A model generated the notes under the pieces. That model ran no database searches. It was given only the letters and a program-made list of their open reading frames with translations, and was not told where the DNA came from. This document shows, piece by piece, positions 1 through 42,114 of a DNA stretch of 42,114 nucleotides. Source of the DNA: an uncultured Clostridia bacterium (lineage in GTDB: Bacteria; Bacillota; Clostridia; Oscillospirales; Oscillospiraceae); the NCBI GenBank assembly GCA_945875335.1, contig CAMCKD010000006.1, forward strand, positions 1-42,114, read 5' to 3'. Both the position numbers and the translations under genes were made by a program. The first letter of the stretch is position 1; every line of letters starts with the position of its first letter.

Positions 1-28
1 GTGCCAGGGCAAAATGTGCAACCTGGTC

Positions 29-48
29 GGCGGGGTCATGACCCCGCC
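29..48. repeat. perfect 20-bp palindrome, partial copy of a dispersed repeat
   Basis: Positions 29-48 read identically on both strands (GGCGGGG, TCATGA, CCCCGCC). The flank that follows, CCCTACGAATGGC, is the reverse complement of the start of the repeat at 8508, so this belongs to the same dispersed 'CCATTCGTAGGG' palindrome family. No gene is visible in 1-128. Confidence 0.6.
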
Positions 49-130
49 CTACGAATGGCGTGTGCGATAAACAATAATTTACCGTGTTGCTGACGAAAGC
101 CGATCTGTACATTTTCTTTCTATCAAAGAG

Positions 131-158
131 AAAACCGACCGAAGAAACGGTCGGTTTT
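131..158 (-). terminator. intrinsic terminator of tRNA-Gly copy 1
   Basis: An 11-bp perfect stem (131-141 with 148-158) with a 6-nt loop ends in TTTT on the minus strand, one base after the encoded CCA of the tRNA. The copy at 1661-1688 has the same stem. Confidence 0.85.
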
Positions 159-159
159 A

Positions 160-235
160 TGGAGCGGGTGACGAGGCTCGAACTCGCTACCTCCACCTTG
201 GCAAGGTGGCGCTCTACCGGATGAGCTACACCCGC
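160..235 (-). tRNA. tRNA-Gly (anticodon GCC), copy 1
   Basis: The minus strand folds as a complete 76-nt cloverleaf. The acceptor arm is GCGGGTG/CACCCGC with discriminator T and genomically encoded CCA; the D arm is GCTC/GAGC; the anticodon stem CCACC/GGTGG closes loop TTGCCAA, giving anticodon GCC; the T loop is TTCGAGC. It reads GGC/GGU glycine codons. The 76 bases are identical to the copy at 1691-1766. It has its own promoter (250-277) and terminator (131-158), so it is expressed independently of the permease gene upstream. Confidence 0.97.
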
Positions 236-249
236 GAGGGACATGACGT

Positions 250-277
250 ATTATAGCACAAAAGCAGGATTTGTCAA
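250..277 (-). promoter_or_regulatory. sigma-A promoter of tRNA-Gly copy 1
   Basis: On the minus strand a TTGACA -35 (272-277) and a TATAAT -10 (250-255) are separated by 16 bp, and the -10 ends 14 bp upstream of the tRNA. Element sequences and spacing match those of copy 2. Confidence 0.85.
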
Positions 278-316
278 GCCCTTTCTTCAAAAAGCGGCGA
301 CATTGCCGGAAGGGTG

Positions 317-1597
317 TCAGCTTCCGAACACCATCCAAATGAAGATGTACGCCGGAAGGATGGCTGCCAGGGTGAAGGGAATGCCGATGCGGAAGAAATC
401 CCGGTTGGAGACCTGATAGCCCTCCCTGCGCAAAATTCCAATGCCCGCAATGTTGGCCGACGCGCCGATGGGGGTGCAGTTGCCGCCCAGGGTGGCCCCG
501 GATAAAAGGCCAAAATACAGCGCCGTGGCGTCCACACCCATCTCGGCAGCAATCCCGGCAATCACAGGAATCATGGTTGCCACATAGGGAATGTTATCAA
601 TGAACGCGGAAAGAAGCACCGAGGCCCAGACGATGATGGTATACATCAGCAGCACATTTCCCCCGCCCAGCTTCGTCAGCAGCCGTGCCAGAGCATCGAT
701 CACGCCCTCATGGGTGATGCCGCCAATCATCAGGAACAGACCCACCAGCAGGCCCAGGGTTTCAAAGTCGATGGCTTTCAGGGGCCCCAGCACCGCTTTC
801 ACCGTCCTTTTCCGGGCAGCGCTCACCAGCAGGCCCACCAGCAAAACCGAGCAGCAGATGATTCCGTTTGTCTCCGGGGGCAGCTTCCAGCTGTCGGGGG
901 CGAAGGAGGCGCAGATCAGCAGGCCAATGGTGCCAAGGAGCAGCACGGTGGGGACCAAATCCGTCACCTTGGTTCGCTGGCCCACAAATCGGACGGGTGC
1001 TTTTTCCTTTCGGAAGAGGAAGTAGACAATCAGCGCCGAAAGCACTGCCCCCAGCTCCACGGCAAAAAAGATGGAGGGTCTGCCCCGGTACCAGAAGAAG
1101 TCCGTAAAGGTCAGATTCAGCGCGGAGCCCAGCATAATGGCGGTGGTGTCCCCTACCAGGGTTGCGGCGCCCTGCAAATTGGAGGAGACGGCGATGGAGA
1201 TGATAAAGGGCACCGGGTTGGTATTCAGCTTTCTGCAAACGGAAATGGCCACCGGCGCAACCATCAGAACGGTGGCTACATTGTCCACAAAGGCGGAAAT
1301 CAACCCAGCGAACAAGCTGAGGCAGACCGCAGCCCACTGAACATTGGGCACCCGCTCCAACAGCCATTCCGCCATTCGGTCGGGCATGCGGCTTTCAATA
1401 AAGAGCTGCACCAGCCCCATGGTGCCGCCGATCATCAGAAGCACATTAAAATCCAGCGAGCCCAGCACCTGGGAAACCGGGAGCATTCCAAAAGCCACAA
1501 ACAGCAGTCCCGAGAAAAGGGCAATGTATGGGCGGAACCTACCGAACAACAGCATCATTCCATAGGTCAGTACAAAAAGCACAGCAGCAGGCAGCAT
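317..1597 (-). CDS. ArsB/NhaD-type (SLC13-like) inner-membrane permease
   Basis: This 426-residue polytopic membrane protein looks like a secondary transporter of the ion-transporter (ArsB/NhaD/SLC13) superfamily. About ten to twelve hydrophobic helices are evident. The two halves carry the pseudo-repeated helix-break signatures typical of the fold: FVDNVATVLMVAP near residue 105 and FIDNIPYVATMIP near residue 335, each followed by small-residue/Thr-rich segments (GAATLVGDTTAIMLGSALN and GATLGGNCTPIGASANIAG). Substrate cannot be read from sequence: arsenite, Na+/H+ or an organic anion are all possible. No arsR, arsA or arsC lies nearby, so an arsenic role is unsupported. The start at 1597 follows a strong AGGAAAGGA site. 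It sits alone between two identical tRNA-Gly genes. Confidence 0.85.
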   Translation of the reverse strand: MLPAAVLFVLTYGMMLLFGRFRPYIALFSGLLFVAFGMLPVSQVLGSLDFNVLLMIGGTMGLVQLFIESRMPDRMAEWLLERVPNVQWAAVCLSLFAGLISAFVDNVATVLMVAPVAISVCRKLNTNPVPFIISIAVSSNLQGAATLVGDTTAIMLGSALNLTFTDFFWYRGRPSIFFAVELGAVLSALIVYFLFRKEKAPVRFVGQRTKVTDLVPTVLLLGTIGLLICASFAPDSWKLPPETNGIICCSVLLVGLLVSAARKRTVKAVLGPLKAIDFETLGLLVGLFLMIGGITHEGVIDALARLLTKLGGGNVLLMYTIIVWASVLLSAFIDNIPYVATMIPVIAGIAAEMGVDATALYFGLLSGATLGGNCTPIGASANIAGIGILRREGYQVSNRDFFRIGIPFTLAAILPAYIFIWMVFGS

Positions 1598-1660
1598 ATT
1601 CCATTCCTTTCCTGAAAGGTTCTCCCTAAAGGATATGGTTCAATCAATACAGTATGCAAA

Positions 1661-1688
1661 AAACCGACCGAAACAAATCGGTCGGTTT
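1661..1688 (-). terminator. intrinsic terminator of tRNA-Gly copy 2
   Basis: An 11-bp perfect inverted repeat (1661-1671 with 1678-1688) has a short A-rich loop. On the minus strand it ends in a T run just past the tRNA 3' end. It is nearly the same hairpin as that after copy 1. Confidence 0.85.
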
Positions 1689-1690
1689 CA

Positions 1691-1766
1691 TGGAGCGGGT
1701 GACGAGGCTCGAACTCGCTACCTCCACCTTGGCAAGGTGGCGCTCTACCGGATGAGCTACACCCGC
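1691..1766 (-). tRNA. tRNA-Gly (anticodon GCC), copy 2
   Basis: This 76-nt cloverleaf is identical to copy 1, including anticodon GCC within TTGCCAA and the encoded CCA. Its promoter is at 1780-1807 and its terminator at 1661-1688. It lies just upstream of the permease gene, so transcription leaking past the terminator would enter that gene. Confidence 0.97.
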
Positions 1767-1779
1767 GAGGAACAGGAGT

Positions 1780-1807
1780 ATTATAGCAATTTTTCAGGAT
1801 TTGTCAA
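1780..1807 (-). promoter_or_regulatory. sigma-A promoter of tRNA-Gly copy 2
   Basis: Minus-strand TTGACA (1802-1807) and TATAAT (1780-1785) have a 16-bp spacer, as in copy 1. The duplicated unit therefore includes promoter, tRNA and terminator. Confidence 0.85.
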
Positions 1808-1821
1808 GGAGGAATTTCTCC

Positions 1822-1851
1822 AAATTGCGGACGGGAGCCCGTCCGCAATTT
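1822..1851. terminator. long hairpin after the parE-parC-yitT operon
   Basis: A 14-bp perfect stem (1822-1835 with 1838-1851) lies 8 bp beyond the yitT stop. The T-rich tail (TTTATCTTTTTT) is on the plus-strand side and only short T runs follow on the minus strand. It may work in both directions, or may mainly insulate the tRNA promoter next to it. Confidence 0.65.
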
Positions 1852-1858
1852 ATCTTTT

Positions 1859-2737
1859 TTACAGTGCGTCCTTGGAATACCGGGAAAAGCCATCTCCTAA
1901 GACCTGGTGGGCCTCCTGAACGATGACAAAGGCGTCCTCGTCCTGCTCCATTACCAGCTCCTTCAGCTCTGCCAGCTGGCGCTTTTTCACCACGGTCAGC
2001 ACCACCTGCTTTTCCTGGCGGCTGTAGGAGCCCTGACCGTGGAGGAACGTGGCTCCCCTGTCTAGCTTATTGCAGATGTCTTTGGCGATTTCCTCTGCCC
2101 GGTCAGAGATGATGATGGCCACCTTGGAGTAGTCAAACCGATAGACCACCACATCCATTACCCGGCCGGTGATAAACACCACGACGCCGCTGAACAGAGC
2201 CCGGCTGATGTCCCGGAACACGATGCCCGTGAGAATCACCACGCAGGCATCAAAGGCCGTAGAAATGATTCCAATCGGCACATTCCGATACCGCTGCTTC
2301 AGCAGCCGCACCACAATGTCCGAGCCGCCGGTGGAGGTGCCTGCCACGAACACAATGCCAATGCCCAGCCCGCAGAGCACTCCTCCGTAAATGCCGCTGA
2401 CCAGGGTATCCTGGGGCCCAATGGAAAGCAGGGAAAACACATCAATCAGAGAGCCGCTGACCAACGCGCCCAGCAGCGATCCGGCGAAAAAGCGCTTCCC
2501 CACCCGAAATCCTCCCACCAGAAACAGCGGAACGTTCAACGCAATGGACAGCACACCCACGTTTTGAATGCCCAACAGGTGGGCCAGGGTCTGGGCCAGG
2601 CCGGAAATGCCGCCGGTGTTAATGTCATTGGGTTCCAGGAACAGGCTGAACCCCAGGGCGAAAATGGCGCTTCCAGCTGCCGTCAGGATGATCCAGTTGA
2701 TTTTCTTCCAAATTCTTTTCATTCGTTCCTTCATCAT
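1859..2737 (-). CDS. YitT family membrane protein (DUF161 + DUF2179)
   Basis: The 292-residue protein matches the YitT architecture. An N-terminal bundle of five or six hydrophobic helices (about residues 15-210) contains the family's 'EPNDINTGGISGLA' and 'GTSTGGSDIVVRLL' signatures. A soluble C-terminal ferredoxin-like DUF2179 domain (about 220-280) contains 'RGATFLHGQGSY'. Function is unknown for the family; transport has been proposed. Three in-frame ATGs occur close together (2737, 2734, 2722). The last has the better-spaced AAGGA, so the true start may be 2722. It begins 9 bp after the topoisomerase A-subunit stop and is probably co-transcribed from the promoter at 7039-7067. Confidence 0.88.
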   Translation of the reverse strand: MMKERMKRIWKKINWIILTAAGSAIFALGFSLFLEPNDINTGGISGLAQTLAHLLGIQNVGVLSIALNVPLFLVGGFRVGKRFFAGSLLGALVSGSLIDVFSLLSIGPQDTLVSGIYGGVLCGLGIGIVFVAGTSTGGSDIVVRLLKQRYRNVPIGIISTAFDACVVILTGIVFRDISRALFSGVVVFITGRVMDVVVYRFDYSKVAIIISDRAEEIAKDICNKLDRGATFLHGQGSYSRQEKQVVLTVVKKRQLAELKELVMEQDEDAFVIVQEAHQVLGDGFSRYSKDAL

Positions 2738-2746
2738 TCCTTAGAA

Positions 2747-4993
2747 TTATACTTCAAGCTTCTGCTGCTTCTCCTGCATGTCCTCGGGCTTTAGCAGTGC
2801 ACCGGCGGCAGGGATGGTCTTGGTGCGGTAACGGCTCTGATTTTCGATGCCGCTTTGCTCCAGGAGGATGGCGCCGGTGAGGATGGATTTCTTTTTCAGG
2901 GTCATCACCGCCACGCCCTGGGTGTTTCTGGTGGTTTTGGACAGCAGCTGAGCCGTGGAGAAGATCAGGGCCCGGCCATCGCTGGAATAAAGAGCCATCT
3001 GTTCATCGCTTTGCAGGGCGGCTACGGCCACCAGCGGGCTCTTATCGCTGTAGGCGCCGGTGAGCTTCTTCCGATTGGTTTTGGTCTCGTAGGCACTCAG
3101 GGGCACCTTGGCTGCCTTGCCGTTTTCAAAGAAGAACAGCACAAAGCCTTCGTAATCCCCGGTGAGCACCACCTGCTTCACCGTCTCCCCCGGCTCCATG
3201 CCCAGCTTCTGGGGCAGGTAATCGCCCAGCAGGGATGCCTTGCTGTCCTCAAAATCGCTGAGCCGGGATTTGTAGCACTGGAATTGGTCTGTAAACACCA
3301 GCACATCCGTCCGGTTGGTGGCCTCCTGAGAGAAGGCCAGGCTGTCGCCCTCCTTGAACTTCTGTTCGCCGCTCATGCGCAGAGACTGGGCGGTGATCTT
3401 TTTCAGATACCCTTCCTTGGAGACGAACACGGTGACGGGATAGTCGGGCACATCCTCCTCTTCCTCCTCCGGCTCGGCCTCGGCGGCCTGGTAGATAATC
3501 TCGGTCTTTCTGGGCTGGCCGAATTTCTTGGACACCTCCTGGAGCTCCTGGATGATGACGTTTTTCAGCCGGCGGGAGCTATTCAGGGTGTCTTTCAAAT
3601 CGGCGATTTCCTGTTCCAGCTGGCTGATGGCCTTGGTCTGTTTCAGGATGTACTCCTTGTTGATGTTGCGCAGCTTGATTTCCGCCACGTAATTCGCCTG
3701 AATCTCATCGATGCCGAAGCCAATCATCAGATTGGGTACCACCTCCGCCTCCAGCTCGGTTTCCCGAATGATGCGGATGGCCTTGTCGATGTCCAGCAGG
3801 ATGCGTTCCAGGCCCTTGAGCAGGTGGAGCCGTTCCTCCCGCTTGCCAATTTGATGGAACAGCCGCCGCTTGACGCAGTCGGTGCGCCAGGCCGTCCACT
3901 CCTCCAGAATCTCCCCAACCCCCATGACCCGGGGCATACCGGCGATGAGGATGTTGAAATTGCAGGGGAAGCTGTCCTGCAGGGGGGTCAGACGGAAAAG
4001 CTTCTGCATCAGCTTGTCCGGCTCCACGCCCCGCTTCAGGTCGATGGTCAGCTTCAGGCCGCCAAGGTCGGTCTCGTCCCGCATGTCGGCGATTTCCTTG
4101 ATCTTGCCCGCCTTGATCAGCTCTGCCACCTTGTCCATGATGACCTCGGTGGCGGTGGTATAGGGAATCTCGGTGATCTCAACGAGGTTTCCCTCTTTTT
4201 CATAATGCCATTTGGCCCGGAGCTTGAAGCTGCCCCGGCCGGTGGCATAGACCTCCCGGGTGGCGGCTTCGTCAAACAACAGCTCCGCCCCGGTGGAAAA
4301 ATCCGGGCCGGGCAGGGTTTCCAGAATGTCGTGGTCCGGGTTTTTCATCAGAGCAATGGCGGTGTCGCAGACCTCCTTCAAATTGAAGGAACAGATGTTG
4401 CTGGCCATGCCCACGGCGATGCCCTGATTGGCAGACACCAGCACATTGGGGAAGGTGGTGGGCAGCAGGGTGGGCTCCTTCATGGTGGCGTCGTAGTTGT
4501 CCACCATGTCCACAGTGTCGCTGTCGATATCCCGGAACAGCTCCGTGCAGATGGAATCCAGCTTGGCCTCGGTGTAACGGGAGGCGGCGTAGGCCATGTC
4601 CCGGGAATAGACCTTGCCGAAGTTGCCCTTGGAATCCACAAAGGGGTGCAGCAGGGTCTCGTTGCCCCGGGCAAGGCGCACCATGGTTTCATAAATTGCC
4701 GCATCGCCGTGGGGGTTCAAGCGCATGGTCTGGCCCACGATGTTGGCGGACTTGGTTCTGCCGCCGGTGAGCAGGCCCATTTTGTACATGGTGTATAGGA
4801 GCTTGCGGTGGGAGGGCTTGAAGCCGTCAATCTCAGGGATGGCCCTGGAGACGATGACGGACATGGCATAGGGCATGTAGTTGAGCTCCAAGGTCTCGGA
4901 GATGGCCTGTTCCGTGGTGGAGCCATGGAGGCCGACGATGCCATCGGTATTCACTTTTTTCTTCTTTTCAGGTTCCTGTTTTTTTCGTGCCAT
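2747..4993 (-). CDS. parC: type IIA DNA topoisomerase A subunit, ParC-type
   Basis: This is the 748-residue breakage-reunion subunit that cuts and rejoins DNA for decatenation or supercoil removal. Winged-helix/tower features (IDGFKPSHRKLLY near residue 55) lead to the active-site tyrosine in SRYTEAKLD, Y140 from the chosen start. A coiled coil follows (about 350-500), then an acidic linker and C-terminal beta-propeller-like repeats. No GyrA box (QRRGGRG-like) is seen, which argues for a topoisomerase IV-type decatenase rather than gyrase. The start at 4993 is preferred because GAGAAGGAG precedes it; an upstream in-frame ATG at 5050 lies within parE. It follows parE by 22 bp. In the quinolone-determining region the usual Ser after HGD is Ala (NPHGDAAIYE). 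Confidence 0.9.
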   Translation of the reverse strand: MARKKQEPEKKKKVNTDGIVGLHGSTTEQAISETLELNYMPYAMSVIVSRAIPEIDGFKPSHRKLLYTMYKMGLLTGGRTKSANIVGQTMRLNPHGDAAIYETMVRLARGNETLLHPFVDSKGNFGKVYSRDMAYAASRYTEAKLDSICTELFRDIDSDTVDMVDNYDATMKEPTLLPTTFPNVLVSANQGIAVGMASNICSFNLKEVCDTAIALMKNPDHDILETLPGPDFSTGAELLFDEAATREVYATGRGSFKLRAKWHYEKEGNLVEITEIPYTTATEVIMDKVAELIKAGKIKEIADMRDETDLGGLKLTIDLKRGVEPDKLMQKLFRLTPLQDSFPCNFNILIAGMPRVMGVGEILEEWTAWRTDCVKRRLFHQIGKREERLHLLKGLERILLDIDKAIRIIRETELEAEVVPNLMIGFGIDEIQANYVAEIKLRNINKEYILKQTKAISQLEQEIADLKDTLNSSRRLKNVIIQELQEVSKKFGQPRKTEIIYQAAEAEPEEEEEDVPDYPVTVFVSKEGYLKKITAQSLRMSGEQKFKEGDSLAFSQEATNRTDVLVFTDQFQCYKSRLSDFEDSKASLLGDYLPQKLGMEPGETVKQVVLTGDYEGFVLFFFENGKAAKVPLSAYETKTNRKKLTGAYSDKSPLVAVAALQSDEQMALYSSDGRALIFSTAQLLSKTTRNTQGVAVMTLKKKSILTGAILLEQSGIENQSRYRTKTIPAAGALLKPEDMQEKQQKLEV

Positions 4994-5015
4994 ATTGCAC
5001 TCCTTCTCACGAATG

Positions 5016-6998
5016 TTAGGAAATATCCGCCAATTCCAGGTATTTCGCACCGTTTTCTGCGATGAAGTTTTTCCGTTCGTTCAGTCCGTCGCCCAAAAGG
5101 ATATTGAAATAGTAGGCGGTGCGCTCGGCATCCTCCGGCATGACCTTGATGAGACGACGGGTCTCCGGGTTCATGGTGGTCATCCACATCATCTCCGGGT
5201 CGTTCTCGCCCAAGCCCTTGGAACGCTGGATGTTGACCTTCTTCCCTTCCAGCTCCTTGAGAATCTTTGCCTTTTCCTGCTCGTTGTATGCAAACCAGGT
5301 CTTGTCCTTGCAGGTGATCTCGAACAGGGGCGACTCGGCGATATACACATACCCATCCCGAATCAAGGTGGGGCAGAGCCGGTAGATCATGGTGAGGATC
5401 AGGGTGCGAATCTGGAAGCCGTCGTAATCCGCATCGGTGCAGATGACCACCTTGCTCCACCGCAGCTGGGAAAGATCAAAGGAGGAAAGCTCCTTGGATT
5501 TTTTACCCTGGATTTCCACGCCGCAGCCCAGCACCTTCATGAGATCCGTGATGATGGGAGAGGCAAAAATCTTATTGTAGTCCGCTTTCAAACAGTTGAG
5601 AATTTTACCCCGCACCGGCATGATGCCCTGGAACTCCGCGTCACGGCTCAGCTTGACGCTGCCCAGAGCGGAGTCGCCCTCCACGATGTAGAGCTCCCGG
5701 ACGTTCACATCCTTGCTGCGGCAATCCACGAACTTCTGCACCCGGTTGGAAATGTCGATGGCCCCGGAGAGCTTTTTCTTCACACTGGACTTGGTTTTCT
5801 CCGCCGACTCTCTGGCCCGCTTGTTCACCAGGATCTGCTCCGCGGCCCGGTCAGCCTCCTGCTTGTTTTCGATGAACCAGACCTGGAGCTGCTCCTTGAA
5901 GAAAGCCGTCATGGCCTCCTGGGTGAATTTGGAGTTGACGGATTTTTTGGTCTGGTTCTCAAAGCAGCCAATGGTGGAGAAGCAGTTGGTCACCAGCACC
6001 AGGCTGTCCTGAATGTCCTGGAAGATGATCTTGCTCTCGGTTTTGGTGTACTTGTTGTTGTCCTTCAAGTATTTATCAAAGGCTGCCGTAAAGCCGGAGC
6101 GAACCGCCTTATCCGGGCTGCCGCCGTATTCCAGCCAGGAGGAATTGTGATAGAACTCGATGTGGGACACCTGCTTGGAAAAACAGAAGGAGGTGGTGAT
6201 TTTCAGCTTCATCTCCGGCCGGTTCTCCGCGTCCCGGCCCCGGCGCTCGGTCTCCCAGTAGACGGGCATGGTAAAGGCATTGTCCCCCACCAGCTCCTCG
6301 ATATACTGTTTGATGCCGTCAGCGTAGCAGAATTCCTCCTGCTCGAATTTCCCGCCCACCTGGTTGCGGAATTTGAAGGTGATGCCCTTGTTCACCACTG
6401 CCTGACGGCGGAGCACATCCCGGTAGTATTCCACGGGAATGTTGATGTCCGTGAACACCTGCTTATCCGGCTTCCAGTGGAACACGGAGCCGGTCTTCTT
6501 TCGGTCAGTGGGTTCTTTTTTCAGGCCGCCCACGTTTCTGCCCCGCTCAAAGTGGAGGTCATACCGGAAGCCATCCCGGCGGATGGTGGCATCAAAATAT
6601 TCCGAGGCATACTGGGTGGCGCAGGAGCCCAGGCCATTCAGGCCCAGGGAATACTCATAGTTTTCACCGTTCTCGCCGTACTTGCCGCCGGCGTACATCT
6701 CGCAGAACACCAGCTCCCAGTTAAAGCGCTTCTCTTTTTCGTTGTAGTCCACAGGGCAGCCCCGGCCAAAGTCCTCCACCTCCACACTCAGATCCTCGTA
6801 TCTCGTGACGATGATGGTGTCGCCGTGGCCCTCCCGGGCTTCGTCAATGGCGTTTGAAAGAATCTCAAACACCGCATGCTTGCAGCCCTCCAAATCATCG
6901 GAGCCAAAGATGACCGCGGGACGTTTCCGAACCCGATCCTCCCCCTTGAGCATGGAGATGCTGGTATTTCCGTACTGTTCTTGCTTCTTACTTGCCAT
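5016..6998 (-). CDS. parE: type IIA DNA topoisomerase B subunit (ATPase), ParE-type
   Basis: This is the 660-residue ATPase subunit partnering the downstream A subunit. The GHKL ATPase domain shows EILSNAIDEA (residues 45-54, Mg-binding Asn), DFGRG (76-80) and a glycine-rich lid GLNGLGS (119-125). The transducer has the QTK loop (349-351). TOPRIM has the catalytic Glu in VEGDSA (439-444) and the DADYDG metal motif (522-527). Several otherwise near-invariant gyrase residues differ (EGDSALGSV rather than EGDSAGGSA; GLNGLG rather than GLHGVG), so this is a divergent paralogue. It is first in an operon with parC and yitT behind a strong promoter. Confidence 0.9.
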   Translation of the reverse strand: MASKKQEQYGNTSISMLKGEDRVRKRPAVIFGSDDLEGCKHAVFEILSNAIDEAREGHGDTIIVTRYEDLSVEVEDFGRGCPVDYNEKEKRFNWELVFCEMYAGGKYGENGENYEYSLGLNGLGSCATQYASEYFDATIRRDGFRYDLHFERGRNVGGLKKEPTDRKKTGSVFHWKPDKQVFTDINIPVEYYRDVLRRQAVVNKGITFKFRNQVGGKFEQEEFCYADGIKQYIEELVGDNAFTMPVYWETERRGRDAENRPEMKLKITTSFCFSKQVSHIEFYHNSSWLEYGGSPDKAVRSGFTAAFDKYLKDNNKYTKTESKIIFQDIQDSLVLVTNCFSTIGCFENQTKKSVNSKFTQEAMTAFFKEQLQVWFIENKQEADRAAEQILVNKRARESAEKTKSSVKKKLSGAIDISNRVQKFVDCRSKDVNVRELYIVEGDSALGSVKLSRDAEFQGIMPVRGKILNCLKADYNKIFASPIITDLMKVLGCGVEIQGKKSKELSSFDLSQLRWSKVVICTDADYDGFQIRTLILTMIYRLCPTLIRDGYVYIAESPLFEITCKDKTWFAYNEQEKAKILKELEGKKVNIQRSKGLGENDPEMMWMTTMNPETRRLIKVMPEDAERTAYYFNILLGDGLNERKNFIAENGAKYLELADIS

Positions 6999-7038
6999 GT
7001 TTCATACCTACCTAAGCTTCCTATCATAAATCCAGTGT

Positions 7039-7067
7039 ATTATATGCAAAAATGGAACAAAAGTCAA
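7039..7067 (-). promoter_or_regulatory. sigma-A promoter of the parE-parC-yitT operon
   Basis: On the minus strand, TTGACT (7062-7067) and a perfect TATAAT (7039-7044) have a 17-bp spacer. The -10 lies about 40 bp upstream of the parE start. Confidence 0.85.
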
Positions 7068-7151
7068 GAAAAGGGATTTTTTCATTCTCTCCCAGCAATA
7101 ACTTTCCCAATTCTGACCATACTATTGAAAAAACGCAAAGGAGCTGTTTGG

Positions 7152-8456
7152 ATGGAATCCATTTGGTCGGCCACGGTTCAGCTGCCCCATTTTCCCGCAC
7201 TGGAGGAAGAAATCCACACCGATGTGCTGGTGATCGGCGGCGGCATAGCGGGGCTGCTCTGCGCCCACAAGCTGCAAAGGGCTGGCGTTGACTGCGTGGT
7301 TGCCGAGGCTAAAACGATTGCCGGAGGCATCACCAAAAACACCACCGCCAAAATCACCGCCCAGCACAGCCTGATTTACCAAAAGCTTTTGTCCCGCTTT
7401 GGTACGGAACGGACAGCCCTCTATTGGCAGGCCAATCAGGATGCCTTGGAGGCCTTTCGCTCCCTCTGCGCCGGCTTAGACTGCGATTTTCTGGAACAGA
7501 ACCATTTTGTCTACGCTCGGGATGATCTGCAAGCCCTGGAAAAGGAATGCGCCGCCCTGGAAGCCATTGGGCACCCAGCCCCCTTGGTGCAGCAGCTGCC
7601 CCTCCCCTTTCCAACGGTGGAGGCGGTGAAATTCCCCCATCAGGCTCAGTTCCACCCGCTGAAATTTCTGGCTTCCATTGCCCAGGGTCTGACCATCTAC
7701 GAAAACACTCCCGTTCAGGAAATTGAAAACGGATTTGCCGCAACCCCCAAAGCCAGAATCCACGCCGATTCCATCATCGTTGCCACCCATTTCCCCTTCC
7801 TCAACAAGCACGGCAGCTACTTCCTCAAGCTCTACCAGCGGCGCTCCTACGCCCTCTTTCTGGAAAACGTCCCGCCTTTGGAGGGAATGTATCTGGATGC
7901 CCAGGAAAATGGGCTCTCCTTCCGTGGCTTCCGGGAGGGACTGATTCTGGGAGGCGGCGGACATCGGACGGGCAAAGCCGGCGGCGGCTGGCAGGCGCTG
8001 GAGCAGTTCAGCAACAGTCATTATCCCCAGGCAAAAATCACCCACCGCTGGGCCACCCAGGACTGCATGAGCCTGGACGGAGTCCCCTATATTGGCCAGT
8101 ACAGTGCCAAAACACCAAACCTCTACGTTGCAACTGGCTTTAACAAATGGGGCATGACCTCCTCCATGGTCGCTGCCCAGGTGCTGACCGACCTGATCAC
8201 CGGGAAGGACAATCCCTATGCCTCGTTATTCTCCCCTTCCCGGAGCATCCTGCGTCCCCAGCTTGGGAGCAATGCCTGGGAAGCAGCCAAAAACCTGCTC
8301 ACCCCTGCCCCCAAACGCTGTCCCCACATGGGCTGCGCCCTGAAATGGAATCCGCAGGAGCGCACCTGGGACTGCCCCTGCCATGGCTCCCGATTTACGG
8401 AAAATGGGAAGCTCATCGACAACCCAGCGACGGGGGATTTGAATCAGCCGAAATAA
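7152..8456 (+). CDS. FAD-dependent oxidoreductase (DAO family) with C-terminal Rieske [2Fe-2S] domain
   Basis: The 434-residue protein has an N-terminal Rossmann dinucleotide-binding motif (DVLVIGGGIAGLLCAHKL, about 24-41) followed by a DAO/glycine-oxidase-like substrate domain. It ends in a Rieske centre: C390-P-H392 and C408-P-C-H411 match C-x-H...C-x2-H. This is the architecture of Bacillus YhfW-like proteins. The flavin probably oxidises an amine or similar substrate and passes electrons to the cluster; the substrate is unknown. The start at 7152 is chosen because AAAGGAG (7137-7143) is 8 bp upstream, whereas the longer open frame would run through the divergent parE promoter. Confidence 0.88.
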   Translation: MESIWSATVQLPHFPALEEEIHTDVLVIGGGIAGLLCAHKLQRAGVDCVVAEAKTIAGGITKNTTAKITAQHSLIYQKLLSRFGTERTALYWQANQDALEAFRSLCAGLDCDFLEQNHFVYARDDLQALEKECAALEAIGHPAPLVQQLPLPFPTVEAVKFPHQAQFHPLKFLASIAQGLTIYENTPVQEIENGFAATPKARIHADSIIVATHFPFLNKHGSYFLKLYQRRSYALFLENVPPLEGMYLDAQENGLSFRGFREGLILGGGGHRTGKAGGGWQALEQFSNSHYPQAKITHRWATQDCMSLDGVPYIGQYSAKTPNLYVATGFNKWGMTSSMVAAQVLTDLITGKDNPYASLFSPSRSILRPQLGSNAWEAAKNLLTPAPKRCPHMGCALKWNPQERTWDCPCHGSRFTENGKLIDNPATGDLNQPK

Positions 8457-8507
8457 ACAGCTTTTTAGATCGGATTTAAGCAGCATTATGATTCTTTATC
8501 CCACCAG

Positions 8508-8824
8508 CCATTCGTAGGGGCGGCTACCAGCCGCCCGCCAGGTAATGCAACTGAGTGTTCGGTTGAATGGTATCGTCCAAAATAATTGCCCAGCCACTGT
8601 AGGGGAGGCTCTCAGCCTCCCGCCAGCTTTTGGCTACTGAGTGTTTCGTTGAATGGTAATATGTTGGAAATTAGTACGAATTCGCCCAACATTTCTATAA
8701 TTAGACCCCTGTACCGCGCGGGAGGCTGAGAGCCTCCCCTACAGTTAAACCGTTGCCCGGTACCATTCAACCATCCGCTCAGGCGTCCAACGTTGCGGGC
8801 GGCTGGTAGCCGCCCCTACGATGG
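8508..8824. repeat. nested palindromic repeat island (MITE-like)
   Basis: This non-coding stretch is built of nested inverted repeats. The outer pair is 8508-8538 with 8795-8824 (core GGGGCGGCTACCAGCCGCCC). The inner pair is 8597-8623 with 8718-8744 (core GGGGAGGCTCTCAGCCTCCC). Each arm is itself palindromic. A subunit around 'CTGAGTGTT..GTTGAATGGTA' occurs as direct copies (8551-8573, 8637-8658) and inverted at 8759-8782. A central pair, ATGTTGG/CCAACAT, spans 8661-8692. No ORF fits. The right flank (8832-8853) shares AGGTAAATACTTCTTTTGCT with 24557-24576, linking it to the element there. Confidence 0.75.
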
Positions 8825-8892
8825 CGTTGATTAGGTAAATACTTCTTTTGCTTTCTAACGCCGTAACTTCAACAGCTTTTTGCATTTTCCTC

Positions 8893-8921
8893 TTGTTTTT
8901 TTCCGGCTCTGCGGTTATAAT
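8893..8921 (+). promoter_or_regulatory. sigma-A promoter of the DUF1858 gene
   Basis: TTGTTT (8893-8898) and TATAAT (8916-8921) have a 17-bp spacer. AGGAGG (8938-8943) then precedes the ATG at 8952. Confidence 0.75.
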
Positions 8922-8951
8922 ATTCCAAGAAACAGATAGGAGGTCATTTTT

Positions 8952-9179
8952 ATGGCTGTAAAAATTGAAAAAGAAACCATCATCGGCGATATCCTGGACA
9001 TCGCGCCTCAGAGCGCTCCCCTGTTCTTTGCCATCGGCATGCACTGCCTGGGCTGCCCCTCCTCCCGGGGTGAGACGGTGGAAGAGGCCTGCATGGTGCA
9101 CGGGGTGGACTGCGACGGCTTCCTGGCTCAGCTGAATCACTTCCTGGAGGCTTACGAGGCAGAGCAGGCCAAGGGCTAA
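8952..9179 (+). CDS. DUF1858 domain protein with CxxC motif
   Basis: The 75-residue cytoplasmic protein is essentially one DUF1858 domain ('hybrid-cluster-protein-associated, disulfide redox' type). The fold begins IGDILDIAPQSAPLFFAIGM and ends its loop with C32-LG-C35-P, the conserved redox or metal-binding pair; a third Cys follows about a dozen residues later. Such proteins are common in strict anaerobes, and their partner is unknown here. It has its own promoter and an ideal ribosome site (AGGAGG 8 bp from ATG). A small hairpin follows it. Confidence 0.9.
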   Translation: MAVKIEKETIIGDILDIAPQSAPLFFAIGMHCLGCPSSRGETVEEACMVHGVDCDGFLAQLNHFLEAYEAEQAKG

Positions 9180-9197
9180 GAAATCGAGGGGCTTCCC

Positions 9198-9216
9198 AAG
9201 GGGCGGCCCCTTTTCT
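9198..9216 (+). terminator. short hairpin after the DUF1858 gene
   Basis: AAGGGG (9198-9203) pairs with CCCCTT (9207-9212) around a 3-nt loop and is followed by TTCTT. It is modest as a terminator, and readthrough into trmK is possible because no separate promoter is evident there. Confidence 0.55.
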
Positions 9217-9247
9217 TATGTCCATAGAATACCACAGGAGGTGTCCA

Positions 9248-9931
9248 ATGAAACTCCCACTTTCCAATCGCCTGAAAGCCTGCTGCCAATATGTCCGCCC
9301 TGGTGACCGGGTGGCGGATATCGGCTGCGACCATGGGTATCTCGGGATCCACCTGCTTCAAAGTGGAATTGCGTCCAAAGTGATTGCCTCGGATGTGAAG
9401 GAGGGCCCCCTGCACAGCGCCGTTGTCAATGCCCATAAATTCGGCGTTGAGGACAGAATCTCCTTTTATCTGTCCGACGGGGCCAGGAACATCCCCCGGG
9501 ATTTTGACTGCATGGTCTGCGCCGGGATGGGAGCGGACACCATGATCTCCATTCTGGAGGCTGCCCCCTGGCTGCGGGATTCCAAATACCGTCTGATTCT
9601 CCAATGCCAGAGCAAGCGCCCGGAGCTGCGCAAATACCTGGCCCAGGCCGGGTTCTCCATTTCCCGGGAAACGCTGGCCCAGGACGGGAAATTCCTCTAC
9701 CCTGTGATGGAGGTTTCCTATGGTCCCGACACTGTACCCGCTCCCTGGGAATATTACATCAGTCCTCAGCTATTAGCAGACCACTCTCCCCTATTTCCGG
9801 CGTTTCTGGCCCGGGTCATTGGCGGGTTGGATGAAAGCCTCAAGGGTCTGCAGCGGGAGGGCGGCGAAAAATATGAAGCGGTTAACGAAATACTGCGGCA
9901 CCTGCGGGAGCTGGAAGGAGTGAACCCATGA
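9248..9931 (+). CDS. trmK: tRNA (adenine22-N1)-methyltransferase, TrmK family
   Basis: The 227-residue class I SAM-dependent methyltransferase belongs to the TrmK (YqfN) family, which methylates N1 of A22 in tRNA. SAM motif I is VADIGCDHGYLG near residue 23. The acidic ribose-binding position follows strand 2 (VIASDVKEGPL), and motif IV-like MVCAGMGADTM lies near 95. The start at 9248 is chosen because AGGAGG (9236-9241) is 6 bp upstream; the longer frame from 9218 lacks a site. Its stop overlaps the start of nif3 (ATGA), a conserved trmK-nif3 pairing also seen in Bacillus. Confidence 0.9.
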   Translation: MKLPLSNRLKACCQYVRPGDRVADIGCDHGYLGIHLLQSGIASKVIASDVKEGPLHSAVVNAHKFGVEDRISFYLSDGARNIPRDFDCMVCAGMGADTMISILEAAPWLRDSKYRLILQCQSKRPELRKYLAQAGFSISRETLAQDGKFLYPVMEVSYGPDTVPAPWEYYISPQLLADHSPLFPAFLARVIGGLDESLKGLQREGGEKYEAVNEILRHLRELEGVNP

Positions 9932-10719
9932 CAACCGTTAAAGACATCATTCAATGGATGGAGACCATTGCGCCCCAGGCCAAAAAGGAAAGCTGGGACA
10001 ATGTGGGGTTGCTCTGCGGCCGGGAGGACAAGGAAGTGCACACCGTTCTGGTGGCGCTGGATCCCTTCGAGGATGTGGCCGATGAAGCAGTGGAACTTGG
10101 CGCTGACCTGATTCTGACCCACCACCCCCTGATTTTCAATCCACTGTATGCCGTCACCGACGGAACAGCCATCGGCAGAACCATTTTCACCCTGGTGCGC
10201 CACGATATCTCCGCCTTCAACGCCCACACCAATCTGGACATTGCCCCGGAGGGCGTGAATCACCAGTTGGCTATCACTCTGGGGCTGGAAAATGTCTCCG
10301 AAATTGACCCCGTGGAAACAGATGACAGCGGTGCCGTCTGGGGTCTTCTCCGCCGGGGCACCGTAACAGAACAGCCTTTGGAGGAATTTCTGCCCAGTGT
10401 TAAGGAAGCGCTCCAGGCCCCGGGGCTTCGCTATGCCTCCGGGGGAAAGCCGGTGCACATCGTTGCCGTGGGCGGCGGAGCCTGCGCCGAGGAATGGCCT
10501 GCGGTGCTGCGGGCCGGGTGCGACACCTTTATCACCTCCGATGTGAGATACAACGATTTCTGGGACGCCAGGGATGCCGGACTGAACATCATCGATGCCG
10601 GGCATTTCTACACGGAAAACCCGGTTTGTCCCTATTTGCGAAACTCCATCCGGGCCGCTTTCCCGGAACTGAATGTGGTACTGTCTCAAAAGCACCGGGA
10701 CTGCATGAAATTTTATTGA
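9928..10719 (+). CDS. Nif3-like dinuclear metal centre protein
   Basis: The 263-residue protein belongs to the Nif3/YqfO/NGG1p-interacting family, which forms hexameric rings with a dinuclear metal site. The ligands are visible: the HH pair in LILTHHPLIF (about 61-70), His/Asp in AHTNLD (about 97-102), and the C-terminal DAGHFYTEN (His and Glu). It lacks the long PII-like insert of larger homologues. Function is unproven in the family; GTP cyclohydrolase-like activity has been proposed. It is translationally coupled to trmK by a 4-bp overlap. Confidence 0.92.
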   Translation: MTTVKDIIQWMETIAPQAKKESWDNVGLLCGREDKEVHTVLVALDPFEDVADEAVELGADLILTHHPLIFNPLYAVTDGTAIGRTIFTLVRHDISAFNAHTNLDIAPEGVNHQLAITLGLENVSEIDPVETDDSGAVWGLLRRGTVTEQPLEEFLPSVKEALQAPGLRYASGGKPVHIVAVGGGACAEEWPAVLRAGCDTFITSDVRYNDFWDARDAGLNIIDAGHFYTENPVCPYLRNSIRAAFPELNVVLSQKHRDCMKFY

Positions 10720-10738
10720 GGTTTTTCGGTATTTGGTG

Positions 10739-10767
10739 TTGATTTTTTGATTTTACAGTGCTAAAAT
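10739..10767 (+). promoter_or_regulatory. sigma-A promoter of yebC
   Basis: TTGATT (10739-10744) and TAAAAT (10762-10767) have a 17-bp spacer and lie about 46 bp before the ATG. Confidence 0.7.
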
Positions 10768-10813
10768 AGATTGAACATTTTTTGAAACAACTCCAGAAGG
10801 GAAGATTTACTTT

Positions 10814-11548
10814 ATGTCAGGACATTCCAAATGGCATAACATTCAGAAAACCAAAGGTGCCCAGGACGCCAAGCGCGCCGCCGCCTTTACCAAGATCGCC
10901 AAGGAAATGATCGTCGCCGTGAAGGAAGGCGGCGGTGCCACCGATCCCGCCTACAACTCCCGCCTGGCCACCATCATCACCAAGGCCAAGGCTGCCAACA
11001 TGCCCAACGACAACATCAAGCGGGTACTGGAAAAGGCCGCCAGCTCCGGCAGCGGCGAGAGCTACGAAGCCATCACCTACGAAGGCTATGGCCCCGGCGG
11101 CGTGGCTGTCATTGTGGAGGCCATGACCGATAACCGCAACCGCACCGCCGGTTCCGTTCGTCACCACTTTGACAAGTACGGCGGCAACCTGGGCGCCAAT
11201 GGCTGCGTCAGCTGGTCCTTCGACAAGAAGGGCGTGCTGGTCATCGACAATGAGGACGGCGACCTGGACGAGGATACGGTGATGATGGATGCCATGGACT
11301 GCGGCGCCGATGACTTTGAGCCGGAAGAGGACTGCTTCACCGTCTACACCACCCCCGATGACTTCAACGCCGTGGCCGATGCCCTCACCGCCAAGAACTA
11401 CAGCTTCGCCTCCGCTCAGATTGAAATGGTTCCCCAGAACTATGTCAAGCTCTCCCCCGAGGATGCGGAGAAGATGGAGAAGATGCTGGATCTCTTCGAC
11501 GATGACGACGACGTGCAGAACACCTGGCACAACTGGGATCAGGAATAA
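10814..11548 (+). CDS. YebC/PmpR (TACO1) family protein
   Basis: The 244-residue protein opens with the family hallmark SGHSKWHNIQKTKGAQDAKR, followed by the NARLATIITKAKAANMP-type helix and the GPGGVAVIVEAMTDNRNRT segment. Its length equals the family norm. Members were first annotated as transcriptional regulators (PmpR); later work ties homologues to ribosomes and translation of difficult motifs. Codon use is strongly biased to C-ending codons, suggesting high expression. It is single-gene, with its own promoter and a good terminator at 11557-11590. Confidence 0.93.
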   Translation: MSGHSKWHNIQKTKGAQDAKRAAAFTKIAKEMIVAVKEGGGATDPAYNSRLATIITKAKAANMPNDNIKRVLEKAASSGSGESYEAITYEGYGPGGVAVIVEAMTDNRNRTAGSVRHHFDKYGGNLGANGCVSWSFDKKGVLVIDNEDGDLDEDTVMMDAMDCGADDFEPEEDCFTVYTTPDDFNAVADALTAKNYSFASAQIEMVPQNYVKLSPEDAEKMEKMLDLFDDDDDVQNTWHNWDQE

Positions 11549-11556
11549 CAATCCAA

Positions 11557-11590
11557 GGCTGCTTTCCACCCGGAGAGCAGCCTCTTTTTT
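11557..11590 (+). terminator. intrinsic terminator of yebC
   Basis: GGCTGCT (11557-11563) pairs with AGCAGCC (11576-11582), followed by CTTTTTT, eight bases after the stop codon. Confidence 0.85.
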
Positions 11591-11611
11591 CTGAAAATGC
11601 CAATTCAGCAC

Positions 11612-11640
11612 TTGCGTCAACGGCGCTGTTCGATTATAAT
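11612..11640 (+). promoter_or_regulatory. sigma-A promoter of the membrane protein gene at 11676
   Basis: TTGCGT (11612-11617) and perfect TATAAT (11635-11640) have a 17-bp spacer. Confidence 0.75.
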
Positions 11641-11675
11641 ATAGTCAGGATTTTGTCAAAAAGGGAGGGATTGGG

Positions 11676-12641
11676 TTGAATTCCATGTATACCTGTGAAT
11701 GCGCCGACGGCAGAACCATTACCGGCCTCTCCCGCTGGGATTTGGCGGAGCTGAAAAAAATGTCCCCCCTGGAGCTGGCCAAGGTTCTGACACAGCTGCG
11801 GGATTTCTCCCGATATTATGAGGCCGCCTTCTTCTATCCAGCCCAGTCTCTGAAAACAGAAGCTGCCCTGTTGGAACGGAGATTCTCGCAGGCCCGGAAT
11901 TTGGTCATTTTCAGCGGTGCGGTGGCGGGCATTTTCACGCTGCTGTGGCTCATTCTGGTGATCATACCCTTCCTGCGGTTTTCCGGGCTGACCATGCTGA
12001 TGGCCGTGCTGACCCTCATCAGCATCCTTGTACTGATTCCCTTATTGTTCTACTTTGTTGCCGCCCAGGGAAATCGAACCAAACGCCTGCCTTACATCCG
12101 TTCCTCACTGGAACAGTTGCGTCAGCAGGAAGAAAAGGAAATCTACGGCACCTATGTGGAATATCTTATTGGCGGCTATCTGATCTCCCCGGAATACAGC
12201 CTGTTCAGCCAGGCCATTGAGCTGATGATCCAAGCCCTCAGCTCCCGTCGGGCCACAAATATCTCCGGGGCAGTCCTGCTGTGCAAGAAGAAATTCGGAA
12301 AATCCCCGGTGCCTCGGATCATCACCTCCCTGCACGCTGTCAGTGACTCTGCCGCTCCACGCAAAACCAAAACAGAATCTGCCCCACAGAAGCTCAGCCT
12401 GAACCAGCTGGAAAATCAGGGCCCGGATATCCAGGTGCTGCTGCAGCTTTCCGAGTACCTCCACGCCGCTGTCAAGAGCTACGCCGCCAACCAGCGAACC
12501 GCCTCCACCGGCCCGGACAGTATCTCCGCCACTCTGAGCAACGAGGAAGAAGCCCTGATTGCAGAATTCCGTCACCTCCAGGACGACGAGAAAAAGCGGA
12601 TTCGCCGGGTGGTACATAGCTTTTATACAAAGAAATACTAA
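11676..12641 (+). CDS. two-helix membrane protein of unknown function
   Basis: I do not recognise this 321-residue protein. It has a cytoplasmic-looking N-terminus with two close cysteines (CECADGRTITG), two adjacent transmembrane helices (about 76-99 and 104-128), then a long mostly helical soluble region with basic and polar stretches and an acidic/basic C-terminus (EFRHLQDDEKKRIRRVVHSF). The start is taken as TTG at 11676: GGGAGG (11663-11668) is 7 bp from it but 16 bp from the ATG at 11685. It stands alone between its own promoter and the hairpin at 12645. No catalytic motif is visible. Confidence 0.8.
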   Translation: MNSMYTCECADGRTITGLSRWDLAELKKMSPLELAKVLTQLRDFSRYYEAAFFYPAQSLKTEAALLERRFSQARNLVIFSGAVAGIFTLLWLILVIIPFLRFSGLTMLMAVLTLISILVLIPLLFYFVAAQGNRTKRLPYIRSSLEQLRQQEEKEIYGTYVEYLIGGYLISPEYSLFSQAIELMIQALSSRRATNISGAVLLCKKKFGKSPVPRIITSLHAVSDSAAPRKTKTESAPQKLSLNQLENQGPDIQVLLQLSEYLHAAVKSYAANQRTASTGPDSISATLSNEEEALIAEFRHLQDDEKKRIRRVVHSFYTKKY

Positions 12642-12644
12642 ATT

Positions 12645-12683
12645 CAGCCCGTGTACCTGGAAGAAAACCAAGTACACGGGCTG
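12645..12683. terminator. bidirectional hairpin between convergent genes
   Basis: A perfect 12-bp stem (12645-12656 with 12672-12683) with a 15-nt loop lies between two convergent coding regions. Only short T runs follow on either side. Confidence 0.7.
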
Positions 12684-12703
12684 ATGCTTATTTATTTGCC
12701 CTG

Positions 12704-13549
12704 TTACACAGACACAGGAGCAAGCCACTGTTTCACCTGCTCAACGCTGACATCCACTGCCTTTGCAATGGAAGCTACATCCAGGCCCATAGAATGAAGG
12801 TTGAGAGCTGTCTGCTTCGCCTTCTTCAACTCACCTTCTGCACGACCTTCTGCACGACCCTCTGCGCGGCTCTTATCTCTCATCATTTCCATTTCTCTGC
12901 ACATTTCGCTCACTCCTTCCGGTGATTCTTTCAGATAACGGGTACGCTGGGCCAGCAGATCAATCTGCATGTCATTCGGATTGGTGCAATTGAAGTCATG
13001 CATCAGCTTGCCCAGATCGGTTTCTCCACGGTACTCTCCATTCACATATAATATATATGCCCCATCGTCAAAGGATTTTCCTGTGGTCAGATTCATCCGC
13101 TGAATTTGATAGATCGGTTCTTTCTCGCCAAAGAAATCCTTTTCTGTGATGAAGATTGTATAGGTATCCGGCAAATCATCAAAACACTGGCCCTTATCCA
13201 GATTCTCCACATCCATCACGCTGGAATGATACCTTGCCCGATGGGGCCCGGCACCCCGGTCGGCTCTTTGAATCTCAATATCGTATTTTTTCCCAGAGGT
13301 ATCCGTTGCATACGCATCCAGACAAATTGTACGGGCTCCGGTAACCCGCTTCATATCCGCCTGGGTTTCAAAGGACTGCACATGCAAATCCGACTTTCCA
13401 ATGATAATTCTCAGAACCAGCTGAACCAAGTCTCCATTCTTCTTAAAAAGGCTCCTCATAAAATCATCGTCCATGGGACGAAATCCCCGAAGGCGCTGTA
13501 GGTCTTCCTGATGCTCCCGTTCTTTTCGCAGCCGTTCTGACTCTGTCAT
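12704..13549 (-). CDS. Rpn-family PD-(D/E)XK recombination-promoting nuclease
   Basis: The 281-residue protein resembles the Rpn/PD-(D/E)XK transposase-like family, DNA endonucleases thought to promote RecA-independent recombination. The N-terminal MDDDFMRSLF segment is typical, and the nuclease core has LDAYATDTSGKKYDIEIQ, the D...E-x-Q variant of the motif common in this family. The mid region LLAQRTRYLKE matches family members. Near the C-terminus an (RAEG)n run is encoded by 12-nt tandem repeats and precedes an HTH-like tail (MGLDVASIAKAVDVSVEQVKQWL). ATG 13549 is preferred to GTG 13558 because AGAGG is suitably spaced. Members often occur in many diverse copies per genome. Confidence 0.85.
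   Translation of the reverse strand: MTESERLRKEREHQEDLQRLRGFRPMDDDFMRSLFKKNGDLVQLVLRIIIGKSDLHVQSFETQADMKRVTGARTICLDAYATDTSGKKYDIEIQRADRGAGPHRARYHSSVMDVENLDKGQCFDDLPDTYTIFITEKDFFGEKEPIYQIQRMNLTTGKSFDDGAYILYVNGEYRGETDLGKLMHDFNCTNPNDMQIDLLAQRTRYLKESPEGVSEMCREMEMMRDKSRAEGRAEGRAEGELKKAKQTALNLHSMGLDVASIAKAVDVSVEQVKQWLAPVSV
12834..12869. repeat. 12-bp tandem repeat coding (RAEG)n
   Basis: Three consecutive imperfect 12-bp units within the nuclease gene encode RAEGRAEGRAEG. Such in-frame repeats can vary in copy number by slippage without breaking the frame. Confidence 0.8.
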
Positions 13550-13596
13550 CGGATACACCTCTCAGATTCCCGTAAAGAATCATTTGTTCTGTACTC

Positions 13597-13625
13597 ATTC
13601 TAGCATATCAATTCCATTTTTTCAA
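13597..13625 (-). promoter_or_regulatory. sigma-A promoter of the Rpn-family gene
   Basis: Minus-strand TTGAAA (13620-13625) and TAGAAT (13597-13602) have a 17-bp spacer. Confidence 0.7.
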
Positions 13626-13649
13626 GAATCGTTGGTTTCAAATCTGTAA

Positions 13650-13890
13650 AAATTAAGAAAGAGCCAGGGATATGGAACAAATCAAGAATTGAATAGGGTT
13701 TATAAGGGAATTTTCAGCCAGTTGGAATTGGCGATGATACCAAGCCGTGTGCGGTCTGGTATGGCAAATGCCAAGGCCAAGGGCAAGTAGATCGGCCGCC
13801 CGCAAATAACCGCCGACAGCATTCCCGCAATCTTCCTCCGGCACTATATTCCTCAAAACCGTCCACGAAAGTTTTCTCTCTTGGGAAGCA
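13650..13890 (+). pseudogene. remnant of a serine recombinase (resolvase/invertase family)
   Basis: One plus-strand frame, interrupted by TAG at 13788, reads FSQLELAMI, then RVRSGMANAKAKGK, stop, IGRPQITADSIPAIF and LRHYIP. That is the junction between the catalytic domain's E-helix and the C-terminal helix-turn-helix of small serine recombinases (consensus 'F..LER..I.ERV..G..NAKAKGK.IGRP'). The N-terminal catalytic serine region is absent and the DNA-binding end degrades after 13860, so it is a truncated, nonsense-mutated fossil. The rest of the 13560-14043 gap holds only the nuclease promoter and the hairpin at 13936. Confidence 0.6.
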
Positions 13891-13935
13891 CATCTTCATT
13901 TTCTTCATCAAAAACACCCTCCAAAACGCAAAAAT

Positions 13936-13979
13936 AGGAAGCACATCATTACTCTTTTGGGGAGTAGGATGTGCTTCCT
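13936..13979. terminator. hairpin terminator after the GGGtGRT gene
   Basis: A 12-bp perfect stem (13936-13947 with 13968-13979) has T-rich sequence on the minus-strand exit (TATTTTTGCG), so it can end the minus-strand operon. A T-rich exit also exists on the plus strand. Confidence 0.75.
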
Positions 13980-14043
13980 TGCTTTATTTTTGCGAAAAGT
14001 AGGGTTTGAACTTTTTGTAGTTCAAAATAAGGGTTTTACCCTC

Positions 14044-15042
14044 TTACTTCAGGCTCTCAGCAACGGCCACAGCCACGGAGACGGTAGCGCCGACCATGGG
14101 GTTGTTGCCCATGCCCAGGAAGCCCATCATTTCCACGTGAGCGGGGACGGAGGAGGAACCGGCGAACTGGGCATCGCTGTGCATACGGCCCATGGTGTCG
14201 GTCATGCCGTAGGAAGCGGGGCCAGCGGCCATGTTGTCAGGATGCAGGGTACGGCCCGTGCCGCCGCCGGAGGCCACGGAGAAGTACTTCTTGCCCTGCT
14301 CGATGCATTCCTTCTTGTAGGTACCGGCGACAGGATGCTGGAACCGGGTGGGGTTGGTGGAGTTGCCGGTGATGGAAACATCCACGCCCTCATGGTGCAT
14401 GACGGCAACGCCCTCGCGGACATCGTCAGCACCGAAGCAGCGGACAGCGGCCCGCTCGCCGTCGGAATACTTGTACTCCTTGACGATCTTCAGCTCGCCG
14501 GTGTAGTAGTCGAACTGGGTCTGGACATAGGTGAAGCCATTGATCCGGGAGATGATCTGAGCAGCGTCCTTGCCCAGGCCGTTCAGGATGACCCGCAGGG
14601 GCTCCTTACGAGCCTTGTTGGCGGAGCGGGCGATGCCGATGGCACCCTCAGCAGCAGCGAAGGACTCGTGGCCAGCCAGGAAGGCGAAGCACTTGGTCTC
14701 GTCCCGCAGCAGCATGGCACCCAGGTTGCCGTGGCCCAGGCCGACCTTCCGATCCTCGGCAACGGAGCCGTCGATGCAGAAAGCCTGCAGGCCGATGCCG
14801 ATGGCCTCAGCAGCCTCGGCGGCGTTCTTCACGCCCTTCTTCAGAGCGATTGCAGCGCCCACGGTGTAAGCCCAGCAGGCGTTCTCAAAGCAGATGGGCT
14901 GAATGCCCTTGACGATCTCGTAGGGGTCGAAGCCCTTGGACTGGCACAGCTCGCGGCACTCTTCCACGGAGGACAGGCCATACTGCGCGAGGACACCATT
15001 GATCTTGTCAATTCTTCTTTCGTAACTTTCAAACAAAGCCAT
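14044..15042 (-). CDS. GGGtGRT family protein (unknown function)
   Basis: The 332-residue soluble protein contains the defining motif SVASGGGTGRTLHPDN near residue 272 and a Gly/Ala-rich C-terminus (GFLGMGNNPMVGATVSVAVAVAE). Databases name the family only by this motif. Several cysteines are scattered through it (SVEECRELCQ, PICFENACW, AFCIDGS, TKCFAF, VRCFG), compatible with metal or cluster handling but not organised as a known site. It lies 15 bp downstream of a NifU-like scaffold with an AGGAGG site. Codon use is very biased, like yebC and prs, implying abundant expression. The fixed pairing suggests the scaffold delivers Fe-S clusters to, or works with, this protein; that is inference. 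Confidence 0.88.
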   Translation of the reverse strand: MALFESYERRIDKINGVLAQYGLSSVEECRELCQSKGFDPYEIVKGIQPICFENACWAYTVGAAIALKKGVKNAAEAAEAIGIGLQAFCIDGSVAEDRKVGLGHGNLGAMLLRDETKCFAFLAGHESFAAAEGAIGIARSANKARKEPLRVILNGLGKDAAQIISRINGFTYVQTQFDYYTGELKIVKEYKYSDGERAAVRCFGADDVREGVAVMHHEGVDVSITGNSTNPTRFQHPVAGTYKKECIEQGKKYFSVASGGGTGRTLHPDNMAAGPASYGMTDTMGRMHSDAQFAGSSSVPAHVEMMGFLGMGNNPMVGATVSVAVAVAESLK

Positions 15043-15057
15043 CGTCGTGTCCTCCTC

Positions 15058-15750
15058 TTATTCGTGGCGGGGGTCAATGTACTTGGGTGCGTTGTCGAAA
15101 CGACCGTAGTGACCCATAGCCTTCTTGTAGGCGGTGTTGGCGTCGTCGCCCTTCTTCATGAAGTCCATCATCTTGCCCAGGTTGACGAACTCGTAGCCGA
15201 TGATCAGGTTGTCATTGTCCAGAGCCACCCGGGTGACATAGCCTTCTGCCATTTCCAGATAACGGGGGCCCTTGGCGCGGGTGGCGAACATGGTGCCCAC
15301 CTGGCTGCGCAGGCCCTTGCCCAGGTCTTCCAGGGAAGCGCCAACCACCAGGCCGCCCTCAGAGAATGCGGACTGGCTGCGGCCATAGACGATCTGCAGG
15401 AACAGCTCCCGCATAGCGGTGTTGATGGCGTCGCACACCAGGTCGGTGTTCAGCGCCTCCAGAATGGTCTTGCCGATGAGAATCTCGGCAGCCATGGCGG
15501 CGGAGTGGGTCATGCCGGAGCAGCCGATGGTCTCCACCAGAGCCTCTTCGATGACGCCTTCCTTCACGTTCAGGGTCAGCTTGCAGGCACCCTGCTGGGG
15601 AGCACACCAGCCGATACCGTGGGTAAAGCCGCTGATGTCCTTGATTTCCTTGGCCTGCACCCACTTACCCTCTTCGGGAATGGGAGCGGGGCCATGGTAT
15701 GCGCCCTTGGCGACGGAGCACATATTCTGTACTTCTGCACTGTAAATCAT
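15058..15750 (-). CDS. NifU/IscU-like iron-sulfur scaffold protein, GGGtGRT-associated
   Basis: The 230-residue protein has the IscU/NifU-N fold signatures: GWCAPQQGACKLTLNV (equivalent to the first cluster-ligand loop) and TIGCSGMTHSAAMAAEILIGKTI-EAL (second Cys loop and helix). Another Cys is in LVCDAINTAM. It is longer than IscU, with an extra N-terminal stretch and a C-terminal domain ending PKYIDPRHE. The start at 15750 is chosen because AAAGGA precedes it and the upstream open frame runs through the leader hairpins. It is first in a two-gene operon, behind a perfect-consensus promoter and a structured leader. Confidence 0.87.
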   Translation of the reverse strand: MIYSAEVQNMCSVAKGAYHGPAPIPEEGKWVQAKEIKDISGFTHGIGWCAPQQGACKLTLNVKEGVIEEALVETIGCSGMTHSAAMAAEILIGKTILEALNTDLVCDAINTAMRELFLQIVYGRSQSAFSEGGLVVGASLEDLGKGLRSQVGTMFATRAKGPRYLEMAEGYVTRVALDNDNLIIGYEFVNLGKMMDFMKKGDDANTAYKKAMGHYGRFDNAPKYIDPRHE

Positions 15751-15772
15751 GGCAAAATTCCTTTCTTTCAAA

Positions 15773-15848
15773 AGGCGGTCGCCCGCCTTAGGATTACGAT
15801 TCCGAAATTGCGGATGGGGAACAAACCGCCTAAACAGCCGCAATCTCC
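15773..15848 (-). promoter_or_regulatory. structured 5' leader, attenuator-like, upstream of the nifU-like gene
   Basis: In the minus-strand transcript, ATTGCGG (15844-15838) pairs with CCGCAAT (15813-15807). AGGCGG (15788-15783) forms a tetraloop hairpin with CCGCCT (15778-15773), followed by UUUU, just before the ribosome site. A third segment, AGGCGGU (15831-15825), inside the loop of the first hairpin can pair with ACCGCCU (15779-15773) instead. The terminator-like hairpin and the alternative pairing are therefore mutually exclusive. Sequence shows the pairings; a regulatory role is inferred. Confidence 0.45.
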
Positions 15849-15854
15849 TGCTAC

Positions 15855-15883
15855 ATTATACATTCTGTGAAGAGAAATGTCAA
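15855..15883 (-). promoter_or_regulatory. perfect-consensus sigma-A promoter of the nifU-like/GGGtGRT operon
   Basis: The minus strand carries TTGACA (15878-15883), a 17-bp spacer and TATAAT (15855-15860), all at consensus. This predicts very strong transcription. Confidence 0.9.
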
Positions 15884-15954
15884 TTGTGGAAGAAAAACAA
15901 TCCGTACAAAAACACTGATTGAAAAAACGCTGCTTTGTCGAAAACGGCAGAATG

Positions 15955-16605
15955 TCACCCTTGCAGATTGCAGACATATTCCGCCCGGTCAGCGGCCTTA
16001 AAATAGGCGGAGCCAGTCACCAGCACCTCTGCCCCGTTGGCCTTGCAGATGGGGGCGGTGTTCCGATCCACTCCCCCGTCCACCGACAGAATGCAGCCGG
16101 GGTTTACTTCATCCAGGCGGCTCCTCAGGGCCCGGAGCTTGGGCATCATATCTTCCTTGAATTTCTGACCGCCGAAGCCGGGCTGGACGGTCATCACCAG
16201 AATCAAATCGCACAAGGCAAGATAGGGCTCAGCCTCTTCTGCCTTTGTGCCGGGTTTGAGGGAGATGCCTGCCTTGCAGCCCATGGAGCGGATGAGCTTC
16301 AAGGCCTTTACGGTATTTTCGTGGCTGTCCGCCTCGATGTGGATGGTCAGCCAATCCGCGCCGGCAGCGACAAACCGCTCCACATAGCGTATAGGGCGCT
16401 CAATCATCAGGTGCACATCCAAAGGCATGTCCGTCACATCCCGGATGGCCTTCAGTGCGGGAAGCCCGAAGGAAAAATTGGGGACAAAGCTTCCGTCCAT
16501 CACGTCCACATGGATCCAGTCGGCGTGATTTTGTTCAATGTCGTGAATGTCCCGCTCCAGATTCACAAAATCCGCAGCCAGGATAGAGGGTGCAACCTTT
16601 GCCAT
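15955..16605 (-). CDS. rpe: ribulose-phosphate 3-epimerase
   Basis: The 216-residue TIM-barrel enzyme interconverts ribulose-5-phosphate and xylulose-5-phosphate in the pentose phosphate pathway. All family motifs are present: PSILAADF, HVDVMDGSFVPN (metal His and catalytic Asp), DVHLMIE, VQPGFGGQKF and the phosphate/catalytic loop SVDGGVDRNT. Length is standard. The start at 16605 has GAGAGGAG upstream. Promoter TTGCAT-17-TATTAT lies at 16639-16667. It is not obviously operonic with neighbours. Confidence 0.96.
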   Translation of the reverse strand: MAKVAPSILAADFVNLERDIHDIEQNHADWIHVDVMDGSFVPNFSFGLPALKAIRDVTDMPLDVHLMIERPIRYVERFVAAGADWLTIHIEADSHENTVKALKLIRSMGCKAGISLKPGTKAEEAEPYLALCDLILVMTVQPGFGGQKFKEDMMPKLRALRSRLDEVNPGCILSVDGGVDRNTAPICKANGAEVLVTGSAYFKAADRAEYVCNLQG

Positions 16606-16638
16606 TTCGTTCTCCTCTCATGTTTCGCTTGTGATAAG

Positions 16639-16667
16639 ATAATATCACAAAATACAACAAAATGCAA
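16639..16667 (-). promoter_or_regulatory. sigma-A promoter of rpe
   Basis: Minus-strand TTGCAT (16662-16667) and TATTAT (16639-16644) have a 17-bp spacer. Confidence 0.7.
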
Positions 16668-16694
16668 CCTTCGCTGCTTGCTTCCTTGGAATTT

Positions 16695-16727
16695 CAAAAA
16701 ATGCGCCAGGATTGCTCCCGGCGCATT
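16695..16727 (-). terminator. intrinsic terminator of the deacetylase-like gene
   Basis: AATGCGCC (16700-16707) pairs with GGCGCATT (16720-16727). On the minus strand the hairpin ends in TTTTTT, ten bases after the stop of the gene at 16737. Confidence 0.85.
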
Positions 16728-16736
16728 TATTTTGAA

Positions 16737-18683
16737 TTAGGATTTTGCGGGGGTACTGCCGCGGCTGGCCAAATCCAGAACCACGTTGCAGTCAAAGTAG
16801 TTGGAGAACTGGCTGGAATACCAGGCCATGGATTCGCCAGTGACCATCAGGCGGGTCTGGCGGACAAAGGTGGTATTCACATCCACTCTGGGAGAGGAGC
16901 CGCTGTTCAGGAAGAAGCGGATGCCGCTGTTGTAGAGCACATTGAAGGTGGTGCCGGAATAGGCCTCAATGTCGCTGGCCCGGGCAAAGACCATGGTGTC
17001 CACTTCGCCAATCACGGGGGTGATCTGGTTGGTCCAGTTCTGAATCTCCGCCTGAATCTGCAGGGTGTTCATGCCACGGTAGGCCTGGTTGCTGTAGGTG
17101 TAGCTGGCAATGGTGTAGCCCTTTTCCCGCAGGGCCTCCACGATCTTCTTGGCCTCCACCACCTCATTGTCATAGAAGCTCTGGCCGAACCGGGCCACAT
17201 AAGAGGTATTGGTGCGGTATCCAAACACGCCCTCCGTGCCGGTGACGGCCAGGATGGCACGGGCTCCCTGATAGGAGAAGTCGGGATGCTCCTGGATAAA
17301 GGCCTCCAGCACGGGAACAAGGTCATAGTTGCCCACCAGAGTCTGACCGTTGGCATCCACATAGGAGGCCTTGATCTCGCCGTTGTCGTCCAGCACCAGC
17401 TTGTTGGCAAAGCCATGGCCCTTGGCATCGGGGGTACCGTCCTTGTCCGGGTCAACCATATACTCAAAGTAGTTGACCATGGTCTCGGTGATCATCACCG
17501 GCTTCTTGCCCTGGGGCAGATAGATGGACTTGGAGAAGAAGCTGTTGTTGCCGTCCACGCCGGGGACGCTGGAAATGAAGCTGTCAAAATCCACCAGCAC
17601 ATAGTTGGAGGCGTAAAGCTGGTTCAGAATCCGGGTGAATTCCTCCACGGAGACAAAGTTCTTGTTATACAGGCCGGACAGCTCCGCGCCGGAAACCTCC
17701 TTGTTGCAGGCCCTGGAGGCATCCGCCATCAGCACATGGAAGGAGAGATTGGGAATGGTGGAAACATCCTTCACCTCCACCAGCTGCTTCTGCTCGTTGA
17801 CAAGCTCGGCTTTTTTGGCTGTTACCTGCTGGGTGAACTTGTCGTTGCTGCTGTTGTAGGATTCCAGCAGCTGGATGGCTCCATCGTAATCATAGCCAAC
17901 CACCATGCTCTCCGCCTCGGCGATCAGGCGCTTGAATTCCTGCTCTGCCGCTCCGGCTGCGTTGGCCTGCTGCTGTGCCTCCACCTTGGCGGCGGAATCC
18001 TTGTTGGCCTTTACAGTGAGGGCATTGGACACGGAGCCCACAATAAAGCTGAGAATCAGGAAGAGCGCCACACCGGCAATGATGGCAGGCAGATATACCT
18101 CCTTGAAAATGCGCTTCTTTTCCCGCTTTTTCCGGCGAATATATCTTGGGTCAAGCGGATCGAGAACCTCTTCGCTTTTCAGCTTTGTCACAGGCTCCAT
18201 ATACATATCCAGGAGCTTGGAGAACACGCTCTTCTTGGCGGGGTCTTTCTGAGGCATTTCCTTCTTGGCTCTGGCAGGCAGCTTGGGAAGCTTCAGGCCG
18301 CTGCCCTTTCTTTTCTTCGCGGGAGCAGGCTCCTCGTTTTCGGAATCATCTTCCTCAGTAGGCTCCTGCTGGTCATCCTCGCCATAGACCTGGACATCAT
18401 CGTCCTCGTCATAATCCAGAGCATCCTCGGTTTCGGGATGCTCCGGGTAATCGGCAGCCAAATCCTCGTCGGCATCGTCATCCTCGCTCAAATCCACATC
18501 CTGGAACGCTTCGGGATTCTGATCGAAGTGATATTCTCTGGTGGCATCCTGCTCCTCGGCAGGCACGTCTTCCTCCAACAGTTCGGAGTAATCAAAATCT
18601 TCATCCTCAGGCAAAAAGTCCTTCGGATCGAAGCCATATTCTTCTTCAAAGTCGAAATCGATATCGAAATCGTTCTTATCCAT
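16737..18683 (-). CDS. membrane-anchored polysaccharide-deacetylase-like protein, acidic N-terminus
   Basis: The 648-residue protein has a long cytoplasmic N-terminus dominated by Asp/Glu (residues 1-118), a lysine-rich segment, one transmembrane helix (about 198-219), a coiled coil (about 228-305) and an extracellular domain. That domain (about 310-640) resembles the Clostridial polysaccharide-deacetylase-related family: LSFHVLMAD, EEFTRILNQLYASNYVLVD, LPQGKKPVMIT and EHPDFSYQGARAILAVTGTE. At the position where relatives I know carry an Asp-Asp pair (S-x-DD-NYY), this one reads ITETMVNYF (398-406), and no H-x3-H metal motif is evident. It may be a non-catalytic cell-wall binder. It has its own promoter and terminator. 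Confidence 0.72.
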   Translation of the reverse strand: MDKNDFDIDFDFEEEYGFDPKDFLPEDEDFDYSELLEEDVPAEEQDATREYHFDQNPEAFQDVDLSEDDDADEDLAADYPEHPETEDALDYDEDDDVQVYGEDDQQEPTEEDDSENEEPAPAKKRKGSGLKLPKLPARAKKEMPQKDPAKKSVFSKLLDMYMEPVTKLKSEEVLDPLDPRYIRRKKREKKRIFKEVYLPAIIAGVALFLILSFIVGSVSNALTVKANKDSAAKVEAQQQANAAGAAEQEFKRLIAEAESMVVGYDYDGAIQLLESYNSSNDKFTQQVTAKKAELVNEQKQLVEVKDVSTIPNLSFHVLMADASRACNKEVSGAELSGLYNKNFVSVEEFTRILNQLYASNYVLVDFDSFISSVPGVDGNNSFFSKSIYLPQGKKPVMITETMVNYFEYMVDPDKDGTPDAKGHGFANKLVLDDNGEIKASYVDANGQTLVGNYDLVPVLEAFIQEHPDFSYQGARAILAVTGTEGVFGYRTNTSYVARFGQSFYDNEVVEAKKIVEALREKGYTIASYTYSNQAYRGMNTLQIQAEIQNWTNQITPVIGEVDTMVFARASDIEAYSGTTFNVLYNSGIRFFLNSGSSPRVDVNTTFVRQTRLMVTGESMAWYSSQFSNYFDCNVVLDLASRGSTPAKS

Positions 18684-18718
18684 CGCTCGTCCCCTACCTT
18701 TATGGTAATGTCAATCTT

Positions 18719-18747
18719 ATTCTAGCATTGCTCAGAAAAAAAAGCAA
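18719..18747 (-). promoter_or_regulatory. sigma-A promoter of the deacetylase-like gene
   Basis: Minus-strand TTGCTT (18742-18747) and TAGAAT (18719-18724) have a 17-bp spacer. Confidence 0.7.
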
Positions 18748-18793
18748 GTGGAATTGACATAAAACCTCAAAAAACGTGCCTGCTAAGAAAAAC

Positions 18794-20188
18794 TTAATCC
18801 TTTGCTTCCTCCGCCTGGGTGAACAGGCCCTCCCGGGTGATGTTCTTGGCCCATTTTCCGCTGCGGTAGTGGGCAATGACCCAGGGCCACTTGACAAATT
18901 CGTCGGTGCAAAGCAGGAAATAAACCCAGAGCACCGGCAGTTTCAGCACAAAGGCCGCAAAAAATCCCAGAGGCACGGCATAGCACCACATGTCGATGGT
19001 GTCGCAGATCAGGCCGAACCTGGTATCGCCTCCGGCCCGGAAAATGCCCGCAATCAGGGAGGTATTGACGGCACCGCCCATGATGTAATAGGTGTTGATC
19101 CAGAGCATCACTTTCAGGTAACCCATGGCGGTATCGGAAAGGCTGGCAGAGGCAAAGCGAAGCACCAGGGGCATACAGGCGATGAGGATCACCGCTCCCA
19201 CCAGGCCGGAAGCCACGGTCATCTTCATCACCTGGGAGGCATACTCCTTGGCCTTGTCCAGCTTGCCCTCCCCCATCACGTTGCCCAGCAGGATCCCTCC
19301 CGCGCTGGCCACCGCAAAGCAGAAGGTGGAGCTTAAATTCCGCACCACAACCACCATGGAGTTGGCCGCCACCGCATCGTTGCCCAGGTGGCCCAGAATC
19401 ACGGAGTACATGGAAAAGGCCAGGCCCCAGGACAGGTCATTGCCCAAGGCGGGCATGGCAAGACGGATAAAGTCGCCGGTGAGCAGCTTGTTCCGGCAGA
19501 ACATGGCGCCAAGGTCCAGCTTCACATCCTTGGAGAAGGCGGACACCACAAAGCAGCCAATCAGCTCCACCACCCGGGAAGCCGCCGTCGCAATGGCAAC
19601 ACCCTTGGCCCCCAGCTTCGGTGCCCCCAGCAAGCCGAAGATGAACACGGCGTTGAGCAGAATGTTCAACACGAAGGTCATCACATTCAGCACCATGCAC
19701 ACCGTCACTCTGCCAATGCTGCGAAGCACTGCCAGGTATATTTCTAGGATGCCCCAGCACAGATAGGTTATTCCCATCACCCGCAGATAGTCCGCGCCGA
19801 TGGCGATGAGCTCTGCGTCCTCGGTAAACAGCCGCATCATGGCCCGGGGCGCCGTGAAGGCCAGCAGCGACACCGCCAGGGTGATGATCACCGAATAGCG
19901 CAGGGCAATTCCCTCCACCACCCGGATGGCCTGAAAATCCCGTTTTCCATAATACTGGGCGCAGAGCAGGGTTGCCCCGGTACCCAGGCCGTAGAACACC
20001 ATGCTGATGACGCTGGCATAATTGGCTGCCAGGGAAACGGCGGAGATGGAGGACTGGCCCACATAGTTCAGCATCACCACATCGCAGGAGCTGACCGCCG
20101 CGCTGAGCAGATTTTGAATGACCAGCGGAATCAGCAGTCGGTACATCTGCTTGCTGAAGCCGTTGTCCAGTGTATGTTTTCTTCCCAT
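18794..20188 (-). CDS. MATE family efflux transporter
   Basis: The 464-residue protein has about twelve transmembrane helices and the internal two-fold repeat of MATE transporters, which export cationic drugs or metabolites using Na+ or H+ gradients. Family features include the N-terminal LIPLVIQNLLSAAVSSCDVVMLNYVGQSSISA-type segment (broken here for length: helix 1 near residue 14, 'VGQSSISAVSLA' near 45) and the mid-protein LLNAVFIFG and GAVLPRxxE-like regions. Substrate is not predictable. AGAGGT precedes the ATG. Upstream is a long palindrome (20208-20369) rather than a recognisable promoter. Confidence 0.92.
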   Translation of the reverse strand: MGRKHTLDNGFSKQMYRLLIPLVIQNLLSAAVSSCDVVMLNYVGQSSISAVSLAANYASVISMVFYGLGTGATLLCAQYYGKRDFQAIRVVEGIALRYSVIITLAVSLLAFTAPRAMMRLFTEDAELIAIGADYLRVMGITYLCWGILEIYLAVLRSIGRVTVCMVLNVMTFVLNILLNAVFIFGLLGAPKLGAKGVAIATAASRVVELIGCFVVSAFSKDVKLDLGAMFCRNKLLTGDFIRLAMPALGNDLSWGLAFSMYSVILGHLGNDAVAANSMVVVVRNLSSTFCFAVASAGGILLGNVMGEGKLDKAKEYASQVMKMTVASGLVGAVILIACMPLVLRFASASLSDTAMGYLKVMLWINTYYIMGGAVNTSLIAGIFRAGGDTRFGLICDTIDMWCYAVPLGFFAAFVLKLPVLWVYFLLCTDEFVKWPWVIAHYRSGKWAKNITREGLFTQAEEAKD

Positions 20189-20207
20189 TTTCTACCTCTT
20201 TTTTACG

Positions 20208-20369
20208 GGCACCTCTACAAACTACCCTTTTGCGGTTTGGGCGGATCTTTTGTCCTAATAATGCGTTTTGAAAACACCGCAATACACAAAGTATTCCGAT
20301 ATTTTCAAATCTTTTGTTAGAACAAAATCTCTCGCCCAAACCATCAAAAAGTAGTTTTTAGAGGTCGCC
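20208..20369. repeat. MITE-like long palindrome between the MATE gene and uvrB
   Basis: The 162-bp segment is an imperfect inverted repeat along nearly its whole length. The ends read GGCACCTCTACAAACTAC from the left and GGCGACCTCTAAAAACTAC from the right strand, followed by matching TTTGGGCG and GATCTTTTGTCCTAA-like arms and inner TTTTGAAAA/TTTTCAAA arms. It stops exactly at the uvrB stop codon (20370-20372). There is no coding potential. Its folded RNA could act as the uvrB terminator. A shorter sequence with the same GGAACCTCT start lies after mfd at 32893. Confidence 0.72.
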
Positions 20370-22337
20370 TTACGTTCCGTTGCCCCGCAGCTCGATGATC
20401 TGGTCACGCAGTACGGCGGCGTACTCGTATTCCATCATCTTTGCCGCTTCCTTCATCTGCTTTTCCAGACGGGCAATTTCCTTTTCCTTCTCCGCCTTGG
20501 TCATCTTCACGCCGTTTCTCCCCTTCCGCTCTGCCGTGGGGGAAGAAATCTCAATCAAATCCCGGACGGATTTGATGACCGTTTTGGGGACGATGCCGTG
20601 GGCCTGGTTGTAGCTGTTCTGAATGTCCCGGCGGCGGGCGGTCTCGTCCAGGGCCAGGCGCATGGAGGGGGTGACGGTATCAGCATACATGATGACCTTG
20701 CCCTCGGCGTTTCGGGCAGCCCGGCCGATGGTCTGAATCAGGCTGGTCTCGCTGCGCAGGAAGCCCTCCTTGTCCGCGTCCAGAATGGCAACCAGGCTGA
20801 CCTCCGGCAAATCCAGGCCCTCCCGCAGCAGGTTGATGCCCACCAGCACATCAAATTTCGCCATTCTCAAATCCCGGATGATCTCCATCCGCTCCATGGC
20901 CCCGATGTCCGAGTGCATATAGCGAACCTTGATGCCCGCCTTGGTCAGATAGGCTGTCAAATCCTCCGCCATCTTTTTGGTCAGCGTGGTCACCAGCACC
21001 CGCTCCTGCCGGGCGGTGCGGTCATTGATTTCCCCAATGAGATCATCGATCTGTCCTTCGATGGGGCGCACCTCCACCACCGGGTCCAGCAGGCCCGTGG
21101 GGCGGATGACCTGCTCCACGATCTGCCCGGAACGGCTGCGCTCATACTCTGCCGGGGTGGCGGAGACATAGATGACCTGGTTGATCTTCTTGTCAAATTC
21201 CCCGAAATTCAGGGGCCGGTTGTCATAGGCTGAGGGCAGACGGAAGCCGTAATTCACCAGGGCATCCTTCCGGCTCCGGTCACCGGCGTACATGGCCCGG
21301 CACTGGGGAAGCGTCACATGGCTCTCGTCGATGAACATGAGGAAATCCTCGGGGAAATAGTCCAGCAGCGTGGTGGGCGGCGTGCCCGGCGCTCTGCCCT
21401 GAATGACCCGGGAATAGTTTTCGATGCCGCTGCAGAAGCCGATTTCCGTCAGCATTTCCAGATCGTAGGCGGTGCGCTGGGCAATGCGCTGGGCTTCAAT
21501 CAGCTTGTTGTTGTCCCGGAAAAACTGCACCTGCTGGTCGCATTCCTTTTGGATTTCCAACATGGCCCGCTGGAGCTTTTCCTTGGATGCCACATAGTGG
21601 CTGGCGGGATAAATCGCCACATGGTCAACATACCGCTCCGCCATGCCGGAAACCGCGTTGATTTCACTGATGCGGTCGATTTCATCCCCGAAAAACTCAA
21701 TGCGGATGGCTCTGCCGGACCAATAGGCGGGATAGATTTCCAGGGTATCTCCCCGCAGCCGGAACTTATTGCGGGAGAAATCCAGGTCGTTGCGCTCATA
21801 GCGGATTTCCGTCAGTTTTTTCAGGATCTCATCCAGGGGCCGCTCCTGGCCCACCCGCAGGGAAATGACCATGCTTTTGTAGTCGATGGGGTCGCCCAGA
21901 CCGTACAGGCAGCTGACGGAGGCCACCACGATCACATCCCGCCGCTCAAACAGCGCCGAGGTGGCAGAGTGGCGCAGGCGGTCAATCTCCTCATTGACGG
22001 AGGAATCCTTCTCGATATAGGTGTCCGTGTGGGCAATGTATGCCTCGGGCTGATAATAGTCATAATAGCTGATGAAATATTCCACCGCGTTTTCCGGGAA
22101 AAACTCCCGGAATTCGGAGCAGAGCTGGGCTGCCAGTGTTTTGTTGTGGGCCAGCACCAGGGTGGGCCGGTTCAGCTTGGCAATCACCGAGGCCATGGTA
22201 AAGGTCTTGCCGGAGCCGGTGACGCCCAGCAGGGTCTGCTCCCGCAGGCCAAGGTTGACGCCCTGCACCAGTCCCTCAATGGCCTGGGGCTGGTCGCCGG
22301 AGGGCTGATAGTCGGAAACCAGTTTGAAATGATCCAT
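20370..22337 (-). CDS. uvrB: excinuclease ABC subunit B
   Basis: This is the 655-residue UvrB helicase-like subunit of nucleotide excision repair, which verifies the lesion and recruits UvrC. Walker A is in [12 protein letters not shown] (about 41). The beta-hairpin region is [10 protein letters not shown], the DEAH-like box is MFIDESH, and helicase motif VI is [14 protein letters not shown]-terminal UVR domain ([21 protein letters not shown]) binds UvrC. The start at 22337 is chosen because GGGAGG precedes it; the longer frame would overlap radC. It follows radC by 16 bp, so the two form an operon. No LexA-type box was recognised. Confidence 0.96.
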
Positions 22338-22353
22338 TTGCTTTTCCTCCCTT

Positions 22354-23043
22354 TTATAGGTGCCCATCCGAGAAGGAATACCCGGATTGGAGCAGGGATA
22401 CATAATCGTCATCCGTCACCAGAATATGGTCAATGAAATGGACATCCACCGCCTGCAGAGCCGCCGCGATGCGTCTGGTGGTCTGAATGTCCTCGTTGGA
22501 GGGAATAGCCATGCCGCCGGGATGGTTGTGGGCCAGCACCACGCTGGAAGCGTTGGTATTCAGAGCAGTCTCCACAACCTTCCGCACAGAAAGGCTGGTG
22601 CTGTTTACATCCCCCTCGGATATCTTTTTGCAGCAGAGCATCTTGCACTTGGCATCCAGGCAGAGCAGGTATACCGTCTCCACATTTCTGCCGAAGAAGA
22701 AGGTTTGAAGGTACTGGGCGCAGCTTTCCAGCGTGGGAAGCACCTTGGCCTTGGAGGCCCGATCCGTCAGATAGTACCGTCCCACCTGGGTCACCAGGCG
22801 GAGAAACACGGCGGTGTTCTCTCCAATGCCCTCCACCTTGCGCAGCTCCTCCACCGGCGCTTCCAGCACCTGGGAAAGAGAACCGAAGGAATCCAGCAGT
22901 CTGTGGGCAATGGGGTTGGTATCCTGCCTGGCAATGCAGTAAAACAGCAGGAATTCCAGCACCTGTACATCCGTGAATTGATCCAGCCCCTCCTCCAGGA
23001 AGCGCCGGCGAATCCTATCTCTATGTCCATTGTGAATTGACAT
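22354..23043 (-). CDS. radC: RadC family (JAB/MPN) protein
   Basis: The 229-residue protein has an N-terminal helix-hairpin-helix region ([19 protein letters not shown], about 65-80) and a C-terminal JAMM metalloprotease-like domain whose ligand motif is complete: H-N-H followed by ten residues and Asp ([15 protein letters not shown]). Although named for DNA repair, its biochemical role is unsettled. GGAGAGAAGG precedes ATG 23043. It lies directly upstream of uvrB on the same strand. Confidence 0.93.
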
Positions 23044-23137
23044 ACCCTTCTCTCCTCTATTCGGGCTGTGAAAATTTGGCAGCCAGAGTCCTGCGCCGGA
23101 ACAGACGATTTTTCACCGCTTTTCCTCTGTTTTGCCC

Positions 23138-23166
23138 TTGCTATTTTCGACTGTATGGGCTAAAAT
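23138..23166 (+). promoter_or_regulatory. sigma-A promoter of the kinase-like gene
   Basis: TTGCTA (23138-23143) and TAAAAT (23161-23166) have a 17-bp spacer. AGGAGG (23229-23234) and ATG 23241 follow a leader of about 70 nt. Confidence 0.7.
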
Positions 23167-23240
23167 AGCGATAGCCGTCGAAACCTGCCGGGAAAGATTC
23201 CCGGTCTTCTGCACATCCTATGTTCGTCAGGAGGAACCCC

Positions 23241-24275
23241 ATGGAACAACTAACAGACGGAACACTGATGCTGGAACTGATGCAGCGTCCCGCATTTCGT
23301 GTCAAAGACAACATCATCACCAAGCTCAATGTGCCCGCCGCCAAGCTGTTCCTGCGGGAAGGGCTCTGCTTGGATAGCATTTTGGAATCGGGGGCCGGAG
23401 ATTACAAGGCCTTCTCCGGCGGCATGCTCTACCTCACCCTCACCATCTTCGGCCAGAATTTTGGTGCCTCGGTGATTCGCGCGGGAGAGGAAGACGTCTT
23501 TATTCTGGATCAGCAGTTTGAAAGTGAAGAGCTGCGAATCCTTGCTCTGGCCGCCAGGGAGCTGCGGGGGCCTCTTTCCAATGCCATGCTGGCAGCCCAG
23601 CAGCTGGAAATCCCGGAGGGGAAAGCATCGAATCTGAACCGAAGTCTGTATCAGCTCCTGAGAATCATTGGAAACATGTCTGACGCCTCCGGGGTCAGTC
23701 CCGTATTCCGCCCTGAGCCCCAGCACATTTGCGCTCTGTTCCAGGAAATTGTGGAAAAAGCCGCCGCGCTGACCGCCCCGCTGGGCACCGGAATCTGCTA
23801 CAGCGGTCTAAAAGAGGATGCCCTTTGCAGAGTGGATCGGCAGCTTATGGAGCGGGCAGCGCTGAACATGCTCTCCAACGCACTGAAATTCTCTCCCCGC
23901 GGCGGAAAAATTCAGGCGGAGCTTCGCCGAAGCGGGAAGCAATTCCGGTTCAGCGTCACCGACAGCGGCAGCGGCATCCCTGATGAGGAGCGGGCAACCC
24001 TTTTCACCCGCTATCTCCGGGAGCCCGCCATTGAGGACACCCGCCACGGCATCGGCCTGGGCATGCTGCTGATTCGCAACACTGCCGCCCGCCATGGCGG
24101 TGCGGTGCTGGTGGATCATCCGCAGGATGCCGGAACCAGAATCACCATGACCTTCACCGATGCAATGACGGACGAAGCCGTGCTCCGCACCAGTCCCCTC
24201 TGGGCGGATTACGCCGGAGAGCAGGATCACGCGCTGATCGAGCTTTCGGAATATCTTCCCACGCAGTTATATTGA
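23241..24275 (+). CDS. soluble histidine-kinase-like ATPase lacking the phospho-acceptor His
   Basis: The 344-residue protein has no transmembrane segment. An N-terminal PAS-like region (about 15-90) is followed by a DHp-like helix and a HATPase_c domain. The ATPase is intact by motif: N-box ERAALNMLSNALKFSP (N213), G1 DSGSGIPDE (241-249) and G2 GIGLGMLLI (270-278). In the H-box the sequence is AARELRGPLSN, so Arg106 replaces the histidine of H-E-L-R-x-P-L. No response regulator is adjacent. It may be a degenerate kinase, a phosphatase/scaffold, or a kinase acting on another residue. A promoter and a strong terminator make it monocistronic. Confidence 0.85.
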   Translation: MEQLTDGTLMLELMQRPAFRVKDNIITKLNVPAAKLFLREGLCLDSILESGAGDYKAFSGGMLYLTLTIFGQNFGASVIRAGEEDVFILDQQFESEELRILALAARELRGPLSNAMLAAQQLEIPEGKASNLNRSLYQLLRIIGNMSDASGVSPVFRPEPQHICALFQEIVEKAAALTAPLGTGICYSGLKEDALCRVDRQLMERAALNMLSNALKFSPRGGKIQAELRRSGKQFRFSVTDSGSGIPDEERATLFTRYLREPAIEDTRHGIGLGMLLIRNTAARHGGAVLVDHPQDAGTRITMTFTDAMTDEAVLRTSPLWADYAGEQDHALIELSEYLPTQLY

Positions 24276-24284
24276 TTTCTCCTC

Positions 24285-24320
24285 CCCTCTCCCCCTTTGC
24301 GGGAGAGGGATCATTTTATT
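24285..24320 (+). terminator. intrinsic terminator of the kinase-like gene
   Basis: A perfect 9-bp stem, CCCTCTCCC (24285-24293) with GGGAGAGGG (24301-24309), is followed by ATCATTTTATT. Confidence 0.8.
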
Positions 24321-24325
24321 AATAG

Positions 24326-24594
24326 TGCTTATCGGTTTCACTCAGCTAAGTGATTCTTTGCCTAATTAACGCACCGCGCCCTTGGCTCCCCCTCTGGGGG
24401 AGCTGCCGAGCTTGCGAGGCTGAGGGGGTGTCCTGGCTGCGGAGGTACGGGGCATCATATATCAGGAGCCTTGTGCCATTTCTGGAGTGACACTCCCTCC
24501 GGCTCGCAAGCTCGCCACCTCCCTCAGAGAGGGAGGCAAGGGGTGCAGCGTAATCAGGTAAATACTTCTTTTGCTGATTAACAACCGATAAGCA
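24326..24594. repeat. MITE-like element with terminal inverted repeats
   Basis: TGCTTATCGGTT (24326-24337) is inverted as AACCGATAAGCA (24583-24594), a 12-bp perfect terminal repeat. Inside it, imperfect inverted arms continue on both sides. GC-rich arms (GGCTCCCCCTCTGGGGGAGC and the CTCCCTCAGAGAGGGAG region) resemble the nested palindromes at 8508-8824. AGGTAAATACTTCTTTTGCT (24557-24576) is shared exactly with 8833-8852. No ORF is present, so it would need a transposase in trans. It fills the gap between the kinase-like gene and uvrA. Confidence 0.75.
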
Positions 24595-24604
24595 TATTAT
24601 AAAT

Positions 24605-27427
24605 TTACAGATACTTTTTCAGATACTCCCCGGTGAAGCTGCCCTGGGTTGCGGCAATTTCCTCCGGGGTTCCGGCAGCCACCACATTGCCGCCGCCGTC
24701 GCCCCCCTCGGGGCCCAGGTCGATCAGGTAGTCCGCCGTTTTGATAACATCCAGATTGTGCTCAATCACCAGGACGGTGTTGCCCGCCTCCACCAGCTGC
24801 TGCAGCACCTCGATGAGCTTGTGCACATCCGCCGCATGGAGGCCGGTGGTGGGCTCATCCAGAATATAGATGGTTCTGCCGGTGGATACTCTTGCCAGCT
24901 CCGTGGCCAGCTTCACCCGCTGGGCCTCGCCGCCGGAGAGGGTGGTGCTGGACTGGCCCAGCTTCACATAGCCCAGGCCCACCTCCTGGAGCATCTGGGC
25001 CTTCCGGCGGATTTTGGGCAGATTCTCAAAGAAGTCCACCGCTTCCTCCGCGGTCATATCCAGCACCTGGGCGATGTTTTTTCCCTTGTAGAGCACCTCC
25101 AGGGTCTCCCGGTTGTAGCGGGAGCCGTGGCAGACCTCACAGGGCACATATACATCCGCCAGGAAGTGCATTTCGATTTTCACCAGGCCGTCGCCGCAGC
25201 AGGCCTCGCACCGGCCCCCCTTCACATTGAAGCTGAACCGGCCCGGGCCGTAGCCCCGCATTTTGGCGTCCGCCGTGGAGGCGAACAAATCCCGGATGTC
25301 GTTGAAAAGGCCCGTATAGGTGGCCGGATTGGAGCGGGGGGTTCTGCCGATGGGGCTCTGGTCGATGTCGATGACCTTGTCCAGGTTTTCCATGCCCTCC
25401 ACACACCGGCAGGCACCGGGGCGGGTGCGGGCATGGTTCAGCTTGGCAAGCAGGGTCTTATTCAGCACCTCGTTGACCAGGCTGGACTTGCCGGAGCCGG
25501 ACACGCCGGTGACGCAGGTAAAGGTACCCAGAGGGATCTGCACATCCACATTTTTCAGATTGTTCTCACTGGCCCCGCGAACGGTCAGGAATTTCCCGTT
25601 TCCGGCTCTTCTGGCAGAGGGAACCGGGATTTTCTTCGCTCCTGACAGATACTGGCCGGTGACGGAACGGGGGCAATCGATGATATCCTTCAGGGTGCCC
25701 GCCGCCACGATCTCTCCGCCGTGGCTGCCCGCGCCGGGGCCCACATCCACCAGGAAGTCGGCGGCGCGCATGGTGTCCTCGTCGTGCTCCACCACGATCA
25801 GGGTGTTGCCCAAGTCCCGCAGGTGCTCCAGGGTGGCCAGCAGCTTGTCATTGTCCCGCTGGTGCAGACCGATGGAGGGCTCGTCCAGGATATAAAGCAC
25901 CCCCATCAGGGAGGAACCGATCTGGGTTGCCAGCCGGATGCGCTGGCTCTCGCCGCCGGACAGGGTGCCCGCAGGGCGGGACAGGGTCAGATAACCAAGA
26001 CCCACATCCATCAAAAATTGCAGCCGGGATTTGATTTCCTTCACGATCTGCTCCGCCACCAGGGCCATATTTCCTTCCAGTCGCAGGTTCTGCATGAATT
26101 CCAGCTCCTGCCGGATGCTCATGCGGCAGAAATCCATGATGCCGATGCCCCCCACGGTCACCGCCTGGGCGATGGCGGACAGCCGGTTGCCGCCGCAGCT
26201 GGGGCAGGGAGCGGTGGACATGCATTCCTCCAGCTCCTTTCGGGCCGCGTCGGACTGGGTCTCCTTATAGCGGCGGGAGATGTTATTCAAAATACCCTCA
26301 AAGGGCTGCTCCAAAACACCCATGCCGTTGCCCCGGTTATAGGTCATGTGGAGCTTCTCCCCCTTGGTGCCATAGAGGATCACATCCATCACCTCCCGGG
26401 GCAGCTCCTTCACAGGAACGGTGAGGGAAAAATGATATTTCTGGGCCAAAGCCTCAAAATACATACGGAAGATGGAGTCGGTTCTGGCGCTCTGCCAGCC
26501 GGAGGCCTGGATGGCGCCTTCAAAGATGGATTTCTCTTTATCGGGAATCACCAAATCCTCGTCGGCAATCAGCTGGAAGCCCAGGCCGGTGCAGCTGGGG
26601 CAGGCACCGGCGGGGTTGTTGAAGGAGAACATCCGGGGCTCCAGCTCGGTCATGCTGATGCCGCAGTCCTCACAGGCATAGTTCTGGGAAAAGCTCAGTT
26701 CCTCCTCCTGCCCGGGGATGGAGATGGTCACAAGCCCGGCGGAATGGACGCAGGCGGTTTCAATGGAGTCGGTGAGGCGGCGGCGGATGCCCTCTTTCAG
26801 CACCAGCCGGTCAACGATCAGCTCAATGGTGTGCTTTTTGTTCTTTTCGGGCTTGATTTCCTCGGTCAGGTCATACTGGATGCCGTCCAGCCGGACTCTG
26901 GCAAAGCCCTGCTTCCGGGCATCCTCAAAGACCTTCTGGTGCTCGCCCTTTTTGCCCCGGATCACCGGGGACAGAATGAGAAAGCGAGTTCCCTCCCCCA
27001 GAGCCTCCACCCGGTCAACGATCTGGTCGATGGTCTGGCGGCGGATCTCCTTGCCGCATTTGGGGCAGTGGGGAATGCCGGTTCTGGCCCAGAGCAGACG
27101 GAGGTAGTCATAAATCTCCGTCACCGTGCCCACGGTGGAGCGGGGGCTTTTGGAGGTGGTCTTCTGATCGATGGAAATGGCCGGGGAGAGGCCGTCGATG
27201 GAATCCACATCCGGCTTGTCCATCTGGCCCAGGAACTGCCGGGCGTAGGAGCTGAGGCTTTCCACATAGCGGCGCTGGCCCTCGGCATAGATGGTGTCAA
27301 AGGCCAGACTGGATTTGCCGGAACCGCTGAGGCCGGTAAACACCACCAGCTTGTCCCTGGGGATGGTGAGATTCACATTTTTCAGGTTGTTCTCCCTGGC
27401 TCCCTGAATTCTGATTGTATCGTTCAT
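24605..27427 (-). CDS. uvrA: excinuclease ABC subunit A
   Basis: This is the 940-residue damage-recognition ATPase of nucleotide excision repair, with two ABC ATPase modules. Walker A motifs are [12 protein letters not shown] (about 32) and [13 protein letters not shown] (about 645). ABC signatures are [12 protein letters not shown] and [12 protein letters not shown], and Walker B/Q regions are [15 protein letters not shown] and [15 protein letters not shown]. Zinc fingers are C-x2-C pairs at CEDCG...CPSC and in [10 protein letters not shown]...CEVC. Length is normal. ATG 27427 is chosen (AGGAG 8 bp upstream) over the longer frame. The final codons abut the MITE-like element. Promoter TTGTAG-17-TATAAT lies at 27460-27488. 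Confidence 0.97.
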
Positions 27428-27459
27428 TCTTTTTCTCCTGTCCATAAATCACTCCTTTT

Positions 27460-27488
27460 ATTATATCACATTTCCTTCCATCCTACAA
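27460..27488 (-). promoter_or_regulatory. sigma-A promoter of uvrA
   Basis: Minus-strand TTGTAG (27483-27488) and perfect TATAAT (27460-27465) have a 17-bp spacer. The divergent prs promoter is about 130 bp away. No palindromic GAAC-N4-GTTC LexA box was seen. Confidence 0.75.
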
Positions 27489-27620
27489 GTGGTATTTCAA
27501 ACATAATTTCGCTTTTTCAAAATGGCTGCGAAAGTTCCCCTCTGTCGAATCTCGTCGGTTTGCCAGAAGAAACACAAGAAATGAAATGTTTTTTCGGCGG
27601 TATTTTCCTGGCCGTTTATA

Positions 27621-27650
27621 TTGCTTTTTCTCCGCTTGTGGTGGTATAAT
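27621..27650 (+). promoter_or_regulatory. sigma-A promoter of prs(-pth)
   Basis: TTGCTT (27621-27626) and TATAAT (27645-27650) have an 18-bp spacer; the ATG follows about 63 bp later. Confidence 0.7.
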
Positions 27651-27713
27651 GATGCCATAAAATGCCTTCTGCGCTGCGGGGGCAGAAATAGAATAAAGCG
27701 AGGTATTTCTTCG

Positions 27714-28679
27714 ATGACTGCTTACGGAGATAACATCAAGATTTTCTGCGGCAACTCCAATCCACAGTTCGCTGAAACAATCTGCAAGGCTCTGAGCATT
27801 CCCATGGGCCAGGCAGAGGTCAAGACCTTTGCCGATGGCGAAGTATCCGTGTCTTTGAATGAAACCGTCCGTGGTGCCGACGTATTCCTGGTTCAGTCCA
27901 CCTGCAAGCCCGTCAACGATACCCTGATGGAGCTGCTGGTCATGACCGACGCCTGCCGCCGTGCCTCCGCAGGCCGCGTCACCGCCGTCATCCCCTATTT
28001 CGGTTATGCCCGCCAGGATCGGAAGGCCAAGAGTCGGGACCCCATCTCCGCCAAGCTGGTGGCCAACATGATCACCGCCTCCGGTGCCGACCGGGTGCTG
28101 ACCATGGACCTCCACGCCGCCCAGATTCAGGGCTTCTTCGACATTCCCCTGGATCACCTGCTGGGCAACCCCTCCTTTGTGGACTACTACCTGAAGAAAT
28201 TCCCCGAGGAACAGTATAACCATGATGATTTCGTGGTGGTCTCCCCCGACGTGGGCTCCGTCAGCCGGGCCCGTACCTTCGCCCAGAAGGTGCACATGAG
28301 CCTGGCCATTGTGGACAAGCGCCGCCAGAAGGCCAATGTGTGCGAGGTCATGAACGTCATCGGCGATGTGAAGGGCAAGACCTGCATCCTCTATGACGAC
28401 ATGGTGGATACCGCCGGTTCCCTGTGCAACGCCGCCAAGGCGCTGGTGGAGGTGGGCGGTGCCAAGGCCGTCTATGCCTGCGCCACCCACGGTGTGCTCT
28501 CCGGCCCTGCCTATGAGCGCATTGAGCAGAGCCCCATTCAGGAAATCGTGTTCCTGAACACCATTCCCCAGGTGGGCAACACCCCCAGCGGCAAAATCAA
28601 GTTCCTGGATGTGGCTCCCGTGTTCGCCCGTGCCATTGAGCACATCCACGGCGGCACCTCCATCGCCGACCTGTTCTAA
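27714..28679 (+). CDS. prs: ribose-phosphate pyrophosphokinase (PRPP synthetase)
   Basis: The 321-residue class I enzyme makes PRPP from ribose-5-phosphate and ATP, for nucleotides, His, Trp and NAD. It shows NDTLMELLVMTDACRRASA, the ATP/flexible-loop stretch PYFGYARQDRK, the metal His in TMDLHAAQIQGFF, VVSPDVGSVSRAR, and the PRPP-binding loop CILYDDMVDTAGS. ATG 27714 is used, with a modest GAGG; the longer frame lacks homology. The order prs-pth-mfd matches Bacillus except that ctc is missing between prs and pth. The codon bias suggests high expression. Confidence 0.96.
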   Translation: MTAYGDNIKIFCGNSNPQFAETICKALSIPMGQAEVKTFADGEVSVSLNETVRGADVFLVQSTCKPVNDTLMELLVMTDACRRASAGRVTAVIPYFGYARQDRKAKSRDPISAKLVANMITASGADRVLTMDLHAAQIQGFFDIPLDHLLGNPSFVDYYLKKFPEEQYNHDDFVVVSPDVGSVSRARTFAQKVHMSLAIVDKRRQKANVCEVMNVIGDVKGKTCILYDDMVDTAGSLCNAAKALVEVGGAKAVYACATHGVLSGPAYERIEQSPIQEIVFLNTIPQVGNTPSGKIKFLDVAPVFARAIEHIHGGTSIADLF

Positions 28680-28682
28680 GCC

Positions 28683-29276
28683 GTGTTTGGAGCAAAGCAA
28701 AGCAGCTGGCTGATCGTGGGGCTGGGCAACCCCGGCAGAGAATACGAACGCACCCGCCACAACGCCGGGTTCCGTGCCATTGACCTGCTGGCGGAAAAGC
28801 TGGGCTGCAAAATCGACAAAGCAAAATTCCAGGGGCTCTACGGTCAGGTGAATTACAACGGCGGAAAGCTCTTCCTTTTGAAGCCCCAGACCTTCATGAA
28901 CCTGTCCGGCCGGTCGGTGCTTCAGCTCAGCGCCTACTACAGCATCCCGCCGGAGCGGATCATCGCCCTGTTCGATGATATCTCCCTGCCTCCCGGGCGG
29001 CTGCGCATCCGGGCAGAGGGTTCCGCCGGCGGGCACAACGGCATCAAGTCCATCATTGCCGAGGTGGGCAGCCAGGAATTCCCCCGGGTGAAGATCGGCG
29101 TGGGCGCCAAGCCGAATCCAGAGTTTGATCTGGCCGCCTGGGTGCTCTCCACCTTCTCCGCCAAGGAGGAAAAGGATTTGCGCTTCGCCCTGGAAAACGC
29201 CGCCGACGCCGCCCTGGCAATCATTGACCGAGGTGTCCCGGAAGCAGCCAATCGATACAACGGCAGTCATCCTTAG
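28683..29276 (+). CDS. pth: peptidyl-tRNA hydrolase
   Basis: The 197-residue enzyme recycles peptidyl-tRNA released from ribosomes. Catalytic and binding residues are visible: VGLGNPGREYERTRHNAGF (substrate Asn and catalytic His), PQTFMNLSG, DDISLPPGRLRIR (Asp) and GSAGGHNGIKSI. The start is GTG at 28683, only 3 bp after the prs stop and with no clear Shine-Dalgarno site, so translation is probably coupled to prs. An inverted repeat (29296-29323) follows. Confidence 0.95.
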   Translation: MFGAKQSSWLIVGLGNPGREYERTRHNAGFRAIDLLAEKLGCKIDKAKFQGLYGQVNYNGGKLFLLKPQTFMNLSGRSVLQLSAYYSIPPERIIALFDDISLPPGRLRIRAEGSAGGHNGIKSIIAEVGSQEFPRVKIGVGAKPNPEFDLAAWVLSTFSAKEEKDLRFALENAADAALAIIDRGVPEAANRYNGSHP

Positions 29277-29295
29277 AAAAATAACGCGAAAGAAA

Positions 29296-29325
29296 CGGAA
29301 AGTGGTGCATCGTCCACTTTCCGCT
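29296..29325 (+). terminator. hairpin between pth and mfd
   Basis: A perfect 10-bp stem, CGGAAAGTGG (29296-29305) with CCACTTTCCG (29314-29323), has only CTTTG after it. It is a weak terminator at best; mfd has no obvious own promoter, so partial readthrough is likely. Confidence 0.5.
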
Positions 29326-29374
29326 TTGCCGCGTGGAGCAGAATTTGCAACACCTTCTTTTGAGAGGCAGTATT

Positions 29375-32300
29375 ATGGATCAAGTTTTATTCATGCTGAA
29401 AACCATTCCCGAATATGCCGCCCTGACCCAGGCCCTGAACCAGGGGGAATCTGCGGCGGTAACAGGCATCGGGCAGATCAACCGCTCCCACCTGATTGCA
29501 GGTCTCAGCCAGGAGACAAAACGGCCCATCGTCATTCTGGTGCAGGATGAAATGGCAGCCCGGAGACTCCAGGAGGAGCTGAAATGCTTTCTGAAAACCG
29601 AGGTACCCGTGCTTCCCGGGCGGGATTTGACCCTGTACGACGCCGCCGTGGTGTCCAGGGCCTGGGAGCAGAAGCGTCTGCGCCAGCTCTACGCCCTGGG
29701 CCGGGGCGACACTCCCATCCAGATTCTGTCCTGGGAATCCGCCTGTCAGCGGACGCTGCCCCCCGCTGTGCTCTCCGGCGCTGTCATCACCCTGGAAACC
29801 GGAAAGGAATACCAAATTGAGGAACTGATTTCCAAATTGATCGCCGCAGGCTACAGCCGGTGCGGCATGGTGGAGGGCGTGGGACAATTCGCGCTGCGGG
29901 GCGGAATACTGGACGTGTTCTCCCCTGCCTGCGAAAAACCCATCCGGGTGGAGTTCTTTGGCGACGAGCTGGACACCATGGGGTATTTTGACCCCGGCAC
30001 CCAGCGGCGGGAGGAAAACACCGACCGATGCGTCCTGCTGCCTGTTTGCGAGACCCTGCCCCACTGCCATCCCGGCGGAATGGAGGGGCTGTGCAAGGAC
30101 CTTCGCAGTATGATCGCCCGGCAGCGCAGGAGGAAAACCCTGAACGAGGCGCTGATCTCCACCCTTTCCAAAGACCTGGAAAAATACGAAAACGGCTTGA
30201 GCAATCCCGCCTCCGACCGATATATGTCCCTGATCTACTCGGAATTTGCAACCGCGCTGGACTATGTTGCCCGGGACGCCATCCTGGTGCTCTGCGACCA
30301 TGCCAGCCTCCAGCGCGCCGCCCGCACCAGAACCGACGAGCTGGGAATGCAGCTGGACAGCATGCTCCAAGCGGGACTGGTGGCCGGAGAGCTCTGCGAC
30401 TACTGCCTGCAATGGGAGGACTTCTGCGCAGGACTCCGAGGCAGAACCGTAGCCTACCTGGATACCTTCGGCGGCAGCGCCTACCCGGACGACTGCCCTC
30501 CGAGACATTTGCTGCCCATCACCGCCAAGCAGCTCCCGGGCTACGGCGGCAGCATGGAAACCGTGGTCAGCGACCTGACGCATTATCAAAAAATGGAATT
30601 CGGCAGTCTGGTTCTTTGCGGTACCAGACGCAGAGCAGAGCTTTTGCAGCAGATGCTGAGAGAAAAGGGACTTTCCTGCTTCCTCTGCATTCCCCTGACC
30701 ACCCTGCCAAAGCCCGGCCAGATTCTGCTGGCAGAGGGCAGCCTCCCCTTTGGCATGGAGTATCCCCTGTCCAAGCTGGCGGTGCTCACCGAGGGTCAGC
30801 TGATTGCCAAGGGAGAGCCCCGGCGGAAGGCGAAGAAATCCGGCTCCACCAACCGGCAGAAGCTGAACTCCTTTACCGACCTGTCCCCCGGTGACCTGGT
30901 AGTTCACGAAAACTACGGCATCGGCCGCTTCGTGGCCATGGAGCAGATCAAAGTGGACGGAGCCGTCAAGGACTATATCAAAATTGCCTATCAGGGCTCT
31001 GACACCCTGTTCGTCCCCGCCACCCAGCTGGATTTGGTCAGCAAATACATTGGAGGCGGCGGCGAGGATGCCAACGTCAAGCTGAACAAAATCGGCTCCG
31101 ATGCCTGGCAGAAGACCAAGGCCAAGGCAAGAAAGGCCGCCAAGGACATGGCCGGGGAGCTGATTCAGCTCTATGCCGCCCGGAAGCGTCAGCCCGGCTA
31201 TCCATTCGCGGCGGATGCCCCCTGGCAGAAGGAATTTGAGGACAATTTCCCCTACCCGGAAACCGACGACCAGCTGCGCTGCATCGCGGACATCAAGCGG
31301 GATATGGAGGCACCCACCCCCATGGATCGGCTGCTCTGCGGCGACGTGGGCTTCGGCAAAACCGAGGTTGCCCTGCGGGCGGTGATGAAATGCGTGATGG
31401 ACGGCAAGCAGGCCGCCATTCTGGTGCCCACCACGGTGCTGGCCCAGCAGCATTATCAAACCGCCGTCTCCCGGTTCCGGGGATTCCCGGTGAACATCGA
31501 TGTGCTCAGCCGGTTCCGCACCCCCAAGCAGCAGACCAAAACCCTGCAGGACCTGCGCAGCGGCAATGTGGATTTGATCATCGGCACCCACAAGCTGCTG
31601 CAAAAGAGCATTCAGTTCAAGGATCTGGGGCTGCTGATTGTGGACGAGGAGCAGCGCTTCGGCGTCAGCCACAAGGAGCGGCTGAAGGAGCTTTCCAAGG
31701 GTGTGGATGTGCTGACCCTCTCCGCCACTCCCATCCCCCGGACGCTGAATATGGCCCTCTCCGGCATCCGGGACATGTCCACCATCGAAGAACCCCCCTC
31801 CGACCGCTACCCCGTCCAGACCTTCGTGACGGAATACAACACCGCCATCATCGACGATGCCATCCGCCGGGAGGTGGAGCGGGGCGGCCAGGTGTACTAT
31901 CTGCACAACCGCACGGAAACCATCGACCAATGCGCCGGTGCCCTGCGGCGGCGGATTCCCGGCCTGACCGTGGCGGTTGCTCACGGTCAGATGGGCGAGG
32001 ATGCCCTGGGGGACGTGATGCAGGCCATGGCCGAGGGTGAAATCCAGGTGCTGGTTTGCACCACCATCATCGAAACCGGCCTGGACATTCCCAACGCCAA
32101 TACCCTCATTATTGAAAATGCCGACCGCTTCGGCCTGTCCCAGCTTCATCAGCTCCGGGGACGGGTGGGCCGCTCCACCCGCCACGCTTATGCCTACTTT
32201 ACCTTCCGGCCCGACAAGAGTCTGACGGAGATCGCAGAAAAGCGGCTTTCCGCCATCCGGGACTTCGCGGAATTCGGCTCCGGCTTCAAAATTGCCATGC

Positions 32301-32884
32301 GCGACCTGGAAATCCGGGGTGCGGGCAATCTGCTGGGCGCGGAGCAGTCCGGCCACATGATGAGCGTTGGCTACGACATGTACCTGAAGCTGCTGGACGA
32401 GGCCGTGCTGGAAGAGCGGGGCGAAGCACCTAAGACACCGGAATGCACCGCCGACCTGAACGTCACCGCCAATGTGGATAAGGACTATGTGGCCCGGGGC
32501 GAAGAGCGGATGGATTTGTACCGAAGAATGGCTGCCATCCGAAGCCAGGAGGATGCGGACGACCTGCTGGACGAGATTGTGGACCGCTATGGTGAGCCGC
32601 CCAAGGGCGTGCTGAACCTGATCGACATTGCCCTGCTTCGGGCCAAGGCACAGAAGGTGGGCATCAAGGACATTCGCCAGAAGGGCGGCGATGTGCTGTT
32701 TGTGCTGTCCAACCTGAATTTCGAGGCCGTGGGCTCCCTCTGCGCTGACCCGGATTACAAGGCAAGAGTGGTGTTCCTGGCCAACGCAAAGGAGCCCACC
32801 CTCCGCCTGAAGCTTTCCAGCGGCGTGGACAGTCTGAAGCAGAGCAAGGTTTTTATTGACCGTTTCACCGCTTTTTGCTCCTGA
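29375..32884 (+). CDS. mfd: transcription-repair coupling factor
   Basis: The 1169-residue translocase removes stalled RNA polymerase and hands lesions to UvrA. Domains in order: UvrB-like N-terminal region with GRDLTLYDA and [13 protein letters not shown] (about 150-160 in the latter); a CarD-like RNA-polymerase interaction domain ([20 protein letters not shown], about 505); a RecG-like helicase with Walker [15 protein letters not shown] and DEEQ box [10 protein letters not shown]; helicase motif VI (QLRGRVGRS); and a TRCF C-terminal domain. ATG 29375 is chosen because GAGAGG lies just upstream. Length is normal. Confidence 0.97.
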
Positions 32885-32973
32885 TCCTCTAAGGAACCTC
32901 TGAATCGATGGATTTCGATTCACTTATTCCGTTATGATCACATTACCACAGAATCAGACAGGAGGAAATCACC

Positions 32974-34260
32974 ATGGAACCGGGAAAATACGATAAAGAT
33001 TACACCCCCAACCCCAGGCCAGCCTACCGCCCCATCAACCAATATGACTACCCTGTAGACGAAGGAAAGGATTCCGGCGGCTTTTTCACCCGGCATCGGA
33101 AGGGATTTTTGGTGTTTTTCTCCACGGCAGCATTGCTATCAGTGCTGGGCGCTTGCTGTTATTTTGTCATTAGCTCTTCTCTGCTTGATAAGGTACGGGC
33201 AAGTCTGCCAAGCACGGACACTTCGTTCAGGCAAACCGAAGCACCCCAGACGGAGGCTGTCGTCCCTTCAACTTTTACGACGGAACCCATTATCACAGCG
33301 GCGACGGAACCAATTGTTTCCATGGCAACAGAACCGATTGTTACGATGGCGACAGCGCCTGCTGTTGCCGTCCCTGCGGAAGCTGACATAGCGCCGCTTT
33401 CTGAGCCGGTCAGCCCCAGGAGCGCTGCCTTTCCAGAAATCCTCGCCAGCGTGCAGACCAAGCAGAACACAAATGAAAATCGGATTTCCAATCTGCGGCT
33501 AATCTGCCAGGCGCTGAACGGAATCGTACTGGAGCCGGGGCAGGAGCTCTCCTTTAATGAGGCCGTGGGAGAACGCTCTGCCGAGAATGGCTACAAGGCT
33601 GCGCCCGGCTACTCTGGAAACGGCACCCCGGATATGATGGGCGGCGGCACCAACCAAGGAGCCTCCACGCTCTATTCCTGTGCGCTGCTGGCAGAACTGG
33701 AAATTGTGGAACGCACCAACGGGGAATACCTTCCTGTTTTCCTCGATCCCGGAATGGATGCCGCCGTTAGCTGGCCGGTGCCGGATTTGAAGCTTCGGAA
33801 CAGCACCGATGGCCCCATTCAAATTTCCGCAGAGGCTGACCGGGATTTCGTCACCATGGAAATCCGGGGCACCAAGCCTCGGGATTACGACACCAAGCTG
33901 GAATACATGATGACCACCCTCTACACGGAAACCGTATATCAGGAGCAGTCTCCAGATGGCCCCTACGGTGACGGAGAACTGCTGCAGAGCGGCCACGACG
34001 GTGCCTATGTCCGTACTTTCCTCTGCAAATACAGCAAGCAGACGGGGGAACTGCTCTCTCAGGAGGAAGCTGTTTATTCCTTCTACCCCATGGAGCAAAG
34101 AATCATTGTCCGGGTATCCGGCCAGCTTCCCACCGCCCCGGAGGAACCAACAGAGTCTCAGGAACCCACCGTCCCCTCTGAAACCCAGCCCCCGGAAGCC
34201 GCCCCTCCCACCGAACCCCAGGAGGCCATGGCACCCGGCCTACGAAAAGTGTATTTTTAG
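32974..34260 (+). CDS. VanW family membrane-anchored protein 1
   Basis: The 428-residue protein has a cytoplasmic tail (1-43), one transmembrane helix (about 44-67), a Thr/Glu/Pro-rich spacer with repeated ATEPIV-type units (about 100-130), a VanW domain (about 170-300: LNGIVLEPGQELSFNEAVG, ENGYKAAPGY, STLYSCALLAELEIVER) and a Pro/Glu-rich C-terminus. Where most VanW domains read GGGxCQ, this one reads GGGTNQGAST (223-232), lacking the cysteine. VanW function is unknown, and its name comes from a vancomycin cluster. No vanHAX genes are present, so no resistance role is implied. AGGAGG precedes the ATG. Confidence 0.85.
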   Translation: MEPGKYDKDYTPNPRPAYRPINQYDYPVDEGKDSGGFFTRHRKGFLVFFSTAALLSVLGACCYFVISSSLLDKVRASLPSTDTSFRQTEAPQTEAVVPSTFTTEPIITAATEPIVSMATEPIVTMATAPAVAVPAEADIAPLSEPVSPRSAAFPEILASVQTKQNTNENRISNLRLICQALNGIVLEPGQELSFNEAVGERSAENGYKAAPGYSGNGTPDMMGGGTNQGASTLYSCALLAELEIVERTNGEYLPVFLDPGMDAAVSWPVPDLKLRNSTDGPIQISAEADRDFVTMEIRGTKPRDYDTKLEYMMTTLYTETVYQEQSPDGPYGDGELLQSGHDGAYVRTFLCKYSKQTGELLSQEEAVYSFYPMEQRIIVRVSGQLPTAPEEPTESQEPTVPSETQPPEAAPPTEPQEAMAPGLRKVYF

Positions 34261-34318
34261 TTGTGACAAGCTACTAGGCACAGTATTGAAACAACACATG
34301 ATCATGATATGACAAAAT

Positions 34319-34344
34319 GAAACGGCTGCAACTACAGCCGTTTC
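34319..34344. terminator. bidirectional terminator between convergent genes
   Basis: A perfect 10-bp stem, GAAACGGCTG (34319-34328) with CAGCCGTTTC (34335-34344), serves the VanW gene from the left and the Cys-rich peptide gene from the right. T-rich sequence follows on both strands. Confidence 0.75.
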
Positions 34345-34412
34345 GTTTGCATTTTGTTGCCAGTGCGGAAGGGCATTGGCCGATTATTACAGGGGGCGTT
34401 TTTTAGAAGTGA

Positions 34413-34616
34413 TTAGCAGGAAGCAGCGCAGCGGGGGGCACATTGGCAGGAGCAGGGAACGGCCTTTCTCCGGTGGGGCCAGCGGAATTTCGGAAGCTTG
34501 AATTCCGTCTTGGCGCAGAAAATGGGGTCGCGCAGCTCTGCCACGCCGGTGTCCTCTGCCAGAATTCTGGGCATCAGGGCTTCGTTGGTCATCATGGAGG
34601 TGTTAAAGTAGTACAT
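34413..34616 (-). CDS. short Cys-rich peptide of unknown function
   Basis: I do not recognise this 67-residue product. Its N-terminal part is acidic and leader-like (NEALMPRILAEDTGVAELRDP). The middle is basic (KLPKFRWPHRRK), and the last 14 residues hold five cysteines (PCSCQCAPRCAASC), with a sixth at FCAK. It is supported as a gene by an ideal GAGAGGAG site 7 bp from the ATG, a TATAAT -10 at 34673-34678, and a terminator downstream. Possible roles are a RiPP-type precursor or a metal-binding peptide. No maturase or exporter is adjacent, so either is only a hypothesis. Confidence 0.6.
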   Translation of the reverse strand: MYYFNTSMMTNEALMPRILAEDTGVAELRDPIFCAKTEFKLPKFRWPHRRKAVPCSCQCAPRCAASC

Positions 34617-34672
34617 GGTCAGGCTCCTCTCTTTCGTTCGATGGGTGAGTTGGTTTGTTTCTTTTCGAGGAT

Positions 34673-34701
34673 ATTATAGCCTGACATTCCCCGGATTGCT
34701 A
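34673..34701 (-). promoter_or_regulatory. probable promoter of the Cys-rich peptide gene
   Basis: The minus strand has a perfect TATAAT (34673-34678), with only a weak TAGCAA at -35 distance (34696-34701). Confidence 0.5.
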
Positions 34702-34788
34702 GGCTCGTTTTTGCTTAAAAATAGGTCAATCTTGATAACCTTAATTTATGCGATGGGAGGATAATAGACGGATTTCAAAATAATATGC

Positions 34789-34845
34789 TGATATTGATTG
34801 ATATTATGCCGATGTTGATATCTAAGAAAAGACGATATTGATATT
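34789..34845. promoter_or_regulatory. three phased repeats, probable AraC-type operator
   Basis: Copies of YGATRTTGATAT-like sequence start at 34789 (TGATATTGATTGATAT), 34810 (CGATGTTGATATC) and 34833 (CGATATTGATATT). They are spaced 21 and 23 bp apart, about two helical turns. The last overlaps the -35 of the regulator's promoter, suggesting autoregulation. Confidence 0.6.
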
Positions 34846-34866
34846 CCTGAAGATATATGCTATTCT
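34838..34866 (+). promoter_or_regulatory. promoter of the AraC-type regulator
   Basis: TTGATA (34838-34843) and TATTCT (34861-34866) have a 17-bp spacer. The -35 lies within operator-like repeat 3. Confidence 0.6.
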
Positions 34867-34895
34867 GTTTTTAACAAACAGAAGGGAGCATTGCC

Positions 34896-35789
34896 ATGTC
34901 ATCTCAAATAAATTTCCAATCCCCGGAACCCATCTGGCATGAACTGGTGGAAGAAACCGATCATCTGCCGGTGTACATCAGCACCCCCGGGCGATACAGC
35001 TGCTGCCAGGGCTGCCAGCATAGAACCGACGGCCTGACCGTGTCCGCCCACTGGCACGAATATGTGGAATTTATCTGGCTTCGGGAGGGACACCTGACCG
35101 CCATTGTTCAGGCGGATTCCTATGAGATGGAGCCGGGGGATTTGCTGGTCATCAACAGCGGGGAGCTGCATATGACCAGAGTCAGCCAGCGACATTCCTC
35201 CTGCCCCTATGTGCTGATTCAGCTTTCCTCTCAGTGTCTGGGCGAGTATTTCCCGGGAAAGGAAGGGCTCCGGTTTACCACGCTGATTCGCCGGGAGGAA
35301 ATCATCCCTGCCGTTACGGATGCCCTCACCGCCATGCAGCAGCTGTTTGAGGGGAATGAGGATGGCTATCAGCTCCTGTTCCGGGCCAGGTTTTGTGAAT
35401 TCCTCTATGCCTTATACCGCAATTACTCCACCACCGCGCTGCGCAAAACCGAGAACGCCAACGCCCGGGATTTGAACCGGGTCATGGACACCGTGTCCTG
35501 GGTGCAGGAGCATTTCCGGGAGCCGCTGAGCCTGGAGGATGCGGCAGCCCATTTGAGCATTTCCAAGGAATACTTCTGCCGAATCTTCAAAAAATATACC
35601 GGCCAGACCTTCCTGGATTATCTGTGCATGATTAGAACCACCAGACTATACGACCAGCTCCAATCCAGCGACCTGAGCATCCCGGCGCTGATGGAGCAAA
35701 ACGGCCTGACCAATTACAAAACCTTCCTGCGCACTTTCCACTGCCTCTATGGCACCACGCCCCAGAAAATGCGGCAAAGCCCGCGATAG
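34896..35789 (+). CDS. AraC family transcriptional regulator with cupin sensor domain
   Basis: The 297-residue protein has an N-terminal cupin (HWHEYVEFIWLREGHL..., MEPGDLLVINSGELHM, about 48-90) that would bind a small ligand or metal. Its C-terminal double helix-turn-helix (about 195-295) contains LSLEDAAAHLSISKEYFCRIFKK-type helix 1 (split by family consensus near residue 215) and the second HTH near NYKTFLRTFHCLYGTTPQKMR. Three phased repeats lie in its promoter. It is 87 bp upstream of the NAD salvage cluster on the same strand and may control it; its ligand is unknown. AAGGGAG precedes the ATG. Confidence 0.9.
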   Translation: MSSQINFQSPEPIWHELVEETDHLPVYISTPGRYSCCQGCQHRTDGLTVSAHWHEYVEFIWLREGHLTAIVQADSYEMEPGDLLVINSGELHMTRVSQRHSSCPYVLIQLSSQCLGEYFPGKEGLRFTTLIRREEIIPAVTDALTAMQQLFEGNEDGYQLLFRARFCEFLYALYRNYSTTALRKTENANARDLNRVMDTVSWVQEHFREPLSLEDAAAHLSISKEYFCRIFKKYTGQTFLDYLCMIRTTRLYDQLQSSDLSIPALMEQNGLTNYKTFLRTFHCLYGTTPQKMRQSPR

Positions 35790-35813
35790 GAAGATAAAAT
35801 TTCCGTTTCCTGC

Positions 35814-35842
35814 TTGACCATTTCCCTTCAATGTGTCAAAAT
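35814..35842 (+). promoter_or_regulatory. possible promoter of the pncA operon
   Basis: TTGACC (35814-35819) and CAAAAT (35837-35842) have a 17-bp spacer. The poor -10 suggests activator dependence. Confidence 0.5.
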
Positions 35843-35876
35843 AGACCCATCTGTATTATGGAAAGGAAAAAACCAA

Positions 35877-36401
35877 ATGAAGCATTTTTTGATTGTGGTG
35901 GATATGCAGAAGGATTTTGTGGACGGCGCTCTGGGCAGTCCAGAGGCCCAAGCCATTGTCCCCAAGGTGATGGACAAGATTCTGGGCTTTGAGGGTCGGA
36001 TTTTCGCCACCCTGGATACCCACGCTGCAAACTATTTGGAATCTGCCGAAGGGAAAAAGCTGCCGGTGCCCCACTGCATCAAGGGCACTCCCGGATGGAC
36101 GCTGGACGATGGTGTTGCTGCCGCTTTGGAGCAGAAGGGCTACACCCCAGTGGAAAAGCTCACCTTTGGCTCCGTGCTGCTGCCAAGGATTCTGTACCAG
36201 GTGGCGGAAGGGGAGCCCTTCACGGCGGAACTGGTAGGCCTGTGTACGGACATCTGCGTGGTGTCTAACGCCCTGATGCTGAAGGCCAATTTCCCGGAAA
36301 TGGAAATCTCCGTGGACAGCGCCTGCTGCGCCGGCGTGTCCCGTGAGACCCATGAGGCCGCACTGGCAACCATGCGCTGCTGCCAGATCGATGTGAAATA
36401 A
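35877..36401 (+). CDS. pncA: nicotinamidase (isochorismatase family)
   Basis: The 174-residue cysteine hydrolase converts nicotinamide to nicotinic acid. The triad is visible: D9 (IVVDMQKDF), K94 (VEKLTFGS) and C127 (GLCTDICV). The metal ligands D47 and H49 lie in TLDTH, with H66 in PVPHCIKG. The start at 35877 is chosen (AAAGGA 9 bp upstream); the longer frame begins inside the promoter. The adjacent nadE, nadM-like and pncB genes make nicotinamidase far likelier than other isochorismatase activities. It is first in a tightly spaced operon. Confidence 0.92.
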   Translation: MKHFLIVVDMQKDFVDGALGSPEAQAIVPKVMDKILGFEGRIFATLDTHAANYLESAEGKKLPVPHCIKGTPGWTLDDGVAAALEQKGYTPVEKLTFGSVLLPRILYQVAEGEPFTAELVGLCTDICVVSNALMLKANFPEMEISVDSACCAGVSRETHEAALATMRCCQIDVK

Positions 36402-36416
36402 CAGGAGGGCGCCCCC

Positions 36417-37145
36417 ATGTTTGACGCGAAAAAGGTAAAAAATGACTGCATTGCCTGGATTCAGGACTTTTTTGAGAAAAATGGCCCGGGCTGCAATGCA
36501 GTGGTGGGCATCTCCGGGGGCAAGGACAGCTCCGTGGTGGCGGCCCTCTGCGTACAGGCGCTGGGAAAAGAACGGGTCATCGGGGTGCTCATGCCCTGCG
36601 GCGTGCAGCATGATATTGACATGGCCCAGCTGCTGGTGAACCACCTGGGCATCCGGCATTACGTCATCAACATCCAGGAGGCAGTGGAGGGCGTGAAAAA
36701 AGCCATGCCCTTTGCGCTCTCCACCCAGAGCAAAACCAATCTTCCTCCCAGAATTCGTATGTCCGTGCTCTATGCCGTGGCCCAGAGTCACAACGGACGG
36801 GTGGCCAACACCTGCAACCTTTCCGAGGACTGGGTGGGCTACTCCACCCGTTACGGCGATGCCGCCGGCGATTTCAGCCCCTGCTCCCATCTGACGGTGC
36901 AGGAGGTAAAGCTGCTGGGCCAGGAGCTGGGACTTCCCGAGGTGCTGGTGAACAAGGTGCCCATTGACGGCCTCTGCGGAAAAACCGATGAGGAAAACCT
37001 GGGCTTTACCTATGCCGAGCTGGATCGCTATATCCGCACCGGGGAAATCGAGGATGAACAGAAGAAGGCCCGCATCGACCACCTCCACAGAGTTAACCAG
37101 TTCAAGCTGGAATTGATGCCTTCCTTCGTCCCTGATATCACATGA
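36417..37145 (+). CDS. nadE: NH3-dependent NAD+ synthetase
   Basis: The 242-residue enzyme amidates nicotinate adenine dinucleotide to NAD+. The adenylation P-loop is SGGKDSS (33-39). NLPPRIRMSVLYAVAQ, VANTCNLSEDWVGYSTRYGD and the PIDGLCGKTDEENLGF loop are all characteristic. No N-terminal nitrilase domain is present, so the enzyme uses ammonia, or glutaminase-supplied ammonia. It starts 15 bp after pncA behind AGGAGG. Confidence 0.95.
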   Translation: MFDAKKVKNDCIAWIQDFFEKNGPGCNAVVGISGGKDSSVVAALCVQALGKERVIGVLMPCGVQHDIDMAQLLVNHLGIRHYVINIQEAVEGVKKAMPFALSTQSKTNLPPRIRMSVLYAVAQSHNGRVANTCNLSEDWVGYSTRYGDAAGDFSPCSHLTVQEVKLLGQELGLPEVLVNKVPIDGLCGKTDEENLGFTYAELDRYIRTGEIEDEQKKARIDHLHRVNQFKLELMPSFVPDIT

Positions 37146-37157
37146 AGGAGAAAACCG

Positions 37158-37712
37158 ATGATTGATAAGCCCTTTTCCCTGGGCATATTGGTGGGGCGGT
37201 TCCAAGCCATCCATTCCGGCCATGAGCAGATGATCCGCACCGCTCTGTCCCTGTGCCAGCGGGTGGGAATTTTCGTAGGCTCTTCCCAGGAATCCGGCAC
37301 GGCCACCAACCCCTTTTCCTATGATACCCGGCAGGAGCTGCTGCGGCTGCTGTTTGGAAATCAGGTGGATATCTTCCCGCTGCCGGACATTGGCGTGGGC
37401 AACAATGGCACCTGGGGAGAGTACGTCCTGAAAAACGTGGCTGACCGCTACCAATGCGCCCCCGACCTGTTGATTTCCGGCAAGGAGCTTCGCCGGGTCA
37501 GCTGGTTCGATGGAATCGAACAGGTGCGGATCTCCGAGCTCTATATCCCAAAAACCATCGAGATCTCTGCCTCCCAGATGCGCTCCTTTTTCTTAGAGGA
37601 CGACCGCCAGAGCTGGCAGCGCTATACCAACCCCGTTCTCTGGGGGCAGTATGACGCCCTCCGGCGGCAGGTTCTGTCCTCCAAAGACAGAGAGGACACC
37701 GCCTCAATCTGA
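37158..37712 (+). CDS. nicotinamide/nicotinate-nucleotide adenylyltransferase, NadM-like
   Basis: The 184-residue nucleotidyltransferase carries GRFQAIHSGH (13-22), the (G)RFQxxHxGH form typical of NadM/NadR rather than NadD, and ISASQMR (136-142) in place of the usual ISGTxIR. It adenylates mononucleotide to dinucleotide. In this cluster the substrate should be nicotinate mononucleotide, the NadD reaction, so a NadM-type enzyme appears to fill that step. It is 12 bp from nadE. I leave the symbol blank because substrate preference cannot be read. Confidence 0.88.
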   Translation: MIDKPFSLGILVGRFQAIHSGHEQMIRTALSLCQRVGIFVGSSQESGTATNPFSYDTRQELLRLLFGNQVDIFPLPDIGVGNNGTWGEYVLKNVADRYQCAPDLLISGKELRRVSWFDGIEQVRISELYIPKTIEISASQMRSFFLEDDRQSWQRYTNPVLWGQYDALRRQVLSSKDREDTASI

Positions 37713-37720
37713 TGCTGCGG

Positions 37721-37741
37721 ATTGGAAGATTGTCTTCCAAT
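37721..37741 (+). other. intra-operon hairpin before pncB
   Basis: A perfect 9-bp stem, ATTGGAAGA (37721-37729) with TCTTCCAAT (37733-37741), has a 3-nt loop and no T tract. It lies in the only sizeable gap of the operon and may stabilise or mark processing of the downstream message. Confidence 0.55.
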
Positions 37742-37760
37742 TCGACGAAAGGAAATACAT

Positions 37761-38975
37761 ATGAAACTGGAACCCATTGTGCTGTCCCTGCTGGATACAG
37801 ACCTTTATAAATTCAATATGGATCAGGTCATCTTCCACAAGCACACCGATTTGAACGGCGAATACCATTTTAAGTGCCGCAATGAGGAGGTGCGCTTTAC
37901 CCGGGAGATGCTGGAAGAGATCAACGACCAGATCGATTTTCTCTGCAAGCTCCGTTTTACCAAGGAGGAGCTGGACTATCTGCGCTCCATCCGTTTCATC
38001 AAAAACGACTATGTGGAGTTCCTTCGCCTGTGGCATCCCATCCGGGAGTATGTGACCACGGATTTGAGCGAGGACGGCAAGCTTTCCGTGGTGGTTCGCG
38101 GCCCTCTGTTTTCCGCCATGCAGTTTGAGATTTACCTGCTGGAAATCATCAATGAGGTCTATTTCCGCATGAGCTTTGACTATGAGGTGCTTCGGGCCTC
38201 TGCCGGGGAGCGGCTGAACCAAAAGCTGGAAGCCTTCAAAAACGGCACCTATACCTTCCGCTTCGCCGAATTCGGCTGCCGCAGGCGGCTGTCCCGGGAG
38301 TGGGAGGATGTGGTGGTGCGCCGCCTGGTTACCGAGACGGATAACTGCGTGGGCACCTCCAATGTGTATCTTGCAAAAAAATACAACATCATGCCCATCG
38401 GCACCTATGCCCATGAGTTCGTCCAGATGTACCAGGGCATCGATTCCATCCCCCTGGCCTACACCAACCACTATGCCATGTCCGACTGGTATGATGAATA
38501 TCGGGGCGACAACGGCACCGCTCTCACCGACACCATCACCACAGATCTGTTCCTGCTGGACTTCAACCACTCCATGGTGAACAACTATTCCGGCGTCCGC
38601 CACGACAGCGGCGACCCCTATGTCTGGGGAGAGAAGATTCTTCATCATTACGAAAAGTACGGCATCGACACCCGCACCAAGCAGCTGCTGTTCAGCGACA
38701 GCCTGGATTTTGACCGCTCCCAGAAGCTCTATGAATACTTCCGGGATCGGGCCAAGGTTTCCTTCGGCATCGGCACCTTCTGCTCCAACGATACCTGCCA
38801 GCCCGCCCTGAACATCGTCATCAAGCTCCAGTATGTCAATGGCCGCCCGGTGGCAAAGCTCTCTGACACCCCCGAAAAGGCCATGTGCGACGATGATGAT
38901 TACCTGGCCTATTTGAAAGGGTCGGTGGAGTTCCGGCTGAACCGGGAAAGGAATCGAGAGAATGAGAATCGTTGA
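37761..38975 (+). CDS. pncB: nicotinate phosphoribosyltransferase
   Basis: The 404-residue enzyme makes nicotinate mononucleotide from nicotinate and PRPP, the committed step of the Preiss-Handler route. LSLLDTDLYKFNMDQVIF at the N-terminus is the family's substrate-pocket signature. EFGCRRRLS and GTSNVYLAKKYNIMPIGTYAHEF (shown as two parts near residues 170 and 195) and SGVRHDSGDPYVWGEK with the phosphate loop SDSLDF follow. Start ATG 37761 has AAAGGA upstream. Its end overlaps the next gene by 14 bp. Confidence 0.94.
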   Translation: MKLEPIVLSLLDTDLYKFNMDQVIFHKHTDLNGEYHFKCRNEEVRFTREMLEEINDQIDFLCKLRFTKEELDYLRSIRFIKNDYVEFLRLWHPIREYVTTDLSEDGKLSVVVRGPLFSAMQFEIYLLEIINEVYFRMSFDYEVLRASAGERLNQKLEAFKNGTYTFRFAEFGCRRRLSREWEDVVVRRLVTETDNCVGTSNVYLAKKYNIMPIGTYAHEFVQMYQGIDSIPLAYTNHYAMSDWYDEYRGDNGTALTDTITTDLFLLDFNHSMVNNYSGVRHDSGDPYVWGEKILHHYEKYGIDTRTKQLLFSDSLDFDRSQKLYEYFRDRAKVSFGIGTFCSNDTCQPALNIVIKLQYVNGRPVAKLSDTPEKAMCDDDDYLAYLKGSVEFRLNRERNRENENR

Positions 38976-39849
38976 AGTGTTTCGCAAGGATGCCTTCTGC
39001 GTCATCGGAAAGCTCGGCTCCACCAATGACGGGCCGGGATTCATCCAGCGCCTGTGGCAGGAGGCCAACCAGCATTTCCCGGAGATTGCGCATCTGGGCA
39101 AGCGGAATGAGCAGGGCAATCTTCTGGGCGTATGGGGTGTCATGACCAATTTCGCCATGGAGTTTCTGCCCTGGGAGGACAATTTTTCCAAGGGCCTCTA
39201 CATGGCTGGCTTGGAGGTGGAGACGGATGCGGCAGCTCCTGCGGGTTGGAAAAAGTGGATCGTTCCCGGTTTTGAATATTGGAAGGTGAAGGTGGAGGGC
39301 CCCGATACCTTCCAGCAGACCATCGCCTATATGCAGGAGAAAAATCAGCCTCTGGTGGCGGCAGTGCAGGATTTTACCGACCCTGCTGACGGCCAGAACT
39401 ACATGCTCTTCCCCGTGGCCTGGAACGATTCCAAGCAGAAGCTAATCCGCGCTGCAAAGGATAAAACGGAGCCTGTGGGGGTGTGTACCCACCACTGCGA
39501 ATTCTGCTTTCTGGCCCAGTGGTGCGGCGGCTGCCGTTCTGCCTGCAATGTCTGCTCCTATGCCACCCTCAGCGGGGACAATGTGTGCCCCAATGTGAGC
39601 TGTGCGGTGGAGCAGGGATATCGTTCCTGCGCCCAGTGCCCGTCCCTGCTGGATTGCACCAAGGGCTATTTTCGGGAGCATAACGCTGCCACTCCCAAAG
39701 GCACGGCGCTGTTCGTCCGCAAGCACGGGGAGGAAGCCTACACCCGGGCCCTTTCAGAAGCCATTCAGTCCGGCGTCCGTTATGCCGAGGATTTGGATGC
39801 GCTCAACGATCCCCAAAAGGTTCTGGCCCTTCTGGAACAATACCTCTGA
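38962..39849 (+). CDS. GyrI-like effector-binding domain fused to a Cys-rich (DUF3795-like) domain
   Basis: The 295-residue protein couples two modules. Residues 1-155 resemble the GyrI/SOUL-type small-molecule binding fold (VEVFRKDAFCVIGKLGS, LGVWGVM, YMAGLEVE, YWKVKVEGP). Residues 175-232 hold twelve cysteines in 58 residues, mostly as C-x2-C and C-x3-C pairs (CTHHCEFC, CGGC, CNVC, CAQC), resembling DUF3795-type metal clusters. It overlaps pncB by 14 bp, so it is translated with the NAD genes. It may sense a metabolite or redox state, or be an unrelated passenger. Function is unknown. Confidence 0.75.
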   Translation: MRIVEVFRKDAFCVIGKLGSTNDGPGFIQRLWQEANQHFPEIAHLGKRNEQGNLLGVWGVMTNFAMEFLPWEDNFSKGLYMAGLEVETDAAAPAGWKKWIVPGFEYWKVKVEGPDTFQQTIAYMQEKNQPLVAAVQDFTDPADGQNYMLFPVAWNDSKQKLIRAAKDKTEPVGVCTHHCEFCFLAQWCGGCRSACNVCSYATLSGDNVCPNVSCAVEQGYRSCAQCPSLLDCTKGYFREHNAATPKGTALFVRKHGEEAYTRALSEAIQSGVRYAEDLDALNDPQKVLALLEQYL

Positions 39850-39883
39850 AAAACCATACAGTAAAAAAACTGCCTCCAAAATA

Positions 39884-39925
39884 CAACGCCCGGCTCTAGC
39901 AAAGAGTCGGGCGTTGATTATAATT
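39884..39925 (+). terminator. intrinsic terminator of the NAD operon
   Basis: A 14-bp stem with one G-T pair (39884-39897 with 39903-39916) is followed by ATTATAATTAT. It also separates the convergent gene that ends at 39991. Confidence 0.75.
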
Positions 39926-39990
39926 ATCGTACTTTCGGATGAGTCAAAATCCCTCGCTGGCAGCGCTTACGAATGACTGTGAAAGCTTCC

Positions 39991-41838
39991 CTAACCGGTC
40001 ACATTGACAAGGACGGTGCTGCGGGGACGGGATTCTGCATACTCGGTCGCTCTGCTGATTTCGGCGTTGGTGGTCTTGTCGATTTTCACTCGGTAGAGGA
40101 TGACTTGACAGCCATCGATGCCTTCCACCAGAACCTGACCGTTGGTGAAGCCATCGGAGGATTTCCTGGCAGCGAGGACGGTGCCGTGCTGGATGGGGTA
40201 ACCTTCCTTGGTTTCCAGCTTGATGTAGTAATCCAGGGGCTTTTCACCGAGAATCTCAATGATGACCTGCTTTTCCGTCACCTTTGCGCGTATCTTCACC
40301 GGGGTTTTCAGAGAGTTGACCAGCTTCAGATCCTGCCAGTCTCCCGTGACGGAAATTTCCGTGCCCTTGGTGGTGTAGTCGCAGAGGTGGTCACCGGCGT
40401 ATTTTTCGGAGACGGTCAAATCAGCAGTCATGGCTGCCACATAAAGGGTGGTGGCAACCTGGTCAGCGCCGCCGCAGACGACCTCATCGAAGCAGTTGTC
40501 CCCATGGCGGGGGGCGGCCTTGTACCCGGCCTTTACAGAGCGATCTGAAAGGAAAACATTGAATGAGAAGTTCTCTCCGGGTTCCAGCACCAGGCCGTCC
40601 AGCTGCTTGCAAAGGAGCTTCATATTGTAGTTATAGGTCTCGTTGGAGCTCACCGTTGTGGTGTACCGGCTCAGGCTTTCGGTAAAGCTGCCGTTGCTGT
40701 CCAGCTTGTTTGGAAGGATGTATTCCATGGAGATAGAAATCGTCTGGCCGTAGTCTGCAGACACAAGCTGGGCCCGGGCGTCCTCCAGGGAGAAGGTATA
40801 TCCACAGGAACCGGGAATCACCTCACTGGAGCCAGGTTTTTCCACCGCCTCCACCGGGTCCACATGGAGCTGCTGATAAATGTCGTCAATGTCCAGCTTT
40901 TCGGGGAACTGGGGCAGATACTCGCTGGGTACCACTACATGGAAATTGCCGGTCTGATAGCCCTGATAGATGGAGCGGCAAATGCCGTCCAGGTCGAAGT
41001 CGCTTCCGGGATTGCCAACCTCCAGCACAAGGGTCTGGCAGGGGGCGGTTTTGTCGAAGCCTTCGGCATCCAGAGCGGGCTTTTCACCCTCCAGGGTGTA
41101 GCCGGAGGGGCTGTACTCACCGGAAAAGCCGCTGATAAAATCAGAAACGGTGCTGCGGATGTAGTCGGTGTTCAGGCTGAAATAGGTCTCCACAGGCGTC
41201 TGCTTGGGCGCAAACTGAGCCTCCCGGTAGTCTCGCTGGCGTTCGCTGGCAGTGCCGGTTCTTCCGTAGGAATAGGCAGCATCCACTGCCGCCTGCACCT
41301 GCAGGGTGGGATGGGCTTGGGAGGAGGAGAGCATGAACTGACTGCTTCCCAGCTCCACCACCATGGTGCCGTCGGAAAAATTACTGCCAATGGCGGCATT
41401 GACCGCATTGCAGGCCTGGGCTTTGCTCATTCCGCCCACATCAACCCCCGCCACAAAGACATTCTCCATGATCTTGCCGCCCAGAGGATCCGGGTTGCCT
41501 TCCAGGAGAATCACCGCAGCGATTCCGGCCATCAGCACCAGGCACAGCAGCGCCAGGCAGAGGTTGATGGCTACATGGTGCGCAGTGACAAACTGCACAA
41601 AGCCGCCATGAGCTTTGTCAGGATGGGGCTTGCGAGGGGGCGGTTCTGCATGCCCAGCTTTTTCGGGGAAATTCTCTTTTCGGTTCTGTGAATCGTGCTC
41701 GGTAAGCTGGGGCTGGGATTCCGGGGGAAAGGAGATATCCAGTTCCTCCAGGAGGGAATCCAGATTCTCCAGAGCTGCTCCGTCATCAAAGGAAGGAAGA
41801 TAGGCATCCGTGCTGAGATTATTCTGTTTCTGAGCCAA
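39991..41838 (-). CDS. VanW family membrane-anchored protein 2 with peptidoglycan-binding-like domain
   Basis: The 615-residue protein has a cytoplasmic tail (1-89), one transmembrane helix (about 90-112), a PG_binding_4-like domain opening NVFVAGVDVGGMSKAQA (about 126-142), a spacer, a VanW domain (about 400-520: LDGLVLEPGENFSFN, KAGYKAAPRHGDN, TTLYVAAMTADL) and a G5-like C-terminus. The usual GGGxCQ is CGGADQ (455-460). The start is TTG 41838: a perfect AGGAGG (41846-41851) is 7 bp upstream, whereas the ATG at 41874 has none. Promoter TTGTAT-17-TATAAT is just upstream. It probably acts at the cell wall. Confidence 0.87.
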   Translation of the reverse strand: MAQKQNNLSTDAYLPSFDDGAALENLDSLLEELDISFPPESQPQLTEHDSQNRKENFPEKAGHAEPPPRKPHPDKAHGGFVQFVTAHHVAINLCLALLCLVLMAGIAAVILLEGNPDPLGGKIMENVFVAGVDVGGMSKAQACNAVNAAIGSNFSDGTMVVELGSSQFMLSSSQAHPTLQVQAAVDAAYSYGRTGTASERQRDYREAQFAPKQTPVETYFSLNTDYIRSTVSDFISGFSGEYSPSGYTLEGEKPALDAEGFDKTAPCQTLVLEVGNPGSDFDLDGICRSIYQGYQTGNFHVVVPSEYLPQFPEKLDIDDIYQQLHVDPVEAVEKPGSSEVIPGSCGYTFSLEDARAQLVSADYGQTISISMEYILPNKLDSNGSFTESLSRYTTTVSSNETYNYNMKLLCKQLDGLVLEPGENFSFNVFLSDRSVKAGYKAAPRHGDNCFDEVVCGGADQVATTLYVAAMTADLTVSEKYAGDHLCDYTTKGTEISVTGDWQDLKLVNSLKTPVKIRAKVTEKQVIIEILGEKPLDYYIKLETKEGYPIQHGTVLAARKSSDGFTNGQVLVEGIDGCQVILYRVKIDKTTNAEISRATEYAESRPRSTVLVNVTG

Positions 41839-41877
41839 TGTGACGCCTCCTAACGCATCAATTTCTACATGCAAAAC

Positions 41878-41906
41878 ATTATATCATGGCGAGAAATGAA
41901 ATACAA
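41878..41906 (-). promoter_or_regulatory. sigma-A promoter of VanW family gene 2
   Basis: Minus-strand TTGTAT (41901-41906) and perfect TATAAT (41878-41883) have a 17-bp spacer. Confidence 0.75.
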
Positions 41907-42087
41907 CCGCAACTTCTGGCAGAAAATGTAAAAATCGGCTCAAAGCACTGGAAGGATGACTATTCCTGGGGTCCCGCAGGAGCCCCGCCGACCCGGTTCT
42001 GTTTTTTGTGTGGCCAATTAGTTGGGAAAACGGTATATTGAGGTTCAGAGGCTCCAGAACGTTCGGCCATAGTGGGGTGCCTCCGGG

Positions 42088-42114
42088 GTGTTACTTTCTT
42101 GTCGCCGAACAAGA
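42088..42114. repeat. arm of an intergenic palindrome cut by the window edge
   Basis: The window ends in TTACTTTCTTGT, a short loop, then ACAAGA, the beginning of the mirror arm. The palindrome evidently continues beyond the edge. 41907-42087 holds no supported gene; GGTCGGCGGGG-like sequence near 41982-41996 (minus strand) resembles that at 24-35. Confidence 0.5.

What the first reader, a model, noticed from the sequence alone, without database searches (positions are those of the whole stretch)
14044..15883. GGGtGRT/NifU-like module: a strongly expressed Fe-S pair of unknown function
Two adjacent genes encode an IscU/NifU-type scaffold with conserved cluster-ligand loops and a protein known only by its GGGtGRT motif. 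They share a perfect-consensus promoter and highly biased codons, so the cell invests heavily in them, yet no reaction is known. The scaffold-client arrangement suggests the GGGtGRT protein receives a cluster or that both form one metalloprotein.
Basis: partly seen in the sequence, partly recalled or inferred. Interest (0 to 1): 0.75.

Follow-up and report, generated by a model that had tools for sequence, protein, structure and literature searches.

The report
Portable iron-responsive two-gene anaerobe module
Two neighbouring genes, one related to an iron-sulfur scaffold and one of unknown fold and function, are found together again and again in unrelated, mostly oxygen-avoiding bacteria, look strongly expressed, and probably make one abundant iron-sulfur protein whose job has yet to be worked out.

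Summary
GGGtGRT (PF14057; 14044-15042, minus strand) and an IscU-fold protein (15058-15750, start ATG 15750) form one unit with a perfect promoter, conserved in relatives, and a strong terminator. Codon bias ranks 7th and 14th of 281 genes, beside acetyl-CoA-synthase genes. Pairing is essentially strict: among 792 genomes from four groups, 50 of 51 GGGtGRT carriers also hold the partner (the exception is a contig end); no partner was found alone. No third gene is conserved; the pair appears to have crossed phyla. The partner is no ordinary scaffold: altered first ligand loop, LPPVK-like segment missing, extra C-terminal domain, three universal Cys (49, 77, 106). GGGtGRT has no universal Cys; its confident AlphaFold model has no good PDB match (query TM up to 0.31 in rows shown). 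In print, both rise with iron (proteins in Clostridium pasteurianum, transcripts in Bacteroides thetaiotaomicron). Best reading: one constitutive two-subunit Fe-S protein, cluster on the IscU-fold subunit, ligand site on GGGtGRT, made in bulk when iron is plentiful. Contact, metal and reaction are untested. Scaffold-client transfer is less likely.

The parts
14044..15042 (-). GGGtGRT protein (PF14057), 332 aa; predicted helical N-terminal part (1-112) and Rossmann-like alpha/beta part (118-331); the GGGTGRT loop (259-265) runs into a low-confidence stretch (261-277)
   Evidence: Pfam 657.8 bits; AlphaFold2 pLDDT 89.1, pTM 0.90; conservation
15058..15750 (-). IscU/NifU-fold protein, 230 aa, with an extra C-terminal domain; Cys49, Cys77, Cys106 in all sequences aligned, Cys56 in all but one
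   Evidence: Pfam NifU_N 23.4 bits; HH comparison with IscU sequences, E 4e-9; AlphaFold2 pLDDT 90.7 and Foldseek ranks 1-28 all IscU/SufU; Cys counts
15855..15883 (-). sigma-70-type promoter TTGACA-17-TATAAT, 12 of 12
15772..15789 (-). leader hairpin just upstream of the ribosome-binding site; arms vary with some compensating changes in near relatives, flanks constant
   Evidence: 11 leaders chosen by eye from 29: 97% of cells paired, covariation score above all 500 shuffles; 2 pairs changed on both sides (23 of 500 shuffles as high); no Rfam match at gathering threshold
15043..15057 (-). 15-nt intergenic gap with a GGAGG ribosome-binding sequence
   Evidence: sequence; estimated gap of 2-45 nt in 76 of 78 loci
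13936..13979 (-). intrinsic terminator after GGGtGRT: 12-bp outer stem, inner stem, then ATTTTTG (not listed by the simple scan)
   Evidence: fold -26 kcal/mol, z -7.56, 0 of 200 shuffles

Best explanation
SHOWN: the two genes are an essentially obligate, self-contained transcription unit with strong expression signals and a tree that suggests movement between phyla. From print: both rise with iron supply in two distant bacteria. INFERRED: the two proteins form one stable two-subunit Fe-S protein. The IscU-fold subunit (repurposed, not an assembly scaffold) holds a cluster on Cys49, Cys77 and Cys106, which by order in the sequence are likely counterparts of the three IscU cysteines (only Cys77 aligns directly; positions in space were not compared), leaving a site open for substrate, for His44 or Cys56, or for a residue of the partner. 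GGGtGRT supplies an alpha-helical part plus a Rossmann-like part whose conserved loops (GHES 124-127, NGLGKD 154-159, GNSTN 226-230 with R233/H236, GGGTGRT 259-265) lie at or after strand ends and so should line one pocket, the usual place for a nucleotide or phosphorylated ligand. Together they act as an abundant redox or catalytic protein of anaerobic metabolism, made when iron is plentiful and dropped when it is scarce. The reaction is not identified.
For: Strict pairing. No family recurring consistently among 1335 neighbouring ORFs of 78 loci. Codon bias in the class of CODH/ACS and formate-THF ligase. IscU fold with three Cys in 107 of 107 sequences but scaffold features lost. GGGtGRT: confident model, conserved polar loops at strand ends, no universal Cys. 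Iron-dependent expression in C. pasteurianum (proteins) and B. thetaiotaomicron (transcripts). Both seen in gut and rumen metaproteomes, in one with adjacent locus tags; one study calls GGGtGRT highly expressed.
Against: No direct evidence of contact: no complex model could be run, and the distance correlation between the two proteins (r 0.73) is expected from shared descent alone. No evidence of metal. The iron response could reflect storage or sulfur handling as well as an enzyme. Rossmann-like is a weak call: no PDB match with E below 0.001, query TM at most 0.31 in the 50 rows shown. The glycine-rich loop lies in the least confident part of the model (261-277). Both models rest on alignments of close sequences (62% identity or more to the query). 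A chicken-gut proteome reports NifU from fewer taxa than GGGtGRT.
Confidence: 0.45

Rival explanations
1. Iron-sulfur reserve or buffer: the pair parks Fe and S (cluster or FeS) when iron is plentiful and releases it later, which would explain iron induction and abundance.
For: Iron induction of both; strong expression signals and high expression in vivo; a second, Cys-free half that repeats the strand-strand-strand-helix-helix order in the model.
Against: Only five Cys in the window's partner protein, three or four of them conserved; GGGtGRT has an enzyme-like set of invariant polar residues; neither sequence shows a Cys-rich or acidic store-like region (sequence).
Confidence: 0.2
2. Scaffold and client: the IscU-like protein builds a cluster and hands it to GGGtGRT.
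For: IscU fold; strict pairing; in Collinsella aerofaciens the pair lies about 1.9 kb downstream of sufD-sufS-sufU with a transposase between.
Against: LPPVK-like segment and CGD Asp missing; no GGGtGRT Cys is universal; SufD/SufS matches nearby in only 1 of 148 loci, many with flanks of just 1.5 kb; an ordinary scaffold is present in the same genome; iron-induced rather than iron-repressed.
Confidence: 0.17
3. Persulfide or sulfur-transfer pair, SufU-like (zinc or free thiols rather than Fe-S).
For: SufU structures are among the Foldseek hits; three conserved Cys.
Against: The Asp of the CGD loop is absent; no SufS match in 147 of 148 loci (flanks are short in many); strong iron regulation in print.
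Confidence: 0.1

Closest known systems
IscU / NifU N-terminal domain / SufU (PF01592)
   Same: Fold of residues about 40-120; core 54-102 aligns with IscU 34-82 (E 4e-9); Cys77 in the GC motif equals the second IscU Cys; Cys106 at a helix start resembles the third (by order, not aligned)
   Different: Scores far below the NCBIfam cut-offs of the three models hit (26.6 against 187.9 bits for the best); first loop is C-A-P-Q-Q-G-A-C instead of x-C-G-D; the Cys77-Cys106 spacing is 15 residues shorter than in the genome's own IscU, where the LPPVK-like motif lies; extra domain about 125-230; partner is GGGtGRT, not a desulfurase
PF14057 GGGtGRT family
   Same: Full-length member, 657.8 bits
   Different: Nothing: ordinary member of a family for which I found no function
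FtsZ / tubulin (GGGTG[TS]G phosphate loop; motif role recalled)
   Same: The GGGTG string; FtsZ and tubulin among many weak fold hits (E 0.03-0.1, query TM 0.20-0.31)
   Different: No profile relation (hhalign probability 1.8%, and the GGGTG strings do not align); the weak hits also include unrelated Rossmann proteins

Membership tests
PF14057 GGGtGRT | Score above Pfam gathering cut-off over the whole model | tested here: met
   657.8 bits against 27, positions 1-326 of 327
IscU/NifU scaffold | IscU-type fold | tested here: met
   AlphaFold2 pLDDT 90.7; Foldseek ranks 1-28 all IscU or SufU, though none with E below 0.001 (best 1.1e-3) and target TM about 0.4-0.5
IscU/NifU scaffold | Three cluster cysteines | tested here: inconclusive
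   Cys49, 77, 106 in 107 of 107 sequences, but only Cys77 aligns column by column with an IscU Cys
IscU/NifU scaffold | C-G-D first loop with its Asp | tested here: not met
   Loop reads CAPQQGAC in the window; no Asp (canonical set)
IscU/NifU scaffold | LPPVK chaperone motif (motif and role recalled) | tested here: not met
   Own-genome IscU has GLPPHKLHC; partner goes from LNTDL straight to VCDA
IscU/NifU scaffold | NCBIfam equivalog cut-off for NifU, IscU or SufU | tested here: not met
   26.6, 21.6, 21.2 bits against 187.9, 192.4, 92.5
IscU/NifU scaffold | Assembles and transfers clusters | not testable with these tools
   needs protein
FtsZ/tubulin | Homology around the GGGTG loop | tested here: not met
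Fe-S protein complex | Bound cluster and stable heteromer | not testable with these tools
   only single chains could be folded

The most novel reading that the evidence does not exclude
An undescribed two-subunit Fe-S enzyme of anaerobic metabolism in which an IscU scaffold fold has been turned into the permanent cluster-bearing subunit of an enzyme, paired with a catalytic subunit of a fold without a solved relative; abundant, iron-gated, and passed between phyla as a ready-made two-gene cassette. Proteins logged as 'nitrogen-fixing NifU' in gut and rumen metaproteomes would then partly be this enzyme.
Probability: 0.38. Interest if true: 0.85.

Novelty: new variant of a known kind. Interest (0 to 1): 0.62.

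Why it matters
[quoted passage not shown] that its NifU entries are this family is my inference. Strict pairing, iron response and the conserved residues make direct experiments simple in a laboratory commensal.

Tried and rejected
Tubulin/FtsZ relation of the GGGTG loop: rejected. Internal duplication of the IscU-like protein: the model's second half repeats strand-strand-strand-helix-helix, but profile comparison of the two halves gives E 0.35, and C-half against IscU 0.022, so suggestive only. Known RNA family or riboswitch in the leader: only tRNAs at gathering threshold in the window and 13 relatives' loci. Conserved third gene: none; the largest cluster is 7 of 78 loci on mixed strands, and clusters of 4-5 loci are mostly near relatives of the window (rpe upstream) or a small Cys-rich protein (ORFs of 80 aa or more, E 1e-15, at most 5 kb each side). 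Cysteine-ligated cluster wholly on GGGtGRT: its best Cys (118, 89, 202) are absent in 2, 3 and 5 of 110 members. PDB sequence relatives of GGGtGRT: none at E 1 or less with the single sequence, best 0.82 with the profile. Viral fold library: best E 6.9e-3. Separate IQ-TREE trees timed out; FastTree on 103 shared loci gave 34 of 100 splits shared (0.2 in label shuffles), with 4 of 24 and 4 of 26 strong splits in conflict, so mostly but not wholly joint descent. Methanogen iron paper PMC8351635: none of my terms found.

Literature seen: passages only (find) of PMC10434189, PMC5395762, PMC11204068, PMC7035244, PMC9942572, PMC6043501, PMC7671984, PMC12643325, PMC13041051, PMC12101220, PMC12014591; listings of the searches. 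None of the 9 papers holding the word GGGtGRT gives a function in the passages I saw; preprints and most subscription journals are not in that library.

Full report
What is there. On the minus strand of the window a perfect TTGACA-17-TATAAT promoter lies at 15883-15855. It is followed by a leader of about 100 nt with a small hairpin (15772-15789), a 230-aa IscU/NifU-like gene (ATG 15750 to 15058), a 15-nt gap holding a GGAGG sequence, the 332-aa GGGtGRT gene (15042-14044), and a strong terminator at 13979-13936 (-26 kcal/mol, z -7.56, 0 of 200 shuffles). The mechanical ORF list starts the first gene at TTG 15843, 12 nt past the -10 box; I reject that start because of this position and because sequence upstream of the ATG is not kept in relatives.

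Is it more than chance? PF14057 matches at 657.8 bits. Of 92 upstream regions, 19 carry a 12/12 promoter and 15 an 11/12 one, against 0.07% and 0.4% in dinucleotide shuffles; the regions are not independent (window and L002 are the same place, L012 and L063 appear to be the same contig, most strong sites are in near relatives). The hairpin arms change in step in 11 near relatives that I chose by eye from 29 leaders (97% of cells paired; covariation score above all 500 shuffles; two pairs changed on both sides, reached by 23 of 500 shuffles). This favours a real stem, for instance an mRNA stabiliser (inference). Codon bias: a self-consistent index on 281 genes of my own crude calling ranks GGGtGRT 7th and the partner 14th. 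Five of the six genes above GGGtGRT were named: glycogen phosphorylase, CODH/ACS gamma, formate-THF ligase, branched-chain aminotransferase, CODH/ACS alpha/beta; CODH/ACS delta ranks 9th. By raw distance from average usage the pair ranks only 17th and 36th.

Pairing. In 299 genomes of the window's phylum, GGGtGRT is in 19 and the partner in the same 19, 20 copies each. In the phylum of a Prevotella: 1 and 1 of 198, the Prevotella itself. In its order: 29 and 28 of 148; in the odd one, G565, the contig ends 77 nt upstream of GGGtGRT (L158). In the phylum of a Desulfoarculaceae genome: 3 and 3 of 148. The centres were chosen as carriers, and the Prevotella is in two sets; so 792 distinct handles, 51 with GGGtGRT (E 0.001), 50 with the partner (E 1e-10), none with the partner alone. 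One of these, G632, keeps only remnants of both, side by side as one deletion would leave them. In 40 relatives, 25 of them (the window's genome counted) of its own genus, 32 have GGGtGRT; the 12 loci taken from these all have the partner. Of 80 named loci (the best 80 of 582), 78 have the partner directly upstream on the same strand, five of them cut by the contig's end; the other two have at most 54 nt of upstream sequence. Estimated gaps are 2-45 nt in 76 of the 78; two Paludibacter loci have 472 and 492 nt. Vibrio, Persicobacter and Collinsella also have the pair side by side.

Neighbourhood and spread. Among 1335 ORFs in the flanks of 78 loci no family recurs consistently beyond near relatives: the pair is the whole module. 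In a tree of 60 concatenated pairs (60 of the 80 loci), Succinivibrionaceae nest within Bacillota (branch 98/89) and Treponema within Bacteroidales (96/95), and the 8 phyla need 13 changes where 7 would do. Binning errors in metagenome assemblies or paralogues could add to this. In the best 80 loci, GGGtGRT proteins from other phyla are 78-89% identical to the window's; more distant copies fall to 62-70%. In Collinsella aerofaciens the pair lies about 1.9 kb downstream of sufD-sufS-sufU, with a transposase between; none of the other 147 loci searched matches SufD or SufS, though many have only 1.5-kb flanks. Carriers are mostly gut, rumen and sediment bacteria by their titles; Vibrio and Persicobacter are exceptions, and oxygen preference was not tested.

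The IscU-like protein. Its core 54-102 aligns with IscU 34-82 (E 4e-9), and the AlphaFold2 model (pLDDT 90.7) has IscU or SufU in PDB ranks 1-28, best E 1.1e-3. Cys49, Cys77 and Cys106 are present in 107 of 107 sequences, Cys56 in 106 (Ala in Vibrio). Against the genome's own IscU and others it lacks the CGD aspartate, has 15 residues fewer between the second and third Cys, where the LPPVK-like motif lies, and has an extra domain of about 105 residues. NCBIfam scores are far below cut-off. So it works on an IscU frame but is not a member of the scaffold equivalogs. An ordinary IscU/NifU exists in the same genome (174.8 bits).

GGGtGRT. No PDB sequence relative. The AlphaFold2 model is confident (pLDDT 89.1, pTM 0.90) except 261-277, a stretch that begins inside the name-giving loop. 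Foldseek finds no match below E 0.001 and a query TM of at most 0.31 in the 50 rows shown, many of them Rossmann-type proteins (the class names are my knowledge). Polar residues identical in all 110 sequences (rows with a gap there left out) include H104, H125, E126, K158, D159, N227, N230, R233, H236, R264, D269, R286, D290, H302, N313, N314; no cysteine is (C118 in 108, C89 in 107, C202 in 105 of 110). Several of these sit at or just after predicted strand ends, which suggests one ligand pocket (inference; coordinates were not at hand). The FtsZ-like GGGTG string is not backed by homology.

Published hints. In iron-depleted B. thetaiotaomicron, BT0173-0174 transcripts fall 11- to 12.8-fold (PMC10434189, passages). 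In C. pasteurianum the GGGtGRT spot is 7.1-fold and the NifU-related spots 2.4- and 3.7-fold higher with iron in early phase, by my reading of a flattened table (PMC5395762, passages). A chicken-gut study calls GGGtGRT highly expressed in unrelated taxa, but reports NifU from fewer of them (PMC11204068). A human faecal metaproteome lists both with adjacent locus tags, both down (PMC12014591); another has a GGGtGRT and a NifU-domain protein both down (PMC13041051). In the one Prevotella and one Paludibacter genome tested, the pair's protein is the only NifU_N match, so 'nitrogen-fixing NifU' of Bacteroidetes in rumen proteomes (PMC6043501) is probably this protein; I did not check accessions.

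Judgement. Strict pairing, very strong conservation, codon bias in the range of central enzymes and induction by iron point to a bulk Fe-S protein made of both gene products rather than to a helper. The steps not shown are contact, metal, ligand and reaction.

Noticed in passing
L113:4526-5000 and L114:4506-5000: In two Paludibacter loci the gap between the two genes holds S23-like sequence (name recalled, no family search): an open frame of 121 aa in L114, no such open frame in L113.
   Followed up: partly
L151:2491-2887, L154:1771-2024: Some Bacteroidales carry short, hydrophobic, membrane-protein-like reading frames (31-65 aa) between the two genes; L156:1297-1491 has similar-looking sequence without a listed frame.
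   Followed up: partly
L029:14129-19589 (own genome, contig C13): The window's genome encodes CODH/ACS gamma, alpha/beta and delta subunits with very biased codons (ranks 2, 5 and 9 of 281), so it can probably run the carbonyl branch of the Wood-Ljungdahl pathway.
   Followed up: partly
L013, L014, L016, L038: Several IMG/VR viral contigs begin at or near the gene pair, and 6 GenBank 'Bacteriophage sp.' records match the gene, as if prophage or bin boundaries were cut there.
   Followed up: no
L075, L079, L080, L082, L121: A small protein with a Cys-rich look (family not searched) lies near the pair on the same strand: downstream in four of these loci, upstream in one.
   Followed up: no
window:12704-13558: A gene of the Rpn / PD-(D/E)XK nuclease-transposase family lies downstream of the pair's terminator on the same strand.
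   Followed up: no
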